Positions 1 to 64,000 of a stretch of 64,000 nucleotides of DNA are shown here, in pieces (position 1 is the first letter of the stretch; every line of letters begins with the position of its first letter). This DNA comes from an uncultured Brevundimonas sp. (GTDB lineage: Bacteria; Pseudomonadota; Alphaproteobacteria; Caulobacterales; Caulobacteraceae). Position numbers and translations under genes: made by a program. The notes below the pieces were generated by a model, which searched no databases, was not told where the DNA came from, and was given only the letters and a program-made list of their open reading frames with translations. The stretch lies in NCBI RefSeq assembly GCF_947305955.1, contig NZ_CAMZFB010000002.1:1-64000 (forward strand), given 5' to 3'.

Positions 1-1604
1 AAGGCACCGCCGAGGCCGAACTGGTCCAGTGGCACGTCGCGGTCGGTGACGCGGTGTCCGAAGACCAGATCGTCGCCGAGGTCATGACCGACAAGGCGAC
101 CGTGGAGATCACCTCTCCGGTCGAGGGCAAGGTTACCAAGCTGCACGGCGAGCCGGGCGAAATGCTTCCGGTGCGCGGCGCTCTGGTCGAGTTCGAAGTT
201 GAAGGCGAAGGCAATGCCGAGGCTGAGGAAGAAGCCCCTGCATCGGCTCCGGCTGCTGTAGAAGCGCCGGTGCCCGTTGAGGCACCGAAACCCGAAGTCG
301 CCTCCGAAGGCCCCGCTGTCGCCGTTGCGACCGTGGGGAACTATGTGTTCAAGCTGCCGGACGTTGGCGAAGGCACGGCTGAAGCCGAGCTGGTCGGCTG
401 GCACGTCAAGGTTGGTGATATGGTCGAGGAAGACCAGATCGTCGCCGAGGTGATGACCGACAAGGCCACGGTGGAACTGACCTCGCCCGTCGCGGGCAAG
501 GTGGTTCAGCTGCACGGCGAGGCGGGTCAGGCCCTGCCGGTCGGTGGTCCGCTGGTCAGCTTCGATGTCGAGGGCGCGGGCAATGTGGCCGCGGCTCCGG
601 CGGCAGCGCCTGTCGCTGCGGCGGCTCCCGCTCCGGCCAAGGTCGAGGCTCCTAAGTCCGCGGCTCCGGCACCGAAAGCCGATGCCAAGCCTGTTCCGGC
701 CCTGACGGGTCGCAAGCCGGGCGAGCGTCCGCTGGCTTCGCCTGCGGTGCGCCAACGTGCGCGTGATCTGGGTATTGATCTGGTCTTCGTGCCGGGTTCG
801 GGCCCTGCGGGCCGTATCGAACATGCCGACCTTGATGCCTTCGTGGCACGCGGCGGGGCTGTGGCTCCGGTGGCGGGCGGTGCGGTTTCGCAGTTCGCCA
901 AGGCCGAGGGTACGACCGAGGTCAAGATCATCGGCCTGCGCCGCAAGATCGCGGAAAAGATGGCCGAGAGCGTCCGTCGCATCCCCCACATCACCTATGT
1001 GGAAGAGATCGACATGACGGCTCTGGAAGAGCTGCGTGGCCACCTGAACGCCCAGAACAAGGGTTCGGGTAAGCCGAAGCTCAACGTCCTGCCCTTCATC
1101 GCCCGCGCCATCGTCGTGGCTCTGAAGGACCAGCCGCAGATCAACGCCCACTATGACGACGAGGCGGGTATCCTGACCCAGCACGCCGCTGTGCATCTGG
1201 GCATTGCCGCCCAGACGCCGAACGGCCTGATGGTGCCGGTGGTCCGTCACGCCGAGGCGCGCGATGCCTATGACACCGCCCTTGAAATCGCCCGCGTGTC
1301 GGGTGCGGCCAAGGACGGTTCGGCCAAGCGCGAGGAACTGTCGGGTTCGACCATCACCATCACCTCGCTGGGCACGCTCGGCGGTGTGGTGCACACCCCG
1401 ATCATCAACCATCCCGAAGTCGCCATCATCGGTCCGAACAAGATCGCCGATCGTGTGGTGGTCAAGGACGGCCAGATGGTCGTGCGCAAGATGATGAACC
1501 TGTCCTCCAGCTTCGATCACCGTATCGTCGACGGCCACGACGCGGCTGTTTTCGTACAGAAGATCAAGAACTTGCTGGAAAACCCGGCAACGCTTTGGAT
1601 GTGA
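1..1604 (+). CDS. bkdB: 2-oxo acid dehydrogenase E2 component (branched-chain type), 5' end outside window
   Basis: Dihydrolipoyl acyltransferase core of a 2-oxo acid dehydrogenase complex. The open frame runs in from base 3 without a start codon, so the true start lies upstream. Two lipoyl domains are visible, each with the lipoylated lysine in MTDKATVE, joined by Ala/Pro-rich linkers. A peripheral subunit-binding domain follows (LASPAVRQRARDLGID), then the catalytic domain ending in the active-site motif DHRIVDG near the C-terminus. The segment GLRRKIAEKMAESVRRIPH and following YVEE resemble branched-chain (BkdB) rather than pyruvate E2s. The E3 gene lpdA lies 465 bp downstream, consistent with a complex operon. 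Substrate class is inferred. Confidence 0.9.
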   Translation, partial: GTAEAELVQWHVAVGDAVSEDQIVAEVMTDKATVEITSPVEGKVTKLHGEPGEMLPVRGALVEFEVEGEGNAEAEEEAPASAPAAVEAPVPVEAPKPEVASEGPAVAVATVGNYVFKLPDVGEGTAEAELVGWHVKVGDMVEEDQIVAEVMTDKATVELTSPVAGKVVQLHGEAGQALPVGGPLVSFDVEGAGNVAAAPAAAPVAAAAPAPAKVEAPKSAAPAPKADAKPVPALTGRKPGERPLASPAVRQRARDLGIDLVFVPGSGPAGRIEHADLDAFVARGGAVAPVAGGAVSQFAKAEGTTEVKIIGLRRKIAEKMAESVRRIPHITYVEEIDMTALEELRGHLNAQNKGSGKPKLNVLPFIARAIVVALKDQPQINAHYDDEAGILTQHAAVHLGIAAQTPNGLMVPVVRHAEARDAYDTALEIARVSGAAKDGSAKREELSGSTITITSLGTLGGVVHTPIINHPEVAIIGPNKIADRVVVKDGQMVVRKMMNLSSSFDHRIVDGHDAAVFVQKIKNLLENPATLWM

Positions 1605-1608
1605 TGCG

Positions 1609-2073
1609 ATGAAGCGCGGCACGGCTATAGCTTTAGCAGTGGCCGCGCTGTTCGCGGCGAGTGAGGCGGCGGCGTGTTTACCTGAGGAGCCTCCGGTGTG
1701 GTCCGATCTTTTCTCTGAGAACGGTCCGCCGATTGCTATCGTTCGTACTGCTCGGCTTGTGCGCACAGAAACCCCTCGTTTCGATGAGTACTTCGAGATC
1801 TGGGATGATACGGCGACTGTACAGGTACTGGACGTAATCCAGGGGCGACCAAAGGCAGAGTATTCGATAACTGCTGTGGGCGATTACAAGCGCCGTATCG
1901 ATAGCCGCATGATGTTTTGTTGGGATCGGATGGACCTCGAACTCGGGGAAGTCGCATTCGGTTTTGAACGATCAGACGGATCGTTCCGTACATTCTACGC
2001 GCCTAGAATACCTGCAGAATATCACGACCGCATACCAACTAGATTTCAATATCTTCTCGAACGAACACGATGA
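1609..2073 (+). CDS. small secreted hypothetical protein between E2 and E3 genes
   Basis: A 154-aa protein I do not recognise. Residues 1-22 form a signal peptide ([20 protein letters not shown] then AAC), and the mature part has several cysteines ([15 protein letters not shown]), so an exported soluble protein with a possible disulfide is likely. It starts 4 bp after the E2 stop and its stop overlaps the lpdA start by 4 bp (ATGA), so it is translationally tied into the dehydrogenase operon. Codon use is visibly less GC-biased than in the flanking genes, which suggests later insertion. An exported protein has no obvious role in a cytoplasmic complex. Function unknown. Confidence 0.7.
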
Positions 2074-3470
2074 CCCAGAACCTGAAAACCAAAGTCCTGA
2101 TCATTGGCGCGGGCACGGGCGGCTATGTGGCCGGTATCCGTTGCGGCCAACTGGGTCTGGAGACCGTGCTGGTGGATGCATCGGCTGGTCTGGGCGGTAC
2201 CTGCCTGAACGTGGGCTGCATCCCGTCCAAGGCCATCATCCATGCGGCGGGCAAGTATGAAACCGTCGCCAAGGCGGCGTCGGATGCCGGCACGCTGGGC
2301 ATTACGGCATCTGCGCCTGCCATCGACCTCAAGAAGACGGTCGAGTGGAAGGACAGCATCGTCAAGAAGCTGAACGGCGGGGTTTCGGCCCTGCTGAAGA
2401 AGGCCAAGGTCAAGGTCGTCAAGGGCTGGGCCACCTTCTCGGATGCCAAGACCTGCATCGTGGCGACCGAGGATGGCGATATCCGCATCACCGCCGAGCA
2501 CGTCATTCTGGCGACGGGTTCGGAACCTGTCGAACTGCCGTTCCTGCCGTTCGGTGGTGACGTGATTTCCTCGACCGAGGCGCTGTCCCTGCCGGAAGTG
2601 CCCAAAAAGCTGGTCGTCGTTGGCGGCGGCTATATCGGTCTGGAACTGGGCATTGCCTACCGCAAGCTGGGGGCCGAGGTCGCCATTGTGGAAATGGCCG
2701 ACCGCATCCTGCCGCTCTATGACAAGGCCCTGACCGATCCGGTCGCCAAATGGCTGGAGCGTCACGGCGTCGAGCTTTACCTCGGTGCCCGCGCTGGTGG
2801 CTTTGGTGACGGCAAGCTGAACGTCACGGACAAGGACGGCAATCCGCTGCAACTTGCCGCTGACAAGGTGCTGGTGACCGTGGGCCGCCGCCCGCGCACC
2901 AAGGGCTGGGGTCTGGAGGCTATGGGCGTGGCCATGGACGGCCCGTTCGTGAAGATCGACGACCGCTGCGCCACCTCGATGAAGAACGTCTGGGCTATCG
3001 GTGACCTGACGGGCGAGCCGATGCTGGCGCACAAGGGCTCGGCACAGGGCGAAGTCGTGGCCGAGATCATTGCGGGCCATAACAAGCGCTTTGACCCAAC
3101 CACCATCGCCGCCGTCTGCTTCACCGAGCCGGAAATCGTCTCGGCGGGTCTGGGCGTCTCGGATGTCGAAGGCCGCGACGATGTCATTCAGGCCGTCTTC
3201 CCGTTCGCCGCTATCGGCCGCGCTCTGGCTATCGAGGCAGGCGAGGATGGCGGCTTTGTGCGCGTGATCGCTGATAAAAACGATCACCGCCTGCTGGGCA
3301 TCCAGGCCGTCGGCCAGCACGTCAGCGAACTGTCCAACAGCTTCGCCCAGATGCTGGAAATGGGCGCTGTGCTGGAAGACGTGGCCGGCACCATCCACGT
3401 CCACCCGACCCTCGGCGAAGCCTTCCATGAGGCGTCGCTCCGCGCTCTGGGTCACGCTATACATATCTAA
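2070..3470 (+). CDS. lpdA: dihydrolipoyl dehydrogenase (E3)
   Basis: Flavoprotein that reoxidises dihydrolipoamide on E2, passing electrons via FAD to NAD+. The 466-aa length is normal. Visible are the N-terminal FAD Rossmann motif ([20 protein letters not shown]), the redox disulfide CLNVGC followed by IPSK, the NAD-binding motif [13 protein letters not shown], the second FAD motif ([17 protein letters not shown]) and the C-terminal interface with the active-site pair HVHPTLGE. It overlaps the preceding small gene by 4 bp. With the E2 upstream it supplies a 2-oxo acid dehydrogenase complex, probably the branched-chain one; it could also serve other complexes. Confidence 0.95.
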
Positions 3471-3474
3471 GTTT

Positions 3475-3582
3475 GAGAGAGGGGCTTTGCCCCTCTCGCC
3501 CCTATGCTCGCCTCGCGGAGGCTCGCGACTTGAGGGGCGATATTTCTCCTCCCCCGTATGCAGGGAGTATCTCGCGAGGAGC
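3475..3582. repeat. nested inverted repeats between lpdA and next gene
   Basis: Right after the lpdA stop there are several hairpins. Stem 3477-3485/3489-3497 (GAGAGGGGC, loop TTT) is perfect. Arms 3497-3503 and 3533-3539 (CGCCCCT/AGGGGCG) enclose an inner stem 3510-3514/3518-3522. CTCGCGAG at 3571-3578 is a further palindrome. There is no T-tract, so it is not a textbook terminator. It may be a REP-like extragenic palindromic element that also ends lpdA transcription. Confidence 0.5.
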
Positions 3583-3600
3583 GGAATAACGCTTCTCAAT

Positions 3601-4059
3601 TTAGGCGAAACCGTTGCATTGGGCGCTGAGAATTGTCTGGGTGCGGTGATCTATCTTGAGTGTGATGATGGAACAGCCCCCGTCGAACCATTCATAAGCT
3701 GGAGCACCTAGGTAAATACCTTGGGCTGTCTTGGATTTCTCGAGGGAAACAAGACCCATGCTTTCCAAGATATTTTGGGGCCGTGCCTTCTGATAGGACG
3801 CAATGATCGTTGGTTTAGCGTCGTCATCGCTCAGCCAATAGTATCGTGCATACTCGCTGGCAGCCTCAACATCGCTTTCGTTCGGGAGTGCTGTTTTTAG
3901 GTCCAGACTGGCTTCAAACTGCTTAGCCCATTCCATGCTTGGCAAGGATGTTGGCGCGTTGACGTGAGCGCGTTTGGGTACAGCCGCATAGGCAGCGATC
4001 AGCACGATTAGTGCAGCGCTGGCCAGTATCACTCTCAGGTGTACTTTGGATTTGGACAT
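3601..4059 (-). CDS. hypothetical membrane-anchored protein
   Basis: A 152-aa protein from the ATG at 4059, which has the ribosome-binding sequence AAGGAGAG just upstream; the open frame extends 16 codons further but without a site. Residues about 8-24 (VILASAALIVLIAAYAAV) form one N-terminal membrane segment or uncleaved signal, and the rest is predicted outside the cytoplasm. The C-terminal part has two cysteines (FDGGCSIIT and SAQCNGFA). I recognise no family. Base composition is more AT-rich than the neighbours. It is convergent with lpdA and not in an operon with thrS, whose terminator lies between them. Confidence 0.6.
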   Translation of the reverse strand: MSKSKVHLRVILASAALIVLIAAYAAVPKRAHVNAPTSLPSMEWAKQFEASLDLKTALPNESDVEAASEYARYYWLSDDDAKPTIIASYQKARPQNILESMGLVSLEKSKTAQGIYLGAPAYEWFDGGCSIITLKIDHRTQTILSAQCNGFA

Positions 4060-4123
4060 GCAGGCTCTCCTTGACGAAAGGATCAGGGGGATGTGTCGGA
4101 AGAGCAAGAGCTAAGGCGCGTAT

Positions 4124-4160
4124 AGAAAAAGCCGCCGGGGTTTCCCTCGGCGGCTTTTCT
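4124..4160 (-). terminator. rho-independent terminator of thrS
   Basis: GC-rich stem 4131-4140 paired with 4144-4154 (GCCGCCGGGG/CCCTCGGCGGC), flanked by A-run and T-run, giving a U-tract on either strand. It sits 22 bp after the thrS stop. Confidence 0.85.
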
Positions 4161-4181
4161 GTAGTTGGGCTTTAGCGGGCC

Positions 4182-6131
4182 TTAGACGTTGTGTTCGACA
4201 CCGTCGCGGGCGCGCTTCAGGTCCGGCGCCAGAGCTTCGTCGGTCAGCATGGCGATGGCTTCTTCGATCGTGACGATCGTTTGGGCCTGAGAGCCGAGGC
4301 GGCGGATGGCGACCTTGCCTTCTTCGGCTTCCTTGCGGCCGACGACGGCGATGACCGGCACCTTGTTCACCGAGTGCTCGCGGATCTTGTAGTTGATCTT
4401 CTCGTTGCGCAGGTCGATCTCGGTGCGCAGGCCAGCGGCCTTGAACTTGGCGAGGACATCCTCGGCATAGCCGTCGGCGTCAGACGTGATGGTGGTCACC
4501 ACGGCCTGCGTCGGGGCCAGCCACAGCGGGAAGGCACCGGCGTAGTTCTCGATCATGATGCCGATGAAGCGCTCGAACGAGCCGAGGATCGCGCGGTGCA
4601 GCATGACCGGACGGTGCTTCTGGCCGTCTTCGGCGATATAGGTCGCATCCAGACGTTCCGGCAGGACATAGTCCAACTGGATGGTGCCGCAGGTCCATTC
4701 ACGGCCGATGGCGTCCTTGACGATGAAGTCCAGCTTCGGCGCGTAGAAGGCACCGTCGCCTTCGGTCACGACAGGCTCGGTGCCAGCGGCGCGGGCGGCT
4801 TCGGCCATCTGGGCCTCGGCCTTGTCCCAGAACTCTTCGGTACCGGCGCGCAGTTCCGGACGGGTGCCGAGCGAGATGTATTTGGTTTCCATGCCGAGGT
4901 CGGCGTGGACCGAGCGGGCCAGCTTGATGAAGTTGGCCGTCTCTTCGACGATCTGGTCTTCACGGCAGAAGATGTGGGCGTCGTCTTGGGTAAAGCCGCG
5001 CACGCGCATCAGGCCGTGCAGCGAGCCCGACGGCTCATAGCGGTGGCAGGCGCCGAACTCGGCCATACGCAGCGGCAGTTCGCGGTACGAACGCTGGCCT
5101 TGATCGAAGATCTGAACGTGGCCCGGGCAGTTCATCGGCTTCAGCGACAGGGTTTCGCCCTCGACCGTCTCGCAGACAAACATATTGGCGCGGTACTTGT
5201 CCCAGTGGCCTGAGGCTTCCCAGAATTTGCGGTCCAGAACCTGCGGGGTCTTCACCTCGACATAGCCTGCGGCGTCCAGACGGCGGCGCATATAGGCTTC
5301 CAGCACGCGCCACAGCACCCAGCCCTTCGGATGCCAGAAGACCATGCCGCGGCCCTCTTCCTGCATGTGGAAGAGTTCCATCGAGCGGCCCAGCTTGCGG
5401 TGGTCGCGCTTCTCGGCTTCCTCGATGCGCTGGAGGTAAGCGTCGAGGTCTTCCTTGGTGGCCCATGCGGTGCCGTAGATGCGCTGAAGCTGCGCCTTGT
5501 TGCTGTCACCGCGCCAATAGGCACCGGCCAGCTTGGTCAGCTTGAAGGCCTTGCCCACGAATTTGGTCGAGGGGAAGTGCGGACCACGGCACAGGTCGGC
5601 CCATTCGCCCTGCTTATAGACGGTGATGGTTTCCGTTTCAGGCAGGTCGCGGATCAGCTCGGCCTTGTAGCTTTCGCCGATCTTCTCGAAGTGGGCGATG
5701 GCCTCGTCGCGGTTCCAGACCTGACGTTCCAGCTTGGCACCGCGATCGATGATCTCGGCCATCTTCTTCTCGATCTTCGGGAAGTCGTCGGTCGAGAAGG
5801 GCTCGTCGCGGGCGAAGTCGTAATAGAAGCCGTCTTCGATCGACGGGCCGATGGTGACCTGCGTGCCCGGGAACAGCTCCTGCACGGCCTGCGCCAGCAC
5901 GTGGGCGGCGTCGTGGCGGATGGTTTCTAGAGCCTCGGGGTCATCGCGCATCAGAAGGCGGAAGTCGCCGTCGCCCTCAATCTCGCGGTGCAGGTCGCGC
6001 TGCTCGCCGTTCCACACGACAAGGGCTGCCTTTTTCGCCAGCGACGGCGAAATAGCGGAGGCGACGTCAAAGCCCGTCGAACCGGCTGGGTATTGGCGGA
6101 CGGCGCCGTCTGGGAAGGTAAGGTTGATCAT
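4182..6131 (-). CDS. thrS: threonine--tRNA ligase
   Basis: Charges tRNA-Thr in the cytoplasm. The 649-aa protein has the full family layout: N-terminal TGS domain ([19 protein letters not shown]), the editing/SAD domain ([17 protein letters not shown], then IEDGFYYDF), the class II catalytic core with the zinc-binding cysteine in MNCPGH and histidines further on (ALHRAILGS region reads [12 protein letters not shown]), motif 2 ([19 protein letters not shown]) and the C-terminal anticodon-binding domain ([12 protein letters not shown] onward). The yidD stop overlaps its ATG (ATGA, on the minus strand), so the two are co-transcribed with yidD first. A strong terminator follows. Confidence 0.97.
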
Positions 6132-6364
6132 CGTTTGGTCTTAACTGGAGGGACGGGGTCGTAACCCGACCCGCCGAATGGATGGCATTTACAGAGACGG
6201 CGTACAGTCAGCCACCCCCCGCGAACCGGACCGTGCTGGATCAGGGCGTCGCGTCCATAGTCCGAACAGGTCGGAAGGAAGCGGCACTGCTGGCCGATCA
6301 GGGGTGACAGCGTGACCTTATAGCCCCGATGGGCCAATCGGACGCCGCGTTCGTAGAGAGACAT
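6128..6364 (-). CDS. yidD: membrane protein insertion efficiency factor YidD
   Basis: Small 78-aa YidD-family protein that assists YidC-dependent insertion of inner-membrane proteins. The family signature is complete: [18 protein letters not shown], then [20 protein letters not shown] and the tail GGSGYDPVP, with three conserved cysteines. I chose the ATG at 6364 ([16 protein letters not shown]), which fits the family length; the open frame continues 31 codons upstream without family resemblance. Its stop overlaps the thrS start, unlike the usual rnpA-yidD-yidC order, but this pairing with a nearby IscU-like gene fits alphaproteobacteria as I remember them. Confidence 0.93.
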
Positions 6365-6446
6365 TTGTCCCTTCGCCGGGGGCTGCTGAGAATGGTTGCT
6401 GGGCTTATCCCCCGTTAGGGACAGGGTTTCAACCCGCGCAAAAGTC

Positions 6447-6914
6447 TCACGCCGCACCGGCGATGTTAGTTCGTGTATCGGTATGGTGTTTCAGCGCCTG
6501 CCGGACAGCCTCCAGCAGGGCCTCGATGGCGACCATCGAAGAGGCGTGGCGGGCCGGATAGTCGGCCACCTGTTTCAGGATGCGAAGCCCTTCGAAACGG
6601 CCCGTCGGGCCTTCGCCGCCGGATTTCAGCATGGCCAGCATGGCGTCGCGGGCGGCCTCGATCTCGGGCTCGGTGGCCCCGATTGCGGCCTCGCCGACGA
6701 CGCCGGCACCGGCTTGGCCCAGAGCGCAGGCTTTGACTTCTTGGGCAAAGTCGGTGACGCGGCCCTGATCGTCGATGACGACATCAACGATGGGCTTTGA
6801 TACGACCCTGATGGGCACCATCAAACCCGGACCCACGGGGGCAGTCAGGCGCCCAGCCTGGGGCATGTTGGGCGCAAGGGTCCGGATACGGGCGCTGTAA
6901 AGGTCGTCGATCAC
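6447..6914 (-). CDS. iron-sulfur cluster assembly scaffold, IscU/NifU-N-like
   Basis: A 155-aa protein of the IscU/NifU N-terminal fold. It begins [18 protein letters not shown], a common opening for alphaproteobacterial members, and has the first scaffold cysteine in [11 protein letters not shown] (Cys63). The second and third canonical IscU cysteines are not obvious; the C-terminal half instead has [20 protein letters not shown], matching the divergent subgroup in which histidine replaces cysteine. It may therefore act as a partial scaffold or carrier rather than a classical IscU. It lies upstream of yidD and thrS on the same strand with an 82-bp gap. Confidence 0.8.
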
Positions 6915-6977
6915 GGGAAAGTAGATAGGCCCTCAAACCGCAAAAATGAAGCCGTGGCGCATTAGCGATTGGGCCAA

Positions 6978-7811
6978 TCAGGGGTTCAGAGAATTCCAGC
7001 TTCGTGCGGTCGGCGATGCGGGCGGTTCGGGAACGGCGGGGATCTGGCCGTTCATTTCCTGCGTGCGGCGCGACAGCCATGCCAGATTTTGCTCGACGAC
7101 TTCCGGCGGGACGTCGCGGCGCAGGATGGTTTCGGCCTCGCCGGTCTTGCCTTGCAGGCCCAGTGCCAGCGCCAGATTTTGGCGTACCTGAAGCGAGGCT
7201 CCCGGACGGGCGGCGGCGCGGCGCAACAGGGTCTCGGCCTCGGCCAGATGGCCGCTGCTCATGTGGGCGATGGCGATATTGGTCAGCACCTCGGGCTGGT
7301 CAGGGGACAGGGCCAGTGCGGCCTGCCATGCCGCTTGCGCATCGGCGCTACGCTGGACCTGCTGATAGGCTACGCCCAGCAGCGACAGCGGGCGCCAGTC
7401 ACGCGGGGCGAGGGCGCGGGCCTGTTCCAGAGCTTCGATGCCGTAAAAGGCCTGACCGCGGGCGATATGGGCGCGGCCCACTTCCAGCATGGCCTCGACA
7501 TTGCGCGGTTGGGTGGTCAGCACGCCCTGGGCCGCCTCGGCGGCGCGGTCATGCTGGCCCAATTCGCGCAGAGCTTGTGCCATTTTTACGCCCGCAACAG
7601 GGTCCATCGGATTGATGGCGTGCTCATTGCCCCAAAACAGCGACCGGCTGAGAGCGTCTGCGCGATCATAGGCGGCGCGTGTGGCTGCATCGGCGGGAAC
7701 GCGCGGTGCGGGCGCGGCGGCGGGTTCTGGCGTCTGGGTCGTGGCCGCTGCAGCGACAGGCCACACCAGTACGAGACCTAAGGTTGCAGCGAGGCAGCGG
7801 GTGCGCGACAT
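6978..7811 (-). CDS. exported TPR-repeat protein
   Basis: A protein of about 277 aa with a signal peptide (MSRTRCLAATLGLVLVWPVA then AAATT). At least five tetratricopeptide-like helical pairs follow, for example HDRAAEAAQGVLTTQPRN, GIEALEQARALAPRDWRP and LAEAETLLRRAAARPGA. The tail is Pro/Ala-rich. Some alphaproteobacterial TPR proteins of this form are Tad pilus TadD/CpaO-like; the Tad locus lies 29 kb away, so that is only a guess. The ATG at 7811 was preferred over 7838 because it gives a normal signal peptide; neither has a clear ribosome-binding site. Confidence 0.75.
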   Translation of the reverse strand: MSRTRCLAATLGLVLVWPVAAAATTQTPEPAAAPAPRVPADAATRAAYDRADALSRSLFWGNEHAINPMDPVAGVKMAQALRELGQHDRAAEAAQGVLTTQPRNVEAMLEVGRAHIARGQAFYGIEALEQARALAPRDWRPLSLLGVAYQQVQRSADAQAAWQAALALSPDQPEVLTNIAIAHMSSGHLAEAETLLRRAAARPGASLQVRQNLALALGLQGKTGEAETILRRDVPPEVVEQNLAWLSRRTQEMNGQIPAVPEPPASPTARSWNSLNP

Positions 7812-7871
7812 GAAGAAGTTCCCGAACGAAGGTGACATGATGTTGCGTCGTTCTGCGCTAAGGTCCGGTTA

Positions 7872-9287
7872 ATGCCCGTTAAGGGCGAGAAGAGAATGCT
7901 GATGTCTGCCAAACCCCGTGATTTCCTGCAGCTGCCGTCGGGCAAGGCGCGTCCGGTCCGTCTGGTGGACGCCCAGACCGCTCTGGATGGTCCCGCCGAG
8001 GCGTGGGCCCGCGTCAATGGTTTCAAAGGCAAGCCGGGGCAGCTTCTGCTGGTGCCGGGGGCAGACGGCGAGGTCGCCGAGGCCCTGTTCGGGGTCGCCA
8101 AGGATTTCGATCCGGCGGTGATCCGCAGCCTGGCGGGCCGTTTGCCGGACGGTGACTGGAAGATCGAGAACCTGCCCGCCGACAAGGGCGAGGTGGCGGC
8201 TGTGGCCTTTGGCGTCGGCAGCTATGTGTTCGACCGCTACAAGTCGTCCGAAGGCAAGCCGCGCCCGCGTCTGGTTGCCCCTGAAGGGATCGACGTCGAG
8301 GCCGTGCGCCGCATCGTCGATGCCTGCCACCTGACCCGCGAGATGGTCGATACGCCCGCGCAGGACATGGGCCCGCTCCAGCTGGAAACCATCGCCCGCG
8401 AGATCGCCGAGGAAAACGGTGCCGATCTGAAGGTGACCATCGGCGACCAGCTTCTGGAAGACAACTATCCGGCAGTCCATGCCGTGGGCCGCGCCGCCAT
8501 CGCCCACCGCGCGCCGCGTGTGCTGGAGATCGGCTGGAATCTGGACAAGACCGATCTGCCGCTCGTGGCGCTGGTGGGTAAGGGCGTGGTGTTCGACACC
8601 GGCGGCCTCGACCTCAAGGGCGCGGCGGGCATGCGCAATATGAAGAAGGATATGGGCGGTGCCGCCCATGCCCTGTCGCTGGGTCGGCTGGTGATGCAGT
8701 CGGGCCTGAAGGTGCGCCTCGTTGTGCTGGTGGCCGCGGTCGAGAACGCGGTCTCGGGCGATGCCTTCCGTCCGGGCGATATCCTGAACAGCCGCAAGGG
8801 CCTGACCATCGAGATCGGCAATACCGATGCCGAAGGCCGACTGATCCTCGCCGATGTGCTGGCCCGGGCGGGCGAGCATGAGCCGGACCTGACGGTGGAC
8901 TTTGCCACCCTGACCGGTGCGGCGCGTATCGCCCTGGGGCCGGAACTTCCGCCGCTCTACACCGCCGATGATGCACTGGCAGAGGGCGTTGTGGCAGCCA
9001 GTCAGGCGGTCAGCGATCCGCTGTGGCGCATGCCGCTGTGGTCGGGTTATCGCGCCTCGCTGGACAGCGAGATCGCCGACCTTCGCAACGACAGCGCCGC
9101 CTGGGCACAGGCCGGTTCGGTGACGGCGGCTCTCTTCCTTCAGAACTTCGCGCCCGAGACGGGTTCGTGGGCGCACATGGATGTGTTCGCGTGGAACCCG
9201 CGCAACCGCCCCGGCTATCCCGAAGGGGGCGAGGCCCAGACCCTGCGGGCATGGTTCCACTATCTGTCGGGTCGCTTAGGCGCATGA
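7872..9287 (+). CDS. leucyl aminopeptidase family protein (M17)
   Basis: Cytosolic di-metal aminopeptidase removing N-terminal residues from peptides. The 471-aa protein has an N-terminal regulatory-type domain (to about residue 170) and a C-terminal catalytic domain. The family signature NTDAEGRLILAD supplies metal and catalytic residues, and the lysine-rich metal-binding segment is visible as GKGVVFDTGGLDLKGA followed by MKKDMGGAA. ATGs at 7872, 7896 and 7902 are all possible; GGGCGAGAAGAG precedes the latter two. It is divergent from the TPR gene, so the 60 bp between them must hold both promoters. The closest type within M17 (PepA or PepB) cannot be told by eye. Confidence 0.93.
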   Translation: MPVKGEKRMLMSAKPRDFLQLPSGKARPVRLVDAQTALDGPAEAWARVNGFKGKPGQLLLVPGADGEVAEALFGVAKDFDPAVIRSLAGRLPDGDWKIENLPADKGEVAAVAFGVGSYVFDRYKSSEGKPRPRLVAPEGIDVEAVRRIVDACHLTREMVDTPAQDMGPLQLETIAREIAEENGADLKVTIGDQLLEDNYPAVHAVGRAAIAHRAPRVLEIGWNLDKTDLPLVALVGKGVVFDTGGLDLKGAAGMRNMKKDMGGAAHALSLGRLVMQSGLKVRLVVLVAAVENAVSGDAFRPGDILNSRKGLTIEIGNTDAEGRLILADVLARAGEHEPDLTVDFATLTGAARIALGPELPPLYTADDALAEGVVAASQAVSDPLWRMPLWSGYRASLDSEIADLRNDSAAWAQAGSVTAALFLQNFAPETGSWAHMDVFAWNPRNRPGYPEGGEAQTLRAWFHYLSGRLGA

Positions 9288-9293
9288 TGATGG

Positions 9294-9322
9294 ACGCGGC
9301 GGGACAGATGATCCCGCCGCGT
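9294..9322 (+). terminator. hairpin after the aminopeptidase gene
   Basis: Perfect 11-bp stem 9294-9304/9312-9322 (ACGCGGCGGGA/TCCCGCCGCGT) with a 7-nt loop, 6 bp after the stop codon. No T-run follows, so it may be a weak terminator or an mRNA 3'-end stabiliser. Confidence 0.5.
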
Positions 9323-9356
9323 TAACATCCCCTTCGGAAAAGCGCGTGTAGGGTTG

Positions 9357-10181
9357 GTGATCGATTTGTCCTTTGTGTCTGTCTCGGGTGCGCGCTTGAC
9401 CCTGATCCCAGAACTGATCCCCCCCGGTGAACGGCTGATGGGGGCCGACCTGGCCGAACAGGCTCTGGAAGGTCTGACCCGTGCGCCGCGCTTCACCGCG
9501 CTGGACTCAGCTGCCATGGCCGAGCCGGTCACGGACGTCCTGTCCGAGGACGGTCAGCGTGTATCCCAGCTGATCTATGGCGAGATTTTCGAGATTCTCT
9601 TCCGTCGCGGTGGTCGCGCCTATGGTCGCAGCCGTCGCGATGGCACGGTGGGCTGGGTCGGCGAGGCCGTCCTGAAGCCTGCCCACGGTTTTCCCGCCTA
9701 TCGCGTGCGCTCGCACGGGGGGCGCTATCCGTTCAATGCTCTGGTTACCGGCGACGAAGCGGGCCTTGAGGGTGCCGATCTGACGCCTGTGGCCGAGTTC
9801 GAGGCCGATCCCGTGGCTGTGGCGCGCGGCTTCCTCGGTGCATCGGTGGAAAAGGGTGCTCGCTCTGACATCGTCGATGGCATAGGGCTGGTGCAGCAGG
9901 TGCTGTTCGCCTGCGGTCGCGCAGCCCCGCGCCGTGCGGTTGATCTGGCTGCGGTCGGTCGCTCGCTGGAGCAGGGTGAACTGACGGCGGGTGATATCGT
10001 CGTGTGGGTATCTGGCGAGGACAAGGCGCTGGGTCATGCCGCGCTGGTCGTTGATGCCGAAACCGTCATCCATGCCTGCGCCAACTCGGGCAAGGTCGTA
10101 GAGACGACGCTGGCCGATGTGTCGGGCCAGGCTGCGGCAGCAGGGCTGGGCGCGGCACTCTATCGTCGTCCGACCTTCTAA
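9357..10181 (+). CDS. NlpC/P60-like protein lacking the catalytic cysteine
   Basis: A 274-aa protein with the layout of alphaproteobacterial NlpC/P60 endopeptidases, which cut peptidoglycan peptides. An SH3-like domain comes first (about residues 55-110, LIYGEIFEILFRRGGRAYGR then GWVGEA), then the NlpC/P60 domain. Where family members read (I)DCSGLVQ, this reads VDGIGLVQQVLFACG, so the nucleophilic Cys-Ser pair is Gly-Ile. The YLWGG-type loop is also lost (FLGASVEKG). The catalytic histidine remains (GHAALVVDAE), but the next polar residue is unclear (HACANSG). It is probably a non-catalytic homologue. Start may be TTG 9354 or GTG 9357. A terminator follows. Confidence 0.8.
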   Translation: MIDLSFVSVSGARLTLIPELIPPGERLMGADLAEQALEGLTRAPRFTALDSAAMAEPVTDVLSEDGQRVSQLIYGEIFEILFRRGGRAYGRSRRDGTVGWVGEAVLKPAHGFPAYRVRSHGGRYPFNALVTGDEAGLEGADLTPVAEFEADPVAVARGFLGASVEKGARSDIVDGIGLVQQVLFACGRAAPRRAVDLAAVGRSLEQGELTAGDIVVWVSGEDKALGHAALVVDAETVIHACANSGKVVETTLADVSGQAAAAGLGAALYRRPTF

Positions 10182-10201
10182 AACCGGACAATCAGCCAAA
10201 T

Positions 10202-10234
10202 AAAAAAGGCGGCCCGCGAAGGAGCCGCCTTTTC
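10202..10234. terminator. bidirectional rho-independent terminator
   Basis: Stem 10204-10213/10224-10233 (AAAAGGCGGC/GCCGCCTTTT) with A- and T-runs on both sides. It lies between the convergent NlpC-like and cytochrome c genes and serves both. Confidence 0.88.
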
Positions 10235-10254
10235 TATGTCTGGACGTCTGGCCC

Positions 10255-10947
10255 TTAGGCTGCCGGAGCAGCCGGTGCGGCTTGGGTCGCAGCGGTATCG
10301 GCAGCCGGAGCGGCGGCTTCGCCGGTCGCTTCGGTGGCTGCAGCGCCTTCGGCAGCCGCAGCGTCACCTTCAGCCGGAGCGGCAGCACCCGGCTGACGCG
10401 ACGGGTCCGGAGCCGGAATGCCGAGGCTCGAGCCCTGCGTGCGCAGATAGGCGATCAGGTTGATGCGGGTCTGTTCGTCACGGATACCGGCGAACGACAT
10501 CTTGGTGCCCGGAACATAACGGCCCGGTGCAGTCAGGAATTTGTCGATCTCGTCATAGCCCCAGGTCGGAGCCTCGGCCTTGTGCTTGGCCATGGCGTCC
10601 GAATAGGCAAAGCCTGCGGCGTGCATCACAGGACCGCCCAGAACACCGTGCAGGTTCGGGCCGATGCCCGAAGCGCCGCCAGCGTTGATGGTGTGGCAGG
10701 CCTGGCAGCGCGCAAAGGCGGCTTCACCGGCGGCAACGTCGGCCGTCGGCAGGACCGTACCCCAGTCGATCGGCAGGGCCGGCGCGTCGCCACCTGCGGA
10801 TTCTTCCGGAGCATCCACGAAATAGCCCATCTTCTCCGGAGCCTTGGTGTGATACACCGCGCCCGAAACCTGTTGGACCACCAGGATCGCAAAGGCCGTG
10901 CCCAGGCACGCGCCCATAATCTTGTTGAACTTCAGATCGCCGCTCAT
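10255..10947 (-). CDS. membrane-anchored class I cytochrome c
   Basis: Electron carrier of the cytochrome c552/CycM type, held on the periplasmic face of the inner membrane. Of 230 residues, about 10-32 (IMGACLGTAFAILVVQQVSG) are an uncleaved anchor. The haem site CQACH is near residue 81, followed by GIGPNLHGVLGG, and the methionine ligand is in GTKMSFAGI. The last 50 residues are an extreme Ala/Pro/Glu/Thr-rich low-complexity tail (PAEGDAAAAEGAAATEATG) not needed for the haem fold. Mitochondrial-type cytochromes of this form bridge the bc1 complex and cytochrome oxidase. It is divergent from kdsB. Confidence 0.92.
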   Translation of the reverse strand: MSGDLKFNKIMGACLGTAFAILVVQQVSGAVYHTKAPEKMGYFVDAPEESAGGDAPALPIDWGTVLPTADVAAGEAAFARCQACHTINAGGASGIGPNLHGVLGGPVMHAAGFAYSDAMAKHKAEAPTWGYDEIDKFLTAPGRYVPGTKMSFAGIRDEQTRINLIAYLRTQGSSLGIPAPDPSRQPGAAAPAEGDAAAAEGAAATEATGEAAAPAADTAATQAAPAAPAA

Positions 10948-11097
10948 GCGCGTCGTCGCATCCCGTATCTAGATGAGCCCCCCGCTCGCATTGCGGCGTT
11001 CAGGCGTATTCCTTACGTTGGCGTCTCTTACACGCTAGCGCGACCTTATCAACCTGTCCGACGACATTGTCGGGCGAAACTGGACTTCTTTCTGGCT

Positions 11098-11835
11098 ATG
11101 AAACCTCTGATACTGATCCCCGCACGTTTGGCAGCGACCCGTTTGCCCAACAAACCGCTGGCGGACATCGAGGGAAAGCCGATGATCGTTCGCGCTTGGG
11201 AAGCGGCGTCGAAATCGGGTTTCCGCGTCGCAGTTGCGGCGGGTGATCAAGAAATTGTCGATGTAGTTCAAGCGGCTGGCGGTGAAGCAGTACTGACCGA
11301 TCCGAACCTGCCCAGTGGTTCTGACCGTATCCGCGTGGCGGCGGACCTGCTCGACCCGACCGGCGCGCACGACATTGTTATCAATGTGCAGGGCGACATG
11401 CCGTTCGCCTCGCCAAATCTGTCAAAAATCTGCGCCGACCTTTTGGAAACCCGTCGTCAGGCGGATATTGTGACCCTCGTCGCCGCCGAAACAGACGCGA
11501 GCGAGCGCGCCAACCCCGACGTCGTAAAGGCTGTTGTCGCTGTGGACGAGGATGGCCGCTCGGGCCGCGCCCTCTATTTCACCCGCTCGGTGCTCTACGG
11601 TGATGCGCCGATCTGGCACCACATCGGCATCTACGGCTATCGCCGCGAGGCTCTGGTGCGCTTCTGTGCCGCGCCGCCGTCGCCGCTGGAAAAGCGCGAG
11701 AAGCTGGAGCAACTCCGCGCGCTGGAAATGGGCATGACCATCTGGACCGGCATCATCGACGAGGCACCGGTCTCGGTCGACAATGCCGAGGATCTTGAGG
11801 CCGCCCGTGCTGTGGCCCGCAGCCTGAACGGCTGA
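11098..11835 (+). CDS. kdsB: 3-deoxy-manno-octulosonate cytidylyltransferase
   Basis: Makes CMP-Kdo, the activated Kdo donor for the inner core of lipopolysaccharide, in the cytoplasm. The 245-aa protein begins with the nucleotide-binding segment IPARLAATRLPNKPLADIEG and contains NVQGDMPF (metal binding) and WHHIGIYGYRREALVRF, all typical of KdsB. The open frame extends far upstream, but the ATG at 11098 is where the family N-terminus (MKPLILIPARLA) starts. Its TGA is immediately followed by the nudC stop on the other strand, with no base between, so the two converge without room for a terminator. Confidence 0.95.
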   Translation: MKPLILIPARLAATRLPNKPLADIEGKPMIVRAWEAASKSGFRVAVAAGDQEIVDVVQAAGGEAVLTDPNLPSGSDRIRVAADLLDPTGAHDIVINVQGDMPFASPNLSKICADLLETRRQADIVTLVAAETDASERANPDVVKAVVAVDEDGRSGRALYFTRSVLYGDAPIWHHIGIYGYRREALVRFCAAPPSPLEKREKLEQLRALEMGMTIWTGIIDEAPVSVDNAEDLEAARAVARSLNG

Positions 11836-12840
11836 TTATTCGCTTTCGAACGCCCAGCTGGAGATCAGCTGGTGGGCGATGGCAAAGGGCGGTGGTGCGA
11901 TCAAATCGGGATGGCTGCCATCGATCAGGGCGCGGGCTTCGGCCCGCGTCAGCCATTTCACGGCTTCCAGTTCGGAGTGATCCGGCACCGCATCACAGCT
12001 GTCGACCTCGGCGATCAGGCCCAGCATCAGCTGGGCCGGAAAGGGCCAAGGCTGGCTGGAATGGTATTGGACGGCGGTGACCTTGAGGCCCGCTTCTTCC
12101 CCTACCTCGCGGGCGCAGGCCTCCTCGACCGATTCCGCAGGCTCCAGAAATCCGGCCAGTGCCGACATCCGGCCCTTGGGCCATTGCGGTTGGCGTCCCA
12201 GCAGGCAGATCGGCTCGTCCCCGCCCTTATAGACCGGAAGCATGATGACGACGGGATCGACGCGGGGGAAATGCTCGGTTCCGCAGGCGGGGCAGACCCT
12301 GCGCCAGCCACCCGACGCCTGTTCCGACGGCTTGCCGCACGCCGAACAGAAGCCGTGACGACGACGCCAGTCGAACAACCCCTTGGCCTCACCGGCCATG
12401 GCCGCTTCATTGGCGCTCAGGATCGCGGCTGCCTCGCGCAGTTCCACAAACCGTCCCATGTGGGCGCAAGGACCGTTGGTCGGGTCGATCGAGCCTTCGA
12501 ACTCGATGGCAAAGGCGGGAATGTCTTTCCACATCCCCAGAAACAGGTCGCGGTCCTTCACCAGATCCAGCGCATGTTCAAACGACAGCCAGACCAGTCG
12601 CTCCTCGTCGCCGTGCGGCTCGACCAGCGGGCGGCCCTCCCACATCACCATACAGGTGGCCTGGGGGTGGCGTCTTTGGGCGGACATCCAGTCCTGATCG
12701 TTACGCAGGTCGCCGGACCGGTCGAGCGGATTGCCCGCAAAGGTGTTTTGAAGAACCATGTCCGACAACATAGGCGGTCCAAGCGCCGACAGGAATGGGG
12801 CTTTCACCCTGATTTCGCCCCTTGATTTGTCCTGCGCCAC
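11836..12840 (-). CDS. nudC: NAD(H) pyrophosphatase / RNA NAD-decapping hydrolase NudC
   Basis: Nudix hydrolase that splits NAD(H) to NMN(H) and AMP and removes NAD caps from RNA. The 334-aa protein has the NudC-specific zinc ribbon (CSACGKPS and CPACGTEHFPR) followed by a complete Nudix box: GFLEPAESVEEACAREVGEE then AGL, with all the glutamates in place. The C-terminal segment LEAVKWLTRAEAR also fits. The ATG at 12840 gives an N-terminal extension; ATG 12771 is an alternative start. It converges with kdsB with no gap. Confidence 0.93.
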   Translation of the reverse strand: MAQDKSRGEIRVKAPFLSALGPPMLSDMVLQNTFAGNPLDRSGDLRNDQDWMSAQRRHPQATCMVMWEGRPLVEPHGDEERLVWLSFEHALDLVKDRDLFLGMWKDIPAFAIEFEGSIDPTNGPCAHMGRFVELREAAAILSANEAAMAGEAKGLFDWRRRHGFCSACGKPSEQASGGWRRVCPACGTEHFPRVDPVVIMLPVYKGGDEPICLLGRQPQWPKGRMSALAGFLEPAESVEEACAREVGEEAGLKVTAVQYHSSQPWPFPAQLMLGLIAEVDSCDAVPDHSELEAVKWLTRAEARALIDGSHPDLIAPPPFAIAHQLISSWAFESE

Positions 12841-12857
12841 GCGCCATATCCCGTCTC

Positions 12858-12946
12858 GGAGATCGTGCGGGCGAAGGCTTCGCCAACCTGGTCAGGGCCG
12901 GAAGGCAGCAGCCACAACGAATTCACCTTCGGGTCGTGCGGTCTCC
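12858..12946 (+). ncRNA. ffs: signal recognition particle RNA, small bacterial type
   Basis: The conserved SRP apical domain is visible as GGTCAGGGCCGGAAGGCAGC followed by AGCC (12890-12913), which contains the GGAA-type tetraloop and the asymmetric internal loop bound by Ffh. The outer helix is also readable: 12858-12869 (GGAGATCGTGCG) pairs with 12935-12946 (CGTGCGGTCTCC), allowing G-U pairs. A short T-containing stretch follows. It directs Ffh to ribosomes translating membrane proteins. The exact 5' and 3' ends may differ by several bases. Confidence 0.92.
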
Positions 12947-13085
12947 ACCCTTCTACAAATGACTGATTTTGCCAGCGTCCGTGCCAACGGGCGTTTTTTT
13001 GTGCACGATAATACGCTCTTTGACGGAACCGTCGGGGGCGCGGTTCGCTTCGAGAGTCCATTCAGACACTGAAAAGGACCGCGAC

Positions 13086-13484
13086 ATGAGCGTTCTTGGT
13101 AAGATCTTCGGCAACATCTTCAAAAAGAAGGATCAAGCGGCAGGCGCGGCCCCGGCTTCGGGCACTGCGGCTCCGGCACCGGCTCCGGCCCCGACCGCTC
13201 CGGCGGTTGCTCCGCAACCGGCCTCGATCCAGGACGTGGACGTCGCGGGCATCCTCGACTTCATGAACGAGCAGCGCAGCCAGAAGCTGAACTGGCGCAC
13301 CTCCATCGTTGACCTGATGAAGCTGGTCGGCATGGAAAGCTCGCTGGCCGAACGCAAGGAACTGGCCGACGAGCTGGGCTATACCGGCGACAAGTCCGAC
13401 ACCGCGACCATGAACATGTGGCTGCACAAACAGGTCATCCAGAAGATCCGCGACAACGGCGGTCAGCTGCCGAGCGATCTGTAA
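13086..13484 (+). CDS. DUF3597 domain-containing protein
   Basis: A 132-aa protein of unknown function. It opens with the amphipathic segment MSVLGKIFGNIFKKKDQ, then an Ala/Pro-rich linker (about residues 20-48), then a helical domain (VDVAGILDFMNEQRSQKLNW to IRDNGGQLPSDL) matching the DUF3597 family as I remember it, including the LGYTGDKSDTATMNMWLHK stretch. DUF3597 proteins are stress-linked in some reports, but no role is secure. The ATG at 13086 is chosen since the family begins there and GAAAAGGA lies upstream. It sits alone between the SRP RNA and dnaX. Confidence 0.82.
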   Translation: MSVLGKIFGNIFKKKDQAAGAAPASGTAAPAPAPAPTAPAVAPQPASIQDVDVAGILDFMNEQRSQKLNWRTSIVDLMKLVGMESSLAERKELADELGYTGDKSDTATMNMWLHKQVIQKIRDNGGQLPSDL

Positions 13485-13550
13485 GATTCCTCATCCGGTC
13501 ATGCGCGAAGGGGGTGCGAAAACCGCCGCCTTCGCGCTATGACTTGAGGC

Positions 13551-15422
13551 ATGAGCGATACCGATCACAATCTTGATGGCCCCCCGTGGGACGTGGACGC
13601 CCCTGAAGAGGAGGCGCATGAGCGTGATCCCAATACATCCGACATGTTCGGCGCACCGGCCGAGCCGGCCCCAGCGCCCGCTGCGGAAGCCAAGCCGGAG
13701 CCTGTAAAGGCGGTCCCCGCCGTCGAGGCTGCGCCTTCGGACGAGGGTGAAGCCTATACGGTGCTGGCGCGCAAATACCGCCCGCGCACCTTCGAGGACC
13801 TGATTGGCCAGGAGGCCATGGTCCGTACCCTGACGAATGCCTTTGCCACGGGCCGTATCGCCCACGCCTTCATGCTCACGGGCGTTCGCGGGGTGGGCAA
13901 GACCACGACCGCCCGCCTTCTGGCCCGCGCGCTCAACAACGAAACTGACACCATCGACCGTCCGTCGCTGGAACTGACCGCCCACGGTCGCCACGACAAG
14001 GCGATCATGTCCGGCCAGCACATGGACGTGATCGAGATGGACGCCGCCTCCAATACCGGCGTCGGCGATATCCGCGAGCTGATCGAGAGCGTGCGCTACG
14101 CGCCGGTCGAGGCCCGCTACAAGGTCTATGTGCTCGACGAAGTGCACATGCTGTCGACGGCGGCGTTCAACGCCCTGCTGAAGACGCTGGAAGAACCGCC
14201 GCCGCACGCCAAATTCATCTTCGCCACGACCGAAATCCGCAAGGTGCCGGTGACCATCCTGTCCCGCTGCCAGCGTTTCGACCTGCGCCGCGTGGAGCCG
14301 GACGTCCTGTCGGGCCACCTTGGCCGCGTGGCCGAGCGCGAGGGCATGAAGATCGAGCAGGAGGCGCTGGCCCTGATCGCCCGCGCCGCCGAAGGTTCGG
14401 TCCGTGACGGCTTGTCTCTGCTGGATCAGGCGTTGGTTCAGGGCGAGAAGGGCGAGGTGGTCGCCGCCGAGACGGTGCGCGACATGCTAGGCCTTGCCGA
14501 CCGCACCCAGACCATCGCCCTGTTTGAATCCATCATGGCAGGCCGCACCGCCGAGGCCCTCCAGAATTTCCGCACCCTGTACGGCTATGGCGCCGATCCG
14601 GTGCAGATCACCAACGACCTGCTGGAGCATTGCCACGCGGCCTCGGTCGCCAAGATGCTGGGCCCGAACGCCACGCGCCTGCCCAATGATCAAGCGCAAA
14701 AGTTGACGGCGCTGGGCGCGGCCATTTCAGCGGCCACCTTGTCGCGCAGCTGGTCCATGCTGCTGAAGGCGCTGGACGAGGTGCGGCGCGCGCCCAACCC
14801 CGCCGATGCCGTGGAAATGGCCATCGTTCGTCTGGCCTATGCGGCGGACCTGCCGTCGCCGGAAGATGCGCTGAAGTCGATCCGCGACGGACAACTGCCG
14901 GGCGGTGGTTCAGGTCCTCGTGGAGGCGGTAGTGGCGGCGGTGGTGGAGGCGGGGCCTCGGCCATGCTGCAACCCCAGCCGGTACAGGCCCCCAAACTGC
15001 CCAATCCTCAGACCTTCGAACAGGTTGTCGCCCTGATCGGGGAAAAGCGCGAAATCACGCTGCAGCTTGATGTCGAACGCTATGTCCGTCCGGTCAGCTT
15101 CAAGCCCGGTGCCATCACCTATGAACCGGTCGAGGGTGCACCCTTCGATCTGGCGCGCCGTCTGTCGTCGCGCCTGAAGGAATGGACGGGCCGTACATGG
15201 CTTATCGCCGCCAATGGTCAGGGCGGCGGCGAGACCATGATCGAGAAGCACAACAAGGCCAAGGCGGCCCAGCGTCAGGCGGTCGAGACGGATCCGTTCA
15301 TCGTCTCCCTGCTTGCGGCCTTCCCCGGTGCCGAGATCAGGGATATCCGCACTCTGGCCCCTGCGGTGGAGACCCCCTCCATCCCTGATGACCACGAAGC
15401 GCATCACGACGACGATGACTGA
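13551..15422 (+). CDS. dnaX: DNA polymerase III subunit gamma/tau
   Basis: Clamp-loader ATPase that loads the beta sliding clamp. The 623-aa protein has an acidic Ala/Pro-rich N-terminal extension (about 60 residues), the AAA+ core with Walker A (GVRGVGKTTT, near residue 110), Walker B (YVLDEVHMLS), the SRC sensor motif (ILSRCQRFDLRR), a glycine-rich linker (GGGSGPRGGGSGGGGGGG, near residue 455) and a C-terminal domain for polymerase contact. The zinc module normally between Walker A and B holds four cysteines; here the region (NNETDTIDRPSLELTAHGRH) has none. No slippery frameshift signal is apparent. ybaB and recR lie 0.8 kb further on, after an inserted reverse-strand gene. Confidence 0.95.
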   Translation: MSDTDHNLDGPPWDVDAPEEEAHERDPNTSDMFGAPAEPAPAPAAEAKPEPVKAVPAVEAAPSDEGEAYTVLARKYRPRTFEDLIGQEAMVRTLTNAFATGRIAHAFMLTGVRGVGKTTTARLLARALNNETDTIDRPSLELTAHGRHDKAIMSGQHMDVIEMDAASNTGVGDIRELIESVRYAPVEARYKVYVLDEVHMLSTAAFNALLKTLEEPPPHAKFIFATTEIRKVPVTILSRCQRFDLRRVEPDVLSGHLGRVAEREGMKIEQEALALIARAAEGSVRDGLSLLDQALVQGEKGEVVAAETVRDMLGLADRTQTIALFESIMAGRTAEALQNFRTLYGYGADPVQITNDLLEHCHAASVAKMLGPNATRLPNDQAQKLTALGAAISAATLSRSWSMLLKALDEVRRAPNPADAVEMAIVRLAYAADLPSPEDALKSIRDGQLPGGGSGPRGGGSGGGGGGGASAMLQPQPVQAPKLPNPQTFEQVVALIGEKREITLQLDVERYVRPVSFKPGAITYEPVEGAPFDLARRLSSRLKEWTGRTWLIAANGQGGGETMIEKHNKAKAAQRQAVETDPFIVSLLAAFPGAEIRDIRTLAPAVETPSIPDDHEAHHDDDD

Positions 15423-15423
15423 C

Positions 15424-15456
15424 AAAAAAGGCCGCCTCCCTCGGGAAGCGGCCTTT
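15424..15456. terminator. rho-independent terminator after dnaX
   Basis: Stem AAAGGCCGC/GCGGCCTTT within 15427-15455, with A-run before and T-rich tail after. It lies between the convergent dnaX and nitroreductase genes and can act on both. Confidence 0.85.
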
Positions 15457-15479
15457 CTCTTTTCGGGCAATTCTGCGCG

Positions 15480-16106
15480 TCAGACGATCTGGACAGCGCG
15501 CTCGAACGGCAGGCGCGGCGAGCGCGGGAACAGGTTCTCGTCGGTGCCGTAGCCGAGGTTGATGATCATGTTCACCTCGACGTCGCCTTCAGGGAAGAAT
15601 TCCTTCTTCACGGCGTCGAAGTCGAAGCCGGTCATCGGGCCGACATCCAGACCCAGCGCGCGGGCGGCGCTGATCAGATAGCCGGCTTGCAGCGAGGCGT
15701 TCTTGTGCGCGACTTCGCGGCGGCCCTCGCGGGTGGGGAACCAGTCCTTGGCGCCCGGGGCGTGCGGGAACAGTTCCGGCAGGGTTTCGTGGAAGTTCAC
15801 ATCAAAGCCGACGATGACCGCGACCGGAGCCTGACGGGTCTTGGCCTGATTGCCTTCCTGCAGCAGCGGGACGAGGCGGTCTTTGCCCTCGGGCGAGGTC
15901 ACGAAGACGAAACGGGCGGGGGTCGAGTTGGCGGCGGTCGGGCCGTATTTCACCAGCTCATACAGGGCCTTCAGCGTGTCTTCCGAAACCGGACGGTCGC
16001 TCCACGCATTGCGGGTGCGGGCTTCGGTGAACAGCTGGGCGAGAACCTGATCGGCAACCGGCTGGCTACGATCGTTCGAATTATCATAGGCCACGGTGGC
16101 CTCCAT
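15480..16106 (-). CDS. nitroreductase-fold reductase, RutE/HadB-type (malonic semialdehyde reductase family)
   Basis: A 208-aa FMN-dependent nitroreductase-family protein. The order [12 protein letters not shown], then [16 protein letters not shown], then [20 protein letters not shown] and [15 protein letters not shown] is that of the RutE/HadB subgroup, which in uracil degradation reduces malonic semialdehyde to 3-hydroxypropionate. No other rut gene is near, so the physiological substrate is open; a general nitro- or enal-reductase is equally possible. It has its own promoter region facing ybaB and converges with dnaX. Confidence 0.85.
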
Positions 16107-16240
16107 TGGTTAAATAAAACAACTGCTGTTGCAAATAGCGCGATTGGCGCGGGATGCAAGAGGGGCCGCAAAGATTTTTAAGCGCCCATGCGGCGTGGTT
16201 GGGACTGGAGACGCGCCAAGGAAAACCTTATCTAGGGCCT

Positions 16241-16570
16241 ATGAAAGACCTTAGCGCACTTATGAAACAGGCTCAGGCCATGCAGGAAAAACTGCAGCAG
16301 GCCCAAGCCAAGATGGCCGAATCGGTTGCCGAGGGCACCTCGGGCGGCGGTCTGGTGACCGTCACCCTGAAGGGACCGGGCGAAGTGACCTCGGTAAAGA
16401 TTGACGACAGCCTGATGGCTCCGGGCGAGGGCGAGATCCTGTCCGACCTGATCGTGGCCGCTCATGCCGACGCCAAGCGCAAGCTGGACGAGATCAACAA
16501 CGCCCTGATGCGCGAGGCCGCAGGGCCGATGGCCGGAATGAACATTCCGGGCATGCCGAAGCTGTTCTGA
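16241..16570 (+). CDS. YbaB/EbfC family nucleoid-associated protein
   Basis: A 109-aa DNA-binding protein that forms a dimer shaped like tweezers. The N-terminal coiled coil (LMKQAQAMQEKLQQAQAKMA) and the core strand segment (GGGLVTVTLKGPGEVTSVKI) are typical, as is the C-terminal tail with GMNIPGMPKLF. The ATG at 16241 matches the family start. Its stop overlaps the recR ATG by one base, the widespread dnaX-ybaB-recR arrangement, although here a reverse-strand reductase separates dnaX from the pair. Confidence 0.93.
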   Translation: MKDLSALMKQAQAMQEKLQQAQAKMAESVAEGTSGGGLVTVTLKGPGEVTSVKIDDSLMAPGEGEILSDLIVAAHADAKRKLDEINNALMREAAGPMAGMNIPGMPKLF

Positions 16571-17172
16571 TGGCATCGACCGCGGGACCGGAAATCGAGC
16601 GCCTCATCTCCCTGTTGGCCAAGCTGCCGGGGATGGGGCCGCGTTCGGCCCGCCGGGCGGCGCTGGCGCTTCTCAAGCGCCGCGAACAACTGCTGGTGCC
16701 GCTGGCCGCGGCCATGGCCGAGACGGCGGACAAGGTCGTCAACTGCTCGGTCTGCGCCGCGCCGGACACCCGCGACCCCTGCGCCATCTGTTCCGATGAG
16801 GCGCGCGACAACGGCCTGATCTGTGTGGTCGAGGAGGCGGGGGCGCTGTGGGCGATGGAACGCTCCGGAGCCTTCCGTGGCAAATACCATGTGCTGGGCG
16901 GTCTTCTGTCGGCGCTGGACGGTGTCGGCCCCGATCAGATCCGCGTGGGCGAACTGATCGGACGGGCCAAGGCCGGCGATGTGCGTGAGGTGGTGTTGGC
17001 GCTGCCCGCGACCGTCGATGGTCAGACCACGGCGCATTACCTGTCCGAAAAACTGGCGGCCGCCGGGGTAGAGGTAACCTCTCTGGCCCGTGGCGTGCCT
17101 GTGGGCGGCGAGCTGGACTGGCTGGACGATGGTACGATTGTACAGGCGCTCAGGGCACGCCGTCCGGCCTGA
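16570..17172 (+). CDS. recR: recombination mediator protein RecR
   Basis: Partner of RecO and RecF that loads RecA on gapped DNA. The 200-aa protein has the N-terminal helix-hairpin-helix (LISLLAKLPGMGPRSARRAA), the four-cysteine zinc finger (CSVCAAPDTRDPCAIC) and the Toprim domain (ICVVEEAGALWAMERSG, then GVGPDQIRVGELI), ending in LARGVPVGGELDWLD. It is translationally coupled to ybaB. Confidence 0.96.
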   Translation: MASTAGPEIERLISLLAKLPGMGPRSARRAALALLKRREQLLVPLAAAMAETADKVVNCSVCAAPDTRDPCAICSDEARDNGLICVVEEAGALWAMERSGAFRGKYHVLGGLLSALDGVGPDQIRVGELIGRAKAGDVREVVLALPATVDGQTTAHYLSEKLAAAGVEVTSLARGVPVGGELDWLDDGTIVQALRARRPA

Positions 17173-17243
17173 CCATGCGGTTTGCGTCCGTTATTGACGT
17201 AATGGTGGGGGCCTAATGGCCGAACGGGTTTAGAGGTCGGTCT

Positions 17244-18656
17244 ATGATGGTACAAATTCTCCTTTTCGTGGCGGTGGCCTTGGCAGCAGTTTCGGCTGTG
17301 CTGGGTTTCCTTGCCTTCTCGGCAGCCAGGCGGGCCGAGGCGGCGGCATCATCCGATGATCTGGCCGATATGGTCGAGGCGGCCTTGCGCCGCGAACTGG
17401 GCCAGATGCGTTTGGAGTTCGACGCCAAATCCGCCACCCAGCGTCAGGAGCTGGCGCAGGCGCTGGCCGCCAATGCGGGCCAGCTTGGCCAACAGCTGTC
17501 GGCCCTGACCACCAGCTTTGACACCCGCCTGACCGCCTTTGCCGAAATCCAGCAAAAGACAGGTACCGATCTGGCCGACGGCCAGCACAAGCGCCTGACC
17601 GAGACCAACCAAGGGCTGCAGAAGCTGATCGAGACTCTGCAGGTCCAGCAGAAGGAAGGCCGCGAGGCCATGGCGGTGGAACTGGAAAAGGTCCGCACCA
17701 CGGTCGGCCAGAACCTCGAGACCCTGCGCAAGGACAACGAGGAAAAGCTCGAGAAAATGCGCGCCACCGTCGAGGAGAAGCTGCAGGGCACCCTGGAGCA
17801 GCGCCTGGGCGAAAGCTTCAAACAGGTCTCGGACCGTCTGGAAGCGGTGCACAAGGGCCTTGGCGAGATGCAGTCGCTCGCCAGCGGCGTGGGCGATCTC
17901 AAGCGCGTGCTGACCAATGTGAAAACGCGCGGCGGCTGGGGCGAGATGCAGCTGGGGGCCATCCTCGAAGAGATGCTGGCACCGGATCAATATGTCTCCA
18001 ACACCCAGATCGACCCGTCGTCCGCCCAGCGCGTGGAGTTTGCCGTCCGCATGCCGGGGCAGGGCGATGGCGAGCCGATCCTGCTGCCGATCGACGCCAA
18101 ATTCCCGCACGAGGACTATGACCGTCTGCTGACCGCCCAGGATGCGGGCGATGTGGTCCAGATCGACGCGGCAGCCAAACAGCTGGAACGCGCCGTGCGC
18201 CTTCAGGCCAAGACGATCTCAGACAGCTATATCAAGCCGCCCTATTCGACCGATTTCGCCGTCATGTATCTGCCGACCGAAGGCCTCTATGCCGAGGTGG
18301 CGCGTCGTCCGGGCCTGATCCGCGAGATCCAGACCCAGTACCGTGTCATGGTGGCGGGTCCGTCGAACCTGGCCGCCTTCCTTAACTCGCTGCAGATGGG
18401 CTTCCGTACCCTGGCCATCCAGAAGCGCTCCAGCGAGGTCTGGCAGGTGCTGGGCGCGGCCAAGGCCGAGTTCCAGAAATACGGCGACGTCTGGGACAAG
18501 CTGGGCAAGCAGCTGGATACCGCCCGCAAGACCGTGGACGAGGCCGGCAAACGCACCCGCGCCGTCGAGCGCCGCCTTCGCGGTGTCGAGGTGCTGGATG
18601 CGCCCGTCGCGGCAACCCTGCTGGAAGCGCCGGAAATGGACGACGCAGCCGAGTAG
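17244..18656 (+). CDS. rmuC: DNA recombination protein RmuC homologue
   Basis: A 470-aa RmuC-family protein, implicated in limiting inversions and other rearrangements at inverted repeats. One N-terminal membrane segment (ILLFVAVALAAVSAVLGFLA) is followed by a long coiled coil (about residues 60-215, rich in LEK/EKM repeats) and then the PD-(D/E)XK-like nuclease domain, where RVEFAVRMPGQ and LLPIDAKFPHEDYDRL carry the conserved Glu, Asp and Lys. The tail (AKAEFQKYGDVWDKLGKQLD) is typical. It probably stands alone, with 71 bp from recR. Confidence 0.92.
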   Translation: MMVQILLFVAVALAAVSAVLGFLAFSAARRAEAAASSDDLADMVEAALRRELGQMRLEFDAKSATQRQELAQALAANAGQLGQQLSALTTSFDTRLTAFAEIQQKTGTDLADGQHKRLTETNQGLQKLIETLQVQQKEGREAMAVELEKVRTTVGQNLETLRKDNEEKLEKMRATVEEKLQGTLEQRLGESFKQVSDRLEAVHKGLGEMQSLASGVGDLKRVLTNVKTRGGWGEMQLGAILEEMLAPDQYVSNTQIDPSSAQRVEFAVRMPGQGDGEPILLPIDAKFPHEDYDRLLTAQDAGDVVQIDAAAKQLERAVRLQAKTISDSYIKPPYSTDFAVMYLPTEGLYAEVARRPGLIREIQTQYRVMVAGPSNLAAFLNSLQMGFRTLAIQKRSSEVWQVLGAAKAEFQKYGDVWDKLGKQLDTARKTVDEAGKRTRAVERRLRGVEVLDAPVAATLLEAPEMDDAAE

Positions 18657-18662
18657 GACGTT

Positions 18663-18736
18663 TGACAAGTGTGCTTGACATGAATGACGGGATGGTTGTA
18701 AAGAGTCCTTGTCATTTAGTGAAAGGCACTTGTCAT
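18663..18736 (+). promoter_or_regulatory. promoter with repeated TTGTCA half-sites
   Basis: TGACAAGTG at 18663-18671 is mirrored by CACTTGTCA at 18727-18735, which overlaps the start codon of the next gene. A further TTGTCA lies at 18709-18714, and TTGACA (18675-18680) with TGTAAA (18697-18702, 16-bp spacing) would be a good -35/-10 pair inside the array. The spacing suggests an operator, probably for the XRE regulator encoded two genes on. Confidence 0.55.
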
Positions 18737-19211
18737 GAGCGTTCCCAAGGCCAAACCTCAACGCATACCCAAGCCGATCAAATGGCTGGTGCTGGCGCTG
18801 CTGCTGGGTTTTGTGGGCGGCGTCGCTATGGGCATCGGCGGTGCCCTTTATGAAGAAGGCCTCTTTCCCGCAGCGACACGCTACATGCTGCCCGGAGTGG
18901 CTATCCTCGGCCTGATCGGTGCCGTGGGCAGTATGTGGATCGGCTATCGCTGGATGCAGTCCATCGACGAGGCCGCTCAGGAGGCCCACAAATGGGCATG
19001 GTATTGGGGCGGTTCTGGTGCCATGGCGCTGAGCATGATCATGCTGTTTATCGGCATGACGCCCATCTCCAAGACTATCGCCATACCCAGCGCATTCAGC
19101 GGCCGCACCGATCCGGCTGCCTATGCCGCGACCGGTGCCTTGTGGCTGCTCATGTTGATGATTGCCGGATATGGCATCGCGTGGGGGATCTGGTGGCTAC
19201 GCCGCCGATAA
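18735..19211 (+). CDS. four-helix membrane protein paired with an XRE regulator
   Basis: A 158-aa integral membrane protein with four predicted helices: about 20-42 (WLVLALLLGFVGGVAMGIGG), 52-70, 90-110 (GGSGAMALSMIMLFIGMTP) and 130-153 (ATGALWLLMLMIAGYGIAWG), with a basic N-terminus inside. I recognise no named family. It is followed 7 bp later by a small XRE regulator; pairs of a small membrane protein and a YgzD-like XRE regulator are common and often autoregulated. The upstream repeats fit that. The ATG overlaps the last repeat, with GAAAGG upstream as ribosome-binding site. Confidence 0.75.
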   Translation: MSVPKAKPQRIPKPIKWLVLALLLGFVGGVAMGIGGALYEEGLFPAATRYMLPGVAILGLIGAVGSMWIGYRWMQSIDEAAQEAHKWAWYWGGSGAMALSMIMLFIGMTPISKTIAIPSAFSGRTDPAAYAATGALWLLMLMIAGYGIAWGIWWLRRR

Positions 19212-19218
19212 TCCCAGC

Positions 19219-19416
19219 ATGAACAATCGTTTAAAAGTTCTCCGCGCGGAACGGGACTGGTCCCAGGCGCATTTGGCTCAGGAACTTGGCGTGTCCCGCC
19301 AAACCGTCAATGCGCTTGAAACCGGCAAATATGATCCCTCGCTGCCGCTGGCTTTCAAGATCGCCCGTCTGTTCGAACTGACCATCGAAGACATCTTCAT
19401 TGACGATGTGGCCTGA
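19219..19416 (+). CDS. small XRE-family transcriptional regulator
   Basis: A 65-aa single-domain DNA-binding protein: MNNRLKVLRAERDWSQAHLA then QELGVSRQTVNALETGKYDP, a classic Cro/CI-type helix-turn-helix, with the short tail LTIEDIFIDDVA typical of the YgzD/YozG-like group. No ligand or dimerisation domain is present. It lies 7 bp after the membrane protein gene and is presumably co-expressed, acting as repressor of the pair. The ATG at 19219 is where similarity to the family begins. Confidence 0.9.
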   Translation: MNNRLKVLRAERDWSQAHLAQELGVSRQTVNALETGKYDPSLPLAFKIARLFELTIEDIFIDDVA

Positions 19417-19452
19417 GCCCGCGTCGAACCACCCCATTTAGGAAACGACCCA

Positions 19453-20388
19453 ATGATCAAATCCATCCGCGCCCTGATGGCTTCGTCCGCGGCTGTGGCC
19501 ACCCTGTGGCTGGCTCCGTCGGCCATGGCCCAACAGGCGGCACCGGCTCCGGCCCCTGTCGCTGTCCCGCAGGCCGAGGGTCAAGGCCCCGCCATGTGGG
19601 TCATCCGTGACGAGGACAGCACCCTTTATCTGTTCGGCAGCTTCCATCTGCTGAAGCCGACCACGGCATGGGGTCAGGCGCATGTCGATGCCGCCTTCTC
19701 CTCGGCTGACGAAATCTGGTTCGAGCTGAGCGACATGGGTAACGAGGCGCAGGCTATGCCGCTGATCCAACAGCTGGGCCTGTCGCCGGATCGCCCGCTG
19801 TCGTCGATCATGACCGCCGAGGACATCGCCAAGCTGGACGCTGTGGCGCAAAAGCTCGGGGCCAACGCTGCAATGTTCGATCCGATGCGTCCGTGGTTCG
19901 TGTCGATGCAGCTGGCTTTGGTCCAGCTGATGATCGGTGGCTTTGATCCGAACGCCGGCGTTGAAAAGGTGCTCATGGCCCGCGCCGCCGCCGAGGGTAA
20001 GCCGATCAAGGGCTTTGAGACCCTGCGCGAGCAGCTGGAACTGATGGCTGGCATTTCGGAAGAGGGCCAGATCGCCATGCTGCGCGCCTCGCTGGACGAT
20101 CTGGCCGAGACGCCGGACCAGATGGAAAAACTGATGAATGCCTGGGCGACCGGCAACGTCCCGGAAATCGAGACCGCCCTCGTCACCGAAATGAAGGCAG
20201 AACAGCCCGAAGCCTATGAGGCCCTACTGACCCGCCGCAACGCCAACTGGACCCGCCAGATCAAGCAGCTGCTGGAAGGTTCGGGCACGGCCTTCATCGC
20301 CGTCGGTGCCGCCCACCTCGCCGGCCCCGACAGCGTCCAATCCATGCTGGCTGCCGAAGGCATCACCGCCGAGCGCGTGACGCACTAA
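19453..20388 (+). CDS. TraB/GumN family protein
   Basis: A 311-aa exported protein. The signal peptide ends at SAMAQQ (about residue 27), then a Pro/Ala linker, then the TraB/GumN core beginning MWVIRDEDSTLYLFGSFHLL, with the GSFHLL histidine and later ...FIAVGAAHLAGPDSVQSML, the two conserved motifs thought to form a metallo-protease-like site. The biochemical role of bacterial GumN proteins is unsettled. A strong terminator follows, so it ends its own transcript. It starts 36 bp after the XRE gene. Confidence 0.9.
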   Translation: MIKSIRALMASSAAVATLWLAPSAMAQQAAPAPAPVAVPQAEGQGPAMWVIRDEDSTLYLFGSFHLLKPTTAWGQAHVDAAFSSADEIWFELSDMGNEAQAMPLIQQLGLSPDRPLSSIMTAEDIAKLDAVAQKLGANAAMFDPMRPWFVSMQLALVQLMIGGFDPNAGVEKVLMARAAAEGKPIKGFETLREQLELMAGISEEGQIAMLRASLDDLAETPDQMEKLMNAWATGNVPEIETALVTEMKAEQPEAYEALLTRRNANWTRQIKQLLEGSGTAFIAVGAAHLAGPDSVQSMLAAEGITAERVTH

Positions 20389-20410
20389 GCAAGAAGACCC
20401 AAAACTGGAG

Positions 20411-20439
20411 AAGGCCCGGCAAAACTGCCGGGCCTTTTT
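20411..20439 (+). terminator. rho-independent terminator
   Basis: Perfect stem 20411-20420/20427-20436 (AAGGCCCGGC/GCCGGGCCTT), loop AAAACT, followed by TTT. It ends the TraB/GumN transcript before the tRNA gene. Confidence 0.92.
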
Positions 20440-20542
20440 CGTGTGAGCTAAGTGCGCGCTGAAGCGAACTTTTTTGGGCCGCCCCTCAACTGCGCTCTTC
20501 CTTTTACCCTGCCCGCTGCTATGGTCCCGCACACCTCGTCGG

Positions 20543-20617
20543 GCGGGTATAGTTCAGAGGTAGAACGTCAGCTTCCCAAGCTGAATGTCAGGGGTTCGAT
20601 TCCCCTTACCCGCTCCA
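20543..20617 (+). tRNA. tRNA-Gly (anticodon CCC)
   Basis: Complete cloverleaf: acceptor GCGGGTA (20543-20549) pairs with TACCCGC (20607-20613), the discriminator is T and CCA is encoded. The D arm is GTTCAGAGGTAGAAC, the anticodon arm is TCAGC-TTCCCAA-GCTGA giving anticodon CCC, and the T arm is AGGGG-TTCGATT-CCCCT. It reads GGG codons. Its 3' half is the left attachment site of the island, and the gene remains intact after insertion. Confidence 0.95.
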
Positions 20618-20618
20618 A
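20572..20618 (+). repeat. left attachment site (attL), inside tRNA-Gly
   Basis: The 47 bp from the anticodon loop to the base after CCA are identical to 31225-31271. This copy lies in the intact tRNA. Confidence 0.95.
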
Positions 20619-20672
20619 TATTTTCAATGAGTTAGAGAATTTTTTAGCGAGCGATAAGCTCGTAAATCTCGC

Positions 20673-20691
20673 CGTTGTCCCGTCGTTGTCC
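20673..20691 (+). repeat. putative integrase arm-binding repeat, left copy
   Basis: CGTTGTCCCG-TC-GTTGTCC; the right copy at 31074-31092 differs only in the two central bases and has the same orientation. Each contains two GTTGTCC units 11 bp apart, one helical turn. The position just inside each att site suggests arm-type integrase sites. Confidence 0.55.
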
Positions 20692-20721
20692 TCGATTACC
20701 AATCCGAAAATAATTTGAACG

Positions 20722-20736
20722 GATACCCGTCAATTT
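20722..20736. repeat. 15-bp inverted repeat, left-end copy
   Basis: GATACCCGTCAATTT here is the exact reverse complement of 28756-28770, upstream of the AlpA-like gene. It may bind the AlpA protein or another island regulator. Confidence 0.5.
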
Positions 20737-20818
20737 CGTCTTCGCGCTAGGGCCTCGCATAGTCTCTAGAAGTGGGACGCTACGGAATTTAAGAGGAACT
20801 GCCGAAATGTCAGGTCAG

Positions 20819-22318
20819 TTAGCGGCCATAGGCGGCTAACAGCGCTTGGATTAAAGTTTGCATCTTCGGCCACAGCCGCACTGCGGGCTCATACGCAGAG
20901 ATTAATGCAAGAATAAGAGCAACAACGGTTATTCGCCCTACCAAAGACTGTAGGCGCAGGTTCTGCTCGGCGACTATTAAATTACCCTGATGCTGAGATA
21001 GGGCGCGGATATCGCGATCAAACAGGGCGAGCCGCTTTGCCAGTTTTCCGGCCGCAATCCAAAACCAAGCAAGCAGATCATCTCTCGCTTCTTTACCAGC
21101 CCAGTTCCCCCCTCGATAGATGTAGCTATCTCGATGAAACCTCGACCTTGTAGCTGTCTGAAGTTCTCCGCAAATAGACTGGAGGTCCGCATTTTTAATG
21201 TTCATTGCCTGCATGCGCTTGATTGCGCGCTGTGCGCCAATACGGCCAAGTCCCAGCTGATTGTCGCGCACGAGACTTAGCTTTTCTTGCATGGCCGAAA
21301 GTAGGGCCTGAAGCCCCCACGACAACACGATTTCTTCTAACTCGTCCTTTAAGGAATAAGCGATATCGGTCTTTGCCGTGCCGTACGACCGCAGACTTGC
21401 CTCCGAAATGTCCGCAGAATTTAGGAACAGGAAAGCATGCTTCGAACGTTCTAAGGTGCTTCGAGAAGGAAAGACCAGGACACCTCCAGCCTCGGCTTCA
21501 CGTCGCCAACACTTGATTCCGCGCTCAAGACCAGCCAGCCCCCATATCGTGTCCCTAGGATGGCTACGCGGTCCCATCTCGTACAGGTTTAACTCGAGAC
21601 AAGGACGAATCTCAGCCTTCTCCGCAGAAAAGAAGCCTGGCAAATGGCGCTTGCCCCACTGATGTATCTCAAGCCTTAAACCCCTTCGAAAGCGATCAAT
21701 TGCTGCGGCCTTCACGCGCTCTGGATCGTTCACCGAGTACGCACGGCCGTAAGAGATAAATTCTGGGAAGCGGTATCGAGCCAATTCCTCTCTGACTTGA
21801 TTTCTTACCTCCGGTTTCAGATAAAACGTTAGGCAGCACGCCGATAGCGACGGCGTAATAGCGTGCACCTGAACGCTGATGTGCTCGAAGGAATGCGGTA
21901 CAGGTCCTGGAGCACCGCGTGAGTAAATGCGCTTACTCGCCTTCGGATAGATATAGCCTAGATGATACCAGCTACCTCGTTGATCCTGTGATCGCGCTTC
22001 GCTTATCCAGAGTAACGGATCTGTATGTCGAAAAGTGTCATTCCCTAGCCGGAGCAGACGAAGAGCCCGATGCAGGTGATTAACCGTAGAGGGCGTGAAG
22101 TATTCAACGGTGGATATACACAGAGTCGAAATTTCATCGCCCTCTAGGGGGGTGCACTCAGCATTTTTATGCAGGACGTCCTGCTCGTGGTGGTAGCGAA
22201 GTGCTTCACGTTGGTTGGGATGCGGGGCAAAACCTAGGATGTGAGCGCGAAGCCTGGCGCTGCGCGCGTACCTGCGCCATTTCTGATTCCATCGTGAACG
22301 TGGTGAATCTGCTGACAT
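20819..22318 (-). CDS. island protein of unknown family with a C-terminal membrane segment
   Basis: A 499-aa protein I do not recognise. The N-terminal half is mixed alpha/beta, basic, with clusters of Arg/Trp/Tyr (WNQKWRRYARSARLRAH). Residues about 320-450 look helical (LKDELEEIVLSWGLQALLSA) and could form a coiled stalk, and a single membrane segment lies near the C-terminus (VGRITVVALILALISAYEPA), leaving a short tail. It lies 143 bp downstream of the TIR/SLOG genes in the same orientation, so it may be the membrane-acting effector of that cassette or an independent gene with its own promoter in the AT-rich gap. Confidence 0.7.
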   Translation of the reverse strand: MSADSPRSRWNQKWRRYARSARLRAHILGFAPHPNQREALRYHHEQDVLHKNAECTPLEGDEISTLCISTVEYFTPSTVNHLHRALRLLRLGNDTFRHTDPLLWISEARSQDQRGSWYHLGYIYPKASKRIYSRGAPGPVPHSFEHISVQVHAITPSLSACCLTFYLKPEVRNQVREELARYRFPEFISYGRAYSVNDPERVKAAAIDRFRRGLRLEIHQWGKRHLPGFFSAEKAEIRPCLELNLYEMGPRSHPRDTIWGLAGLERGIKCWRREAEAGGVLVFPSRSTLERSKHAFLFLNSADISEASLRSYGTAKTDIAYSLKDELEEIVLSWGLQALLSAMQEKLSLVRDNQLGLGRIGAQRAIKRMQAMNIKNADLQSICGELQTATRSRFHRDSYIYRGGNWAGKEARDDLLAWFWIAAGKLAKRLALFDRDIRALSQHQGNLIVAEQNLRLQSLVGRITVVALILALISAYEPAVRLWPKMQTLIQALLAAYGR

Positions 22319-22461
22319 GGCGAAGATATTAATGAATTTTTTGGATTGGAACTTTGTCGGCTACTGGGGGCAATAGGATTAGGGCTATAACTCCAGTGTT
22401 AGATGCGCGGACGTAGCTAGACTGGCAACTATGCCGGCAAGTTAATCGGATAGCGTCGGCC

Positions 22462-23043
22462 TCAAGATGGACTTCGATCTTGGATCTGCACGTTCTTGCG
22501 GAGCCAAAGATCGAGGTTAGCGTAGACGGAATACGATCGGTTGACCCAAAATCTGGGCTTGGTTGCTCCTCTGGCCGGAACGTGATCGAGATAAGGGTAT
22601 AAGCCGAGATACTCGTTACCTTTGAACTCTAGCTCATCGCTAGCTGCTATTGGTAGTATCGCAATCTTGCCCTTCATGCCGTCAAAAAAGCCCAGCTCCC
22701 AAGGCATCCATGTTGATGTGCTCGAGTGCAGGCTGTGAGCGTAGACAAGCATTCCACACTGAGCCATCCGTTCCCGTAGCACTGCAGCTGTCTCTTGGGT
22801 GACCTTAGTACGATCTAACTGCGGATCTTGGATCCAATCAACGTATACGGTGAAGCCATCATCTTCGAGAAGTTCTTTGGCCCCTAGGATAAGTTCTTCA
22901 TCCGCCTTGGAATGGCTAAGAAAAATGTCGAAGGCCTGATCTTCAATGGCGGCGTGTTCCATCAAAATGCGGCCCGCCGATTTTTTCATAGCCTTCTCTA
23001 CAAGCGACGCGCGCTGGCGCAGACGCTCTTCTGTGATCAGCAA
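22462..23043 (-). CDS. TIR domain protein (third of cassette)
   Basis: A 193-aa protein with a short helical N-terminus (about 35 residues) and a TIR domain. The first strand and loop are FDIFLSHSKADEE, strand B is FTVYVDW, and the conserved Trp and candidate catalytic Glu are in TWMPWELGFFDG (Glu116), matching the W-x(3)-E motif of NAD-cleaving TIR domains. The start is a TTG at 23043 with a good ribosome-binding site (AAGGGGAG); no ATG is available upstream. It lies 42 bp after the SLOG gene and is in its operon. NADase activity is inferred from the motif only. Confidence 0.87.
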   Translation of the reverse strand: MLITEERLRQRASLVEKAMKKSAGRILMEHAAIEDQAFDIFLSHSKADEELILGAKELLEDDGFTVYVDWIQDPQLDRTKVTQETAAVLRERMAQCGMLVYAHSLHSSTSTWMPWELGFFDGMKGKIAILPIAASDELEFKGNEYLGLYPYLDHVPARGATKPRFWVNRSYSVYANLDLWLRKNVQIQDRSPS

Positions 23044-23085
23044 GACGCGCTCCCCTTATTTTTCGAACTACTCTTCCCTGCAGAA

Positions 23086-23748
23086 CTACGCGGGGCGGCG
23101 TGGATCTGGCTTCCATAGACGGTCTGCTATGTCAGCAGGCTGTTCGTCCGGACGGATATAACGCCTTTCCTGTTCTTGGATGCCGAGGCGCCGATGAAAC
23201 AAGCTAACGTAGTCGAGATTATCAAAGAGATCTGGATCGGAGGTGCCCAATCTTTTCGCCACCTCAAGGGTCGCACCGCCGGTCGATGCGATGGGCAAAA
23301 TAGTCGCTTGAGGCTGTAATTTTTGGAACAGCTCATATTCATCGACGATCCCCTTCATACCACCGATGAATATCGCAGCCGAAAATTGGTTCTGCTGGAA
23401 CATAGCTTTCCGCATAGCCAATAGGCTGTCGTCACGGCTATCGTTGACACTATCGATGAAGGTCACGTTCTGGAAACGAATATTGTCTTCAGGATATTCG
23501 TCTTGGAAGAAGCGGGACTGGTACAACTTTACCCAGCGGCCGTAGTCTAGTCCCATGTCTTCAGCGACAACCCAGACCATCGGGGTGATCCCAGGTTGCC
23601 CCCCCCAAACGAGCGGGCGGCGGCCTAAGGTCACGAAAAGTAAGGCCGAAACCGCAGCTTGAATCGCGACGGTGTTCGCCGTTTTTGCATCTTCTGGGCT
23701 GCGTCTCGGATCGGGCACCCCAGCTGATAGAAAGATCGCATCCGACAT
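23086..23748 (-). CDS. stand-alone SLOG domain protein
   Basis: A 220-aa Rossmann-like protein of the SLOG superfamily (SMF/DprA-LOG fold), which binds nucleotide or NAD-derived ligands. Visible are the first strand FLSAGVPDPRR, the glycine turn VWGGQPGITP (Gly49-Gly50), and the second motif AAIFIGGMKGIVDEYELF with a conserved Gly-Gly and Glu, followed by the strand TILPIASTGGAT. No other domain is fused. In Thoeris ThsA a SLOG domain senses a cyclic ADP-ribose isomer; by analogy this may be the sensor of the cassette. Its ATG follows the preceding TIR stop without a gap, with ribosome-binding site GGAGAG. Confidence 0.82.
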   Translation of the reverse strand: MSDAIFLSAGVPDPRRSPEDAKTANTVAIQAAVSALLFVTLGRRPLVWGGQPGITPMVWVVAEDMGLDYGRWVKLYQSRFFQDEYPEDNIRFQNVTFIDSVNDSRDDSLLAMRKAMFQQNQFSAAIFIGGMKGIVDEYELFQKLQPQATILPIASTGGATLEVAKRLGTSDPDLFDNLDYVSLFHRRLGIQEQERRYIRPDEQPADIADRLWKPDPRRPA

Positions 23749-24981
23749 CTAGCTCTCCAAGCCCACGATCGTCCACCCAAACTCTGCAGCCCGAATGGCA
23801 CGGACGGAGGTGATATTTTCGTCGAGCCAAGTTAGGTGCGATGCCCAAGCAGCACCAATTCCTACATGATCGTAAACAAGAATGGGCGTGCCAGCTTGTT
23901 CAGCGTTCTTAGCCTTTATGGCGATGTCATTGAGTAGTTCAGCTGTCGGCACACCCACAACAGGATAAGCCCAAATCTTCGCTCCGTCATTCAGGCGTAT
24001 AGCAAGTGCGCGGTGTGCGCCGACGCCCTCGAACGTTGCGCCGATCTTGGTGACCTCAGCCCGTACCTTACCCGTCATCGACATGTATCTGGAAGCGATG
24101 CTGCGGCTCCGTAGGGCTTCGACGGCCAGAACGATCTGATCAACTGTGGCATCGATGATTGGTCCGTCTGCAGCCTCCAATTCATGCGGCTCAAGATAAA
24201 TGGTCTCAGCGAGATCAGTCATCTTGTTTGGCGTGTAGTCTGGCCAGACCACCCTGAGAACGTGAATTTCCTTTGCTCGGGCGCGACCAATCTCCTGCCT
24301 AGTCCATTTCCGCTCAAAATAGTTTGGCGTATCCAGCATCACCATGACGTCGGAATCACACAACCGATGCCACAGTACTTCCTGAAATGGATCTGCGGGC
24401 ATTATGTCATGCGTGTCTAGGAACACATCATATCCACGGCTGCTTAGCTCGTCGTGCAGTTGGACGGCGGCGGCTCGCGACTCAACACGCCGATAGCTTA
24501 CGAAGACTCGTCGCTGGCGGCGAAGCAGGCCCGCGCATTCAAGGAGGGCTGTCGCCAGTTCAGTGAACTTGAGATCGTCGGCTCGACGACGGTGCCCGTT
24601 AAAGCCCTGTAGGAAGCTTGGAATGACCGAGTTAAAGTCCTCGCCAGCCTTAATGGTGGGAATGACTGGCACGCTCGCCTCGACTAGCGCGCGCGCAGCG
24701 TCGAGATCTTTATTAGAGTCGCCGCCGAAATAGGCGGCCGCAGAGCTTGCATGTTTGTCACGCTGTGCAATGTCCTCGCCTGTGCGGACTGCAACAGACG
24801 TTCCCACGTCCAACTCGAAATCTACGAGCAGCGACGCGATGGTGTTCGTCAGTTGGTCCCTATCAGCATGGGAGACATCGCCGAGGATCGCGAGTTCATA
24901 TACTGCCACGGTTTCAGGCCTGGTTTCGGATACGGATGGCTTCCTCGATCCAAGACTCAATGTTGGCCGAGATCGACGCAT
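23749..24981 (-). CDS. three-part TIR protein (second of cassette)
   Basis: A 410-aa protein. Residues about 25-150 form an alpha/beta domain (YELAILGDVSHADRDQL, then AAYFGGDSNKDLDAARALV and VPVIPTI) resembling the nucleotide-binding-like domain seen before some bacterial TIRs. The TIR domain spans about 157-280: RRVFVSYRRVESRA, YDVFLDT, then KWTRQEIGRA with candidate catalytic Glu230. Residues 290-410 (from MSMTGKVRAEVTKIG) are an unrecognised C-terminal domain with two GXG-rich turns. From ATG 24981 (AAGG upstream) it overlaps the ThsB-like gene by 68 bp; a GTG at 24909, 4 nt after that stop, is the alternative. Confidence 0.85.
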   Translation of the reverse strand: MRRSRPTLSLGSRKPSVSETRPETVAVYELAILGDVSHADRDQLTNTIASLLVDFELDVGTSVAVRTGEDIAQRDKHASSAAAYFGGDSNKDLDAARALVEASVPVIPTIKAGEDFNSVIPSFLQGFNGHRRRADDLKFTELATALLECAGLLRRQRRVFVSYRRVESRAAAVQLHDELSSRGYDVFLDTHDIMPADPFQEVLWHRLCDSDVMVMLDTPNYFERKWTRQEIGRARAKEIHVLRVVWPDYTPNKMTDLAETIYLEPHELEAADGPIIDATVDQIVLAVEALRSRSIASRYMSMTGKVRAEVTKIGATFEGVGAHRALAIRLNDGAKIWAYPVVGVPTAELLNDIAIKAKNAEQAGTPILVYDHVGIGAAWASHLTWLDENITSVRAIRAAEFGWTIVGLES

Positions 24982-25411
24982 AGACAGCCTTACTGTCTGA
25001 GCCCGCCGGTATCTTGAGCTGTGCCACGTCGGCTAGTGTGCCTGATTTGTTAGTGAAGCTGACCTTGGAGAGGGGGTTTGCCCCTGCGGCCGATGGCTGA
25101 CCATTCACGTCGAGAAGTTTGTTAATGCTAATTGCCACCACGCCCTTACCATCGTTCCATGCCTTCGAGATCTCATGGATGACCCACGGACGGGACGCTG
25201 TTTGTGAGCCGACTAGACATACTAGACACGATTTGCCGTTCATATTTTCAGCAATCCACCGCTCGATAGCTGCGTCGCCCTTTTTTTTGACTTCTTCCCA
25301 AGCGTTTGGCGTGCAAACGGCTTGCCCCTCTAGGGCACCAATGTTGCGGACCTGCTGGGTGCGCCAGTAGTCGTTATCAAAGTGAAAGCTGAAAAATACG
25401 CGCCGCGGCAT
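24914..25411 (-). CDS. ThsB-like TIR protein (first of cassette)
   Basis: A 165-aa single-domain protein of the TIR-like DUF1863 type found in Thoeris ThsB. It begins MPRRVFFSFHFDNDYWRTQQ then VRNIG, the ThsB opening as I remember it, with NAWEEVKKKGDAAIERWI following, and has the Trp and candidate catalytic Glu in RPWVIHEISKAW (Glu80). ThsB proteins detect phage infection and make an ADP-ribose-derived signal; that role is inferred here. It is the first gene of the cassette, with ribosome-binding site AGGGAG before the ATG, and about 350 bp upstream free for the promoter. Confidence 0.87.
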   Translation of the reverse strand: MPRRVFFSFHFDNDYWRTQQVRNIGALEGQAVCTPNAWEEVKKKGDAAIERWIAENMNGKSCLVCLVGSQTASRPWVIHEISKAWNDGKGVVAISINKLLDVNGQPSAAGANPLSKVSFTNKSGTLADVAQLKIPAGSDSKAVYASISANIESWIEEAIRIRNQA

Positions 25412-25758
25412 GGTGAATGCTCCCTATGTGAACATTTCCTGAGCCAGCACAAATCATGCCAGCAACAACCGCAACGATATTGCTGGTACTATAGCACTAA
25501 ATTATCGCTAAAATTTTGGTCGTCTTTGCCAATGTGGTTCGCCACTATTCAAAGCAACCAACTCTTAAAGCCGACCGCCTTAACGGCCGCTTGGTATCAG
25601 ACTTACGAAGTGAGCGAAGCGGGTGAGCCATCCCAGAAGTGGACAAGTTCAAAGATCGAGTTGCGTCAAAATGAGACGTTAGTTGGCGATTAGCTCGGCA
25701 GGTCAGAGTAGACAGTTCTCAGATGATGCATTGAACAACCCATCGTTCAACGCCGATA
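25412..25758. other. gene-free region upstream of the TIR/SLOG operon
   Basis: No convincing gene. A 103-codon open frame on the plus strand (25382-25693) is low-complexity and lacks any family resemblance. On the minus strand CTATAGT near 25487 could be a -10 element for the cassette, but no good -35 is seen. Confidence 0.5.
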
Positions 25759-26709
25759 CTATCTTCCGCCTCTGTCTCGTTGGCGGGTGTTTCGCTTGAG
25801 GTTTGAGCTTTGTGATCGATCCTGCGCTGTGACTTTAGATGCAAGTCCGAGGGCACGGCTGACAATCTGATTGGGCGTTCGATAAGCCGTCTTTGAAGCT
25901 TGCTTTAAGGCCTTCATCTCCCGTCTCAAATGATCCCGTGCTTGATCAATGAATCTCGAAAGCCTGCGCATCTGCAAGATCAGCTGATTGGATCGCCCTC
26001 TATCCGTGACGGGTGAACTTGACGGAGCATTACGACGATCCCTCGACGCCCTCCGTTCAATGGCTGTTGAGATTGGTCCGAGCTTGATTGTGGGTTCGGC
26101 CTCGATGCCTTGGCGCGAAAAGCTCCTGTGATCGACCGTTTGGGGGATGTGGGCGCGCTCTAAGGCGCGGTTGACCATATCGGCCCAGGTTTTTCTCAGG
26201 TGCTCGACCTCTACGGATGCGGTGGAGGACACGTCCAGTTGGCGGGTCTTGGTGCTGAACCCATCCGAGCTAAGCGCGCGGGTGGTGGTGAGGAGGTGGG
26301 CGTGGTGGTTGCGTTGGTCGCCTTCGGTATTGGGCGGGTGGATGGCAACGTCGACGGCTACACCGTAGCGGGTGACCAGGTGGTCGGCGAAGGAGAGGGT
26401 AAGGCTGCGCCGTTCAGCCGGGCTAATCTCGGCGGGGAGGGCGATTTCGTATTCCCGCGCGACCTTGGCGTCCTTACGTCGTTCGGTAGCTTCGACCTGG
26501 TTCCACAGAATGGAGCGGTCGAGAGCCCAAGCGGGGGCATCCCTTGGCGCTAGGATCAGAGCCTCGATAACCGGCTTGCCGGTGAAGTCATGGGTTAGGC
26601 CGTCGCGATGGTTGGTGAGCTTCTCGCCAGCCCTGTAGGCCGCAGCGGCAACCGCGCTGCGGCCCATCGAGCGAGAGATCGACTTCACCGACAGATGAAA
26701 GATCGACAT
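25759..26709 (-). CDS. MobA/MobL (MobQ-type) relaxase
   Basis: Nicks oriT and pilots DNA in conjugative mobilisation. The 316-aa protein opens with the MobQ signature IFHLSVKSISRSMGRSAVAA followed by AAYRAGE, and has the histidine triad in GDQRNHHAHLLTTTR, the metal site. The N-terminal relaxase domain covers about 1-200; the C-terminal part is basic and helical. No helicase or primase domain is present, so it is short compared with RSF1010 MobA. It is downstream of a MobC-like gene (8 bp apart) and an oriT matching its family. Confidence 0.92.
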   Translation of the reverse strand: MSIFHLSVKSISRSMGRSAVAAAAYRAGEKLTNHRDGLTHDFTGKPVIEALILAPRDAPAWALDRSILWNQVEATERRKDAKVAREYEIALPAEISPAERRSLTLSFADHLVTRYGVAVDVAIHPPNTEGDQRNHHAHLLTTTRALSSDGFSTKTRQLDVSSTASVEVEHLRKTWADMVNRALERAHIPQTVDHRSFSRQGIEAEPTIKLGPISTAIERRASRDRRNAPSSSPVTDRGRSNQLILQMRRLSRFIDQARDHLRREMKALKQASKTAYRTPNQIVSRALGLASKVTAQDRSQSSNLKRNTRQRDRGGR

Positions 26710-26717
26710 GGCCCGTC

Positions 26718-26993
26718 TCAGTCTCCGGCAAGTTCGCGATCAAGAGACCAGCCCTCGAAAGGCTTACGGTCGATATCCCGCGAGATGCGATCCATAAGAC
26801 TGTTGAGGACAGAGACGTAACGCGTGTCATTGCGCGCCGCCTCCAACAGCAAACCACCTAGGATGATTTTGCGCCGTGTATCCGCCTTTCGCTCGCCCGC
26901 CTTGGCTCTGGCGGCCATGGCGTCGAAACGGGCCTGTGCTTGGGAAAGCTTCTGGCGCGCGAGAGCCAAGCGTTCCGGGGATGGCCTAGTCAT
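26718..26993 (-). CDS. MobC-like mobilisation accessory protein
   Basis: A 91-aa basic, helical protein (ERLALARQKLSQAQARFDAM then AARAKAGERKADTRRKIIL). Small proteins of this form sit just before MobQ relaxases and help to open oriT; RSF1010 MobC and conjugal transfer TraD-like proteins are comparable. The ATG at 26993 has AGGAG upstream; the open frame extends 30 codons further through the oriT region, which is unlikely to be coding. It is 8 bp upstream of the relaxase and about 50 bp from oriT. Confidence 0.75.
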   Translation of the reverse strand: MTRPSPERLALARQKLSQAQARFDAMAARAKAGERKADTRRKIILGGLLLEAARNDTRYVSVLNSLMDRISRDIDRKPFEGWSLDRELAGD

Positions 26994-27043
26994 TGCGCCA
27001 TCTCCTGCGTGGGGGGCACCACACCCGCCGGTCGGAAAGGACC

Positions 27044-27074
27044 AAGGGCGCACTTTAGCATTGGTACCCAATGC
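27044..27074 (-). other. predicted oriT, RSF1010/IncQ type
   Basis: On the minus strand a perfect inverted repeat GCATTGG-GTA-CCAATGC (27074-27058) is followed by TAAAGTGCGCCCTT (27057-27044). RSF1010 oriT has an inverted repeat followed by TAAGTGCG/CCCT, cut at the slash; the same cut here would fall between 27049 and 27048. Next to MobC- and MobA-like genes this is a strong match. Confidence 0.8.
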
Positions 27075-27189
27075 GTGCGGCAAGGGCTTCGCCCCTGCAC
27101 CCGTTCGCTTCGCGATGGGGCGACTTGCCCCAAGCCCCCGCCAGCGTTTCGACGCTGGACCCCATGTGAGACATTACCGGGATTGCGGA

Positions 27190-27951
27190 TCATTTGGGGA
27201 CCCTCCATCCCTGAAGTGAGCCGCCCGCAGATACCGCTCCCGCGAAACAGACGTGCTGCCCACTCATCCGCATACGTCGCCATTGTTTTCCCGAACACTC
27301 GCGCATTGCCGTCAGGCTACCGTCCTGATCGAGCTGCCTCGCAAATCTAGCGTTGGGGGTGTTTGCCCAGGAGGCCGCGGCAACTTCATCGCGGGCCTCA
27401 GCATAGCCTCGATCGGCACCGGCCTTTTGCCCAGCTATGAACCCGCTTCCTCCAGCTATCAACGATGCGCACGACATAGCTATCACCGCTGCGATTGCTC
27501 CGCGTATCCAGAGCGAGCGATCCTTTGCGGTGCTTGCTCGATCACGCAGAAGAGCTTGTTTCAGGCTTTCGACAGAGTTTGTTGCTTGCTCGAAGTGCGA
27601 TGCGACGGAGGACAATTGATGAGCGGCTCCAGTTTGAGCCCCTCGCATGGCTGCTTGCTCAACGCTCGACGGATCCACGGTCATTCGAGAAAGAGCGGCT
27701 AGCCGTTCTGCTTCACGCTTTTCCTTTGCGCTCAAGCTTGCTTTGAGCTGCTGTAGGAAGAGTTTTAGTTCAACATGCCCGCCGATGATCTGGCTTAGAG
27801 ACAGCGCTAGCTGCTGGGCCTCGGCTTCCTGCTTGGTGGCTGCTTCGTCAGCATAGAAGTCAAACTCTTCTCCGATATCGATCAGCTCGTTCTTGGGCTC
27901 ATTTGAGATTGAACGAAGATCTCTACCTCTGCCGTAATCACGATCACGCAT
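27190..27951 (-). CDS. island membrane protein, possibly DUF6118-like
   Basis: A 253-aa protein with an acidic N-terminal part (LIDIGEEFDFYADEAATKQE), a long helical region (about 45-135), one membrane helix (WIRGAIAAVIAMSCASLIAG near residue 150) and a C-terminal domain with two cysteines (MRECSGKQW, GQHVCFAG). I believe it is the family called DUF6118, found beside relaxases in alphaproteobacterial mobile elements, but cannot confirm it. Start ATG 27951 overlaps the upstream gene by 8 bp. It may link the relaxosome to a host transfer apparatus; that is conjecture. Confidence 0.7.
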   Translation of the reverse strand: MRDRDYGRGRDLRSISNEPKNELIDIGEEFDFYADEAATKQEAEAQQLALSLSQIIGGHVELKLFLQQLKASLSAKEKREAERLAALSRMTVDPSSVEQAAMRGAQTGAAHQLSSVASHFEQATNSVESLKQALLRDRASTAKDRSLWIRGAIAAVIAMSCASLIAGGSGFIAGQKAGADRGYAEARDEVAAASWANTPNARFARQLDQDGSLTAMRECSGKQWRRMRMSGQHVCFAGAVSAGGSLQGWRVPK

Positions 27952-28504
27952 AGCGGCTTCCCTTCGTGCTGGAAGATTTTGCACGCAGGGTTCTGACCAG
28001 CTCTACAGCTCCTTCTCGTACAAAGGCGCGCACTTCTGCGGATTGGGAAGCGGGAACCTTATCTGGGGGTAAGGGGGAATTATTATTTTCAAGGGTTTGT
28101 AGGAAAATCGGTTCCTTGGTTGGATACCTGTTATTTCCTGCGGGCCTGCCTAAATCAGCAAGTTGACTGGAGCGTCGGTTTCGGAGGCGGCGATACCCAT
28201 TCGGAAAGCCAATTTTGTATCGATTGGTAATACCGCGTTTGGTTCGGCGGACCTGGAGATAGCCTTTGCTCTCTAACGTCCGCAGTGCGGTGCCGACAGT
28301 CCTGGCCGTCAGTTCAGGCCTCTTCGCAAGAGTGTCGTGAGAAGGCCATGCTTCTCCCAAATCGCGGTTGAAGTGCTTGAGCAAAAGCATGGCTATACGA
28401 CAGCATTGAGCCGATAGTTTTGGATCGCTGGCCACGGCCTCGATCCATTCGAATTTCTGAGCGGCTATGGCTTTAGAGGAACGTGCGGACTGCCTCATTA
28501 TCAA
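27944..28504 (-). CDS. helix-turn-helix protein, possibly replication-related
   Basis: A 186-aa protein with a winged helix-turn-helix at about residues 30-100: SAQCCRIAMLLLKHFNRDLG, then AWPSHDTLAKRPELTARTV and LRTLESKGYLQVRR. This resembles the helix_turn_helix domain (HTH_36) of plasmid replication initiators and similar proteins of mobile elements. The C-terminal part is polar, disordered and basic. The start overlaps the AlpA gene stop by 4 bp and its stop overlaps the next gene, so the four genes from AlpA to the membrane protein form one transcript. Confidence 0.78.
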   Translation of the reverse strand: MIMRQSARSSKAIAAQKFEWIEAVASDPKLSAQCCRIAMLLLKHFNRDLGEAWPSHDTLAKRPELTARTVGTALRTLESKGYLQVRRTKRGITNRYKIGFPNGYRRLRNRRSSQLADLGRPAGNNRYPTKEPIFLQTLENNNSPLPPDKVPASQSAEVRAFVREGAVELVRTLRAKSSSTKGSRYA

Positions 28505-28713
28505 GCCTCCATGCTCATCTGCGCAGACGCTTTATAGGTTCGCCTAGGCCTTTCGTTTATCCATGTATCGACCTCGTCCGAGCGCCAGCGAATGCTACGT
28601 GGGCCGAGGATTAATGGGGAAGGGAAGGTCGATGCTTTGACTGCGCGCCAGAGCGTTGAGCGGCACCCAATGCCCGTAATTTCTAGCACCTGCTTTGATG
28701 TGAGAAGGTTCAT
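28501..28713 (-). CDS. AlpA-family regulator / excisionase-like protein
   Basis: A 70-aa single-domain protein: MNLLTSKQVLEITGIGCRST then LWRAVKASTFPSPL and IRWRSDEVDTWI, the AlpA/MerR-like winged helix that in P4-type elements controls integrase expression and excision. It is first in its transcript; the 15-bp element at 28756-28770 lies 43 bp upstream and has an inverted copy near attL, a plausible binding site. Confidence 0.9.
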   Translation of the reverse strand: MNLLTSKQVLEITGIGCRSTLWRAVKASTFPSPLILGPRSIRWRSDEVDTWINERPRRTYKASAQMSMEA

Positions 28714-28755
28714 AATTGGCCTCTGTGTTGCGAAGTGCTGCTACAGAGGGCAGGA

Positions 28756-28770
28756 AAATTGACGGGTATC
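28756..28770 (+). repeat. 15-bp inverted repeat, copy upstream of AlpA
   Basis: AAATTGACGGGTATC, the reverse complement of 20722-20736. It overlaps the probable promoter of the AlpA operon. Confidence 0.5.
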
Positions 28771-28824
28771 AAAGGCTAGTTCCGGACAGCTATGGCCGAA
28801 AAAAGACTTATAAAATACAGTACC

Positions 28825-29748
28825 TTATTTTGATGCGGCTTTGACCGCTGCTTCGAAAAGGAGTTTCCTCTCTTTTCGATTTTCAGTCGGGTTAAGATAC
28901 TTTTGAACTTGATCAAAGCTTAGGCCGCTGACCTGGACTTCTTTGTTCTTAGGTGCGTGCCCTTTCTCGCGAGTGAGATTGTGATAGGCGGCGTGTACCT
29001 CGAAAAAATCTTTCCAAGATTTGTCTTTTATATCGAGGGACTCGGCGAATTTCCTCACCCGCTCAAAAGTCTCGCTATCGACTTTTCGTAGAGATGAAGG
29101 CTCCACAAATGCGTCCCGGAGCACGGTGAATGTGTGAGATTTTAAGTCAATTTCGCTGGATTTTAGGTAGAGTTTTTGAGCTCGCCATAGGAATGAAGGC
29201 CTGTGTATTTCTTTGAGGGCGAGCTTCTCTTGTAGAAGCCACGGGAGTAAAAATGATCTTTTTAGGCCCTTGTGTCCTCTATACAGTTTGAAACTTGATG
29301 GATAAGAATCGTCATATTGATAAATATTTGCATTATTATTATTCAAGTAATTAAAAAAGAATATAAACGAGATAGAATTTATATTATTAATATTTGGCCT
29401 TGTTGAGTATTCTTTAATTGATGCTTGAAAATTAATCTTAGATATTGCTGATCTCAAAGCAAACAAAATAAGAACCGTGACCAATAGTGGAATGGCGTAA
29501 ATGCTGGTTGTGTTGTTAAAATTGGCCATATAGAAAGCGATTGTTGCCAATGAAATTGTTATAAACAAATAAAAAGTATAATTAAAAAACAGAAATAGCT
29601 TATTGTTAATATTCAATTTATTAATTATTCTATTTACATCATCCTTGCTTAGAACATGATCTATGTTTGAGCTATGGCCTCTGGATGCGTATGTGGTCGC
29701 CAAATCTAGGATAGAAATGTATTCGTCATTCTTCATGTTGTTATACAT
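28825..29748 (-). CDS. AT-rich island membrane protein of unknown family
   Basis: A 307-aa protein I do not recognise. Two membrane helices lie close together (about 50-75, FLFFNYTFYLFITISLATIA, and 85-105, SIYAIPLLVTVLILFALRSA), then an Asn/Ile-rich stretch and a polar C-terminal half (from about residue 150) with charged helices. The first half is strikingly AT-rich (Asn, Ile, Lys codons), the second near the element average, as if two sources were joined. It overlaps the integrase end by 8 bp from ATG 29748; ATG 29736 is also possible. It may be cargo or a chimeric relic. Confidence 0.6.
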   Translation of the reverse strand: MYNNMKNDEYISILDLATTYASRGHSSNIDHVLSKDDVNRIINKLNINNKLFLFFNYTFYLFITISLATIAFYMANFNNTTSIYAIPLLVTVLILFALRSAISKINFQASIKEYSTRPNINNINSISFIFFFNYLNNNNANIYQYDDSYPSSFKLYRGHKGLKRSFLLPWLLQEKLALKEIHRPSFLWRAQKLYLKSSEIDLKSHTFTVLRDAFVEPSSLRKVDSETFERVRKFAESLDIKDKSWKDFFEVHAAYHNLTREKGHAPKNKEVQVSGLSFDQVQKYLNPTENRKERKLLFEAAVKAASK

Positions 29749-31057
29749 TTTCAATTAGATTCCCTAGCTCATTTAGAGCTGCGCGCTTCTCTTTCACATA
29801 TCCATATCGATTATATGTGCCGGTCACGCTTGGTGCTGAAGGGCTGTGATTTAATATGCGGGCGACAATCTCTTCCAACGTTCCGATTTTTTCAGAGCAC
29901 ATAAGTGTAGCGCCTGTTCTCCTGAGATCGTGAAGGGTGGCATTTTCGATGCCGGCTTCAGCGGTCACACGAGACATGGCGCGGTTGAGGCTCAGTCGCT
30001 CGATCGGATGGATTTTAGAACCCAATCCAGATTGGGCATCGAGGCGTTTGGCGCGAGGTGAGGGGAAAACGGCGTCCCCTGGTGCCAAAGGGCGACCGTA
30101 GCGCGCTTCTGCGAGTAACTTGGCTTGGGCGATAGCGGTGGCTGCTTGAGGGCTTAATGGAACTAGGTTCTCACGCTTAGCTTTGGTGCGGGCGGCGGGG
30201 ATCACCCACACAAGAGTATCAAGATCAACCTCACCCCAGAGCATACCAGCCACCTCGCTTCCTCGCTGACATGTATAAAGGCAGGTCTGTATTGCTAGTG
30301 CCATGCTGGTTGATACACCAACATGAGCCGAGGTTGGGGCCACCTCTCTGGAGGTGGATATGATGCTCTCCAGAGCTGTCCAAAGCTGTGAAAGTTCACT
30401 GGATGACAGGACTCGATCTCGGCTTGTTTCCTTGAAGGCGAATTTTATTGCGGCCAAAGGGTTGTGCTCAATGAGCTCCTCCTCCACTGCAAAATTGTAC
30501 ATCCGCTTCAGAACCGTCAGGCAGCGGTTGGAAGTGACGGGCCCCGCATCAGAGCCGATTTCTTGAAGCACGGGACGCACGAGCTTGGAGTTCATTTCCA
30601 ATGTGCGAAAATGACCGATGCGTGGGTTGATGTGTTTTCGGATCAGCCAGCCCCAATAAGTGAGTGTTGAGGGGCGGACGCCTTTTCGTTCTGAGGCTGC
30701 CAGAAGAGCTACGCCCAGATCGTGGACCGTCTTGATCTCTAATGCCCGCGCTTCAGCTTGGTGAATCTGTTTAGCTTGGGCTGGATCCTTTCCCTTGGCG
30801 ACCTGACTGAGGATGTCGAGGGTTTGAGCGCGAGCATCGGTTAGGGTCAGGACTGGCCATCGGCCTAAGGTCATCCGGCGACGTGTTCCATCGACCAGGG
30901 TGTACCGGACCGAAAAGGTCTTGATGCCTGTCTTGGTGACATAGAGTTCCAAGCCTCTCATCCCGGTGTCGGGAATGGTCTGCATCCGGTCGATGGGCTT
31001 CAAGCTCTCGATGAATTTTTGCGTTAGGTTCGGCACGGGAGTCTCCACGTCGGACAC
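29741..31057 (-). CDS. int: tyrosine-type site-specific integrase (P4/IntDOT-like layout)
   Basis: Catalyses integration and excision at the tRNA-Gly att site. The 438-aa protein has an N-terminal DUF4102-like arm-binding domain (to about 100: GMRGLELYVTKTGIKTFSVR), a core-binding SAM-like domain (VHDLGVALLAASERKG), and the catalytic domain with the first Arg in TCQRGSEVAGMLW, the box-II HDLRRTGATLM and the nucleophile Tyr in VTGTYNRYGY. The start is a GTG at 31057. It lies 167 bp from the right att site, facing inward. Confidence 0.95.
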   Translation of the reverse strand: MSDVETPVPNLTQKFIESLKPIDRMQTIPDTGMRGLELYVTKTGIKTFSVRYTLVDGTRRRMTLGRWPVLTLTDARAQTLDILSQVAKGKDPAQAKQIHQAEARALEIKTVHDLGVALLAASERKGVRPSTLTYWGWLIRKHINPRIGHFRTLEMNSKLVRPVLQEIGSDAGPVTSNRCLTVLKRMYNFAVEEELIEHNPLAAIKFAFKETSRDRVLSSSELSQLWTALESIISTSREVAPTSAHVGVSTSMALAIQTCLYTCQRGSEVAGMLWGEVDLDTLVWVIPAARTKAKRENLVPLSPQAATAIAQAKLLAEARYGRPLAPGDAVFPSPRAKRLDAQSGLGSKIHPIERLSLNRAMSRVTAEAGIENATLHDLRRTGATLMCSEKIGTLEEIVARILNHSPSAPSVTGTYNRYGYVKEKRAALNELGNLIENV

Positions 31058-31073
31058 CCCTCAGATATGCGTG

Positions 31074-31092
31074 CGTTGTCCCGCTGTTGTCC
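31074..31092 (+). repeat. putative integrase arm-binding repeat, right copy
   Basis: CGTTGTCCCG-CT-GTTGTCC, matching the left copy at 20673-20691 except for the two central bases. It lies between the integrase start and attR and may also regulate the integrase. Confidence 0.55.
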
Positions 31093-31224
31093 CGAATGGA
31101 CGAAACTCACTGCAACCGAGGGCAATGCCACCCGACAACAAAAGTCTTTATTTGGCAATGGGTTGTTTCAAGACTGAGGCGATCCGCAACCTCTCGAAAC
31201 GCCCTGAAACCTTACTTTTTTGAA

Positions 31225-31271
31225 CTTCCCAAGCTGAATGTCAGGGGTTCGATTCCCCTTACCCGCTCCAA
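31225..31271 (+). repeat. right attachment site (attR)
   Basis: Perfect 47-bp copy of the tRNA-Gly 3' half (from CTTCCCAAG through the CCA and one more base). It cannot form a tRNA alone and marks the right end of the element. Confidence 0.95.
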
Positions 31272-31351
31272 AATACATCCTGAAACACGATGTTGCCGGC
31301 TTTGACATTGCGATGTCTCGCCTTTGTCATGGTTTTCCGTTAGAGGAAGCC

Positions 31352-32797
31352 ATGACAGATAAGATGACCCCCAAGGCGGTAATCGACCGCCTCGAATCCC
31401 TCTACAACCAATCCGTGGCCAACCTTCGCGATGCGGTGAAGGTGTTTATCGAGACCGGCGAGCGCGCCGATCCGGAAGCACGGGCCCAAGGCCTATTCTC
31501 CTATCCGCGCCTGACCGTCAGCTGGTACGGCGACAAGCCCCAGAATCTTGAGACCCGCGCCTTTGGCCGTCTCTCGCGTCCGGGCACCTATACGACCACG
31601 GTGACCCGCCCCGACCTGTTCCGCAACTATCTGCTGGAGCAGCTGACCCTGCTGGCGGACGAATACGACGCCACCTTCGAGGTCGGTCCGTCGGATCAGG
31701 AGATCCCCTTCCCCTATGTTCTCGATGGCTCGGACGTCGTGCTTGACCGCTCGATGACGGCGGCGATTGCTCGCTGGTTCCCGACCACGGAACTGGCCCA
31801 CATTGGCGACGAGATCTCGGACGGTCTGTTCGATCCGGATCACGACTTCCCGCTGTCGCAGTTTGATGGCCTGCGCACCGACTTCTCGCTGGCCCGTCTG
31901 CGTCACTATACCGGCACGCCGGTCGAGGCGGTGCAGAGCTACATCCTGTTCACCAACTACAACCGCTATGTGGACGAGTTCGTGCGCTGGGCGGCGGCAG
32001 AGCTGCAAAAGCCGAACAGTCCCTATGACAGCCTGACCTGCTCGGGTGGCGTGATCGTCACCAAGGATACCCCGAACCCCGAAGCGGCAGTGATGGACTC
32101 GGCATGGCGCAAGCATCAGATGCCGGCCTATCACCTGACCCGTCCGGATGGTCAGGGTATCACCCTGGTCAACATCGGCGTCGGCCCGTCCAACGCCAAG
32201 ACCATCTGCGATCACCTGGCCGTTATGCGCCCGCACGTCTGGATGATGATCGGTCACTGCGGCGGCCTGCGTGGCAGCCAGACCATCGGCGACTATGTGC
32301 TGGCCCACGCCTATCTGCGTGACGACCATGTGCTGGATGCCGTGCTTCCGGCCGACATCCCCGTGCCGTCGATCGCAGAGGTGCAACGCGCCCTGTACGA
32401 CGCGACCAAGCTGGTTTCGGGCGCGCCGGGTGAAGAGGTGAAGAAGCGCCTGCGCACCGGCACGGTCGTTACGACCGACGACCGGAACTGGGAGCTTCGC
32501 TATTCCAAGTCGGCGCTGCGCTTCAACCAGAGCCGCGCCGTCGCTATCGACATGGAAAGCGCCACCATCGCGGCCCAGGGCTATCGCTTCCGCGTGCCCT
32601 ACGGCACGCTGCTGTGCGTCTCGGACAAGCCGCTGCACGGGGAGATCAAGCTGCCGGGTCAGGCCAACCGCTTCTATGAAGGTGCGATTTCCGAGCACCT
32701 GCAGATCGGTATTCAGGCCGTGGACCTGCTGCGGGCCGAGGGCGCTGCCCTCCACTCGCGCAAGCTGCGCGCCTTCGACGAGCCGCCCTTCCGTTAA
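31352..32797 (+). CDS. amn: AMP nucleosidase
   Basis: Hydrolyses AMP to adenine and ribose 5-phosphate in purine salvage. The 481-aa length and two-domain layout fit: an N-terminal regulatory domain (to about 170) and a C-terminal phosphorylase-like catalytic domain with MMIGHCGGLRGSQTIGDYVL and AVAIDMESATIAAQGYRFRV, where the Glu in DMES binds ribose. ATG 31352 is preceded by AGAGGAAG; the open frame starts earlier, inside attR, which would be an artefact. The gene begins 81 bp after the island, so its promoter lies in that interval or is supplied by the element. Confidence 0.94.
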   Translation: MTDKMTPKAVIDRLESLYNQSVANLRDAVKVFIETGERADPEARAQGLFSYPRLTVSWYGDKPQNLETRAFGRLSRPGTYTTTVTRPDLFRNYLLEQLTLLADEYDATFEVGPSDQEIPFPYVLDGSDVVLDRSMTAAIARWFPTTELAHIGDEISDGLFDPDHDFPLSQFDGLRTDFSLARLRHYTGTPVEAVQSYILFTNYNRYVDEFVRWAAAELQKPNSPYDSLTCSGGVIVTKDTPNPEAAVMDSAWRKHQMPAYHLTRPDGQGITLVNIGVGPSNAKTICDHLAVMRPHVWMMIGHCGGLRGSQTIGDYVLAHAYLRDDHVLDAVLPADIPVPSIAEVQRALYDATKLVSGAPGEEVKKRLRTGTVVTTDDRNWELRYSKSALRFNQSRAVAIDMESATIAAQGYRFRVPYGTLLCVSDKPLHGEIKLPGQANRFYEGAISEHLQIGIQAVDLLRAEGAALHSRKLRAFDEPPFR

Positions 32798-32816
32798 GTC
32801 GGGTCGCTCACCTGAT

Positions 32817-32855
32817 CAAAGCCCCCTTCGCGTCACACACGGAGGGGGTTTTGTT
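32817..32855 (+). terminator. terminator of amn
   Basis: CCCCCT near 32822-32827 pairs with AGGGGG at 32843-32848, followed by a T-rich run (TTTTGTTTT). It lies 20 bp after the amn stop. Confidence 0.75.
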
Positions 32856-32947
32856 TTCAGACAGGGCGGCATGTCTGCCGTATATGCTGGGCATCTGTTC
32901 GCCTGCCCGACGGTACCCCAAAGGCGCGCGAGTATGTCTCGGAAAAG

Positions 32948-32966
32948 TACTTTACAAAATAAAGTA
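32948..32966. promoter_or_regulatory. perfect palindrome, likely operator of the HTH regulator
   Basis: TACTTTA-CAAAA-TAAAGTA, 7-bp arms and 5-bp spacer, in an AT-rich segment 38 bp before the membrane protein start. It sits where a promoter is expected, with AGTATAT as a possible -10. Confidence 0.7.
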
Positions 32967-33003
32967 TATCGTTGATAACGGCGTCACATAAGGAGGACGC
33001 CCA

Positions 33004-33642
33004 ATGTCTCAAGACCCTGCAATGCACGGCGGTGCCGATGTCCACAGCGACATCGCCTATATGAAGAAGCTCGCCGAGGAAGGGCGTCAGGCCCCGGTAC
33101 TGGTCGGGCCGATCCTTGTCTCCGCGTCGCTATGGTTTGGCGCGGCGACGTTCATCCAATGGATGGGCAAGCTTGGGATACTGCCCATTGAGGGCTGGGG
33201 TCTGTTTGGCCTCTGGATGATTGCTGGTGCAGGCTTCGGCGTCGTGCTGTTCATGCTGATCCGCAAGCTTGATACGGTGGCGGGCAGTGGCACCCGCGAC
33301 AATGTCGCCATCGGCGCGGCATGGTCGGCATGCGGTTTTAGTATCTTTGGCACATGGATGGTGCTGACGGCCTTTGCCCTGTCGACGGGGAGCTGGTCGT
33401 CCATGGCCTTGATGCCCGCGGTGGTGATGATCGCCTATGGCGCGGCGTGGATTATCGCCGGCCAGATTGTGCGGCAGGGCTGGATGATCGGCGTCGGCGT
33501 GATCAGTTTTGCGGGCGCTGTGGCGCTGGGCTGGTTCGCCTTCACCGACTGGACCTATGCCATCTATCTGGTGCTGCTGGTGGCGGTGGCCCTGTGTCCG
33601 GGGCTCTATCTGATGAAACAGGCTTCGCGGGCAGGGGGCTGA
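33004..33642 (+). CDS. multi-pass membrane protein paired with an HTH regulator
   Basis: A 212-aa protein with about six membrane helices, for example 34-53 (GPILVSASLWFGAATFIQWM), 68-87, 105-125 and then a C-terminal group ending LVLLVAVALCPGLYLMKQ. The N-terminal 30 residues are polar and cytoplasmic. Its function is not known. It shares an operon with the downstream regulator (2-bp gap). A strong ribosome-binding site AAGGAGG precedes the ATG. Such membrane protein/HTH_34 pairs are common in Caulobacterales and sphingomonads, though the role is undescribed to my knowledge. Confidence 0.8.
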   Translation: MSQDPAMHGGADVHSDIAYMKKLAEEGRQAPVLVGPILVSASLWFGAATFIQWMGKLGILPIEGWGLFGLWMIAGAGFGVVLFMLIRKLDTVAGSGTRDNVAIGAAWSACGFSIFGTWMVLTAFALSTGSWSSMALMPAVVMIAYGAAWIIAGQIVRQGWMIGVGVISFAGAVALGWFAFTDWTYAIYLVLLVAVALCPGLYLMKQASRAGG

Positions 33643-33643
33643 T

Positions 33644-33958
33644 ATGGCCGCTGGCGACGCAGAAGATTTCGACATCAACCGGATCGACGAGGTCATCCAT
33701 GGCCGCATACGTCTGGGGATCATGGCCTATCTGTCGGGGGCGGATGTCGCGGATTTCGGCGAGATCAAATCCCGGCTTCAGACGACGGACGGCAACCTGT
33801 CTGTGCATCTGAGAAAGCTGGAAGAGGCCGGTTTCGTCGAGGTGGAAAAGACCTTTCAGGGGCGAAAACCCCTGACGCGGGCGCGGCTTAGTCCTGCTGG
33901 CCGAGAAGCCTTCATACGGTATCTGGACCAGATTTCGGCCTTGGTCGCACAACGTTAG
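33644..33958 (+). CDS. winged helix regulator, HTH_34 type
   Basis: A 104-aa DNA-binding protein: VIHGRIRLGIMAYLSG, then EIKSRLQTTDGNLSVHLRKL and EEAGFVEVEKTFQGRKPLTR, the recognition helix and wing of the HTH_34 (MarR/ArsR-like) group. No sensory domain is visible. It follows the membrane protein with a 2-bp gap and probably represses the operon through the palindrome at 32948-32966. Confidence 0.88.
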   Translation: MAAGDAEDFDINRIDEVIHGRIRLGIMAYLSGADVADFGEIKSRLQTTDGNLSVHLRKLEEAGFVEVEKTFQGRKPLTRARLSPAGREAFIRYLDQISALVAQR

Positions 33959-33995
33959 ATGGCGAAACGCACCAATCAGTTTATGGAAGGCGGTC

Positions 33996-34772
33996 ATGAG
34001 CGACCGCCTTCTTTCATTTGAAGCCATCGAGAATTTCCGCGACTTCGGCGGCTATCGCGGTCGCTATGGCGAAGTTCGGCGCGGGGTTCTTTTTCGCTCG
34101 GGCCAGCTGTCGCGGGCCAGTGACGCGGACCTGATGGCTTTGGCCGATCTGAACTTGTCGGATGTGGTGGATTTGCGCCGCTCCAGCGAGCGGGCCAAGC
34201 AACCCGATCGCCTGCCGGAAGGCTGGGCGGGGCGGATGATATCCACCGATATCGGCGGTGATGGAGAGGCCCCTCATATCCAGTTCCTCAAGAGCGGCGC
34301 TCTGACCGAGGAGACGGGCCGCGACTATATGGCCAACACCTATCGCCGCATGCCGTTTGATCCCGCGCATGTGGCGCTGTTCAGGGACTGGTTTGACGCC
34401 TTGGCCCAGGCACCATCGGCGCTATTGGTCCACTGTGCCGCGGGCAAGGACAGAACAGGCCTGCTGTGCGCCCTCACGCAGACGGTGCTGGGGGTGGAGG
34501 AGGACGATATTTTTGCCGACTATATGGCGACCAATCAGGCGGTCGATCTGAAAGGTCGGGCAGGCGATCTGGCCCTCAAGCTGGAGAAGGTAACGGGGCG
34601 GCCCGTATCGCATGAAGCCGTGGTGGCCTTCCTCGGCGTCAGGGCGGATTTCCTTCATGGTGCGTTTGAGGCCATCCGCAAAGAGGCGGGGACGGTGGAG
34701 CGTTATCTGTCCGAGGTCCTGGGTGTGGATGTCGCGCGCCGCCAAATGATCCTGTCCCATCTGGTGATCTGA
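33996..34772 (+). CDS. tyrosine phosphatase family protein
   Basis: A 258-aa protein of the Y_phosphatase3 family. The active-site loop HCAAGKDRTGLL contains the Cys-x5-Arg signature with the Asp/Lys variant typical of bacterial dual-specificity or phosphoinositide phosphatases. The N-terminal NFRDFGGY and LFRSGQLSRA are also family motifs. It has no signal peptide. It may act on phosphotyrosine or lipid phosphates. Its stop is 1 bp before the pabB GTG start, so both may share a transcript. Confidence 0.9.
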   Translation: MSDRLLSFEAIENFRDFGGYRGRYGEVRRGVLFRSGQLSRASDADLMALADLNLSDVVDLRRSSERAKQPDRLPEGWAGRMISTDIGGDGEAPHIQFLKSGALTEETGRDYMANTYRRMPFDPAHVALFRDWFDALAQAPSALLVHCAAGKDRTGLLCALTQTVLGVEEDDIFADYMATNQAVDLKGRAGDLALKLEKVTGRPVSHEAVVAFLGVRADFLHGAFEAIRKEAGTVERYLSEVLGVDVARRQMILSHLVI

Positions 34773-34773
34773 C

Positions 34774-36081
34774 GTGGCCGTGGTCCGTGCGCCCCTGCCG
34801 TGGGCAGAGCCTTTGGATGTGGCCTCGGGGCTGCGTGCCCGATCATGGCCGGTCAGTCTGATCGCGGGGGCGGGAAGGCCACAGGACCATGGCGGGCGCT
34901 TTTCTTACGTAGCCTGTGATCCGGACCGGCAACTTGTGCTGGATCGTGCGGATGATGTGTTCAGGACGTTGGAGCAGCCTGACTGGGCGGGTGCTCCCGC
35001 TGTCGGGCTGGTGTCCTATGACGCAGGGGCGCGTCAAGCGACAGGAGAGCGTGATGCAGTCTGGCCCGATCTGGTTCTGGGACGTTATCCGGCATGGCTG
35101 GTTTTTGATCATCGTTTGAGCCGCGTCGAAGCCAGTGGCTGGGGAGCCGATACCGCAGAAGCAGAGGCGCAGGTGAAACGCGCCGAGGGTTGGTTGGCGC
35201 TTCGGTGTCGGGCAGAAGCGCCGCCCGCGCCCTCTCTGGATTTTACCGAATGCCGCGCAGGATCGGACTACCGTGCAGCGGTTGCCGCCGTCGTCGATCG
35301 CATCGGCCAAGGCGAGCTGTTTCAGGCCAATATAGCCCGTGAATGGTGTGGCACGCTCAAGGCGGGGGCTGATCCCTACGACGTGTTCCTGCGGTTGGCG
35401 GGCCAGCGCGGGGCTGCCTATAGCGCCTGCTGGTTGGCGGACGGCCACGCGCTGGTTTCCAACTCGCCCGAGCTTTTCCTGACCTATTCACCGCGCTTGC
35501 GGCGCTTGGAGGCCCGCCCGATCAAGGGGACGCGGCCGCGAGGGGATACGCCACAGGAAGATCTGGCCTTGGCGCGCGAGCTTGAGGCAAGCGCCAAGGA
35601 CCGCGCGGAAAACCTGATGATCGTCGATCTGATGCGGAACGATCTGTCGCGCGTGTGCGAGGCGGGTACTGTCGTGGTTGAACAACTCTGCGGGCTGGAG
35701 AGCTTTGCGACCGTCCATCACCTGACGTCGGTGGTCAGTGGCAGGGTGAAGAATGGTGTGGATTGGCCCGACATCTTGCGGCAGACCTTTCCGGCAGGCT
35801 CGATCACAGGGGCACCAAAGCATCGGGCGATGCAGGTCATTGCCGACTATGAGGCCCCGCGCGGGGCGTGGTGCGGGAGCCTGTTCGTGCAGGGGATGGC
35901 AGCGGACGACACGATCACGGCCTCGGTCCTGATCCGCTCGGCCTCGTTCCAACTGACCGAAGGACAATGGCATTGGCGGGCCATGGCGGGGGCGGGCATC
36001 ACCGCTGACAGCCAGCCCGCCGAGGAACTGGCCGAGACGGACGCCAAGATCAGGGCGCTAAGAGACGCGCTTTACTTGTAG
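34774..36081 (+). CDS. pabB: aminodeoxychorismate synthase component I
   Basis: Converts chorismate and glutamine-derived ammonia to 4-amino-4-deoxychorismate, for folate. The 435-aa protein shows the chorismate-binding domain: LFQANIAREW, the PabB-specific RPIKGTRPRG (the PIKGT Lys), NLMIVDLMRNDLSRV and FPAGSITGAPK. The N-terminal 130 residues are poorly conserved. The start is a GTG at 34774. No pabA or pabC is adjacent. Its 3' end overlaps the convergent TadE-like gene by 10 bp. Confidence 0.92.
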   Translation: MAVVRAPLPWAEPLDVASGLRARSWPVSLIAGAGRPQDHGGRFSYVACDPDRQLVLDRADDVFRTLEQPDWAGAPAVGLVSYDAGARQATGERDAVWPDLVLGRYPAWLVFDHRLSRVEASGWGADTAEAEAQVKRAEGWLALRCRAEAPPAPSLDFTECRAGSDYRAAVAAVVDRIGQGELFQANIAREWCGTLKAGADPYDVFLRLAGQRGAAYSACWLADGHALVSNSPELFLTYSPRLRRLEARPIKGTRPRGDTPQEDLALARELEASAKDRAENLMIVDLMRNDLSRVCEAGTVVVEQLCGLESFATVHHLTSVVSGRVKNGVDWPDILRQTFPAGSITGAPKHRAMQVIADYEAPRGAWCGSLFVQGMAADDTITASVLIRSASFQLTEGQWHWRAMAGAGITADSQPAEELAETDAKIRALRDALYL

Positions 36082-36638
36082 CAGTCGGTGCAGGAGATCG
36101 ACGCCACTTCACGCGGGCGCAGATAGAATGTGCGACGGAAGGTCGTCTGACCCGACAGGAAATCGCTGAACCCCGGCACGGCGATGTCGAACGGCGAGTC
36201 ATAGACATAGACCGTCTCGGCCATGATCAGACTGTCGCCATCCTTTTCCAAAATATCGGAAGGCACTGTAACCAAAGTGTCCTTCTGAAGCGGCGACATG
36301 GCATTGCCATAGCTCCACTGCACGCGGGGCTCGTTCTTGGCGTTCAGGACGACGCTGGTGACACGGCCTTCCAACGGGGTGGAGGAGTAGGGGGCCATGA
36401 TCAGTCCTCCCACCGCAAAGAAGTCATTCAGCTGGGCCTTCGTCACCGTATTCGCCTGCGCCACGATATCGGCCATCATGGCGGCAGAGTGGTGGGCGCG
36501 GCGCTGGACCATAAAGGCCTGCGTAAACTCGATCACGCAGATGTAGATGACCAGAAACAGCGGCAGCAGCAGTGCGAACTCCAGCGCGGCCGCGCCCTGT
36601 TCATCCTTACGGAAATGGCGGGTGAGGGTTCGGATCAT
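36072..36638 (-). CDS. TadE-like pilus assembly protein
   Basis: A 188-aa minor pseudopilin of the Tad pilus. The TadE signature DEQGAAALEFALLLPLFLVI at the N-terminus is both prepilin-type cleavage region and membrane helix (about 11-36); the rest is periplasmic. The C-terminus has a Cys pair (SISCTDC). The ATG at 36638 is chosen because GGAGG lies just upstream; the open frame has an earlier in-frame start. Together with the next gene it forms a divergent pair to pilA, as in Caulobacter's cpaJ/cpaK region as I remember it. Confidence 0.88.
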   Translation of the reverse strand: MIRTLTRHFRKDEQGAAALEFALLLPLFLVIYICVIEFTQAFMVQRRAHHSAAMMADIVAQANTVTKAQLNDFFAVGGLIMAPYSSTPLEGRVTSVVLNAKNEPRVQWSYGNAMSPLQKDTLVTVPSDILEKDGDSLIMAETVYVYDSPFDIAVPGFSDFLSGQTTFRRTFYLRPREVASISCTDCYK

Positions 36639-36652
36639 GTTGCGACCTCCCA

Positions 36653-37207
36653 TCACGCGTAGGGCTCGTTACGGAAGGCCGTGCTGGCGTGCAGCAGGGT
36701 GTCACCATTGTTCAGCCGCGTCATGGCGTGGCCTAGCAGAGGGCTGACAATCGGCTGGCGGTACCAAACGCGCATCAACATAAAGCTGCGCGGTGCGCCT
36801 ATGTTGAACTTGGTATCGTTGGGATCGAACACCCCGTCCTTGATGGGGTCGTTGATGCCCGGATTGCTGAATGAGGCAACGGGCTGGAGGTCGAGCTGGA
36901 GACGTTGCAGGCAGGCTCCTTCGAAAACGGTCATCCGCCCGCAAACTTCCTTGATAAAGTCTTCCTTGGTCGCATTGGCTGGGATTTGCCCCGTACGGAC
37001 AAGACGACCGCTGTTCATGACAGCCGACTCCAGCAGCGAGCTGACGGTCAGGATCGACGCCACTTCAAAGATGGCCAACATCAGTACAAAGAATGGGAAG
37101 GCAACAAGAGCAAACTCGACTGCGGTCGCTCCCTCGCGGACACGGCGCTTTCCGGCGCGGCCTTTACCCGACGCACGCGCACAACGCGTCTTTGGTTGTT
37201 CCAGCAT
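36653..37207 (-). CDS. TadE-like pilus assembly protein (first of pair)
   Basis: A 184-aa TadE-family pseudopilin. The core EGATAVEFALVAFPFFVLML is preceded by a basic leader (about 25 residues, KTRCARASGKGRAGKRRVR). The periplasmic part contains a Cys pair (EVCGRMTVFEGACLQRL). Only 14 bp separate its stop from the ATG of the next TadE-like gene, so the two are co-transcribed. It is divergent from pilA; the 320-bp gap between them includes the pilA promoter. Confidence 0.88.
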   Translation of the reverse strand: MLEQPKTRCARASGKGRAGKRRVREGATAVEFALVAFPFFVLMLAIFEVASILTVSSLLESAVMNSGRLVRTGQIPANATKEDFIKEVCGRMTVFEGACLQRLQLDLQPVASFSNPGINDPIKDGVFDPNDTKFNIGAPRSFMLMRVWYRQPIVSPLLGHAMTRLNNGDTLLHASTAFRNEPYA

Positions 37208-37405
37208 TTGCCCACCCCCGGACAGCCATCCTCAAGCTTGAGGGGACCTACATGCCCCCGATGGCCTTAACGCCCTCTTTTCAAATCGATCAAAAATAAC
37301 GCGCAATTGTAAATTCTCAGGTATTCAATGTATAACAACGGTCTTTCAAAATATTGGTAATACACTGTTTGGTAACCACGATTATGTCCTTCACAGGCGC
37401 AAAAC

Positions 37406-37420
37406 TTTACCGTCGTTTAA
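37406..37420 (+). promoter_or_regulatory. CtrA-like box upstream of pilA
   Basis: TTTA-CCGTCGT-TTAA, one base off the CtrA consensus TTAA-N7-TTAA, 109 bp before the pilA ATG. pilA of Caulobacter is activated by CtrA in swarmer cells, so the position fits. The remainder of 37208-37528 is AT-rich with no gene. Confidence 0.65.
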
Positions 37421-37528
37421 GGGATGTTTGTCAGCTTGATCACGCATCAGGGGCTCCGTAGCGTGCTGCGGAGGCTCTACTGCGGGGGGCAGCCAGTGTC
37501 CTCCTGCCAAAACGAGAGAGGACTACAC

Positions 37529-37711
37529 ATGCGTAATCTGCTGAACCGCTTCGCTAAAGACGAATCCGGCGCAACCGCCATCGAATACGGCCTGATCGCC
37601 GCCCTTATCGCCGTTGTCATCATCGGCGCTGTTGGTGCCATCGGCACCACCCTGAGAGATAAGTTTGAGGCCGTTGAAACCGGTATTCAGACGGGTGAGG
37701 CTCCTGAGTAA
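37529..37711 (+). CDS. pilA: Flp-type type IVb major pilin
   Basis: A 60-aa major pilin. The short basic leader (MRNLLNRFAKDESG) is cleaved by CpaA after Gly14, giving the mature start ATAIEYGLIAALIAVVIIGA, the hallmark Flp motif with its conserved Glu-Tyr and hydrophobic helix. The ATG at 37529 has AGAGAGG upstream at good spacing. It is followed by a terminator, so it is expressed at higher level than the assembly genes downstream. The polymer mediates surface attachment and is often a phage receptor. Confidence 0.95.
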   Translation: MRNLLNRFAKDESGATAIEYGLIAALIAVVIIGAVGAIGTTLRDKFEAVETGIQTGEAPE

Positions 37712-37740
37712 CTAGGACCTCCTGGCTATCTTGAGTTTGA

Positions 37741-37769
37741 AGGGCCGGAGTTCTTCTCCGGCCCTTTTT
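37741..37769 (+). terminator. rho-independent terminator after pilA
   Basis: Perfect stem 37741-37750/37756-37765 (AGGGCCGGAG/CTCCGGCCCT), loop TTCTT, followed by TTTT. It isolates pilA from cpaA or attenuates read-through. Confidence 0.9.
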
Positions 37770-37815
37770 AGTGCCCGAAAGATTGGCTTAACCAAATTAT
37801 GGCACTGTTGGAGCC

Positions 37816-38322
37816 ATGTTTTATGCTCTGAGCGCCCTTTTGTTTCTGTACCCCGCCCTGGTGATCCTGGGCGGAGTTTACGATCTCGCGACGATGAAAA
37901 TCCCCAACTGGATCTCCATCGCCCTGGTCGGGATTTTTATCCCGATTGCGCTCATTGTTGGCCTGTCGTGGCAGGACGGAGTGATCTCCCTGGCGATGGG
38001 CTTTGTTGCACTCGCTATCGGCATCGTTTTGTTCGCCCTGCGGATACTAGGTGGCGGAGATGCAAAGCTTTTAGCCGCTTCCATAGTATGGGTCGGTATG
38101 TCGGGACTGGTGCCGTTTCTGGCCATCACGGCGCTGGCTGGCGGGGCCCTTTCAGTGGCTCTTCTGGTGGCGCGTAAATGGGTACCGATGATGCCCGTTT
38201 CCCTGCCTTCGTGGTTGCAGCGCCTGATGCAGCCCAAGGGTGACATCCCCTATGGCGTGGCTATCGCCGCGGGGGCAGTACTCGGGTTCCCGTACTCTCA
38301 ACTGTTGTTGAAGTTATCGTAA
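37816..38322 (+). CDS. cpaA: prepilin peptidase CpaA (A24 family)
   Basis: Membrane-embedded aspartic protease that cleaves PilA and TadE leaders. The 168-aa protein has about five helices. Both catalytic Asp motifs are present: GGVYDLATMKIPN and the GxGD motif in LGGGDAKLLAA. It lacks the N-terminal methylase domain of PilD, as usual for Tad peptidases. It opens the assembly operon after the pilA terminator; 110 bp separate it from cpaB. Confidence 0.94.
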   Translation: MFYALSALLFLYPALVILGGVYDLATMKIPNWISIALVGIFIPIALIVGLSWQDGVISLAMGFVALAIGIVLFALRILGGGDAKLLAASIVWVGMSGLVPFLAITALAGGALSVALLVARKWVPMMPVSLPSWLQRLMQPKGDIPYGVAIAAGAVLGFPYSQLLLKLS

Positions 38323-38432
38323 CCAAGTTCGTTAGTAACATCGTTCCGATGTGCTGCTTTATTTGAACTTTCAAATGCCATTTGGTGGCAAAAGCGTGGA
38401 TCCCTGCGGCTTTTGACTGCCGGAGAACATCA

Positions 38433-39398
38433 ATGAAGCCTGCAAAGATTGCTGTAATCTGCGTTGCTGCTCTGGCTGCGGTCGGTCTCGCGCTTGTCGT
38501 GCGCTCTATGGGATCGTCGGGTCAGCAGAAGCAGGGCGCAGAAGTTACAGCGCCAGCTGCTGCGACGACCAAGGTTTTGGTTGCCGCTCATGACCTCGCC
38601 CCCGGGCATCAGCTGACTGCCGCCGACCTTGTTTGGAAGGACTGGCCTGCTGCCGATGTACATCCGGCTTTTGTGACCGATGGTTCCGTGCCGCGCCCTG
38701 ACGCTGCGGTTCCTACCGAAGAAACGAAGGACGGTACCGTAGAAAAGGTCGTCGATGCTGTGGTCTCGATCAACAGCCCGACCGCGATCGACTCCTTCAC
38801 CGGTGCGATTGTCCGCGAACAGATTTTGGCCGGTGAGCCGATCCAGGCCCGCAAGATCGTCCGTGCGGGCGAAAGCGGCTATCTCGCCGCCTTCCTCGAG
38901 CCGGGCATGCGCGCCATGAGTATTCCGGTCTCGGCCGATACCGCCGCCGGTGGCTTTATCCTGCCGGGCGACCGCGTCGATGTCCTGCTGACCCGCGAGG
39001 TGGATGTCCCGTCGGGTCAGGACACGCGCAAGCGTACCGTGACGGCTACCGTTCTGCAGAACCTGCGCGTTCTGGCGATCGACCAGTCGACGCAAGCCGC
39101 CGCCGAAGAAAAGGCAGTCGTCGGTGCGACCGCGACGGTCGAGGTCAACGACCGCGATGCAGAGACGCTAGCTCTTGCCCGCGCCCAAGGCGACCTGACG
39201 ATTGTGCTGCGTTCCTACGCCGATGCGAGCGGGCCGCGAGGCCTGATCCCCGGCGCTGTACGTCGTGGTGAATATTATGGCGGCCGGACTACCGTCGCCG
39301 CAGCAGGCGATGCGGGGGCCCCCAATCCCGCCAATGATCCTCGCGCTGTCCGCATCTTCCGCGGCACCAGCGAGCCGGAAGTGGTGGTTCTGCAATGA
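38433..39398 (+). CDS. cpaB: Flp pilus assembly protein CpaB
   Basis: A 321-aa periplasmic pilus assembly protein held by an N-terminal membrane segment (IAVICVAALAAVGLALVVRS). The SAF domain is at about 50-130 (VLVAAHDLAPGHQLTAADLV, then GEPIQARKIVR), followed by the RcpC-like domain (GFILPGDRVDVLLTREVDVP). Pro/Ala linkers flank these. The ATG at 38433 is preceded by CCGGAG. Its TGA overlaps the cpaC ATG (ATGA). It probably stabilises the CpaC secretin. Confidence 0.93.
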   Translation: MKPAKIAVICVAALAAVGLALVVRSMGSSGQQKQGAEVTAPAAATTKVLVAAHDLAPGHQLTAADLVWKDWPAADVHPAFVTDGSVPRPDAAVPTEETKDGTVEKVVDAVVSINSPTAIDSFTGAIVREQILAGEPIQARKIVRAGESGYLAAFLEPGMRAMSIPVSADTAAGGFILPGDRVDVLLTREVDVPSGQDTRKRTVTATVLQNLRVLAIDQSTQAAAEEKAVVGATATVEVNDRDAETLALARAQGDLTIVLRSYADASGPRGLIPGAVRRGEYYGGRTTVAAAGDAGAPNPANDPRAVRIFRGTSEPEVVVLQ

Positions 39399-40864
39399 GA
39401 AGGCTTTCGATGACATCGAACAAGAGCCGGTACCGTATGACGGCTGTCGCCAGCGCCGCCTTGGCCGGGGCTGTAGCCCTGCTCGCTCCGATTGCGGCAC
39501 AGGCTCAGGCCCTTAATCCGGCGGCGGCCAGTACGGCGACCGTCGTGTCGGGTTCGGCACCGCGTCACATCAACCTGCCCAAGGGATCGTCCTTCGCTGT
39601 CGACCTGCCCTCGGACGTGCGCGACATCGTCGTGACCAATCCGGCCGTGGCCAATGCCATGTTGCACACCCATCGCCGGATTACGGTTGTGGGTCTGGCA
39701 CCGGGCGAGACGGACGCTGTGTTTGTCGGCTCGAACGGCCGCGTGATCCTGACGCTGAAGATCCGCGTCGATGCCGGTGTGGCTGCCCTTCAGGAAGCGC
39801 TGAACCGCACCTTCCCGGGCAGCGGCGTGCGCGCCGAAGCGGTCAATGACGGCATCATCCTGACGGGCACTGTCGCCAGCATGGGCGACGTCGAGCGCGC
39901 CAGCCAACTGGCCCGCGCCCACGCCTCCGACCCGTCCAAGGTCGTGAACATGATCTCGTCCTCGGGGGCCGATCAGGTCACCCTCAAGGTGCGTGTCGTC
40001 GAGGTCCAGCGCAATGCCATCAAGCAACTGGGTTTCAATACCCAGGCCTTGATCAACGGCAATGGACGCCACCCCTTCGAGTTCTCGACCGGTATGAATT
40101 TCTCGGTCAACTCGGGTCTGCAAGGCGGCATCTCTGCGGATTGGCAACGCCTTACGGATCCGGGCAGTGATCTGACCAGTGGCCGCATCGGTATCAGCGC
40201 CTTCGAACGGGTTGGACTGCTGCGCACTCTGGCGGAGCCGAACCTGACCTCGGTCAACGGCGAGGCAGCCAGCTTCCTTGCCGGCGGCGAGTTCCCCATC
40301 CCCAAGAGCCGTGACCGCGATGGTCAGGTGACGGTGGAGTACAAACCCTACGGTGTGGCTTTGGCCTTCCGTCCCGTGGTTCTGTCCGAAGGCCGCATCA
40401 GCCTGCAGGTCAAGGTCGAGGTCTCTGAACTCAATCCGGGGTCGGGCATCACCATCGGTGCCGGCACGGCGTCGTCCATCACCCTGCCGGGCCTGACGGT
40501 CCGCCGCAGCGAAACGACCGTTGAAATCCCGTCGGGCGGTGCAATGATGATCGCGGGCCTGTTGCAGGAATCCACCCGTCAGGCCGTGGATGCCCTGCCC
40601 GGCATGACCAATGTGCCGGTGCTGGGTGCCCTGTTCCGCTCCCGGGACTATCTGATGGGCGAGACCGAGCTTGTGGTCATCGTCGAGCCCTACATCGTGA
40701 CCCCGACCTCGCCGTCGCGCATGCAAACTCCGGCGGACGGGTTGCGCATCGCGAACGACGCCGAAACCATCTTCTTTGGCCAGCTGAACCAAGCTTATGG
40801 CTCTCCGGCAGCCGGTACCGCAGGTACCCGCTGGCAGGGCCCGGTCGGCTATGTGATCGAGTGA
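39395..40864 (+). CDS. cpaC: Flp pilus secretin CpaC
   Basis: Outer-membrane channel through which the pilus passes. The 489-aa protein has a signal peptide to about residue 38 (ending IAAQAQA), the pilus-secretin N-terminal domain (INLPKGSSFAVDLPSDVRDI), a BON-like region (MGDVERASQLARAHA), and the secretin domain with VPVLGALFRSRDYLMGETEL, the conserved C-terminal motif. Overlaps of 4 bp with cpaB and cpaD show an operon. Confidence 0.94.
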   Translation: MRRLSMTSNKSRYRMTAVASAALAGAVALLAPIAAQAQALNPAAASTATVVSGSAPRHINLPKGSSFAVDLPSDVRDIVVTNPAVANAMLHTHRRITVVGLAPGETDAVFVGSNGRVILTLKIRVDAGVAALQEALNRTFPGSGVRAEAVNDGIILTGTVASMGDVERASQLARAHASDPSKVVNMISSSGADQVTLKVRVVEVQRNAIKQLGFNTQALINGNGRHPFEFSTGMNFSVNSGLQGGISADWQRLTDPGSDLTSGRIGISAFERVGLLRTLAEPNLTSVNGEAASFLAGGEFPIPKSRDRDGQVTVEYKPYGVALAFRPVVLSEGRISLQVKVEVSELNPGSGITIGAGTASSITLPGLTVRRSETTVEIPSGGAMMIAGLLQESTRQAVDALPGMTNVPVLGALFRSRDYLMGETELVVIVEPYIVTPTSPSRMQTPADGLRIANDAETIFFGQLNQAYGSPAAGTAGTRWQGPVGYVIE

Positions 40865-41550
40865 CCGACATGATGAACCGATCCCTCTACGCAGTTCTGA
40901 TCGCGGGCTCTGCCCTTGGTTTGGCCGCTTGCGGTGGCCTTGATGCCGGTCTCGACCGTGGTCCGGCTATCAACCCGCTGTCGCGCTATGTGCTGCAGGT
41001 CGAGCCGGACTTTGACCGCATCGCCTTGCGTGCACGCAGCGACGGTCTTTCGGAGCCCCAGCGCCGCGCGGTGTCGCAACTGGCCACGCGCTATCGCGCC
41101 TCGGCCCAGACCGGTCTGGTAATCCAGGTGCCGGGTGCGGGTGACAATGTCACCAACGCCACGGCGCGGAATATCGTCAACGCCCTTGCCGGCTACGGCA
41201 TCGGCAGCAGCCAGATCAGCATGGGGTCCTATGAGGCCCCGGGTGCTGACGCTCCTGTTCTGGTCGGCTTTGAAACCATCCGCGCACAGGTGCCGCAATG
41301 CGGTACGGCCTGGGGCAGTGCGACGCGTACGGCTCAAAATACGGGATCGGCCAATTTCGGCTGTGCCGTGACGGCTAATCTGGCTGCCCAGATTGCCAAC
41401 CCGAACGACATCGTCAGTCCGCAACAGATGACGCCTGCCAGTGCCCAACGCCGCGCCGTCGTCTATGATGCCTACAGGCAGGGCACCCCCACTTCTGCCA
41501 CGCGTGAACCCCTTTTGGTGGAAGCACGCATTTCAGACGTAGTTGAGTAA
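40861..41550 (+). CDS. cpaD: pilus assembly lipoprotein CpaD
   Basis: A 229-aa lipoprotein that helps CpaC assemble. The signal peptide ends at a lipobox, LGLAACGG (Cys near residue 24). The OmpA-like/TadD-type CpaD core follows (SDGLSEPQRRAVSQLATRYR, then NPNDIVSPQQMTPASAQRR near the C-terminus). The start is GTG 40861 (GTGA overlap with cpaC) or ATG 40870. It is followed by cpaE after 3 bp. Confidence 0.9.
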   Translation: MTDMMNRSLYAVLIAGSALGLAACGGLDAGLDRGPAINPLSRYVLQVEPDFDRIALRARSDGLSEPQRRAVSQLATRYRASAQTGLVIQVPGAGDNVTNATARNIVNALAGYGIGSSQISMGSYEAPGADAPVLVGFETIRAQVPQCGTAWGSATRTAQNTGSANFGCAVTANLAAQIANPNDIVSPQQMTPASAQRRAVVYDAYRQGTPTSATREPLLVEARISDVVE

Positions 41551-41553
41551 GTC

Positions 41554-43341
41554 ATGACCAAAGCGACCCCCGTCGACGATCCGTTGGACGGCTTCGAAAT
41601 CGACGACGATTTCCTGACGACCATCAATACCATCGCGGCAGAAACCGACGATGTGGTCTCGACGGCGGCCGCGCCGGAGATAAAGCCTGGCTATGATGTC
41701 GGTGCTGCTTCTCTCAACTTTATGGAAACGGCGTTGAACCGGGTTGAGGAGGCGTTCGCACAAGCGGATACCCAGCCCGACGAGACCGTGCCGCCTCCGT
41801 CCGAACCCCTCGAGGCATCTGATATGTCTGCATTGAAGTTCGCGTCATCCCCTGAAACCTTTGAGCCGATGTCGTCCGATCCCGTCGCGACGATTGAGCT
41901 GGATGACATCGAAGTCATTGAGGCCCGACCGACGCTGGTGGATGTGAAGGATGTGGCCCCTGCCGCCGCAGAGCCGGTCGCCGATGCAACTCCAGAGCCG
42001 GTCCAAGAGCCGGTTATTGAGCCGATTGGCCCCGCTACGGTGGTGTCGCCCAGCAGCGTCGAGCCAGCCGGTGGAGCGAGCGTGCCGGTCGTCGCCGGTG
42101 TCGCCGGTCTCGACTTCGATGATCAGGCCGCCAATGTCTCGATCCCGCGCATTGCGGTGCATGTTTTCTCCGAGCGTCAGGACACTCTGGCAGCGGCCGA
42201 ACGCGCGGCTCAGGACCGCCGCATGTCGCGCGCCACGACCCAGGTGCGTATCGGTGGCATCGCCGCTGCGATCGAACATTATCAGTCCGAGCCGACCCCG
42301 CCGCTGATCATCGTCGAGTGCATGAAGGATGCGCGCAGCCTGCTGGCTGAAATCGACCAGCTGGCCGAGGTTTGCGATTCCGGCACCAAGGTGGTTGTTA
42401 TCGGTGCCGCCAACGACATCCTGCTCTATCGCGAGCTGATGCGTCGCGGCGTCAGCGAATACATCGTTGCCCCGATCCAGCCGCTGCAACTGATCGCGGC
42501 CATTGGTGGTCTGTTCGCCGATCCGGACCAACCATTTGTGGGACGCACGATTGCCTTCATCGGCGCACGCGGCGGCGCAGGGGCCTCGTCGGTGGCACAC
42601 AACACCGCCTTCGCCATGAGCGAGCGGATCGGTGTGAATACGGTCATCGTCGATTACGACCTGCCGTTCGGCACCTCGGGTCTGAACTTCAATCAGGATC
42701 CTTTCGGCGGCGTCGCCGATGCCCTGAGCCAGCCCGAGCGTCTGGATGCGACCCTGCTGGACCGGATGATGGTGCGTTGCACCGACCGTCTGAGCCTGTT
42801 TGCCGCGCCGGCAACGCTGGATACCGACTGGGAAATCCGTCCCGACGCCTTTGACGAGGTGACCAGCCGCATCCGCACCACGGCCCCGTTCGTGGTGCTG
42901 GACCTGCCGCACCTGTGGTCGCGCTGGATGCGCGAACAGCTGATCGCGGCGGACGAGGTCGTGCTGGTGGCCACGCCTGATCTGGCGTCGCTGCGGAACG
43001 CCAAGAATCTGGTGGACCTGATCCGTCAGGCCCGCCCGAACGATGCCCCGCCGCGCGTCATCCTCAACCAGGTGGGCATGCCGGGTCGTCCGGAAATCCC
43101 CGCCAAGGAATTCGGTCAGGCGCTGGGTATCCACCCGTCGCTGTCGATCCCGTTCGACGCCAAGGTGTTCGGCTCTGCGGCCAACAATGGCCAGATGGTG
43201 CTGGACACCGCCGCCAAGACCAAGGCGGCAGAAGCCTTTGAAACCCTGGCGCAGATCGTATCGCAGCGCCAGTTGCCGACCGCGCCCGTCAAGGCGCGCA
43301 AGGCTGCCCCCAGCCTCTCGGGGCTCTTCCGGAGACGATAG
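41554..43341 (+). CDS. cpaE: pilus localisation ATPase CpaE (TadZ-like)
   Basis: A 595-aa MinD/ParA-like protein that sets the polar location of the pilus. About 200 N-terminal residues are acidic and Pro/Glu/Val-rich (QEPVIEPIGPATVVSPSSVE). A receiver-like atypical domain follows (about 210-320, LIIVECMKDARSLLAEIDQL), then the ATPase with a degenerate Walker A (GARGGAGASSVAHNTA) in which the signature Lys is Ala, as in other CpaE/TadZ proteins. The C-terminus is basic. cpaF begins 3 bp later. Confidence 0.93.
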   Translation: MTKATPVDDPLDGFEIDDDFLTTINTIAAETDDVVSTAAAPEIKPGYDVGAASLNFMETALNRVEEAFAQADTQPDETVPPPSEPLEASDMSALKFASSPETFEPMSSDPVATIELDDIEVIEARPTLVDVKDVAPAAAEPVADATPEPVQEPVIEPIGPATVVSPSSVEPAGGASVPVVAGVAGLDFDDQAANVSIPRIAVHVFSERQDTLAAAERAAQDRRMSRATTQVRIGGIAAAIEHYQSEPTPPLIIVECMKDARSLLAEIDQLAEVCDSGTKVVVIGAANDILLYRELMRRGVSEYIVAPIQPLQLIAAIGGLFADPDQPFVGRTIAFIGARGGAGASSVAHNTAFAMSERIGVNTVIVDYDLPFGTSGLNFNQDPFGGVADALSQPERLDATLLDRMMVRCTDRLSLFAAPATLDTDWEIRPDAFDEVTSRIRTTAPFVVLDLPHLWSRWMREQLIAADEVVLVATPDLASLRNAKNLVDLIRQARPNDAPPRVILNQVGMPGRPEIPAKEFGQALGIHPSLSIPFDAKVFGSAANNGQMVLDTAAKTKAAEAFETLAQIVSQRQLPTAPVKARKAAPSLSGLFRRR

Positions 43342-43344
43342 TCC

Positions 43345-44892
43345 ATGTTCGGCAAGCGGCAATCAGCAGTAAAGCCCATCGTCCCTCCTCATGACGAGGA
43401 GCACGATGCTTCGCCAGTCGCGCCGCTGGCCGCGGAAACACGTCAGGACCCGCCGGCCAAATCTGCGGCGTCTTCGGGCGCACAGATTGACGGCTTCGGT
43501 CTGGAAGCTCTCGAAGGTCTGACGGCCCCTGCGCCCGAGCCCAAGGCTGCCCCGCGCAAGACAGCCGGCTTCGAACAGATCAAGAAGGCCCAGGCCGTCA
43601 CCGAGATCGTTCGCGAGCAGAGCGACTATTATCACGCCACGAAGACCACCATCTTCAACGCGTTGATGAACACCATCGACCTGTCGCAACTGGCCCAGCT
43701 GGACCAGAAGGCCGCGCAGGAAGAGATCCGCGACATCGTCGCCGAACTGGTGGCGATCAAGAACGTCTCCATGTCGGTGGCCGAGCAGGAGCATCTGGTT
43801 CAGGACATCGTCAACGATGTGCTGGGCTATGGTCCGCTGGAGCCGCTGCTGGCGCGCGACGACATCGCCGACATCATGGTCAACGGGGCCAACCGCGTCT
43901 TCATCGAAGTGGGCGGCAAGGTCCAGCTGACCAATGTCCGCTTCCGCGACAACACCCAGCTAATGAACATCTGCCAGCGGATCGTGTCGCAGGTCGGCCG
44001 CCGCGTGGACGAAAGCTCGCCCATCTGTGACGCCCGTCTGCCGGACGGTTCGCGTGTGAACGTTATCGCCCCACCATTGGCGATCGATGGTCCGACCCTG
44101 ACCATCCGTAAGTTCAAGAAGGACAAGCTGACCATGCGCGATCTGGTGGAGTTCGGCTCCATCAGCTCCGACGGTGCCCGTGTTCTGGGCGTCATCGGTG
44201 CGGCGCGCTGTAACGTTCTGATCTCGGGCGGTACGGGTTCGGGCAAGACGACCTTGCTCAACACGATGACCGCCTTCATCGATCCGACCGAGCGCGTCAT
44301 CACCTGTGAGGACGCCGCGGAACTTCAGTTGCAGCAGCCGCACGTGGTCCGTCTGGAAACCCGCCCGCCGAACCTTGAGGGACAGGGCCAGATCACCATG
44401 CGCGATCTGGTGAAGAACTGTCTGCGTATGCGTCCCGAACGCATCATCGTCGGCGAAGTGCGTGGTCCTGAAGCCTTCGACCTGCTTCAGGCCATGAACA
44501 CCGGCCACGACGGTTCCATGGGCACGCTGCACGCCAACAGCCCGCGTGAAGCCATCAGCCGTATGGAATCCATGATCACCATGGGTGGCTATGGCCTGCC
44601 GTCCAAGACGATCCGCGAGATGATCGTTGGCTCGATCGACATCATCATCCAGGCCGCCCGACTGCGCGACGGTTCGCGCCGCATCACCCACGTGACCGAA
44701 GTCGTCGGCCTCGAAGGCGATGTGATCGTGACGCAGGACCTGTTCGTCTACGACATTACCGGCGAGGACGCCGCGGGCCGCGTGAACGGTCGTCACCGTT
44801 CCACGGGCATTGCCCGTCCGCGCTTCTGGGACCGTGCCCGCTACTATGGCCTTGAACGCGAGTTGGCCGACGCTCTGGACGCTTCGGAGTAA
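43345..44892 (+). CDS. cpaF: pilus assembly ATPase CpaF
   Basis: Hexameric type II/IV secretion-superfamily ATPase driving extension and retraction of Tad pili. Of 515 residues, an N-terminal low-complexity part (to about 80) precedes the all-helical domain and core: [20 protein letters not shown], Walker [15 protein letters not shown], the Asp box [12 protein letters not shown], Walker [10 protein letters not shown], and the His box [18 protein letters not shown]. The tail, [14 protein letters not shown], is typical of CpaF. It sits between cpaE and tadB. Confidence 0.96.
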
Positions 44893-44897
44893 TCTCT

Positions 44898-45881
44898 ATG
44901 CTGATGGCACTCGCAGCAGTTCTGGCCTTTGTGACCATCGCCGGTCTGGGGTGGGTGCTGGTCGGTGGCGATGACAGCGCCGCCGACGGCGTCAAGCGCG
45001 CCAAGGCATTGGCCGCCGCCCGGCCCGCCTCTGCGGGGCAGGTCAAACGCGCATCCTCGGCGTCACAGTCGCCCGAGGCGCGCCGCAAACAGATCCTGAC
45101 CCAGCTTCAGGATGCCGAGCGCCGCGACCGCAAGGCCCGTGTGCGCCTGTCGGCCCGTATCCATCAGGCCGGCCTGAATATGTCGGTCCGCACCTTCATC
45201 ATCATCAGCGTGGTGGCGGGCGTTCTGGGCTTCCTGTTCCCGCTGGTACTCAAGGCTCCGCTGCTGCTGTGTCTGGGACTGGGTGTGGTGCTGGGCTTTG
45301 GCGTTCCGCGTTGGGCACTGGGTTTTCTGGCCAAGCGCCGGATCAAGAAATTCTCCGCCGCCTTTGCTGACGCCGTCGATATTCTGGTGCGCGGTATCAA
45401 GACCGGGTTGCCGGTTAATGACTGCTTCAAGATCATGGCCCGCGAAAGCCCGGAGCCGCTGGGCGGTGAGTTCCAGCGCCTACTCGAAGGGCTGGGCGTG
45501 GGCATGTCCCTGACCGACGCGCTGGACCGCATGTACACCCGCATGCCGACGCCGGAGCTGAAGTTCTTCTGCATCGTGATCGCCATCCAGCAGAAGACCG
45601 GCGGTAACCTCGCCGAGGCCCTGACCAACCTGACCACCGTGCTGCGCGCGCGTCGTCTGATGCGCGAGAAGATCAAGGCCATGTCGTCCGAAGCGGTCGC
45701 TTCGGCCATGATCATCGGCTCGCTTCCGCCGCTGGTGATGACCATCGTCATGATCACCAGCCCCAGCTACATGATCACCATGTTCACCGATCCGCGCGGG
45801 CAGTTCATGCTGCTGGTCGCCGGTTGCTGGATGGGTATCGGCATCTTCTCGATGAAGAAGATGATCAACTTCAAGTTCTGA
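44898..45881 (+). CDS. tadB: Tad pilus inner-membrane platform protein TadB
   Basis: A 327-aa T2SF-family protein (CpaG in Caulobacter nomenclature). It has an N-terminal helix (MLMALAAVLAFVTIAGLGWV), two helices around 95-140, the GspF domain (FADAVDILVRGIKTGLPVND, then IAIQQKTGGNLAEALTNLTT), and two C-terminal helices. It pairs with TadC to make the platform that CpaF acts on. It is 5 bp after cpaF and 12 bp before tadC. Confidence 0.95.
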   Translation: MLMALAAVLAFVTIAGLGWVLVGGDDSAADGVKRAKALAAARPASAGQVKRASSASQSPEARRKQILTQLQDAERRDRKARVRLSARIHQAGLNMSVRTFIIISVVAGVLGFLFPLVLKAPLLLCLGLGVVLGFGVPRWALGFLAKRRIKKFSAAFADAVDILVRGIKTGLPVNDCFKIMARESPEPLGGEFQRLLEGLGVGMSLTDALDRMYTRMPTPELKFFCIVIAIQQKTGGNLAEALTNLTTVLRARRLMREKIKAMSSEAVASAMIIGSLPPLVMTIVMITSPSYMITMFTDPRGQFMLLVAGCWMGIGIFSMKKMINFKF

Positions 45882-45893
45882 CGGGAGCCGGAT

Positions 45894-46874
45894 ATGGAAG
45901 GTTTCATCGGCTTCATGACCACCCCGCAGAACCTGCTGTCGATCCTTGTGGGCGTGGCGGTCTTTGCGACCCTGTTCACCCTGCTGTCGGGTCTGGGCGG
46001 CGATCAGGATCTGGAAAAGCGCATCAAGCGCGTTGCCGACCAGCGTGACGAGCTGCGCCGTCGCTCGCGTGCGGCCATGCAGGGCGGCAATACGCCCACC
46101 CTCCGCCAGACCGACGAGGGCTTTAAGAAGCGCGTCGTGGACCGCCTGAACCTGTCGACCCTCCTTGAGGACCCCAAGGTCAACGAGAAGATCTTACAGG
46201 CCGGTTTCCGTGGCCAAAGCCCGATCACCACCTTCTACTTCTTCCGCTTCTCCATGCCCTTCATTCTGATGGTGCTGGCAGCGGTCTATCTGTTCGTCAT
46301 CACCGATTTCGACGTGCCGCTGATGACCAAGGTGGCGGGCGTGGTGGTGGCCTTTGCCATCGGCTTCTATGCGCCGAATATCTATCTGACCAACCGCATC
46401 CAGAAGCGCCGCCAGAAGATCGTGGAGGCCTTTCCCGATGCGCTCGACCTGCTGCTGATCTGCGTGGAGTCGGGCATGTCGATCGAGGCTGCGATCCAGA
46501 AGGTCAGTCAGGAAATCGGCACCCAGTCACTGGAACTGGCCGAGGAACTGAGCCTGATGTCGGCGGAGCTGTCCTATCTGCCGGACCGTCGCATGGCCTA
46601 TGAAAATCTGGCCAAGCGCACCAACCATCCGGGCATCAAGTCGGTGGCCACGGCCATGACGCAGGCCGAAACCTATGGCACGCCGCTCAGCACCGCGCTG
46701 CGCACCATGGCCAAGGAAAACCGCGAACTGCGTCTGGCCGCAGCCGAAAAGAAGGCGGCGGCGCTTCCGGCCCAGCTGACCGTACCGATGATTATCTTCT
46801 TCCTGCCGGTGCTGTTTGTCGTGATCATGGGACCGGCCGTCATCAGCATCATGGACATGATGGCCAATAACTAG
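45894..46874 (+). CDS. tadC: Tad pilus inner-membrane platform protein TadC
   Basis: A 326-aa partner of TadB (CpaH). Helices are at about 15-33 (SILVGVAVFATLFTLLSGLG), 113-150 and at the C-terminus (VPMIIFFLPVLFVVIMGPAV). The T2SF core contains VEAFPDALDLLLICVESGMS and KSVATAMTQAETYGTPLSTA. It ends the operon; the next gene is on the other strand, 13 bp away, with no clear hairpin between. Confidence 0.95.
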   Translation: MEGFIGFMTTPQNLLSILVGVAVFATLFTLLSGLGGDQDLEKRIKRVADQRDELRRRSRAAMQGGNTPTLRQTDEGFKKRVVDRLNLSTLLEDPKVNEKILQAGFRGQSPITTFYFFRFSMPFILMVLAAVYLFVITDFDVPLMTKVAGVVVAFAIGFYAPNIYLTNRIQKRRQKIVEAFPDALDLLLICVESGMSIEAAIQKVSQEIGTQSLELAEELSLMSAELSYLPDRRMAYENLAKRTNHPGIKSVATAMTQAETYGTPLSTALRTMAKENRELRLAAAEKKAAALPAQLTVPMIIFFLPVLFVVIMGPAVISIMDMMANN

Positions 46875-46887
46875 GGCCGGGGGCTGA

Positions 46888-47319
46888 TCAGCTCTCGCTG
46901 ACAGCCTTCAGCTTTTCGTTGATCTCGGTCAGAGCGGCGCGGAACTTGGCGCGGTGCTTGTCGTGGAACATCTCGCCGCGCAGGCCGCCAAAGATGATGC
47001 CGTTGGTGACGATGGTGGCACCTTTTTCGACTTCTTCCAGCGTGATGAAACGCGAGGTCGTGAACAGGAAGCCGCGCTTTTCCGCCCACACCAGCTTACC
47101 GGCGGGGACCCAGTCGGACACACTGGCCGAGGCCGTGCGCGGCCCCACGGACGGCCAGCTTTCCTCATAGGACAGAGGCGCGTTGAAGCCGATGGCTCCC
47201 ACCGTGTTCTGCTCATAGGGGTTCCACCGCGACCAGTGGTCGAACTCTTCGATGAACTGCCAGATGTGCTCGGCCGAAGCGCGGATACCGATACGGTTTT
47301 CGATGCGGGTGCTGTCCAT
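46888..47319 (-). CDS. SRPBCC-fold protein
   Basis: A 143-aa protein of the START/Bet v1-like SRPBCC fold, which binds hydrophobic ligands. The N-terminal segment IENRIGIRASAEHIWQFIEE then FDHWSRWNPYE is the polyketide cyclase/dehydrase signature, and the C-terminal long helix is KHRAKFRAALTEINEKLKAV. The ATG at 47319 has GGCAGGAT upstream. The substrate is not predictable. It is convergent with tadC. Confidence 0.85.
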   Translation of the reverse strand: MDSTRIENRIGIRASAEHIWQFIEEFDHWSRWNPYEQNTVGAIGFNAPLSYEESWPSVGPRTASASVSDWVPAGKLVWAEKRGFLFTTSRFITLEEVEKGATIVTNGIIFGGLRGEMFHDKHRAKFRAALTEINEKLKAVSES

Positions 47320-47456
47320 ATCCTGCCTCTGACATGACGCGGGCATTGATAAAAGCCCCTATGCGGTCAACCCTGTCAAAAAGCGGGTCGGTGACGTGCG
47401 GGCGCTATGCGGGGCCCGCCGCTGCGGCTATGGCTCGCAGCGAGGAAAGGACCACC

Positions 47457-47798
47457 ATGATCAAACGCTATCAATCCAATCACCGTATGAGCCAGGCCGT
47501 GGTGCACAACGGCGTGGCCTATCTGGCGGGTCAGGTCGGCGAGACGCACGAGGATGTCGTTGAGCAGACCCGTACCGCTCTGAAAGAGATCGATGCCCTG
47601 CTGGCCGAGGTCGGCAGCGACAAGTCGAAAATCCTGATGGCGACCATCTGGCTGGCCGACATGGCCGATTTCGAAGCGATGAACAGCGTCTGGGATGCGT
47701 GGGTCGATCAGGCCAATCCGCCGTCGCGCGCAACGGGCGAGGCCAAGCTGGCAGCACCGGAATACCGCGTCGAAATCATCGTGACGGCAGCCGTCTGA
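47457..47798 (+). CDS. RidA family protein
   Basis: A 113-aa YjgF/YER057c/UK114-type protein; RidA deaminates reactive enamine/imine intermediates such as 2-aminoacrylate. Visible: GVAYLAGQVGE, the central EIDALLAEVGSDKSKILMAT then IWLADMADFEAMNSVWDAWV, and VEIIVTAAV at the end. The catalytic Arg of true RidA (in CTRxTVE-like context) appears changed, as the corresponding region reads ATGEAKLAAPEYRVEI, so it may belong to another Rid subgroup. Threonine ammonia-lyase, which makes such intermediates, is encoded 1.3 kb downstream. Confidence 0.9.
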   Translation: MIKRYQSNHRMSQAVVHNGVAYLAGQVGETHEDVVEQTRTALKEIDALLAEVGSDKSKILMATIWLADMADFEAMNSVWDAWVDQANPPSRATGEAKLAAPEYRVEIIVTAAV

Positions 47799-48013
47799 TG
47801 GACGACAAGTCGGAACTGGAGCGTTTTCGCGCCGCGCGCGTCACGGCGCTGTACCGCCTGGACCTGATCGAGAAGGGCGCACAGATCCACTATGACGACG
47901 GCACGCCCGTCGACATGGCTTCGGAAGCCAAACGTCTGAAGGAACAGGTCGCGGACATGGATCGCCGCATCCGCAACCTTGAGGACAAGATCAAGCGGCA
48001 GGCGATGAACTGA
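47798..48013 (+). CDS. small helical hypothetical protein
   Basis: A 71-aa, strongly charged, helical protein (MDDKSELERFRAARVTALYR; C-terminal EQVADMDRRIRNLEDKIKRQ looks like a coiled coil). The start overlaps the RidA stop by one base, so translation is coupled. It overlaps the convergent membrane gene by 23 bp at its 3' end. No family recognised. Confidence 0.7.
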   Translation: MDDKSELERFRAARVTALYRLDLIEKGAQIHYDDGTPVDMASEAKRLKEQVADMDRRIRNLEDKIKRQAMN

Positions 48014-48308
48014 CCGCTGCAGGCGCGGCTGTGGTGTCGGGCGCGGGTTGAACCGGCTGGACACGCAGCTGCGCATTCTCGGCGCTGGAAACCGCCGCAG
48101 GTTCAGCCGCGGGCTGGGCCATCAGCATCGGCACCAGAGCCGTTACGGCCAGCAAGGCGCCTACCAGAAGCGCAACTACGGCCACACTGATCAGCAGGAT
48201 GGTGTTGCGGCGGCGACGGTTACGCCCCACTCCGGCGCGGACGTTGCGCACAATAATGTAGCGCTTGTTGTCGAAGGCCTCGGACCCGATGATGTTGTGC
48301 TGGGACAT
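47991..48308 (-). CDS. small single-pass membrane protein
   Basis: A 105-aa protein: basic cytoplasmic N-terminus (VRAGVGRNRRRRN), one membrane segment (TILLISVAVVALLVGALLAV), then an Ala/Pro/Val-rich low-complexity periplasmic tail (VQPVQPAPDTTAAPAAVSSS). Unknown family. Its 3' end overlaps the plus-strand small gene by 23 bp. Low complexity in the tail means the exact function could be simply structural. Confidence 0.65.
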   Translation of the reverse strand: MSQHNIIGSEAFDNKRYIIVRNVRAGVGRNRRRRNTILLISVAVVALLVGALLAVTALVPMLMAQPAAEPAAVSSAENAQLRVQPVQPAPDTTAAPAAVSSSPAA

Positions 48309-48391
48309 GACAGACGCGCTCCCGATCTTGCGTACTGTCGCCCAAACTGCCGATCCGTGCGGCCAAACAATGGCCTAGTGATGATAGAGAT

Positions 48392-48418
48392 AAGGCCACC
48401 CCGACGGAGTGGCCTTTT
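48392..48418. terminator. hairpin terminator
   Basis: Stem 48392-48399/48409-48416 (AAGGCCAC/GTGGCCTT) with a TTTT tail on the plus strand and a weaker tail on the minus strand. It lies after the lipoprotein gene read on the minus strand. Confidence 0.65.
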
Positions 48419-48445
48419 CAGTAACGGTATTCTTGTCGCGGATAA

Positions 48446-48973
48446 TCAGAGGCTGAGATTGACGGTGCGACCGCCTCGGATCTGGACCTGCTGCATCAGG
48501 ACATGCACCGGCGCGTCACCGGCACGGACCGGCACGATCAGGTAATAGCGGCCATCCGGCAGACCGGAGAAGGTAAAGCGATTGTCCTCGCAGGCGGTCG
48601 AACGCACGAACTCGCGATAGTCTTCATGCGGGTCCGACACGGTGCGGGCCCGCACGACGTCGGCCGGCAGCACGGCGCGGTTGGTGGCACCATAGAGGGT
48701 GCGCATACGGGCGTCGGTGAAACGCGTCGCGGGGGTCAGGCCTGCGCTGGCCACGCAGGAAAAGGCCACGCCGTCCTGAGCGGATGCGACGACACCGTTG
48801 ATGCCGCCCTGTCCAGCGGCGCTGGACCATTCGAAATCGGCGCGGTTGAAGGCGCTGCTGGCGACCGGCATTGCGCCCGTGCCAGTGGTCGAACAGGCCG
48901 CCAGCGAGCCGGCACCGGCGAGCGCCAGAAGGGCCAGTGAAACGCGGGCGACTTTGTACGCTTTAATCGACAT
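48446..48973 (-). CDS. hypothetical lipoprotein
   Basis: A 175-aa protein with a lipoprotein signal peptide (VARVSLALLALAGAGSLAAC, lipobox Cys near residue 27). The mature part includes FTFSGLPDGRYYLIVPVRAG, a beta-sandwich-like (carboxypeptidase-regulatory type) segment, and two further cysteines (FSCVASAG, RSTACEDN). No known family is recognised. It is monocistronic, with a terminator downstream and a 160-bp gap to the divergent ilvA. Confidence 0.75.
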   Translation of the reverse strand: MSIKAYKVARVSLALLALAGAGSLAACSTTGTGAMPVASSAFNRADFEWSSAAGQGGINGVVASAQDGVAFSCVASAGLTPATRFTDARMRTLYGATNRAVLPADVVRARTVSDPHEDYREFVRSTACEDNRFTFSGLPDGRYYLIVPVRAGDAPVHVLMQQVQIRGGRTVNLSL

Positions 48974-49132
48974 TGGGGGGCCTCGTTCCTAAAGGGAAGA
49001 TCAGGCATGGCCCGTAGGATGACGCAGTGTCAAGCTTGTCCGCGAGAGAAGGCTGGTCCACAACGGCAGGTAAGGATGGGGGCAACATAAGCCCATTGCG
49101 ACAACGACGCGCCTGAGGAAACACCTTCGCCC

Positions 49133-50335
49133 ATGACTGTTACTTTTGAAGATATCCGTGCCGCACAACAGCGTATTGCCGGTCAGGTTGACCGCACGCC
49201 TGTGCGCCATTCGCGTCGCCTGTCACAACTGACGGGTGCAGACATCTGGATCAAATACGACAACCTGCATTTCACCGGATCGTTCAAGGAGCGCGGCGCG
49301 CTGAACCGCCTGCTGCAACTGACGCCGGACGAGAAGAAGCGCGGTGTCGTCGCTGCCTCGGCGGGCAATCACGCCCAGGCGCTGGCCTATCACGGCGGGC
49401 GGCTGGGTGTGCCCGTCACCATCGTCATGCCCGAGGGCACGCCCTTCGTGAAGGTGGACGGCACCCGCGCCCACGGGGCCAATGTGGTGATCCACGGCCT
49501 CGACTTCTCCGGTTCGACCGAGGAGGCCAAGCGGCTTCAGGCCGAGCATGGCTATGTTTTCGTATCGGCCTTTGACGATGAGGGTATCGTCGCGGGGCAG
49601 GGCGTGTGCGGTCTGGAGTTCCTTGAGGATGCCCCCGATCTGGACGCCCTCATCATTCCCATCGGCGGGGGCGGCCTGATTGCGGGCAGCGCCATCGCGG
49701 CCAAGGGGATGAAGCCCGACATCAAGGTCTTTGGCGTGGAAGCTGCACGCTACCCCTCCTTCACCGCCCGCCGCCGTGGCGAGCCGCCTGTCTGCACGGG
49801 CCAGACCATTGCCGAGGGCATCGCCATCAAGGCCGTGGGCGAGATTCCGTTCGCCTTGTGCAACGATCTGGTCGACGAAATCTTTGTCTGTGAAGAAGCC
49901 GACTTTGAAAAAGGCGTGGCCTTGCTGGCGACGCTGGAAAAGACGGTCGCAGAGGGCGCGGGCGCAGGTGGTCTGGCCGCCATTCTGGCTAATCCCGAAC
50001 GCTTCAAAGGCATGAAGATCGGCATCGAGCTGACGGGCGGCAATATCGATGCCCGCATGTTGGCCGTAGTGCTGAACCGCGAGATGGTGCGCGAAAAGCG
50101 CCTGATCGTTTATCGCATTCTGGGCGATGACCGTCCGGGCATGCTGTCGGCGATGGCGGCGGTCATCGGGGGGCTTGGCGGCAACATCATTGATGTGGTT
50201 CACAACCGCCTCGCACTGGACGTGCCGGCCAAGGGGGCGGAGTTCGACATCATGGTCGAGACCCGCGATGCCAGGCACGCCGAAGACATTGGACAAGCCT
50301 TGAGGGACAAGGGTTATGAACTTCGCATGGGCTAA
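49133..50335 (+). CDS. ilvA: threonine ammonia-lyase
   Basis: PLP enzyme deaminating threonine to 2-oxobutyrate, first step to isoleucine. The 400-aa protein has the Schiff-base Lys52 in FTGSFKERGALN, the substrate loop AASAGNHAQALA, the phosphate-binding glycine loop PIGGGGLIAGS, and a C-terminal ACT domain (RLIVYRILGDDRPGMLSAMA, about 325-400). The single ACT domain matches the TdcB/YqhS-like form; which of biosynthetic or catabolic is not decided by sequence alone. Its 3' end overlaps the FKBP gene by 20 bp. Confidence 0.93.
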   Translation: MTVTFEDIRAAQQRIAGQVDRTPVRHSRRLSQLTGADIWIKYDNLHFTGSFKERGALNRLLQLTPDEKKRGVVAASAGNHAQALAYHGGRLGVPVTIVMPEGTPFVKVDGTRAHGANVVIHGLDFSGSTEEAKRLQAEHGYVFVSAFDDEGIVAGQGVCGLEFLEDAPDLDALIIPIGGGGLIAGSAIAAKGMKPDIKVFGVEAARYPSFTARRRGEPPVCTGQTIAEGIAIKAVGEIPFALCNDLVDEIFVCEEADFEKGVALLATLEKTVAEGAGAGGLAAILANPERFKGMKIGIELTGGNIDARMLAVVLNREMVREKRLIVYRILGDDRPGMLSAMAAVIGGLGGNIIDVVHNRLALDVPAKGAEFDIMVETRDARHAEDIGQALRDKGYELRMG

Positions 50336-50858
50336 GCCCGCTACTGTTGTCGCAGCCATTGCCGCACTGGCTCTGGGGGCCTCGGCCTGTGGCCGTAATG
50401 ACGGCGCTGCCACTGCCAATGACGAGGCCGCGATCAAGGCCGCTCAGGAATTCCTGATCGAGAACGGGACCAAGGACGGGGTGAAGACCCTGCCGTCAGG
50501 GCTGCAGTACAAGGTCATTACCTCCGGTCCCGCAGACGGCATTCAGGCCGACAGCAATGATCTGGTGCGCGTGCATTATGAAGGCACCCTGATCGACGGC
50601 ACGGTGTTCGACTCCTCGTTCGAGCGCGGCACCCCCGCCATCTTCGCGCCGGAACAGGTCGTGCCGGGCTGGACCGAGGCGCTGCAACTGATGCGTCCGG
50701 GCGACGAGTGGTTCCTCTATGTCCCGCCGGCGCTGGGTTATGGCGACAGCCAGTCCGGCCCGATCCCGCCGCACTCGGTGCTGGTCTTCCGCCTCAAGGT
50801 GCTGGACGTCGCGCCGGTGCCGGGCGGCCACAAGGGCGGCAAGACCGAGAACGGCTAA
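50316..50858 (+). CDS. FKBP-type peptidyl-prolyl isomerase, lipoprotein
   Basis: A 180-aa exported folding catalyst. The signal peptide ends at a lipobox LGASACGR (Cys near residue 25), then a short helical stretch, then one FKBP domain (about 60-165): VRVHYEGTLIDGTVFDSSFE, then VPGWTEALQLMRPGDEW and PPALGYGDSQSGPIPPHSVL, with the active-site residues in place. It overlaps ilvA by 20 bp, suggesting translational coupling. Confidence 0.93.
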   Translation: MNFAWAKPATVVAAIAALALGASACGRNDGAATANDEAAIKAAQEFLIENGTKDGVKTLPSGLQYKVITSGPADGIQADSNDLVRVHYEGTLIDGTVFDSSFERGTPAIFAPEQVVPGWTEALQLMRPGDEWFLYVPPALGYGDSQSGPIPPHSVLVFRLKVLDVAPVPGGHKGGKTENG

Positions 50859-50864
50859 AGCCCG

Positions 50865-51974
50865 TTAGGCTTCCCATTCGCTCCTGACCGAAGCCTCGCT
50901 CTCGGTCAGGAGCTTTTCTTTTTTGAGCGCCTCGAAACGGCTGGGCGACAGCTGTTTCAGCGCCCAGACGGCAGTGGCGCGCACCACATCGTTGTCGTCG
51001 GCCAACAGGGCTTCGACGGGGGCAATCAACGCCGCATCGTCCGAGTTTCCTGCCGCGTGCAGGACATTGCGGATGAAGCGGTTGCGGCCAATCCGTTTGA
51101 CGGGGCTCTTGGTGAAAAGCGCGCGGAAGGCCGCATCATCCAGGGCAAGCAGATCGGCCAGCTTGGGTGCGACCAAACTCTCGCGCGCCTGAAGCCGCGT
51201 CTCGCGCGCTTCCTGCGCGAACTTGTTCCACGGACAGGCGGCCAGACAGTCGTCGCAGCCATAGATGCGGTTTCCGGTCAGGGCGCGGAACTCACTTGGC
51301 CAGACGCCGCCGTATTCGATTGTCAGATAGGACAGGCACCGCCGTGCATCCAACTGGAACGGCGCGGGGAAGGCCTTGGTGGGACAGGCGTCCAGACAGG
51401 CGTGACAGGACCCACAGTGCTGGACCTCGGCAGGATCGGCGTCGATCTTGGCGGCGGTCAGAATAGTGCCGATGAAGAACCAGCTGCCCAGTTCGCGGCT
51501 GAGTAGATTGGTGTGCTTGCCCTGCCAGCCCATGCCCGCGCGCATGGCCAGCGGTTTCTCCATCAGGGGGGCGGTGTCCACAAACACCTTCACCTCTTGG
51601 CTGAGGCGCGACGCGATCTGGCCCGCCAGTATCTTCAGTCGGCCCTTGATGACCTCGTGATAGTCGTCACCACGCGCATAGACCGAGATATAGCCGTTGG
51701 AGGCTTCGTCCAGTTCGGGGCGGGGGTCGTGATCGGGGCCATAGTTCATGCCCAGAACAATGGCTGTCTCGGCCCCGTCCCACATGCCATTGGGGTGGCT
51801 GCGGCGGTCCAGAGTGGTTTCCATCCACGACATGTCGCCGTGATAGTCGGCCTCGACAAAGGCCTTCAGCCGCTCGCCCGCCGACCATGGCTCACGCGCA
51901 TTGGCAAAGCGGCACACACTGAACCCCAGTTCAGCGGCGCGCTTGCGGATGAAGTCTCTTGGATCGGCGGCCAT
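50865..51974 (-). CDS. queG: epoxyqueuosine reductase
   Basis: Last step of queuosine biosynthesis: cobalamin- and Fe-S-dependent reduction of epoxyqueuosine in tRNA. The 369-aa protein has the cobalamin-binding N-terminal domain (VFVDTAPLMEKPLAMRAGMG then WQGKHTNLLSRELGSWFF), two 4Fe-4S motifs (HCGSCHACLDACPTKAF and CDDCLAACPWNKF), and a HEAT-like C-terminal part. It lies 25 bp downstream of fzlA on the same strand and converges with the FKBP gene with 6 bp between. Confidence 0.95.
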   Translation of the reverse strand: MAADPRDFIRKRAAELGFSVCRFANAREPWSAGERLKAFVEADYHGDMSWMETTLDRRSHPNGMWDGAETAIVLGMNYGPDHDPRPELDEASNGYISVYARGDDYHEVIKGRLKILAGQIASRLSQEVKVFVDTAPLMEKPLAMRAGMGWQGKHTNLLSRELGSWFFIGTILTAAKIDADPAEVQHCGSCHACLDACPTKAFPAPFQLDARRCLSYLTIEYGGVWPSEFRALTGNRIYGCDDCLAACPWNKFAQEARETRLQARESLVAPKLADLLALDDAAFRALFTKSPVKRIGRNRFIRNVLHAAGNSDDAALIAPVEALLADDNDVVRATAVWALKQLSPSRFEALKKEKLLTESEASVRSEWEA

Positions 51975-51999
51975 CAGCGCCCTCTACGCCGTTGCAGGC

Positions 52000-52686
52000 T
52001 TAGAAGTCGAGGTCCGTGTACCAGCTGGCCGGGGACACGCCGGGCAGGCGGTCCGACAAAAGCGTGCGGAAACAGGGGCGCGACTTGATCTTGGAGTACC
52101 AGATCTTGAGCGAGGGCACGACGCCCCACGGCATCTCGCCGAAATAGTCCAGCACCGACAGGTGACCGGCGGCGACCAGATCGGCCTGACTGATGCGGCG
52201 ACCGGCCAGCCATTCACGGCCGGCGGCCAGCTCTTCCAGCATGACGAGGTGGTGCTTCAGCGCCTCGCGGCCCTCGCGCAGCTGGCGGGCATCGGGCGAA
52301 CCCAGACGCAGCAGCGGCTTTTCAACCCGCTCGTGCAGCAGGATGGAATCCACATCGTCCGAGAAACGACGGGCGAACCAGGTCGTCAGGCGACGGGCCT
52401 CGGCGCGTTCGGCGATGTCGCTGGACAGCAGGACTTCGGTCTTGGAGCGGTCCTCGATCCAGCCCAGAATGGCGTCCAGTTCGCACAGGTGGATGGTCTT
52501 GCCGCGCTCTATGATGCTGAGCACCGGCGGCATGCCCGACGCGTTCAGCTCGAACAGCGGGCAGTTCTCGTCCCACGGACGGACCAGTTCCTCGCCCCAG
52601 TCGATCTTGGCTTCGCCCAGCGCCAAGCGCGCCGCGCGCGAGGCCGGATGAAAGGCGAAGTGATAGAGGACGGCAGGGGCTGACAT
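52000..52686 (-). CDS. fzlA: GST-like FtsZ-binding protein FzlA
   Basis: A 228-aa glutathione S-transferase-fold protein. In Caulobacter FzlA binds FtsZ, curves its filaments and is needed for constriction; residues W38 and D227 have been studied there. Here W38 is in LVRPWDENC and D227 in the C-terminal LDF, at the same numbers. The thioredoxin-like N-domain (VLYHFAFHPASRAARLALGE) and helical C-domain (from about 90) are clear. A general GST is the alternative, but no typical catalytic Ser/Tyr/Cys context is apparent. queG is 25 bp downstream. Confidence 0.82.
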   Translation of the reverse strand: MSAPAVLYHFAFHPASRAARLALGEAKIDWGEELVRPWDENCPLFELNASGMPPVLSIIERGKTIHLCELDAILGWIEDRSKTEVLLSSDIAERAEARRLTTWFARRFSDDVDSILLHERVEKPLLRLGSPDARQLREGREALKHHLVMLEELAAGREWLAGRRISQADLVAAGHLSVLDYFGEMPWGVVPSLKIWYSKIKSRPCFRTLLSDRLPGVSPASWYTDLDF

Positions 52687-52768
52687 TTCACAACCCTCAA
52701 ACCATGACGCACGTTAAGAGTGCGTTTACCGCGATGCGTGACGCGCAGAAAAATACAGATTTCAGAAT

Positions 52769-53677
52769 TTATGTTTGCGGAACAAGGGTGTTCGGTGGCG
52801 TCGGCGCAGGGTCGGCATGGATAATCACATCCACATCGGGCTGAAGTGCCATCACGCGGCGCTCGGCTGCAACCACCAGTTCATGCGCGTCGGCCAGCGT
52901 CAGGTTGCGATCCACATCCACGTGCATCTGCACCATCAGCGTATTGCCCGCCATGCGGGTCCGCAGTTGGTGGACATTGGTCAGGCGCTCGTCTTCCAGC
53001 ACGGCGGCCACAACAGCATTGCGGACCTCATCGGGCGCGGCCTCGTCCAGCAGGTGCCCTGCTGCGGAACGCGCCAGCCCGAAGGCTCCCCATCCTAGCC
53101 AGACGGCCACGACCAGACCTGCGGCGGCATCAAGCCCCGGTGCCCTGAGCAGGGCTCCTGAAATCACCCCGATCAGTACAACGGCATTGGCGGCAAGGTC
53201 GGCAGAATAGTGGGCGCGGTCACCCTTTACCGCCATGGAGTCCGAGCTGCGGATGGCGCGGCCCTGTTGCCAGATCAGCCATGCGGTGACGGCGATTGAA
53301 AAGACCGTCACACCGATGGCCCATCCGCCGCCTGTCACCGGCTGCGGATTGAAGATGCGGCGCACCGCTTCCAGTCCGATGAAGACGGCCGAGGCCGCGA
53401 CCAGACCCGATTGCACCAGAGCCGCGAGGCTTTCAGCCTTGCCGTGGCCATAGCGGTGCTCGTTGTCCGGCGCGGCGGCGGCCCAGCGCACCGCGAAGAA
53501 GGTGGTCAGCGAGGCCAGCAGGTCCAGCGCCGAATCCGTCAGCGAGGCGAGTATGGAAACCGATCCCGACGCGCCATAGGCAAACCCTTTGGCGACAACC
53601 AGTATGCACGCCACCGCGACACTCAAGGTGGTGATGCGGCGGTTTACGGCTGCGGGATCGTGTACGGCCTCGTTCAT
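52769..53677 (-). CDS. cation diffusion facilitator family transporter
   Basis: Divalent metal/proton antiporter of 302 aa. Six helices are in the first 215 residues; the metal-binding site uses SLTDSALDLLAS in helix 2 (Asp) and the helix-5 HYSADLAANAVVLIG (His and Asp), with HRYGHGKAESLAAL between. The cytoplasmic C-terminal domain has THE sequence DERLTNVHQLRTRMAGNTLM, the usual dimerisation fold. The start ATG 53677 was chosen over an upstream extension. The metal (Zn, Fe or other) cannot be told. Confidence 0.92.
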   Translation of the reverse strand: MNEAVHDPAAVNRRITTLSVAVACILVVAKGFAYGASGSVSILASLTDSALDLLASLTTFFAVRWAAAAPDNEHRYGHGKAESLAALVQSGLVAASAVFIGLEAVRRIFNPQPVTGGGWAIGVTVFSIAVTAWLIWQQGRAIRSSDSMAVKGDRAHYSADLAANAVVLIGVISGALLRAPGLDAAAGLVVAVWLGWGAFGLARSAAGHLLDEAAPDEVRNAVVAAVLEDERLTNVHQLRTRMAGNTLMVQMHVDVDRNLTLADAHELVVAAERRVMALQPDVDVIIHADPAPTPPNTLVPQT

Positions 53678-53798
53678 GCCCCCTTGTCGCGCAAAAGGTG
53701 CGTTTCGCCAATGGCGGCAAAGGCCGCACGGGACTAAGACAGTCGGGTTAAACCGGTTTGGCCATGATTTGCGCCACACCTGATCACAGCGAGGAACA

Positions 53799-54605
53799 AT
53801 GGCGGATTGGCTGATTGCGATCCTGATGGGGATCGTTGAGGGGCTCACGGAGTTCATTCCGGTGTCTTCGACGGGGCACCTGCTGCTGCTGGGGCATTTC
53901 CTCGGCTTTGAAAGCACGGGCAAGACGTTCGAAATCGTCATCCAGCTGGGCGCCCTGCTGGCGATTATCAGCATCTATTTCAAGAAACTGATCCATCTGG
54001 CGATCCGCTGGCCGACCGATGCCGAGGCGCGCCGTTTCATCATCGGCCTGCTGGTGGCCTTCCTGCCTGCGGTGGTGATCGGCTTTACCGCCTATGATTT
54101 CATCAAACAGGTGCTGTTCGAGACGCCGCTGGTGATCTGTATCGCCCTGATCGTGGGCGGCTTCCTGCTGCTGGCGCTGGACAGGATGAAGAAGGTGCCG
54201 GTCTATCTGGATGCCGACAAATATCCGATCCGCGTCTATTTCCTGATCGGTCTGGCCCAGTGTCTGGCCATGATCCCGGGCGTGTCGCGTTCGGGGGCGA
54301 CCATTGCGGGTGGTCTGTTGTTGGGTACCGACAAGCGCTCGGCGGCCGAGTTCAGCTTCTTTCTGGCCCTGCCGACCATGGGCTCGGCGGTGTTCTGGGA
54401 CCTGCTGCAGAACCGCGCCACGCTGAACTTTGACGATATCGGTCTGATTGCCATCGGCTTTGTCTCGGCCTTCCTCGCCGGTCTGGCGGTGGTGAAATTC
54501 CTGCTCGACTTTGTGTCCAAGCGCGGCTTTGGCCCCTTCGCATGGTGGCGGATCATCGTCGGTGTCGCGGGCCTGATCGGTCTGGCCGTCACGGGTGGCT
54601 TCTAA
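53799..54605 (+). CDS. uppP: undecaprenyl-diphosphatase
   Basis: Recycles the undecaprenyl carrier for peptidoglycan and LPS assembly. The 268-aa integral membrane protein (about seven helices) has both UppP signatures: [20 protein letters not shown] near the N-terminus, with the catalytic Glu residues, and the [17 protein letters not shown] motif (Arg, Ser). It lies divergent from the CDF gene, and a strong terminator follows. Confidence 0.96.
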
Positions 54606-54617
54606 GACAGGCAAAAG

Positions 54618-54649
54618 AAAAGGGGCTCCGGATCGGAGCCCCTTTTTTA
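54618..54649. terminator. rho-independent terminator after uppP
   Basis: Stem AAAAGGGGCTCCG/CGGAGCCCCTTTT (54618-54630/54634-54646) with further T-run. It serves uppP and the convergent NDUFA9-like gene. Confidence 0.92.
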
Positions 54650-54669
54650 TCGGGTCGAGACCTGCCGGA

Positions 54670-55635
54670 TCAGGCGGTCACGGTGGCGTATTGACCGCCA
54701 TTGCGGTAGCGCCACAGATAGCCCTCGGCGATGGCCTTCATGCCGACCGGCTCGATGCCCAGATCGGCAAAGCCCTTCGCTCCTTCGGACACGACATTGT
54801 CGGTGGCCAGCATCTTGACCTGATCGACGGTCAGGGCCGGGGTCAGGCCAATGGCCGCCGGGATTTGGGTCAGCGAGGCGACAGCCTTGGCCGCGACGGT
54901 CGGCAGGGCGATGGCGAGACGGTCACGACCGGTTTCCGCCAGCACATAGTCGATGACCTGCTTCATCGTCCAAACGGCCGGACCACCCAGTTCGAAGGTC
55001 TCGCCCGCGAACTGCGGGTTGACGGTCAGGCGGGCGACGGCCTCGGCCACGTCCAGAACGTGGACCGGCTGCAGGCGGCTTTCGCCCTCGATGATCGGCA
55101 TCACCGGCATGCGGGCGGCCATATTGCCGAAACGGTTCAGGAACTGGTCTTCCGAGCCGAAGATCACCGACGGACGCACGACAACGGCCGAGGGGAAGGC
55201 GGCACGGACAGCCTGTTCGGCCTCGCCCTTGGTGCGGGCATAGTCGGCAGCGCTGTTAACGTCGGCACCCAGAGCCGACATCTGCACCAGCTGCTTGACG
55301 CCAGCGGCGGCAGCGGCCTCGGCGATGTTGCGCGAGCCTTCGACGTGGATGGCGTCGAACTTGCGACCTGCGGTCTCGCACAGGATGCCAACCAGATTGA
55401 TGGCCGCATCCGCGCCTTGCAGGGCGGCGACGACATCGTCCTTCTTGGTGATGTCGCACAGGGTCAGTTGAACCTGACCGACATCGCCGGCCATACGCAG
55501 CTCATGCGCCAGTGCGGGCTTGCGCACAGCGATGCGGATACGCCAGCCGCGACGGGCCATGGCACGCGCCACCTGAGCGCCTACAAAGCCCGAGCCTCCG
55601 AAAATGGTCACCAGACCGGGGGCAAGTTCAGCCAT
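54670..55635 (-). CDS. complex I NDUFA9-like atypical short-chain dehydrogenase
   Basis: A 321-aa NAD(P)-binding protein. The Rossmann motif is VTIFGGSGFVGAQVARAMAR, and the family identity with NDUFA9-like proteins comes from LVGILCETAGRKFDAIHVEG and PVMPIIEGESRLQPVHVLDV. Alphaproteobacterial members are accessory or assembly-related proteins of complex I; the role here is inferred. It is separate from any nuo genes. It converges with uppP across a terminator. Confidence 0.9.
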   Translation of the reverse strand: MAELAPGLVTIFGGSGFVGAQVARAMARRGWRIRIAVRKPALAHELRMAGDVGQVQLTLCDITKKDDVVAALQGADAAINLVGILCETAGRKFDAIHVEGSRNIAEAAAAAGVKQLVQMSALGADVNSAADYARTKGEAEQAVRAAFPSAVVVRPSVIFGSEDQFLNRFGNMAARMPVMPIIEGESRLQPVHVLDVAEAVARLTVNPQFAGETFELGGPAVWTMKQVIDYVLAETGRDRLAIALPTVAAKAVASLTQIPAAIGLTPALTVDQVKMLATDNVVSEGAKGFADLGIEPVGMKAIAEGYLWRYRNGGQYATVTA

Positions 55636-55927
55636 TCTTTGCGTGCTCCAAACACCATATCGCTCCGCCCCGTGGCGGATGCGACGAAATCTACGTCGGG
55701 GGCTTAACCGATGCGGGCCCGACCCGCAAGAAAAGGGCCCGTTTCCGGCCTGTCGGGCGTGACCTTTGCGCCACGCGCCCCTGTATTAGTGGCCGATAAG
55801 GGAACGAAACCGCACAGACGTGACTATCCGGTAAGCATGTTGTGGCATGACCGGATCTGCTCAGGTCCTGTTCATTGTCGTTGTATTTTCCTGCCCCCCT
55901 ACCCCCGAGGGACGAAAGGTAATCGAG

Positions 55928-56347
55928 ATGATCGCGGCACTGGCCCTGCTGGCTATGGCAGGGGCATATCCCCAGGCACAGACGGTGTCGGCTCCGGCCA
56001 CCGTGCGACCCGCTGTTGTCCGCGTGCGTCGTCCCTTGCTGGCACCGGCCCTGCTTCAGGATATCGATCCGTCTCTGCAACAGTCGACGGTGTGCGCGGC
56101 CCATATGGAACTGCTGATGGAAAAGCTGTCGGCGCGCCATGAAGAGCCCGACGCCTCCTTCATGATGGTGCAGGAATACTGGCAGGACCGTCTGCCCGAT
56201 CCCGACTCCAAGGACGCCGTTTCGGACGAGGCGTTCAGCCGCATCAAGGACAGCTTGAACGCAGGGGCTGAACACGACGCCCAGCAGTATCTGGCCGGAC
56301 TTCAGGAATGTGTGATGGCCGCAGCGCGTGGTGGCGCGCTGGACTGA
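55928..56347 (+). CDS. hypothetical exported protein
   Basis: A 139-aa protein from ATG 55928, which gives a signal peptide (MIAALALLAMAGAYPQAQ). The mature part is helical, with a Cys pair (STVCAAHMELLMEKLSARH and AGLQECVMAA) that could bridge the ends. The codon just upstream region GAAAGG suits a ribosome-binding site; the open frame extends 27 codons further. No family recognised. A terminator follows. Confidence 0.7.
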   Translation: MIAALALLAMAGAYPQAQTVSAPATVRPAVVRVRRPLLAPALLQDIDPSLQQSTVCAAHMELLMEKLSARHEEPDASFMMVQEYWQDRLPDPDSKDAVSDEAFSRIKDSLNAGAEHDAQQYLAGLQECVMAAARGGALD

Positions 56348-56371
56348 CCCCGACAGGTATAATTCGAATAG

Positions 56372-56409
56372 AAAAAGGGCCGCCCTCCGTATTGGAAGGC
56401 GGCCTTTTT
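56372..56409. terminator. rho-independent terminator
   Basis: Stem with one bulged G: AAAAAGGGCCGCC (56372-56384) pairs with GGCGGCCTTTTT (56398-56409). It serves both convergent genes. Confidence 0.88.
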
Positions 56410-56426
56410 ACTGGGTTGGTCTGTTT

Positions 56427-58451
56427 TTACTGGCGACCGATCAGGGTATCGACCGAGTTGGTCGTGACCGGATGGTAGAGCGGACGCGACTTGGCATAGA
56501 TGGCGCGGGCGTGCGCCTGACCCCAGTCGCCCTGACCCCACAGGGTCTGGAACAGCGGATAGACGAATTTGCGTCGACCCACGCTGGTCAGGAAGTGGTC
56601 CGCCGTCGCCACCGAAGGCTCGTAGCGGTGGGCCAGCGCGACCTGAAGCCATGCGAACAGGACCTCGGCATTGCCGGTCTCGTTCAGCGACAGGGTGGAC
56701 TGCAGATCATCCAGCTGTGTCGTGGTCAGCCATGACTTGGCCCCGTCTGTCGGACGCCATGACAGGAAGTGCTGGCGCTGCTGGGTGTTCCAGTTGGCCC
56801 ACGGAATGGCCGAGGCCGGACCCTTGGCAACATAGAAGGCCTCGGCGGCCTGATCGACCACGGTGAAGGCATTCGAGACCGGAGCCACGGCGTTCGACGG
56901 CAGGCCCGGCTGGTGCACCCACTGCTCCAGCATCAGGGCGTTTTCCATCTGGGCATCGCCCTTCACCAGATGGGTGCGGATGTCTTCCATGAAGCGGTCG
57001 GTCGTCATCGGACGCCATGCGTTGCGCTCGAAATAGCCGCGCATCCACGCATCGAACTTCTCGCGGCCCGCGATGCGTTCGATGGTGCGCAGGAAGGCCG
57101 CGCCCTTGTCATAGGCGATGGTGTTCATGCCCTCGTCAGGATCGCGACCCTGCAGGTCCAGCTTCAGGCGGGTGTCCGCCGGATCGAGCGTGGCCAGTTC
57201 TTCCTGCAGGCCCGTCCATGCCAGAACCTGTTCCTGCACCGCGGCATCGTGGCCGTAGATGGCCTCCATGATGCGGTTCTCGAAATAGGAGGTGAAGCCT
57301 TCGTTGAGCCAGAAGTCGTCCCATGTGGCGTTGGTGACGAGGTTGCCCGACCAGCTGTGGGCAAGCTCGTGCGCCACCAGCGACACCAGCGAGCGGTCGC
57401 CCGCGATGATGGTCGGCGTGGCGAACGTCATCATCGGGTTTTCCATGCCGCCGAACGGGAAGCTGGGCGGCAGGACCAGCAGGTCATAGCGACCCCACTG
57501 ATACGGACCATAGAGGGCCTCGGCGGCGTCGATCATCGGCGCGGTCGGCACCAGTTCGTGGTGCGTGCGCTCCAGCTCGCCCGGTTCGGTCCACACGCCC
57601 GAGCGGTGGTCGAAGGCCTTGAAGTCGATATCGCCAACGCCCAGCGCGATCAGATAGGGCGGGATCGGCTTGTCGAGGTTGAAGCTATAGGTCTTTTGGC
57701 CGTTGCCTGCGGCGACGCCCTCAGGCGACAGGTTCTCGGCCGACATGACGGCGCGCAGGCTCTCGGGCACGGTGATGCGGGCGCTATAGGTCTGGCGGAT
57801 GCCGGGGCTGTCTTGGGTCGGGATCCAGGTGCGGGTCAGGATGGCCTGTCCCTGAGAGAACAGATACGGGTGCTGGCCGCCTGCCGTCTGTTGCGGGCTC
57901 AGCCATTGCAGGGCCGAGGCATCGGGGCGGGTGGAATAGTGGATGGTGATTTCCATCACCTGCTGGCTCGCCGAGGCCGGAACGGTGATGGTCAGGGGCT
58001 GGCCCTTGATCGGGTCCGATGCGCCCAGCGTAAAGGGAAGGGCGGCACCGCTGGCGTCGGTCACGGACTTGATGTCGAGGCCCTTGGCATCCAGCACCAC
58101 CTCGCCCACGCCTGCCTGCACGCCGACAACCAGCTGTGCGGTGCCGCTCAGGGTCTTGGCGGCAAAGTCGGCGGTCAGGTCCAGCGCGACGTGGGTGACG
58201 GCGGCATCATTGGGACGCGCATAGGAATGCACGTCGTTGATGTAATAGCCGCGGACCGTCTTGGCCTCGCCTGCGGCCTGTGCGGCTTCGAGAGCGGCAG
58301 CCGCAGCGGAAGTTGCGGCCGAGGTTTGGGCCTGCGGGACACTGGCGCGGGCCTCGGGCGCGGTGCCGGAGGTGGCACAGGCTCCGAGGCTGGTAGCCAA
58401 GGCGGTTGCGAGGGCAAGGGCGGATACCTTGCCAGCCAGACGAAGGTTCAT
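56427..58451 (-). CDS. M1 family metallopeptidase, lipoprotein
   Basis: A 674-aa zinc aminopeptidase exported and lipid-anchored: the signal ends at TSLGACATS (lipobox Cys near residue 25). The N-terminal beta domain is at about 70-260, and the catalytic domain has the exopeptidase motif FGGMENPMMTF and zinc site HELAHSWSGN with the third ligand in NEGFTSYFE. The C-terminal part (from about 530) is helical. It resembles leukotriene A4 hydrolase-type M1 enzymes rather than PepN. It cleaves N-terminal residues from peptides outside the cytoplasm. Confidence 0.94.
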   Translation of the reverse strand: MNLRLAGKVSALALATALATSLGACATSGTAPEARASVPQAQTSAATSAAAAALEAAQAAGEAKTVRGYYINDVHSYARPNDAAVTHVALDLTADFAAKTLSGTAQLVVGVQAGVGEVVLDAKGLDIKSVTDASGAALPFTLGASDPIKGQPLTITVPASASQQVMEITIHYSTRPDASALQWLSPQQTAGGQHPYLFSQGQAILTRTWIPTQDSPGIRQTYSARITVPESLRAVMSAENLSPEGVAAGNGQKTYSFNLDKPIPPYLIALGVGDIDFKAFDHRSGVWTEPGELERTHHELVPTAPMIDAAEALYGPYQWGRYDLLVLPPSFPFGGMENPMMTFATPTIIAGDRSLVSLVAHELAHSWSGNLVTNATWDDFWLNEGFTSYFENRIMEAIYGHDAAVQEQVLAWTGLQEELATLDPADTRLKLDLQGRDPDEGMNTIAYDKGAAFLRTIERIAGREKFDAWMRGYFERNAWRPMTTDRFMEDIRTHLVKGDAQMENALMLEQWVHQPGLPSNAVAPVSNAFTVVDQAAEAFYVAKGPASAIPWANWNTQQRQHFLSWRPTDGAKSWLTTTQLDDLQSTLSLNETGNAEVLFAWLQVALAHRYEPSVATADHFLTSVGRRKFVYPLFQTLWGQGDWGQAHARAIYAKSRPLYHPVTTNSVDTLIGRQ

Positions 58452-58504
58452 CGGCAGCTCCTGAATTCAGATGCTGCCGAAGTGGCCCCGTTCTGGTGGA
58501 AAGA

Positions 58505-59749
58505 TCAAGTTACAGGCTTGTGTGATGAATGTCGGGCTTTGAACAACTTGCCCTTTTCGGCCCACAGCACCAGCACAAGTCCGGTGATGGCGAGCAGGGC
58601 AAAACCGACCGTCAGCGGGACGGTCGTGCCGTTAAAGCTCTGGCCGATGGCAAAGCCCAGAAGCGCGCCCACGATGGTCGAGATAAAGCCCTGTACCGAC
58701 GAGGCGGTGCCAGCGATATGGCCCATCGGCTCCATCGCCATGGAGCCGAAATTGCCCGCAACCAGACCGAAGCAGAACATCTTGCAGCCTTGCAGGATGG
58801 AGAAGGTCCAGATGTTGTCATGGCCCGACAGCGACACACCGGCATGGATCAGGCTGAAGAAAATGAAGCCGAGCAGGGCCGAGTGCGAGATCATGCGCGA
58901 GCCGAGTTTCTCGACCAGTTGCGAGTTCAGAAGCGACGAAACCGCAATACCGCAGGCCACCAGCGCAAAGACGGTGGTGAACAGTTGCGGGGCCTTGAAG
59001 ATGTCGAAGAAAATCTGCTGGGCCGAGTTGATGAAGCCGAACAGACCCCCGACGATAAAGGTCATGGCGAGGGTGTAGCCCATGGCCTGACGGTTGGTCA
59101 GGGCCTGGGTGAAGGCTTCGACGATCGGGGAGAGACGGATTTCGCGGCGGTCTTCCGGATGCAGGGTTTCAGGCAGGCGAAGACCGGCCCAGATCATGAA
59201 GCCGGCACCGAACAGCGCAAACAGCCAGAAGATCCACTGCCACGGACCGATCAACAGGATCAGCTGACCCACGGTCGGCGCAAGGATCGGCACGCCGAGG
59301 AAGACGAGGAAGCTCAGGGACATGACGCGGGCCATGGTGCGGCCCTCATAGCGGTCACGCACGATGGACACGGCCAGCACGCGCGTGGCGGCGACCCCGA
59401 TACCCATGCCGACGCGGGCCAGAAGCAGCAGAGCAAAGCTGTGCGAAAAGGCCGCGACGACCGAAAAGGTCACATAGATGCCGATGCCGCTCAGCAGTAC
59501 CGACTTGCGGCCATAACGGTCCGACAGCGGGCCATAGGCCAGTTGCGCGACCCCGAATCCCAGCAGATAGGCAGTGATAATCCACTGGCGCGTATTCTCG
59601 TGCACGACGCCCAGATCGGCACCAATGGCCGGCAGGGCAGGCAACATGGCGTCGATGGCCAGCGCGTTCAGCGCCATCATGATGGCGATCAGGCAGACGA
59701 ACTCGGCAAAGCCGGGGCCTTTGATTTTGGGGGTCGTGGCGTTTGTCAT
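58505..59749 (-). CDS. MFS drug/metabolite exporter, Bcr/CflA family
   Basis: A 414-aa 12-helix transporter. MMALNALAIDAMLPALPAIG in helix 1, with the conserved Asp, and QLAYGPLSDRYGRKSVLLSG between helices 2 and 3 (motif A) identify Bcr/CflA-type exporters. A central charged loop (PETLHPEDRREIRLSPIVEA) splits the two halves. The ATG at 59749 is chosen; the longer frame adds 19 residues without similarity. It is in the same orientation as padR but 111 bp downstream, so PadR may regulate it. Confidence 0.9.
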   Translation of the reverse strand: MTNATTPKIKGPGFAEFVCLIAIMMALNALAIDAMLPALPAIGADLGVVHENTRQWIITAYLLGFGVAQLAYGPLSDRYGRKSVLLSGIGIYVTFSVVAAFSHSFALLLLARVGMGIGVAATRVLAVSIVRDRYEGRTMARVMSLSFLVFLGVPILAPTVGQLILLIGPWQWIFWLFALFGAGFMIWAGLRLPETLHPEDRREIRLSPIVEAFTQALTNRQAMGYTLAMTFIVGGLFGFINSAQQIFFDIFKAPQLFTTVFALVACGIAVSSLLNSQLVEKLGSRMISHSALLGFIFFSLIHAGVSLSGHDNIWTFSILQGCKMFCFGLVAGNFGSMAMEPMGHIAGTASSVQGFISTIVGALLGFAIGQSFNGTTVPLTVGFALLAITGLVLVLWAEKGKLFKARHSSHKPVT

Positions 59750-59860
59750 CAGGCGCAGATGAATGTTGTCGAACGCGGGCGCAAGCCGAGATGCGGCTTG
59801 ATACAAGATTTGTATGAACCGTGATCTTAAATCCCGCTTTCCGTGTGGAAATGGAGGGGA

Positions 59861-60412
59861 TTAGGTATTTTCCGGTTGATCCAGCAGGGCTAGAGCCTCT
59901 TCCAGCGTCTCGACCCAGCCGCCTTCATGGCGAAGGCCCGCCTTCAGGATCATGTGCCTCAGTTGGCTGGCGCGGTCGTTCAGGCCCTTGGCCAGATCAC
60001 GCGTCTCGAACTGGCGGTATTGCTCCAGCTTGGCGCGGTGCTGGTCCAGACGCGCCTGCATACGGGCACGCAGGGCGCGGGCCCCGTCTGTGCTGTCCAG
60101 AACGGCCTCGGCCCTTAGCTTCACCATCAGCGTATCGCGCAGGGGCGGGACCGGTTCTTCCTCGCCCAGCCAGCTTTCCAACAGCGCGCGGCCCTTGGGT
60201 AGGACGTGATAATTGCGCTTGCGCCCCCGCGCCTCGGCTTCGGCTTCCGAGGCGATCAGTCCCTCGGCCTCCAGCTTGGCCAATTCTCGGTATATCTGCT
60301 GGTGGGTGGCCTGCCAGAAATGGCCGATGGATTTGTCGAACCGCTTGGCCAATTCCAGCCCGGAACCGGGGGATTCAATCAGGGCGGTCAACAGGGCGTG
60401 CGGCAGGGACAT
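59861..60412 (-). CDS. PadR family transcriptional regulator
   Basis: A 183-aa regulator. The N-terminal winged helix reads MSLPHALLTALIESPGSGLE then LAKRFDKSIGHFWQATHQQI and YRELAKLEAEGLIASE, the PadR signature, and the C-terminal Vir-like helical domain (about 95-183) dimerises. ATG 60412 is the family start. It is divergent from the dienoyl-CoA reductase gene, with a perfect palindrome at 60452-60471 between them that is its probable operator, controlling both directions. Confidence 0.92.
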   Translation of the reverse strand: MSLPHALLTALIESPGSGLELAKRFDKSIGHFWQATHQQIYRELAKLEAEGLIASEAEAEARGRKRNYHVLPKGRALLESWLGEEEPVPPLRDTLMVKLRAEAVLDSTDGARALRARMQARLDQHRAKLEQYRQFETRDLAKGLNDRASQLRHMILKAGLRHEGGWVETLEEALALLDQPENT

Positions 60413-60451
60413 GGGCCTGACTAAACCGTGTTTCCGGCCAAAGCACAAATG

Positions 60452-60471
60452 TTTTGCAACCCGTTGCAAAA
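60452..60471. promoter_or_regulatory. perfect palindrome between padR and dienoyl-CoA reductase gene
   Basis: TTTTGCAAC-CC-GTTGCAAAA, 9-bp arms with a 2-bp spacer, midway in the 106-bp divergent intergenic region. A likely PadR operator. Confidence 0.75.
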
Positions 60472-60515
60472 ACTTTTCGTCGGTGTTCTAGATAGGGTTG
60501 AAAGACCCCACCTGA

Positions 60516-62540
<2,025 letters not shown>

Positions 62541-62551
62541 GAGGGATGATC

Positions 62552-62989
62552 ATGCTGACACAGGAAACACACTTGAACCCGAACGTCGTGGCCACGCTGG
62601 AACGCTGGCATGGCGTGGTCGAGAACAAGGACATGGAGACGCTGCGCGCCATCCTGCATCCCGATGCCGTGTTCCGCTCGCCCATGGCCTTCAAGGGTTA
62701 TGAGAGCGCCGATGCTGTCGTGCTGGTGCTCAGCAATGTCATCGAGGTGTTTGAGGATTTTACCTATCACCGCAGTTTCGCGGGTGCTGATGGCCTAAGT
62801 GTCGTTTTGGAGTTTTCGGCCAAGGTCGGGGACAAGTCCCTGAAGGGCATCGACATGATCCAGTTCGACGAGAACGGCCTGATCACCGACTTCGAGGTCA
62901 TGGTGCGTCCGTTCAATGGACTTCAAGCCCTTGGCGCGGCCATGGCGGCCCGTCTGGGACATTTGTTACCGGCTTATAAAGGCGGCTGA
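62552..62989 (+). CDS. NTF2-like (SnoaL-type) protein
   Basis: A 145-aa protein with the cone-shaped NTF2/SnoaL fold: VVATLERWHGVVENKDMETL then RAILHPDAVFRSPMAFKGY, and a second part VVLEFSAKVGDKSLKGIDMI. Family members are small enzymes or ligand binders; the activity is not predictable here. ATG 62552 has GAGGG at proper distance. It is 11 bp after the end of the fadH frame, so the two were co-transcribed, and it may act in the same pathway. Confidence 0.85.
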   Translation: MLTQETHLNPNVVATLERWHGVVENKDMETLRAILHPDAVFRSPMAFKGYESADAVVLVLSNVIEVFEDFTYHRSFAGADGLSVVLEFSAKVGDKSLKGIDMIQFDENGLITDFEVMVRPFNGLQALGAAMAARLGHLLPAYKGG

Positions 62990-63003
62990 TTTTACGTTTA
63001 AGG

Positions 63004-63018
63004 CTTAACGGCGTTAAG
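63004..63018. promoter_or_regulatory. palindrome in TTAA-rich region before the adhesin gene
   Basis: CTTAAC-GGC-GTTAAG is a perfect palindrome, with further TTAA or TTTAA sequences around it (62997-63030). It could be a regulator site or a weak terminator hairpin of the upstream gene. The 170-bp region otherwise contains no gene. Confidence 0.4.
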
Positions 63019-63159
63019 AAATTTTAAACCATAAAATCTTGCAGAAACATGATGTTGTCGGGAAATACCTAGTAGTATCACGTAGCAACCGAACGGTGAT
63101 TTGTAACGTTCCTTGGGTCGAACTGTAGCGCTGTGGCGCGTGACCCTTGGAGCGTATGT

Positions 63160-64000
63160 ATGCCTGCCCAAACGAACGCCTTTATCGTCAAGGCCAAGCT
63201 TGTCGCGGGTGAAGCCTCGGCTGCCGCTGCTGAAACCCTGAACGTTCAGGGCTTGGTAAATGTGGCCGGTTTCGATCGTATTTACCTCGCCGAGTATGCG
63301 AGCAACATCACCGGCATGGTTCGCGAAGGGGCGAACCTGCTGGTGTACGGCCCCAATGGTGAACTGCTGACCGTCCAGAACTTCTATGAGGGGCTGAACG
63401 TCAAAGACCTGTTGCTGATGGATGGCCAAAACGGTCTGGTCGCGATGGAGACGGGGGCCGTCACCGATGGTCCCATGGCCCTGTCATCCACCAGTGCGGG
63501 CGAGCCCGCTCCGTTCGAAAGTCTGACGGAAACCCCGGGCGAGAACAGCACTTCCAACAGCGGCACATCTCCGACCAACATCATGGCGGTCGTGGCCGGC
63601 GCGGCTGTTGCAGGCGTTGCCGTCGCGCAGGCACAGGACGATGACAAGAACACCGATCCGACGCCTGATGGCCAGCCCGATACCACACCGCCCGCCGCCC
63701 CTACCGGATTGGTATTTGCGGCGGACGGCAGCACCCTTTCCGGCTCGGCAGAGCCCGGTTCGACTGTTACCGTGCGCGATGCACAGGGGCAGGTAATCGG
63801 GACCGTTACCGCAGGCGCGGACGGCACTTTTTCAGTCACCTTGAATCCGCCGCTCCAGAACGGAGAGACGGTGACGGTGGTGGCGACCGATGCAGCCAAC
63901 AATGTGTCGGACCCGGCCCAGATTTTTGCACCGGATATCACCCCGCCCGCGGCGGCTTCGGATGTGGAGATCAACCCTGATGGAACCGAACTGACCGGTC
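63160..64000 (+). CDS. BapA-like large repetitive Ig-fold adhesin, 3' end outside window
   Basis: The frame opens at ATG 63160 (MPAQTNAFIVKAKLVAGEAS) and stays open to the window end (280 aa so far). The first 115 residues match the BapA prefix-like domain (VYGPNGELLTVQNFYEGLNV then LLLMDGQ). A linker with a hydrophobic AVVAGAAVAGVAVAQAQ stretch follows, then repeats of the bacterial Ig-like kind: TPPAAPTGLVFAADGSTLSG then SAEPGSTVTVRDAQGQVIGT, and a second begins DITPPAAASDVEINPDGTEL. No classical signal peptide is present, consistent with type I secretion. Large biofilm proteins have this layout; length and C-terminal signal cannot be seen here. Confidence 0.85.
   Translation, partial: MPAQTNAFIVKAKLVAGEASAAAAETLNVQGLVNVAGFDRIYLAEYASNITGMVREGANLLVYGPNGELLTVQNFYEGLNVKDLLLMDGQNGLVAMETGAVTDGPMALSSTSAGEPAPFESLTETPGENSTSNSGTSPTNIMAVVAGAAVAGVAVAQAQDDDKNTDPTPDGQPDTTPPAAPTGLVFAADGSTLSGSAEPGSTVTVRDAQGQVIGTVTAGADGTFSVTLNPPLQNGETVTVVATDAANNVSDPAQIFAPDITPPAAASDVEINPDGTELTG

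Follow-up and report, generated by a model that had tools for sequence, protein, structure and literature searches.

The stretch of DNA analyzed here, hereafter the window, comprises 64,000 nucleotides from an uncultured Brevundimonas sp. (contig NZ_CAMZFB010000002.1, positions 1 to 64,000). It contains an operon of four genes on one strand, in the order small TIR protein, ThcB4, ThcA and second small TIR protein. The operon is located on a 10.65-kb integrative element (window positions 20543-31274) with 50-bp repeats of a tRNA-Gly 3' end at its ends. The features are:

20543..20617, plus strand: tRNA-Gly(ccc), the integration site, predicted by ARAGORN
20572..20621, plus strand: attachment repeat on the tRNA side, 50 bp in length, sharing 98% identity with its counterpart
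22462..23043, minus strand: second small TIR protein of 193 aa, encoded at the end of the operon, PADLOC ThsB model PDLC00422
23086..23748, minus strand: ThcA, SLOG cluster-3 protein, 220 aa, NF058525 and PF18180
23749..24909, minus strand: ThcB4 gene with its probable boundaries, 386 aa from a GTG start, based on the full-length match to NF058526 and on the starts of homologues
24914..25411, minus strand: small ThsB-type TIR protein of 165 aa, encoded at the start of the operon, PF08937 (E 3.3e-23)
25759..26709, minus strand: MobA/MobL relaxase of the element, PF03389 (E 3.1e-64)
29741..31057, minus strand: tyrosine integrase of the element, PF00589 (E 5.8e-15) and Arm-DNA-bind_3
31225..31274, plus strand: attachment repeat on the integrase side

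The element also encodes a TraD-like protein and is probably mobilizable. In a genome of the same genus the site is unoccupied and the downstream gene directly follows the tRNA-Gly gene. A gene at 28825-29754 (minus strand) encodes a 309-aa protein without a family match in a stretch whose GC content, 38%, lies far below that of its surroundings. Some 140 bases past the operon, at 20819-22318 (minus strand), lies a gene for a protein of 499 aa whose C-terminal segment is hydrophobic and which likewise has no family match. This protein was considered as a part of the system and rejected: among 299 related genomes no match was obtained apart from the window's own, and a single weak relative was found on a plasmid.

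The gene for ThcB4 lies within an open frame of 410 codons (23749-24981), which the preliminary description had taken as a 410-residue protein. The frame is indeed open, on the minus strand; the plus strand is interrupted by stops throughout. The length is probably different: ThcB4 homologues begin at the equivalent of residue 25 of the 410-aa version, and translation therefore probably starts at the GTG at position 24909, four nucleotides past the stop of the upstream gene. The product would then have 386 rather than 410 residues, and the first 24 residues of the longer frame are probably untranslated. Residue numbers of ThcB4 given below refer to the GTG start unless stated otherwise; adding 24 converts them to the 410-aa version.

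The affiliation of the protein is readily apparent. NCBIfam equivalog NF058526 (Thoeris_type3_ThcB4) matches with 466.1 bits over model positions 1-375 of 375, the curated cut-off being 220 bits, and a ThsB model of PADLOC-DB 2.0.0 (2023), 396 positions long and of the same three-part form, covers the protein at 250 bits. The earlier view that a three-part TIR protein of this kind falls outside the known Thoeris subunits must thus be given up; judged by its sequence, the product of 23749..24909 is Thoeris type III ThcB4, a family already catalogued. The match over the full length, the three-part form and the adjacent ThcA are shared with other members of the family. Differences amount to ordinary divergence, and this locus has two more TIR genes and is devoid of the SLOG-patatin effector. 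The name type III Thoeris, as used here, rests on NCBIfam. Our literature search on Thoeris type III retrieved a single, passing mention, concerning the inhibitor TadIII, which is borne by a Pseudomonas phage and acts against this type (PMC12390725). A search of a phage collection did not yield a ThcB4 relative.

The downstream neighbor was identified with similar clarity. It reaches 251 bits with NF058525 (Thoeris_type3_ThcA, cut-off 110), and its SLOG cluster 3 domain is matched by PF18180 with an E value of 2.3e-75. The stop codon of thcB4 directly abuts the ATG of thcA (TAG|ATG). ThcA consists of the SLOG domain alone, without a recognized effector domain, and retains the conserved glycine-rich GGMxG...E motif; since SLOG is its sole domain, it needs an effector partner. 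The PADLOC model for ThsA gives a mere 11 bits with ThcA, and none of the operon proteins contains the SIR2 domain by which a type I Thoeris effector is recognized. Both small TIR proteins appear to be of the ThsB type and keep their catalytic motifs: the 165-aa protein matches PADLOC ThsB model PDLC00433 with 227 bits and has the W..xE motif, and the 193-aa protein matches PDLC00422 with 208 bits, PF13676 weakly, and has the motif WMPWELG.

ThcB4 itself can be divided into three domains:

24517..24909, minus strand: N-terminal domain (residues 1-131), predicted by AlphaFold2 to adopt a TIR/receiver-like Rossmannoid fold
24175..24516, minus strand: central TIR domain, residues 132-245, PF13676
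23752..24174, minus strand: C-terminal domain, residues 246-386, PD-(D/E)xK nuclease-like fold, catalytic motif absent

A TIR domain in the middle of the protein had been proposed from the outset and is indeed found there: PF13676 matches residues 159-247 of the 410-aa version above its cut-off (E 2.6e-16). An alignment of 24 homologues revealed that Trp202 and Glu206 of this domain are invariant, the latter, encoded by 24292-24294, being the catalytic glutamate. The active-site motif is thus intact and the domain is, by sequence, of the active type.

The two flanks had been described as unrecognized domains, the first of them as an alpha/beta domain, to be predicted and fold-searched separately. 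Pfam provides no match specific to either flank, in agreement with that description also for the C-terminal one. Both are nevertheless real conserved domains: homologues of 24-67% identity can be aligned with each of them from end to end, and the AlphaFold2 models, each built from a ten-row alignment, are folded with high confidence. The presence of the TIR domain and of both flanks goes far beyond chance. Foldseek alone retrieved nothing below E 0.001 for either flank, so that the fold assignments depend on a second-look structure aligner, and the Z values of 8-10 behind them are modest.

For the N-terminal domain (pLDDT 91.7, pTM 0.87), the alpha/beta fold turned out as anticipated, with TIR/receiver-like Rossmannoid neighbors. 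The best PDB neighbor is the TIR domain of RPS4 (Z 10.2, 116 residues, 2.7 Å), and a second RPS4 TIR structure (Z 9.8) and the TIR domains of SPARTA (Z 9.3) and Cat1 (Z 9.1) are also near; a receiver domain (Z 9.6) is close behind TIR. At residues 62-84, the place of the catalytic glutamate in TIR domains, the 24 homologues have no invariant acidic residue, and a profile comparison of the N-terminal domain with the central TIR domain detected no homology at the sequence level (probability 0.4%). The C-terminal domain (pLDDT 86.9, pTM 0.76) is structurally closest to AF1548 (Z 9.3, 96 residues, 2.7 Å), followed by XisH (Z 9.1 and 8.9), EndoMS (8.6) and NucS (8.3), with lower Z values for Cdn1, Can2, Card1 and restriction enzymes; nearly all of its neighbors are PD-(D/E)xK proteins. 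At the sequence level it showed no homology to Pfam families or to sequences in the PDB, and a library of predicted viral structures gave weak matches to nucleases and RPB5 and nothing stronger. Its beta2-beta3 region (residues 295-322) contains no conserved D, E or K; a lone turn residue occurs in 13 of the 24 homologues. Nuclease activity is therefore unlikely, and an active nuclease was dismissed as a candidate function on account of the motif residues missing from these homologues. Both outer domains look catalytically dead, the first with a TIR-like and the second with a nuclease fold, and ThcB4 is best described as a predicted succession of a TIR/receiver-like fold, an active-type TIR domain and a PD-(D/E)xK-like fold. 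The earlier suggestion that the C-terminal domain is a putative binder of a signal or partner is plausible.

Known proteins offer partial parallels. SPARTA TIR-APAZ and Cat1 TIR-CARF are TIR NADases switched on by other domains or partners, as ThcB4 would be, and the N-terminal fold of ThcB4 lies near their TIR domains; in ThcB4, however, the additional domains have a TIR/receiver-like fold, the second of this kind in the protein, and a PD-(D/E)xK-like fold. With AF1548, XisH, EndoMS, Can2 and Card1 the C-terminal domain has the fold in common, but not the catalytic motif.

When we inspected 29 other ThcB4 loci, located on plasmids, in genomes and on two viral contigs, ThcA was encoded directly downstream on the same strand in every one (29/29). 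In a sample of 398 genomes across the phylum, ThcB4 above its cut-off, ThcA and the C-terminal domain occurred in exactly the same eight, the window's own included. The chance overlap of two sets of eight is near 7e-17, a figure that is nominal because of shared ancestry. The SLOG protein next door, which had been put forward as an interaction partner, hence appears to be the relevant one. Another TIR gene is present within the flanks of 23 of the 29 loci and absent from the remaining six. Four of the genomes with the pair (G398, G412, G427 and G441) have no stand-alone ThsB-type TIR protein detectable by PF08937, whose weak matches there are very large proteins or ThcB4 itself. Given these six loci and four genomes, ThcB4 and ThcA can apparently persist on their own, and, as the six loci lack any other nearby TIR gene, the pair looks like the core unit of type III Thoeris. 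In Rhizobium leguminosarum TA1 and in loci L086 and L088 it is found among unrelated genes.

Loci from beta- and gammaproteobacteria have a SLOG-patatin phospholipase encoded between the small TIR proteins and ThcB4, which suggests that one TIR-made signal is read by two SLOG proteins. Patatin-like phospholipases with an N-terminal SLOG cluster-2 domain were seen in three type III loci (L079:3430-5046, L085:5291-6907 and L065:2522-4138). They are annotated as CBASS cGAMP-activated phospholipases, although the annotated flanks showed no CD-NTase, and may be Thoeris effectors. Other neighbors were noted in passing: in L090, where the ThcB4-ThcA locus is divergent, a NACHT protein with an FGE-sulfatase domain (L090:3046-6294, minus strand) overlaps thcA at its end; genes for a nucleoside triphosphate pyrophosphohydrolase and a uracil-DNA glycosylase lie beside a TIR gene near the pair in L064, L065 and L066, the second of which also has an Nmad2 protein near the pair; and the pairs in L076 and L077, on contigs of the IMG/VR viral class, are possibly prophage-borne.

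In type I Thoeris, the TIR protein produces a cADPR isomer that is bound by the SLOG domain of ThsA, a ligand-activated NADase whose SIR2 domain destroys NAD+ (PMC11204291). The operon described here resembles that system in combining TIR proteins with a SLOG protein, one of the small TIR proteins being of the ThsB_TIR family (PF08937), but SLOG is not fused to SIR2, and its neighbor is a TIR protein enlarged by two further domains. We propose that the small TIR proteins would sense infection and convert NAD+ to a nucleotide signal, which would be bound by ThcA through its SLOG domain. Ligand-bound ThcA would then assemble ThcB4 via its two non-catalytic flanking domains, which would serve as docking and assembly surfaces, and in the assembled protein the central TIR domain would use up NAD+ and thereby bring the infected cell to a halt. 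Whereas ThsA of type I unites SLOG sensor and NAD-consuming effector in one chain, the two functions would here be divided between two proteins. ThcA is cast as the receiver and ThcB4 as the effector because the former has nothing but SLOG and the latter, which has an intact TIR domain, always accompanies it. In our estimation, chances are about even that ThcB4 is a ThcA-switched NADase effector of the type III Thoeris anti-phage system.

The roles may also be distributed the other way round. Where small TIR proteins are missing, the signal would have to come from elsewhere, and ThcB4 might make it itself: as a ThsB-like sensor, it would respond to infection by forming an NAD-derived nucleotide in its TIR domain, and ThcA would be the receiver with the toxic output, perhaps through a LOG-like nucleotide-hydrolyzing site of its own or through host proteins. 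The intact active-site motif of the central TIR domain, the GGMxG...E motif conserved in ThcA and the grouping of ThcB4 with ThsB proteins in PADLOC speak for this arrangement, and loci with ThcB4 and ThcA alone fit it equally well. It is rendered rather unlikely by the lack of a recognized effector domain in ThcA and by the redundancy of signal makers that would result in loci containing small TIR proteins and SLOG-patatin. A third view assigns the C-terminal domain to nucleic acids: by acting on or sensing phage DNA or RNA, it would bind them and license the TIR domain. With few exceptions, its structural neighbors are nucleases that act on DNA or RNA, but the catalytic beta2-beta3 residues are not conserved in the 24 homologues, cleavage is unlikely, and we consider this role improbable. 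That the operon is an unrelated TIR system merely resembling Thoeris would be in line with the absence of a SIR2-SLOG, TM-macro or caspase-like effector. Both type III equivalog cut-offs are exceeded more than twofold, however, and the order of the ThcB4 and ThcA genes is the same as in relatives; the equivalog matches in particular strongly disfavor this interpretation, to which we attach hardly any probability.

Returning to the proposed effector role of ThcB4, a more specific version of it, which we offer tentatively and regard as somewhat doubtful, is a minimal TIR-SLOG defense unit of two genes, in which ThcA, as a separate SLOG sensor, would switch on the TIR enzyme in trans via the dead flanks of ThcB4; small TIR proteins and SLOG-patatin would be dispensable additions using the same signal. 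What is new here are predicted folds for the two hitherto unassigned ends of ThcB4 and evidence that type III Thoeris has a core of ThcB4 and ThcA, which do not occur apart. With a core of two genes, the question of which protein senses, which signals and which kills becomes directly testable.
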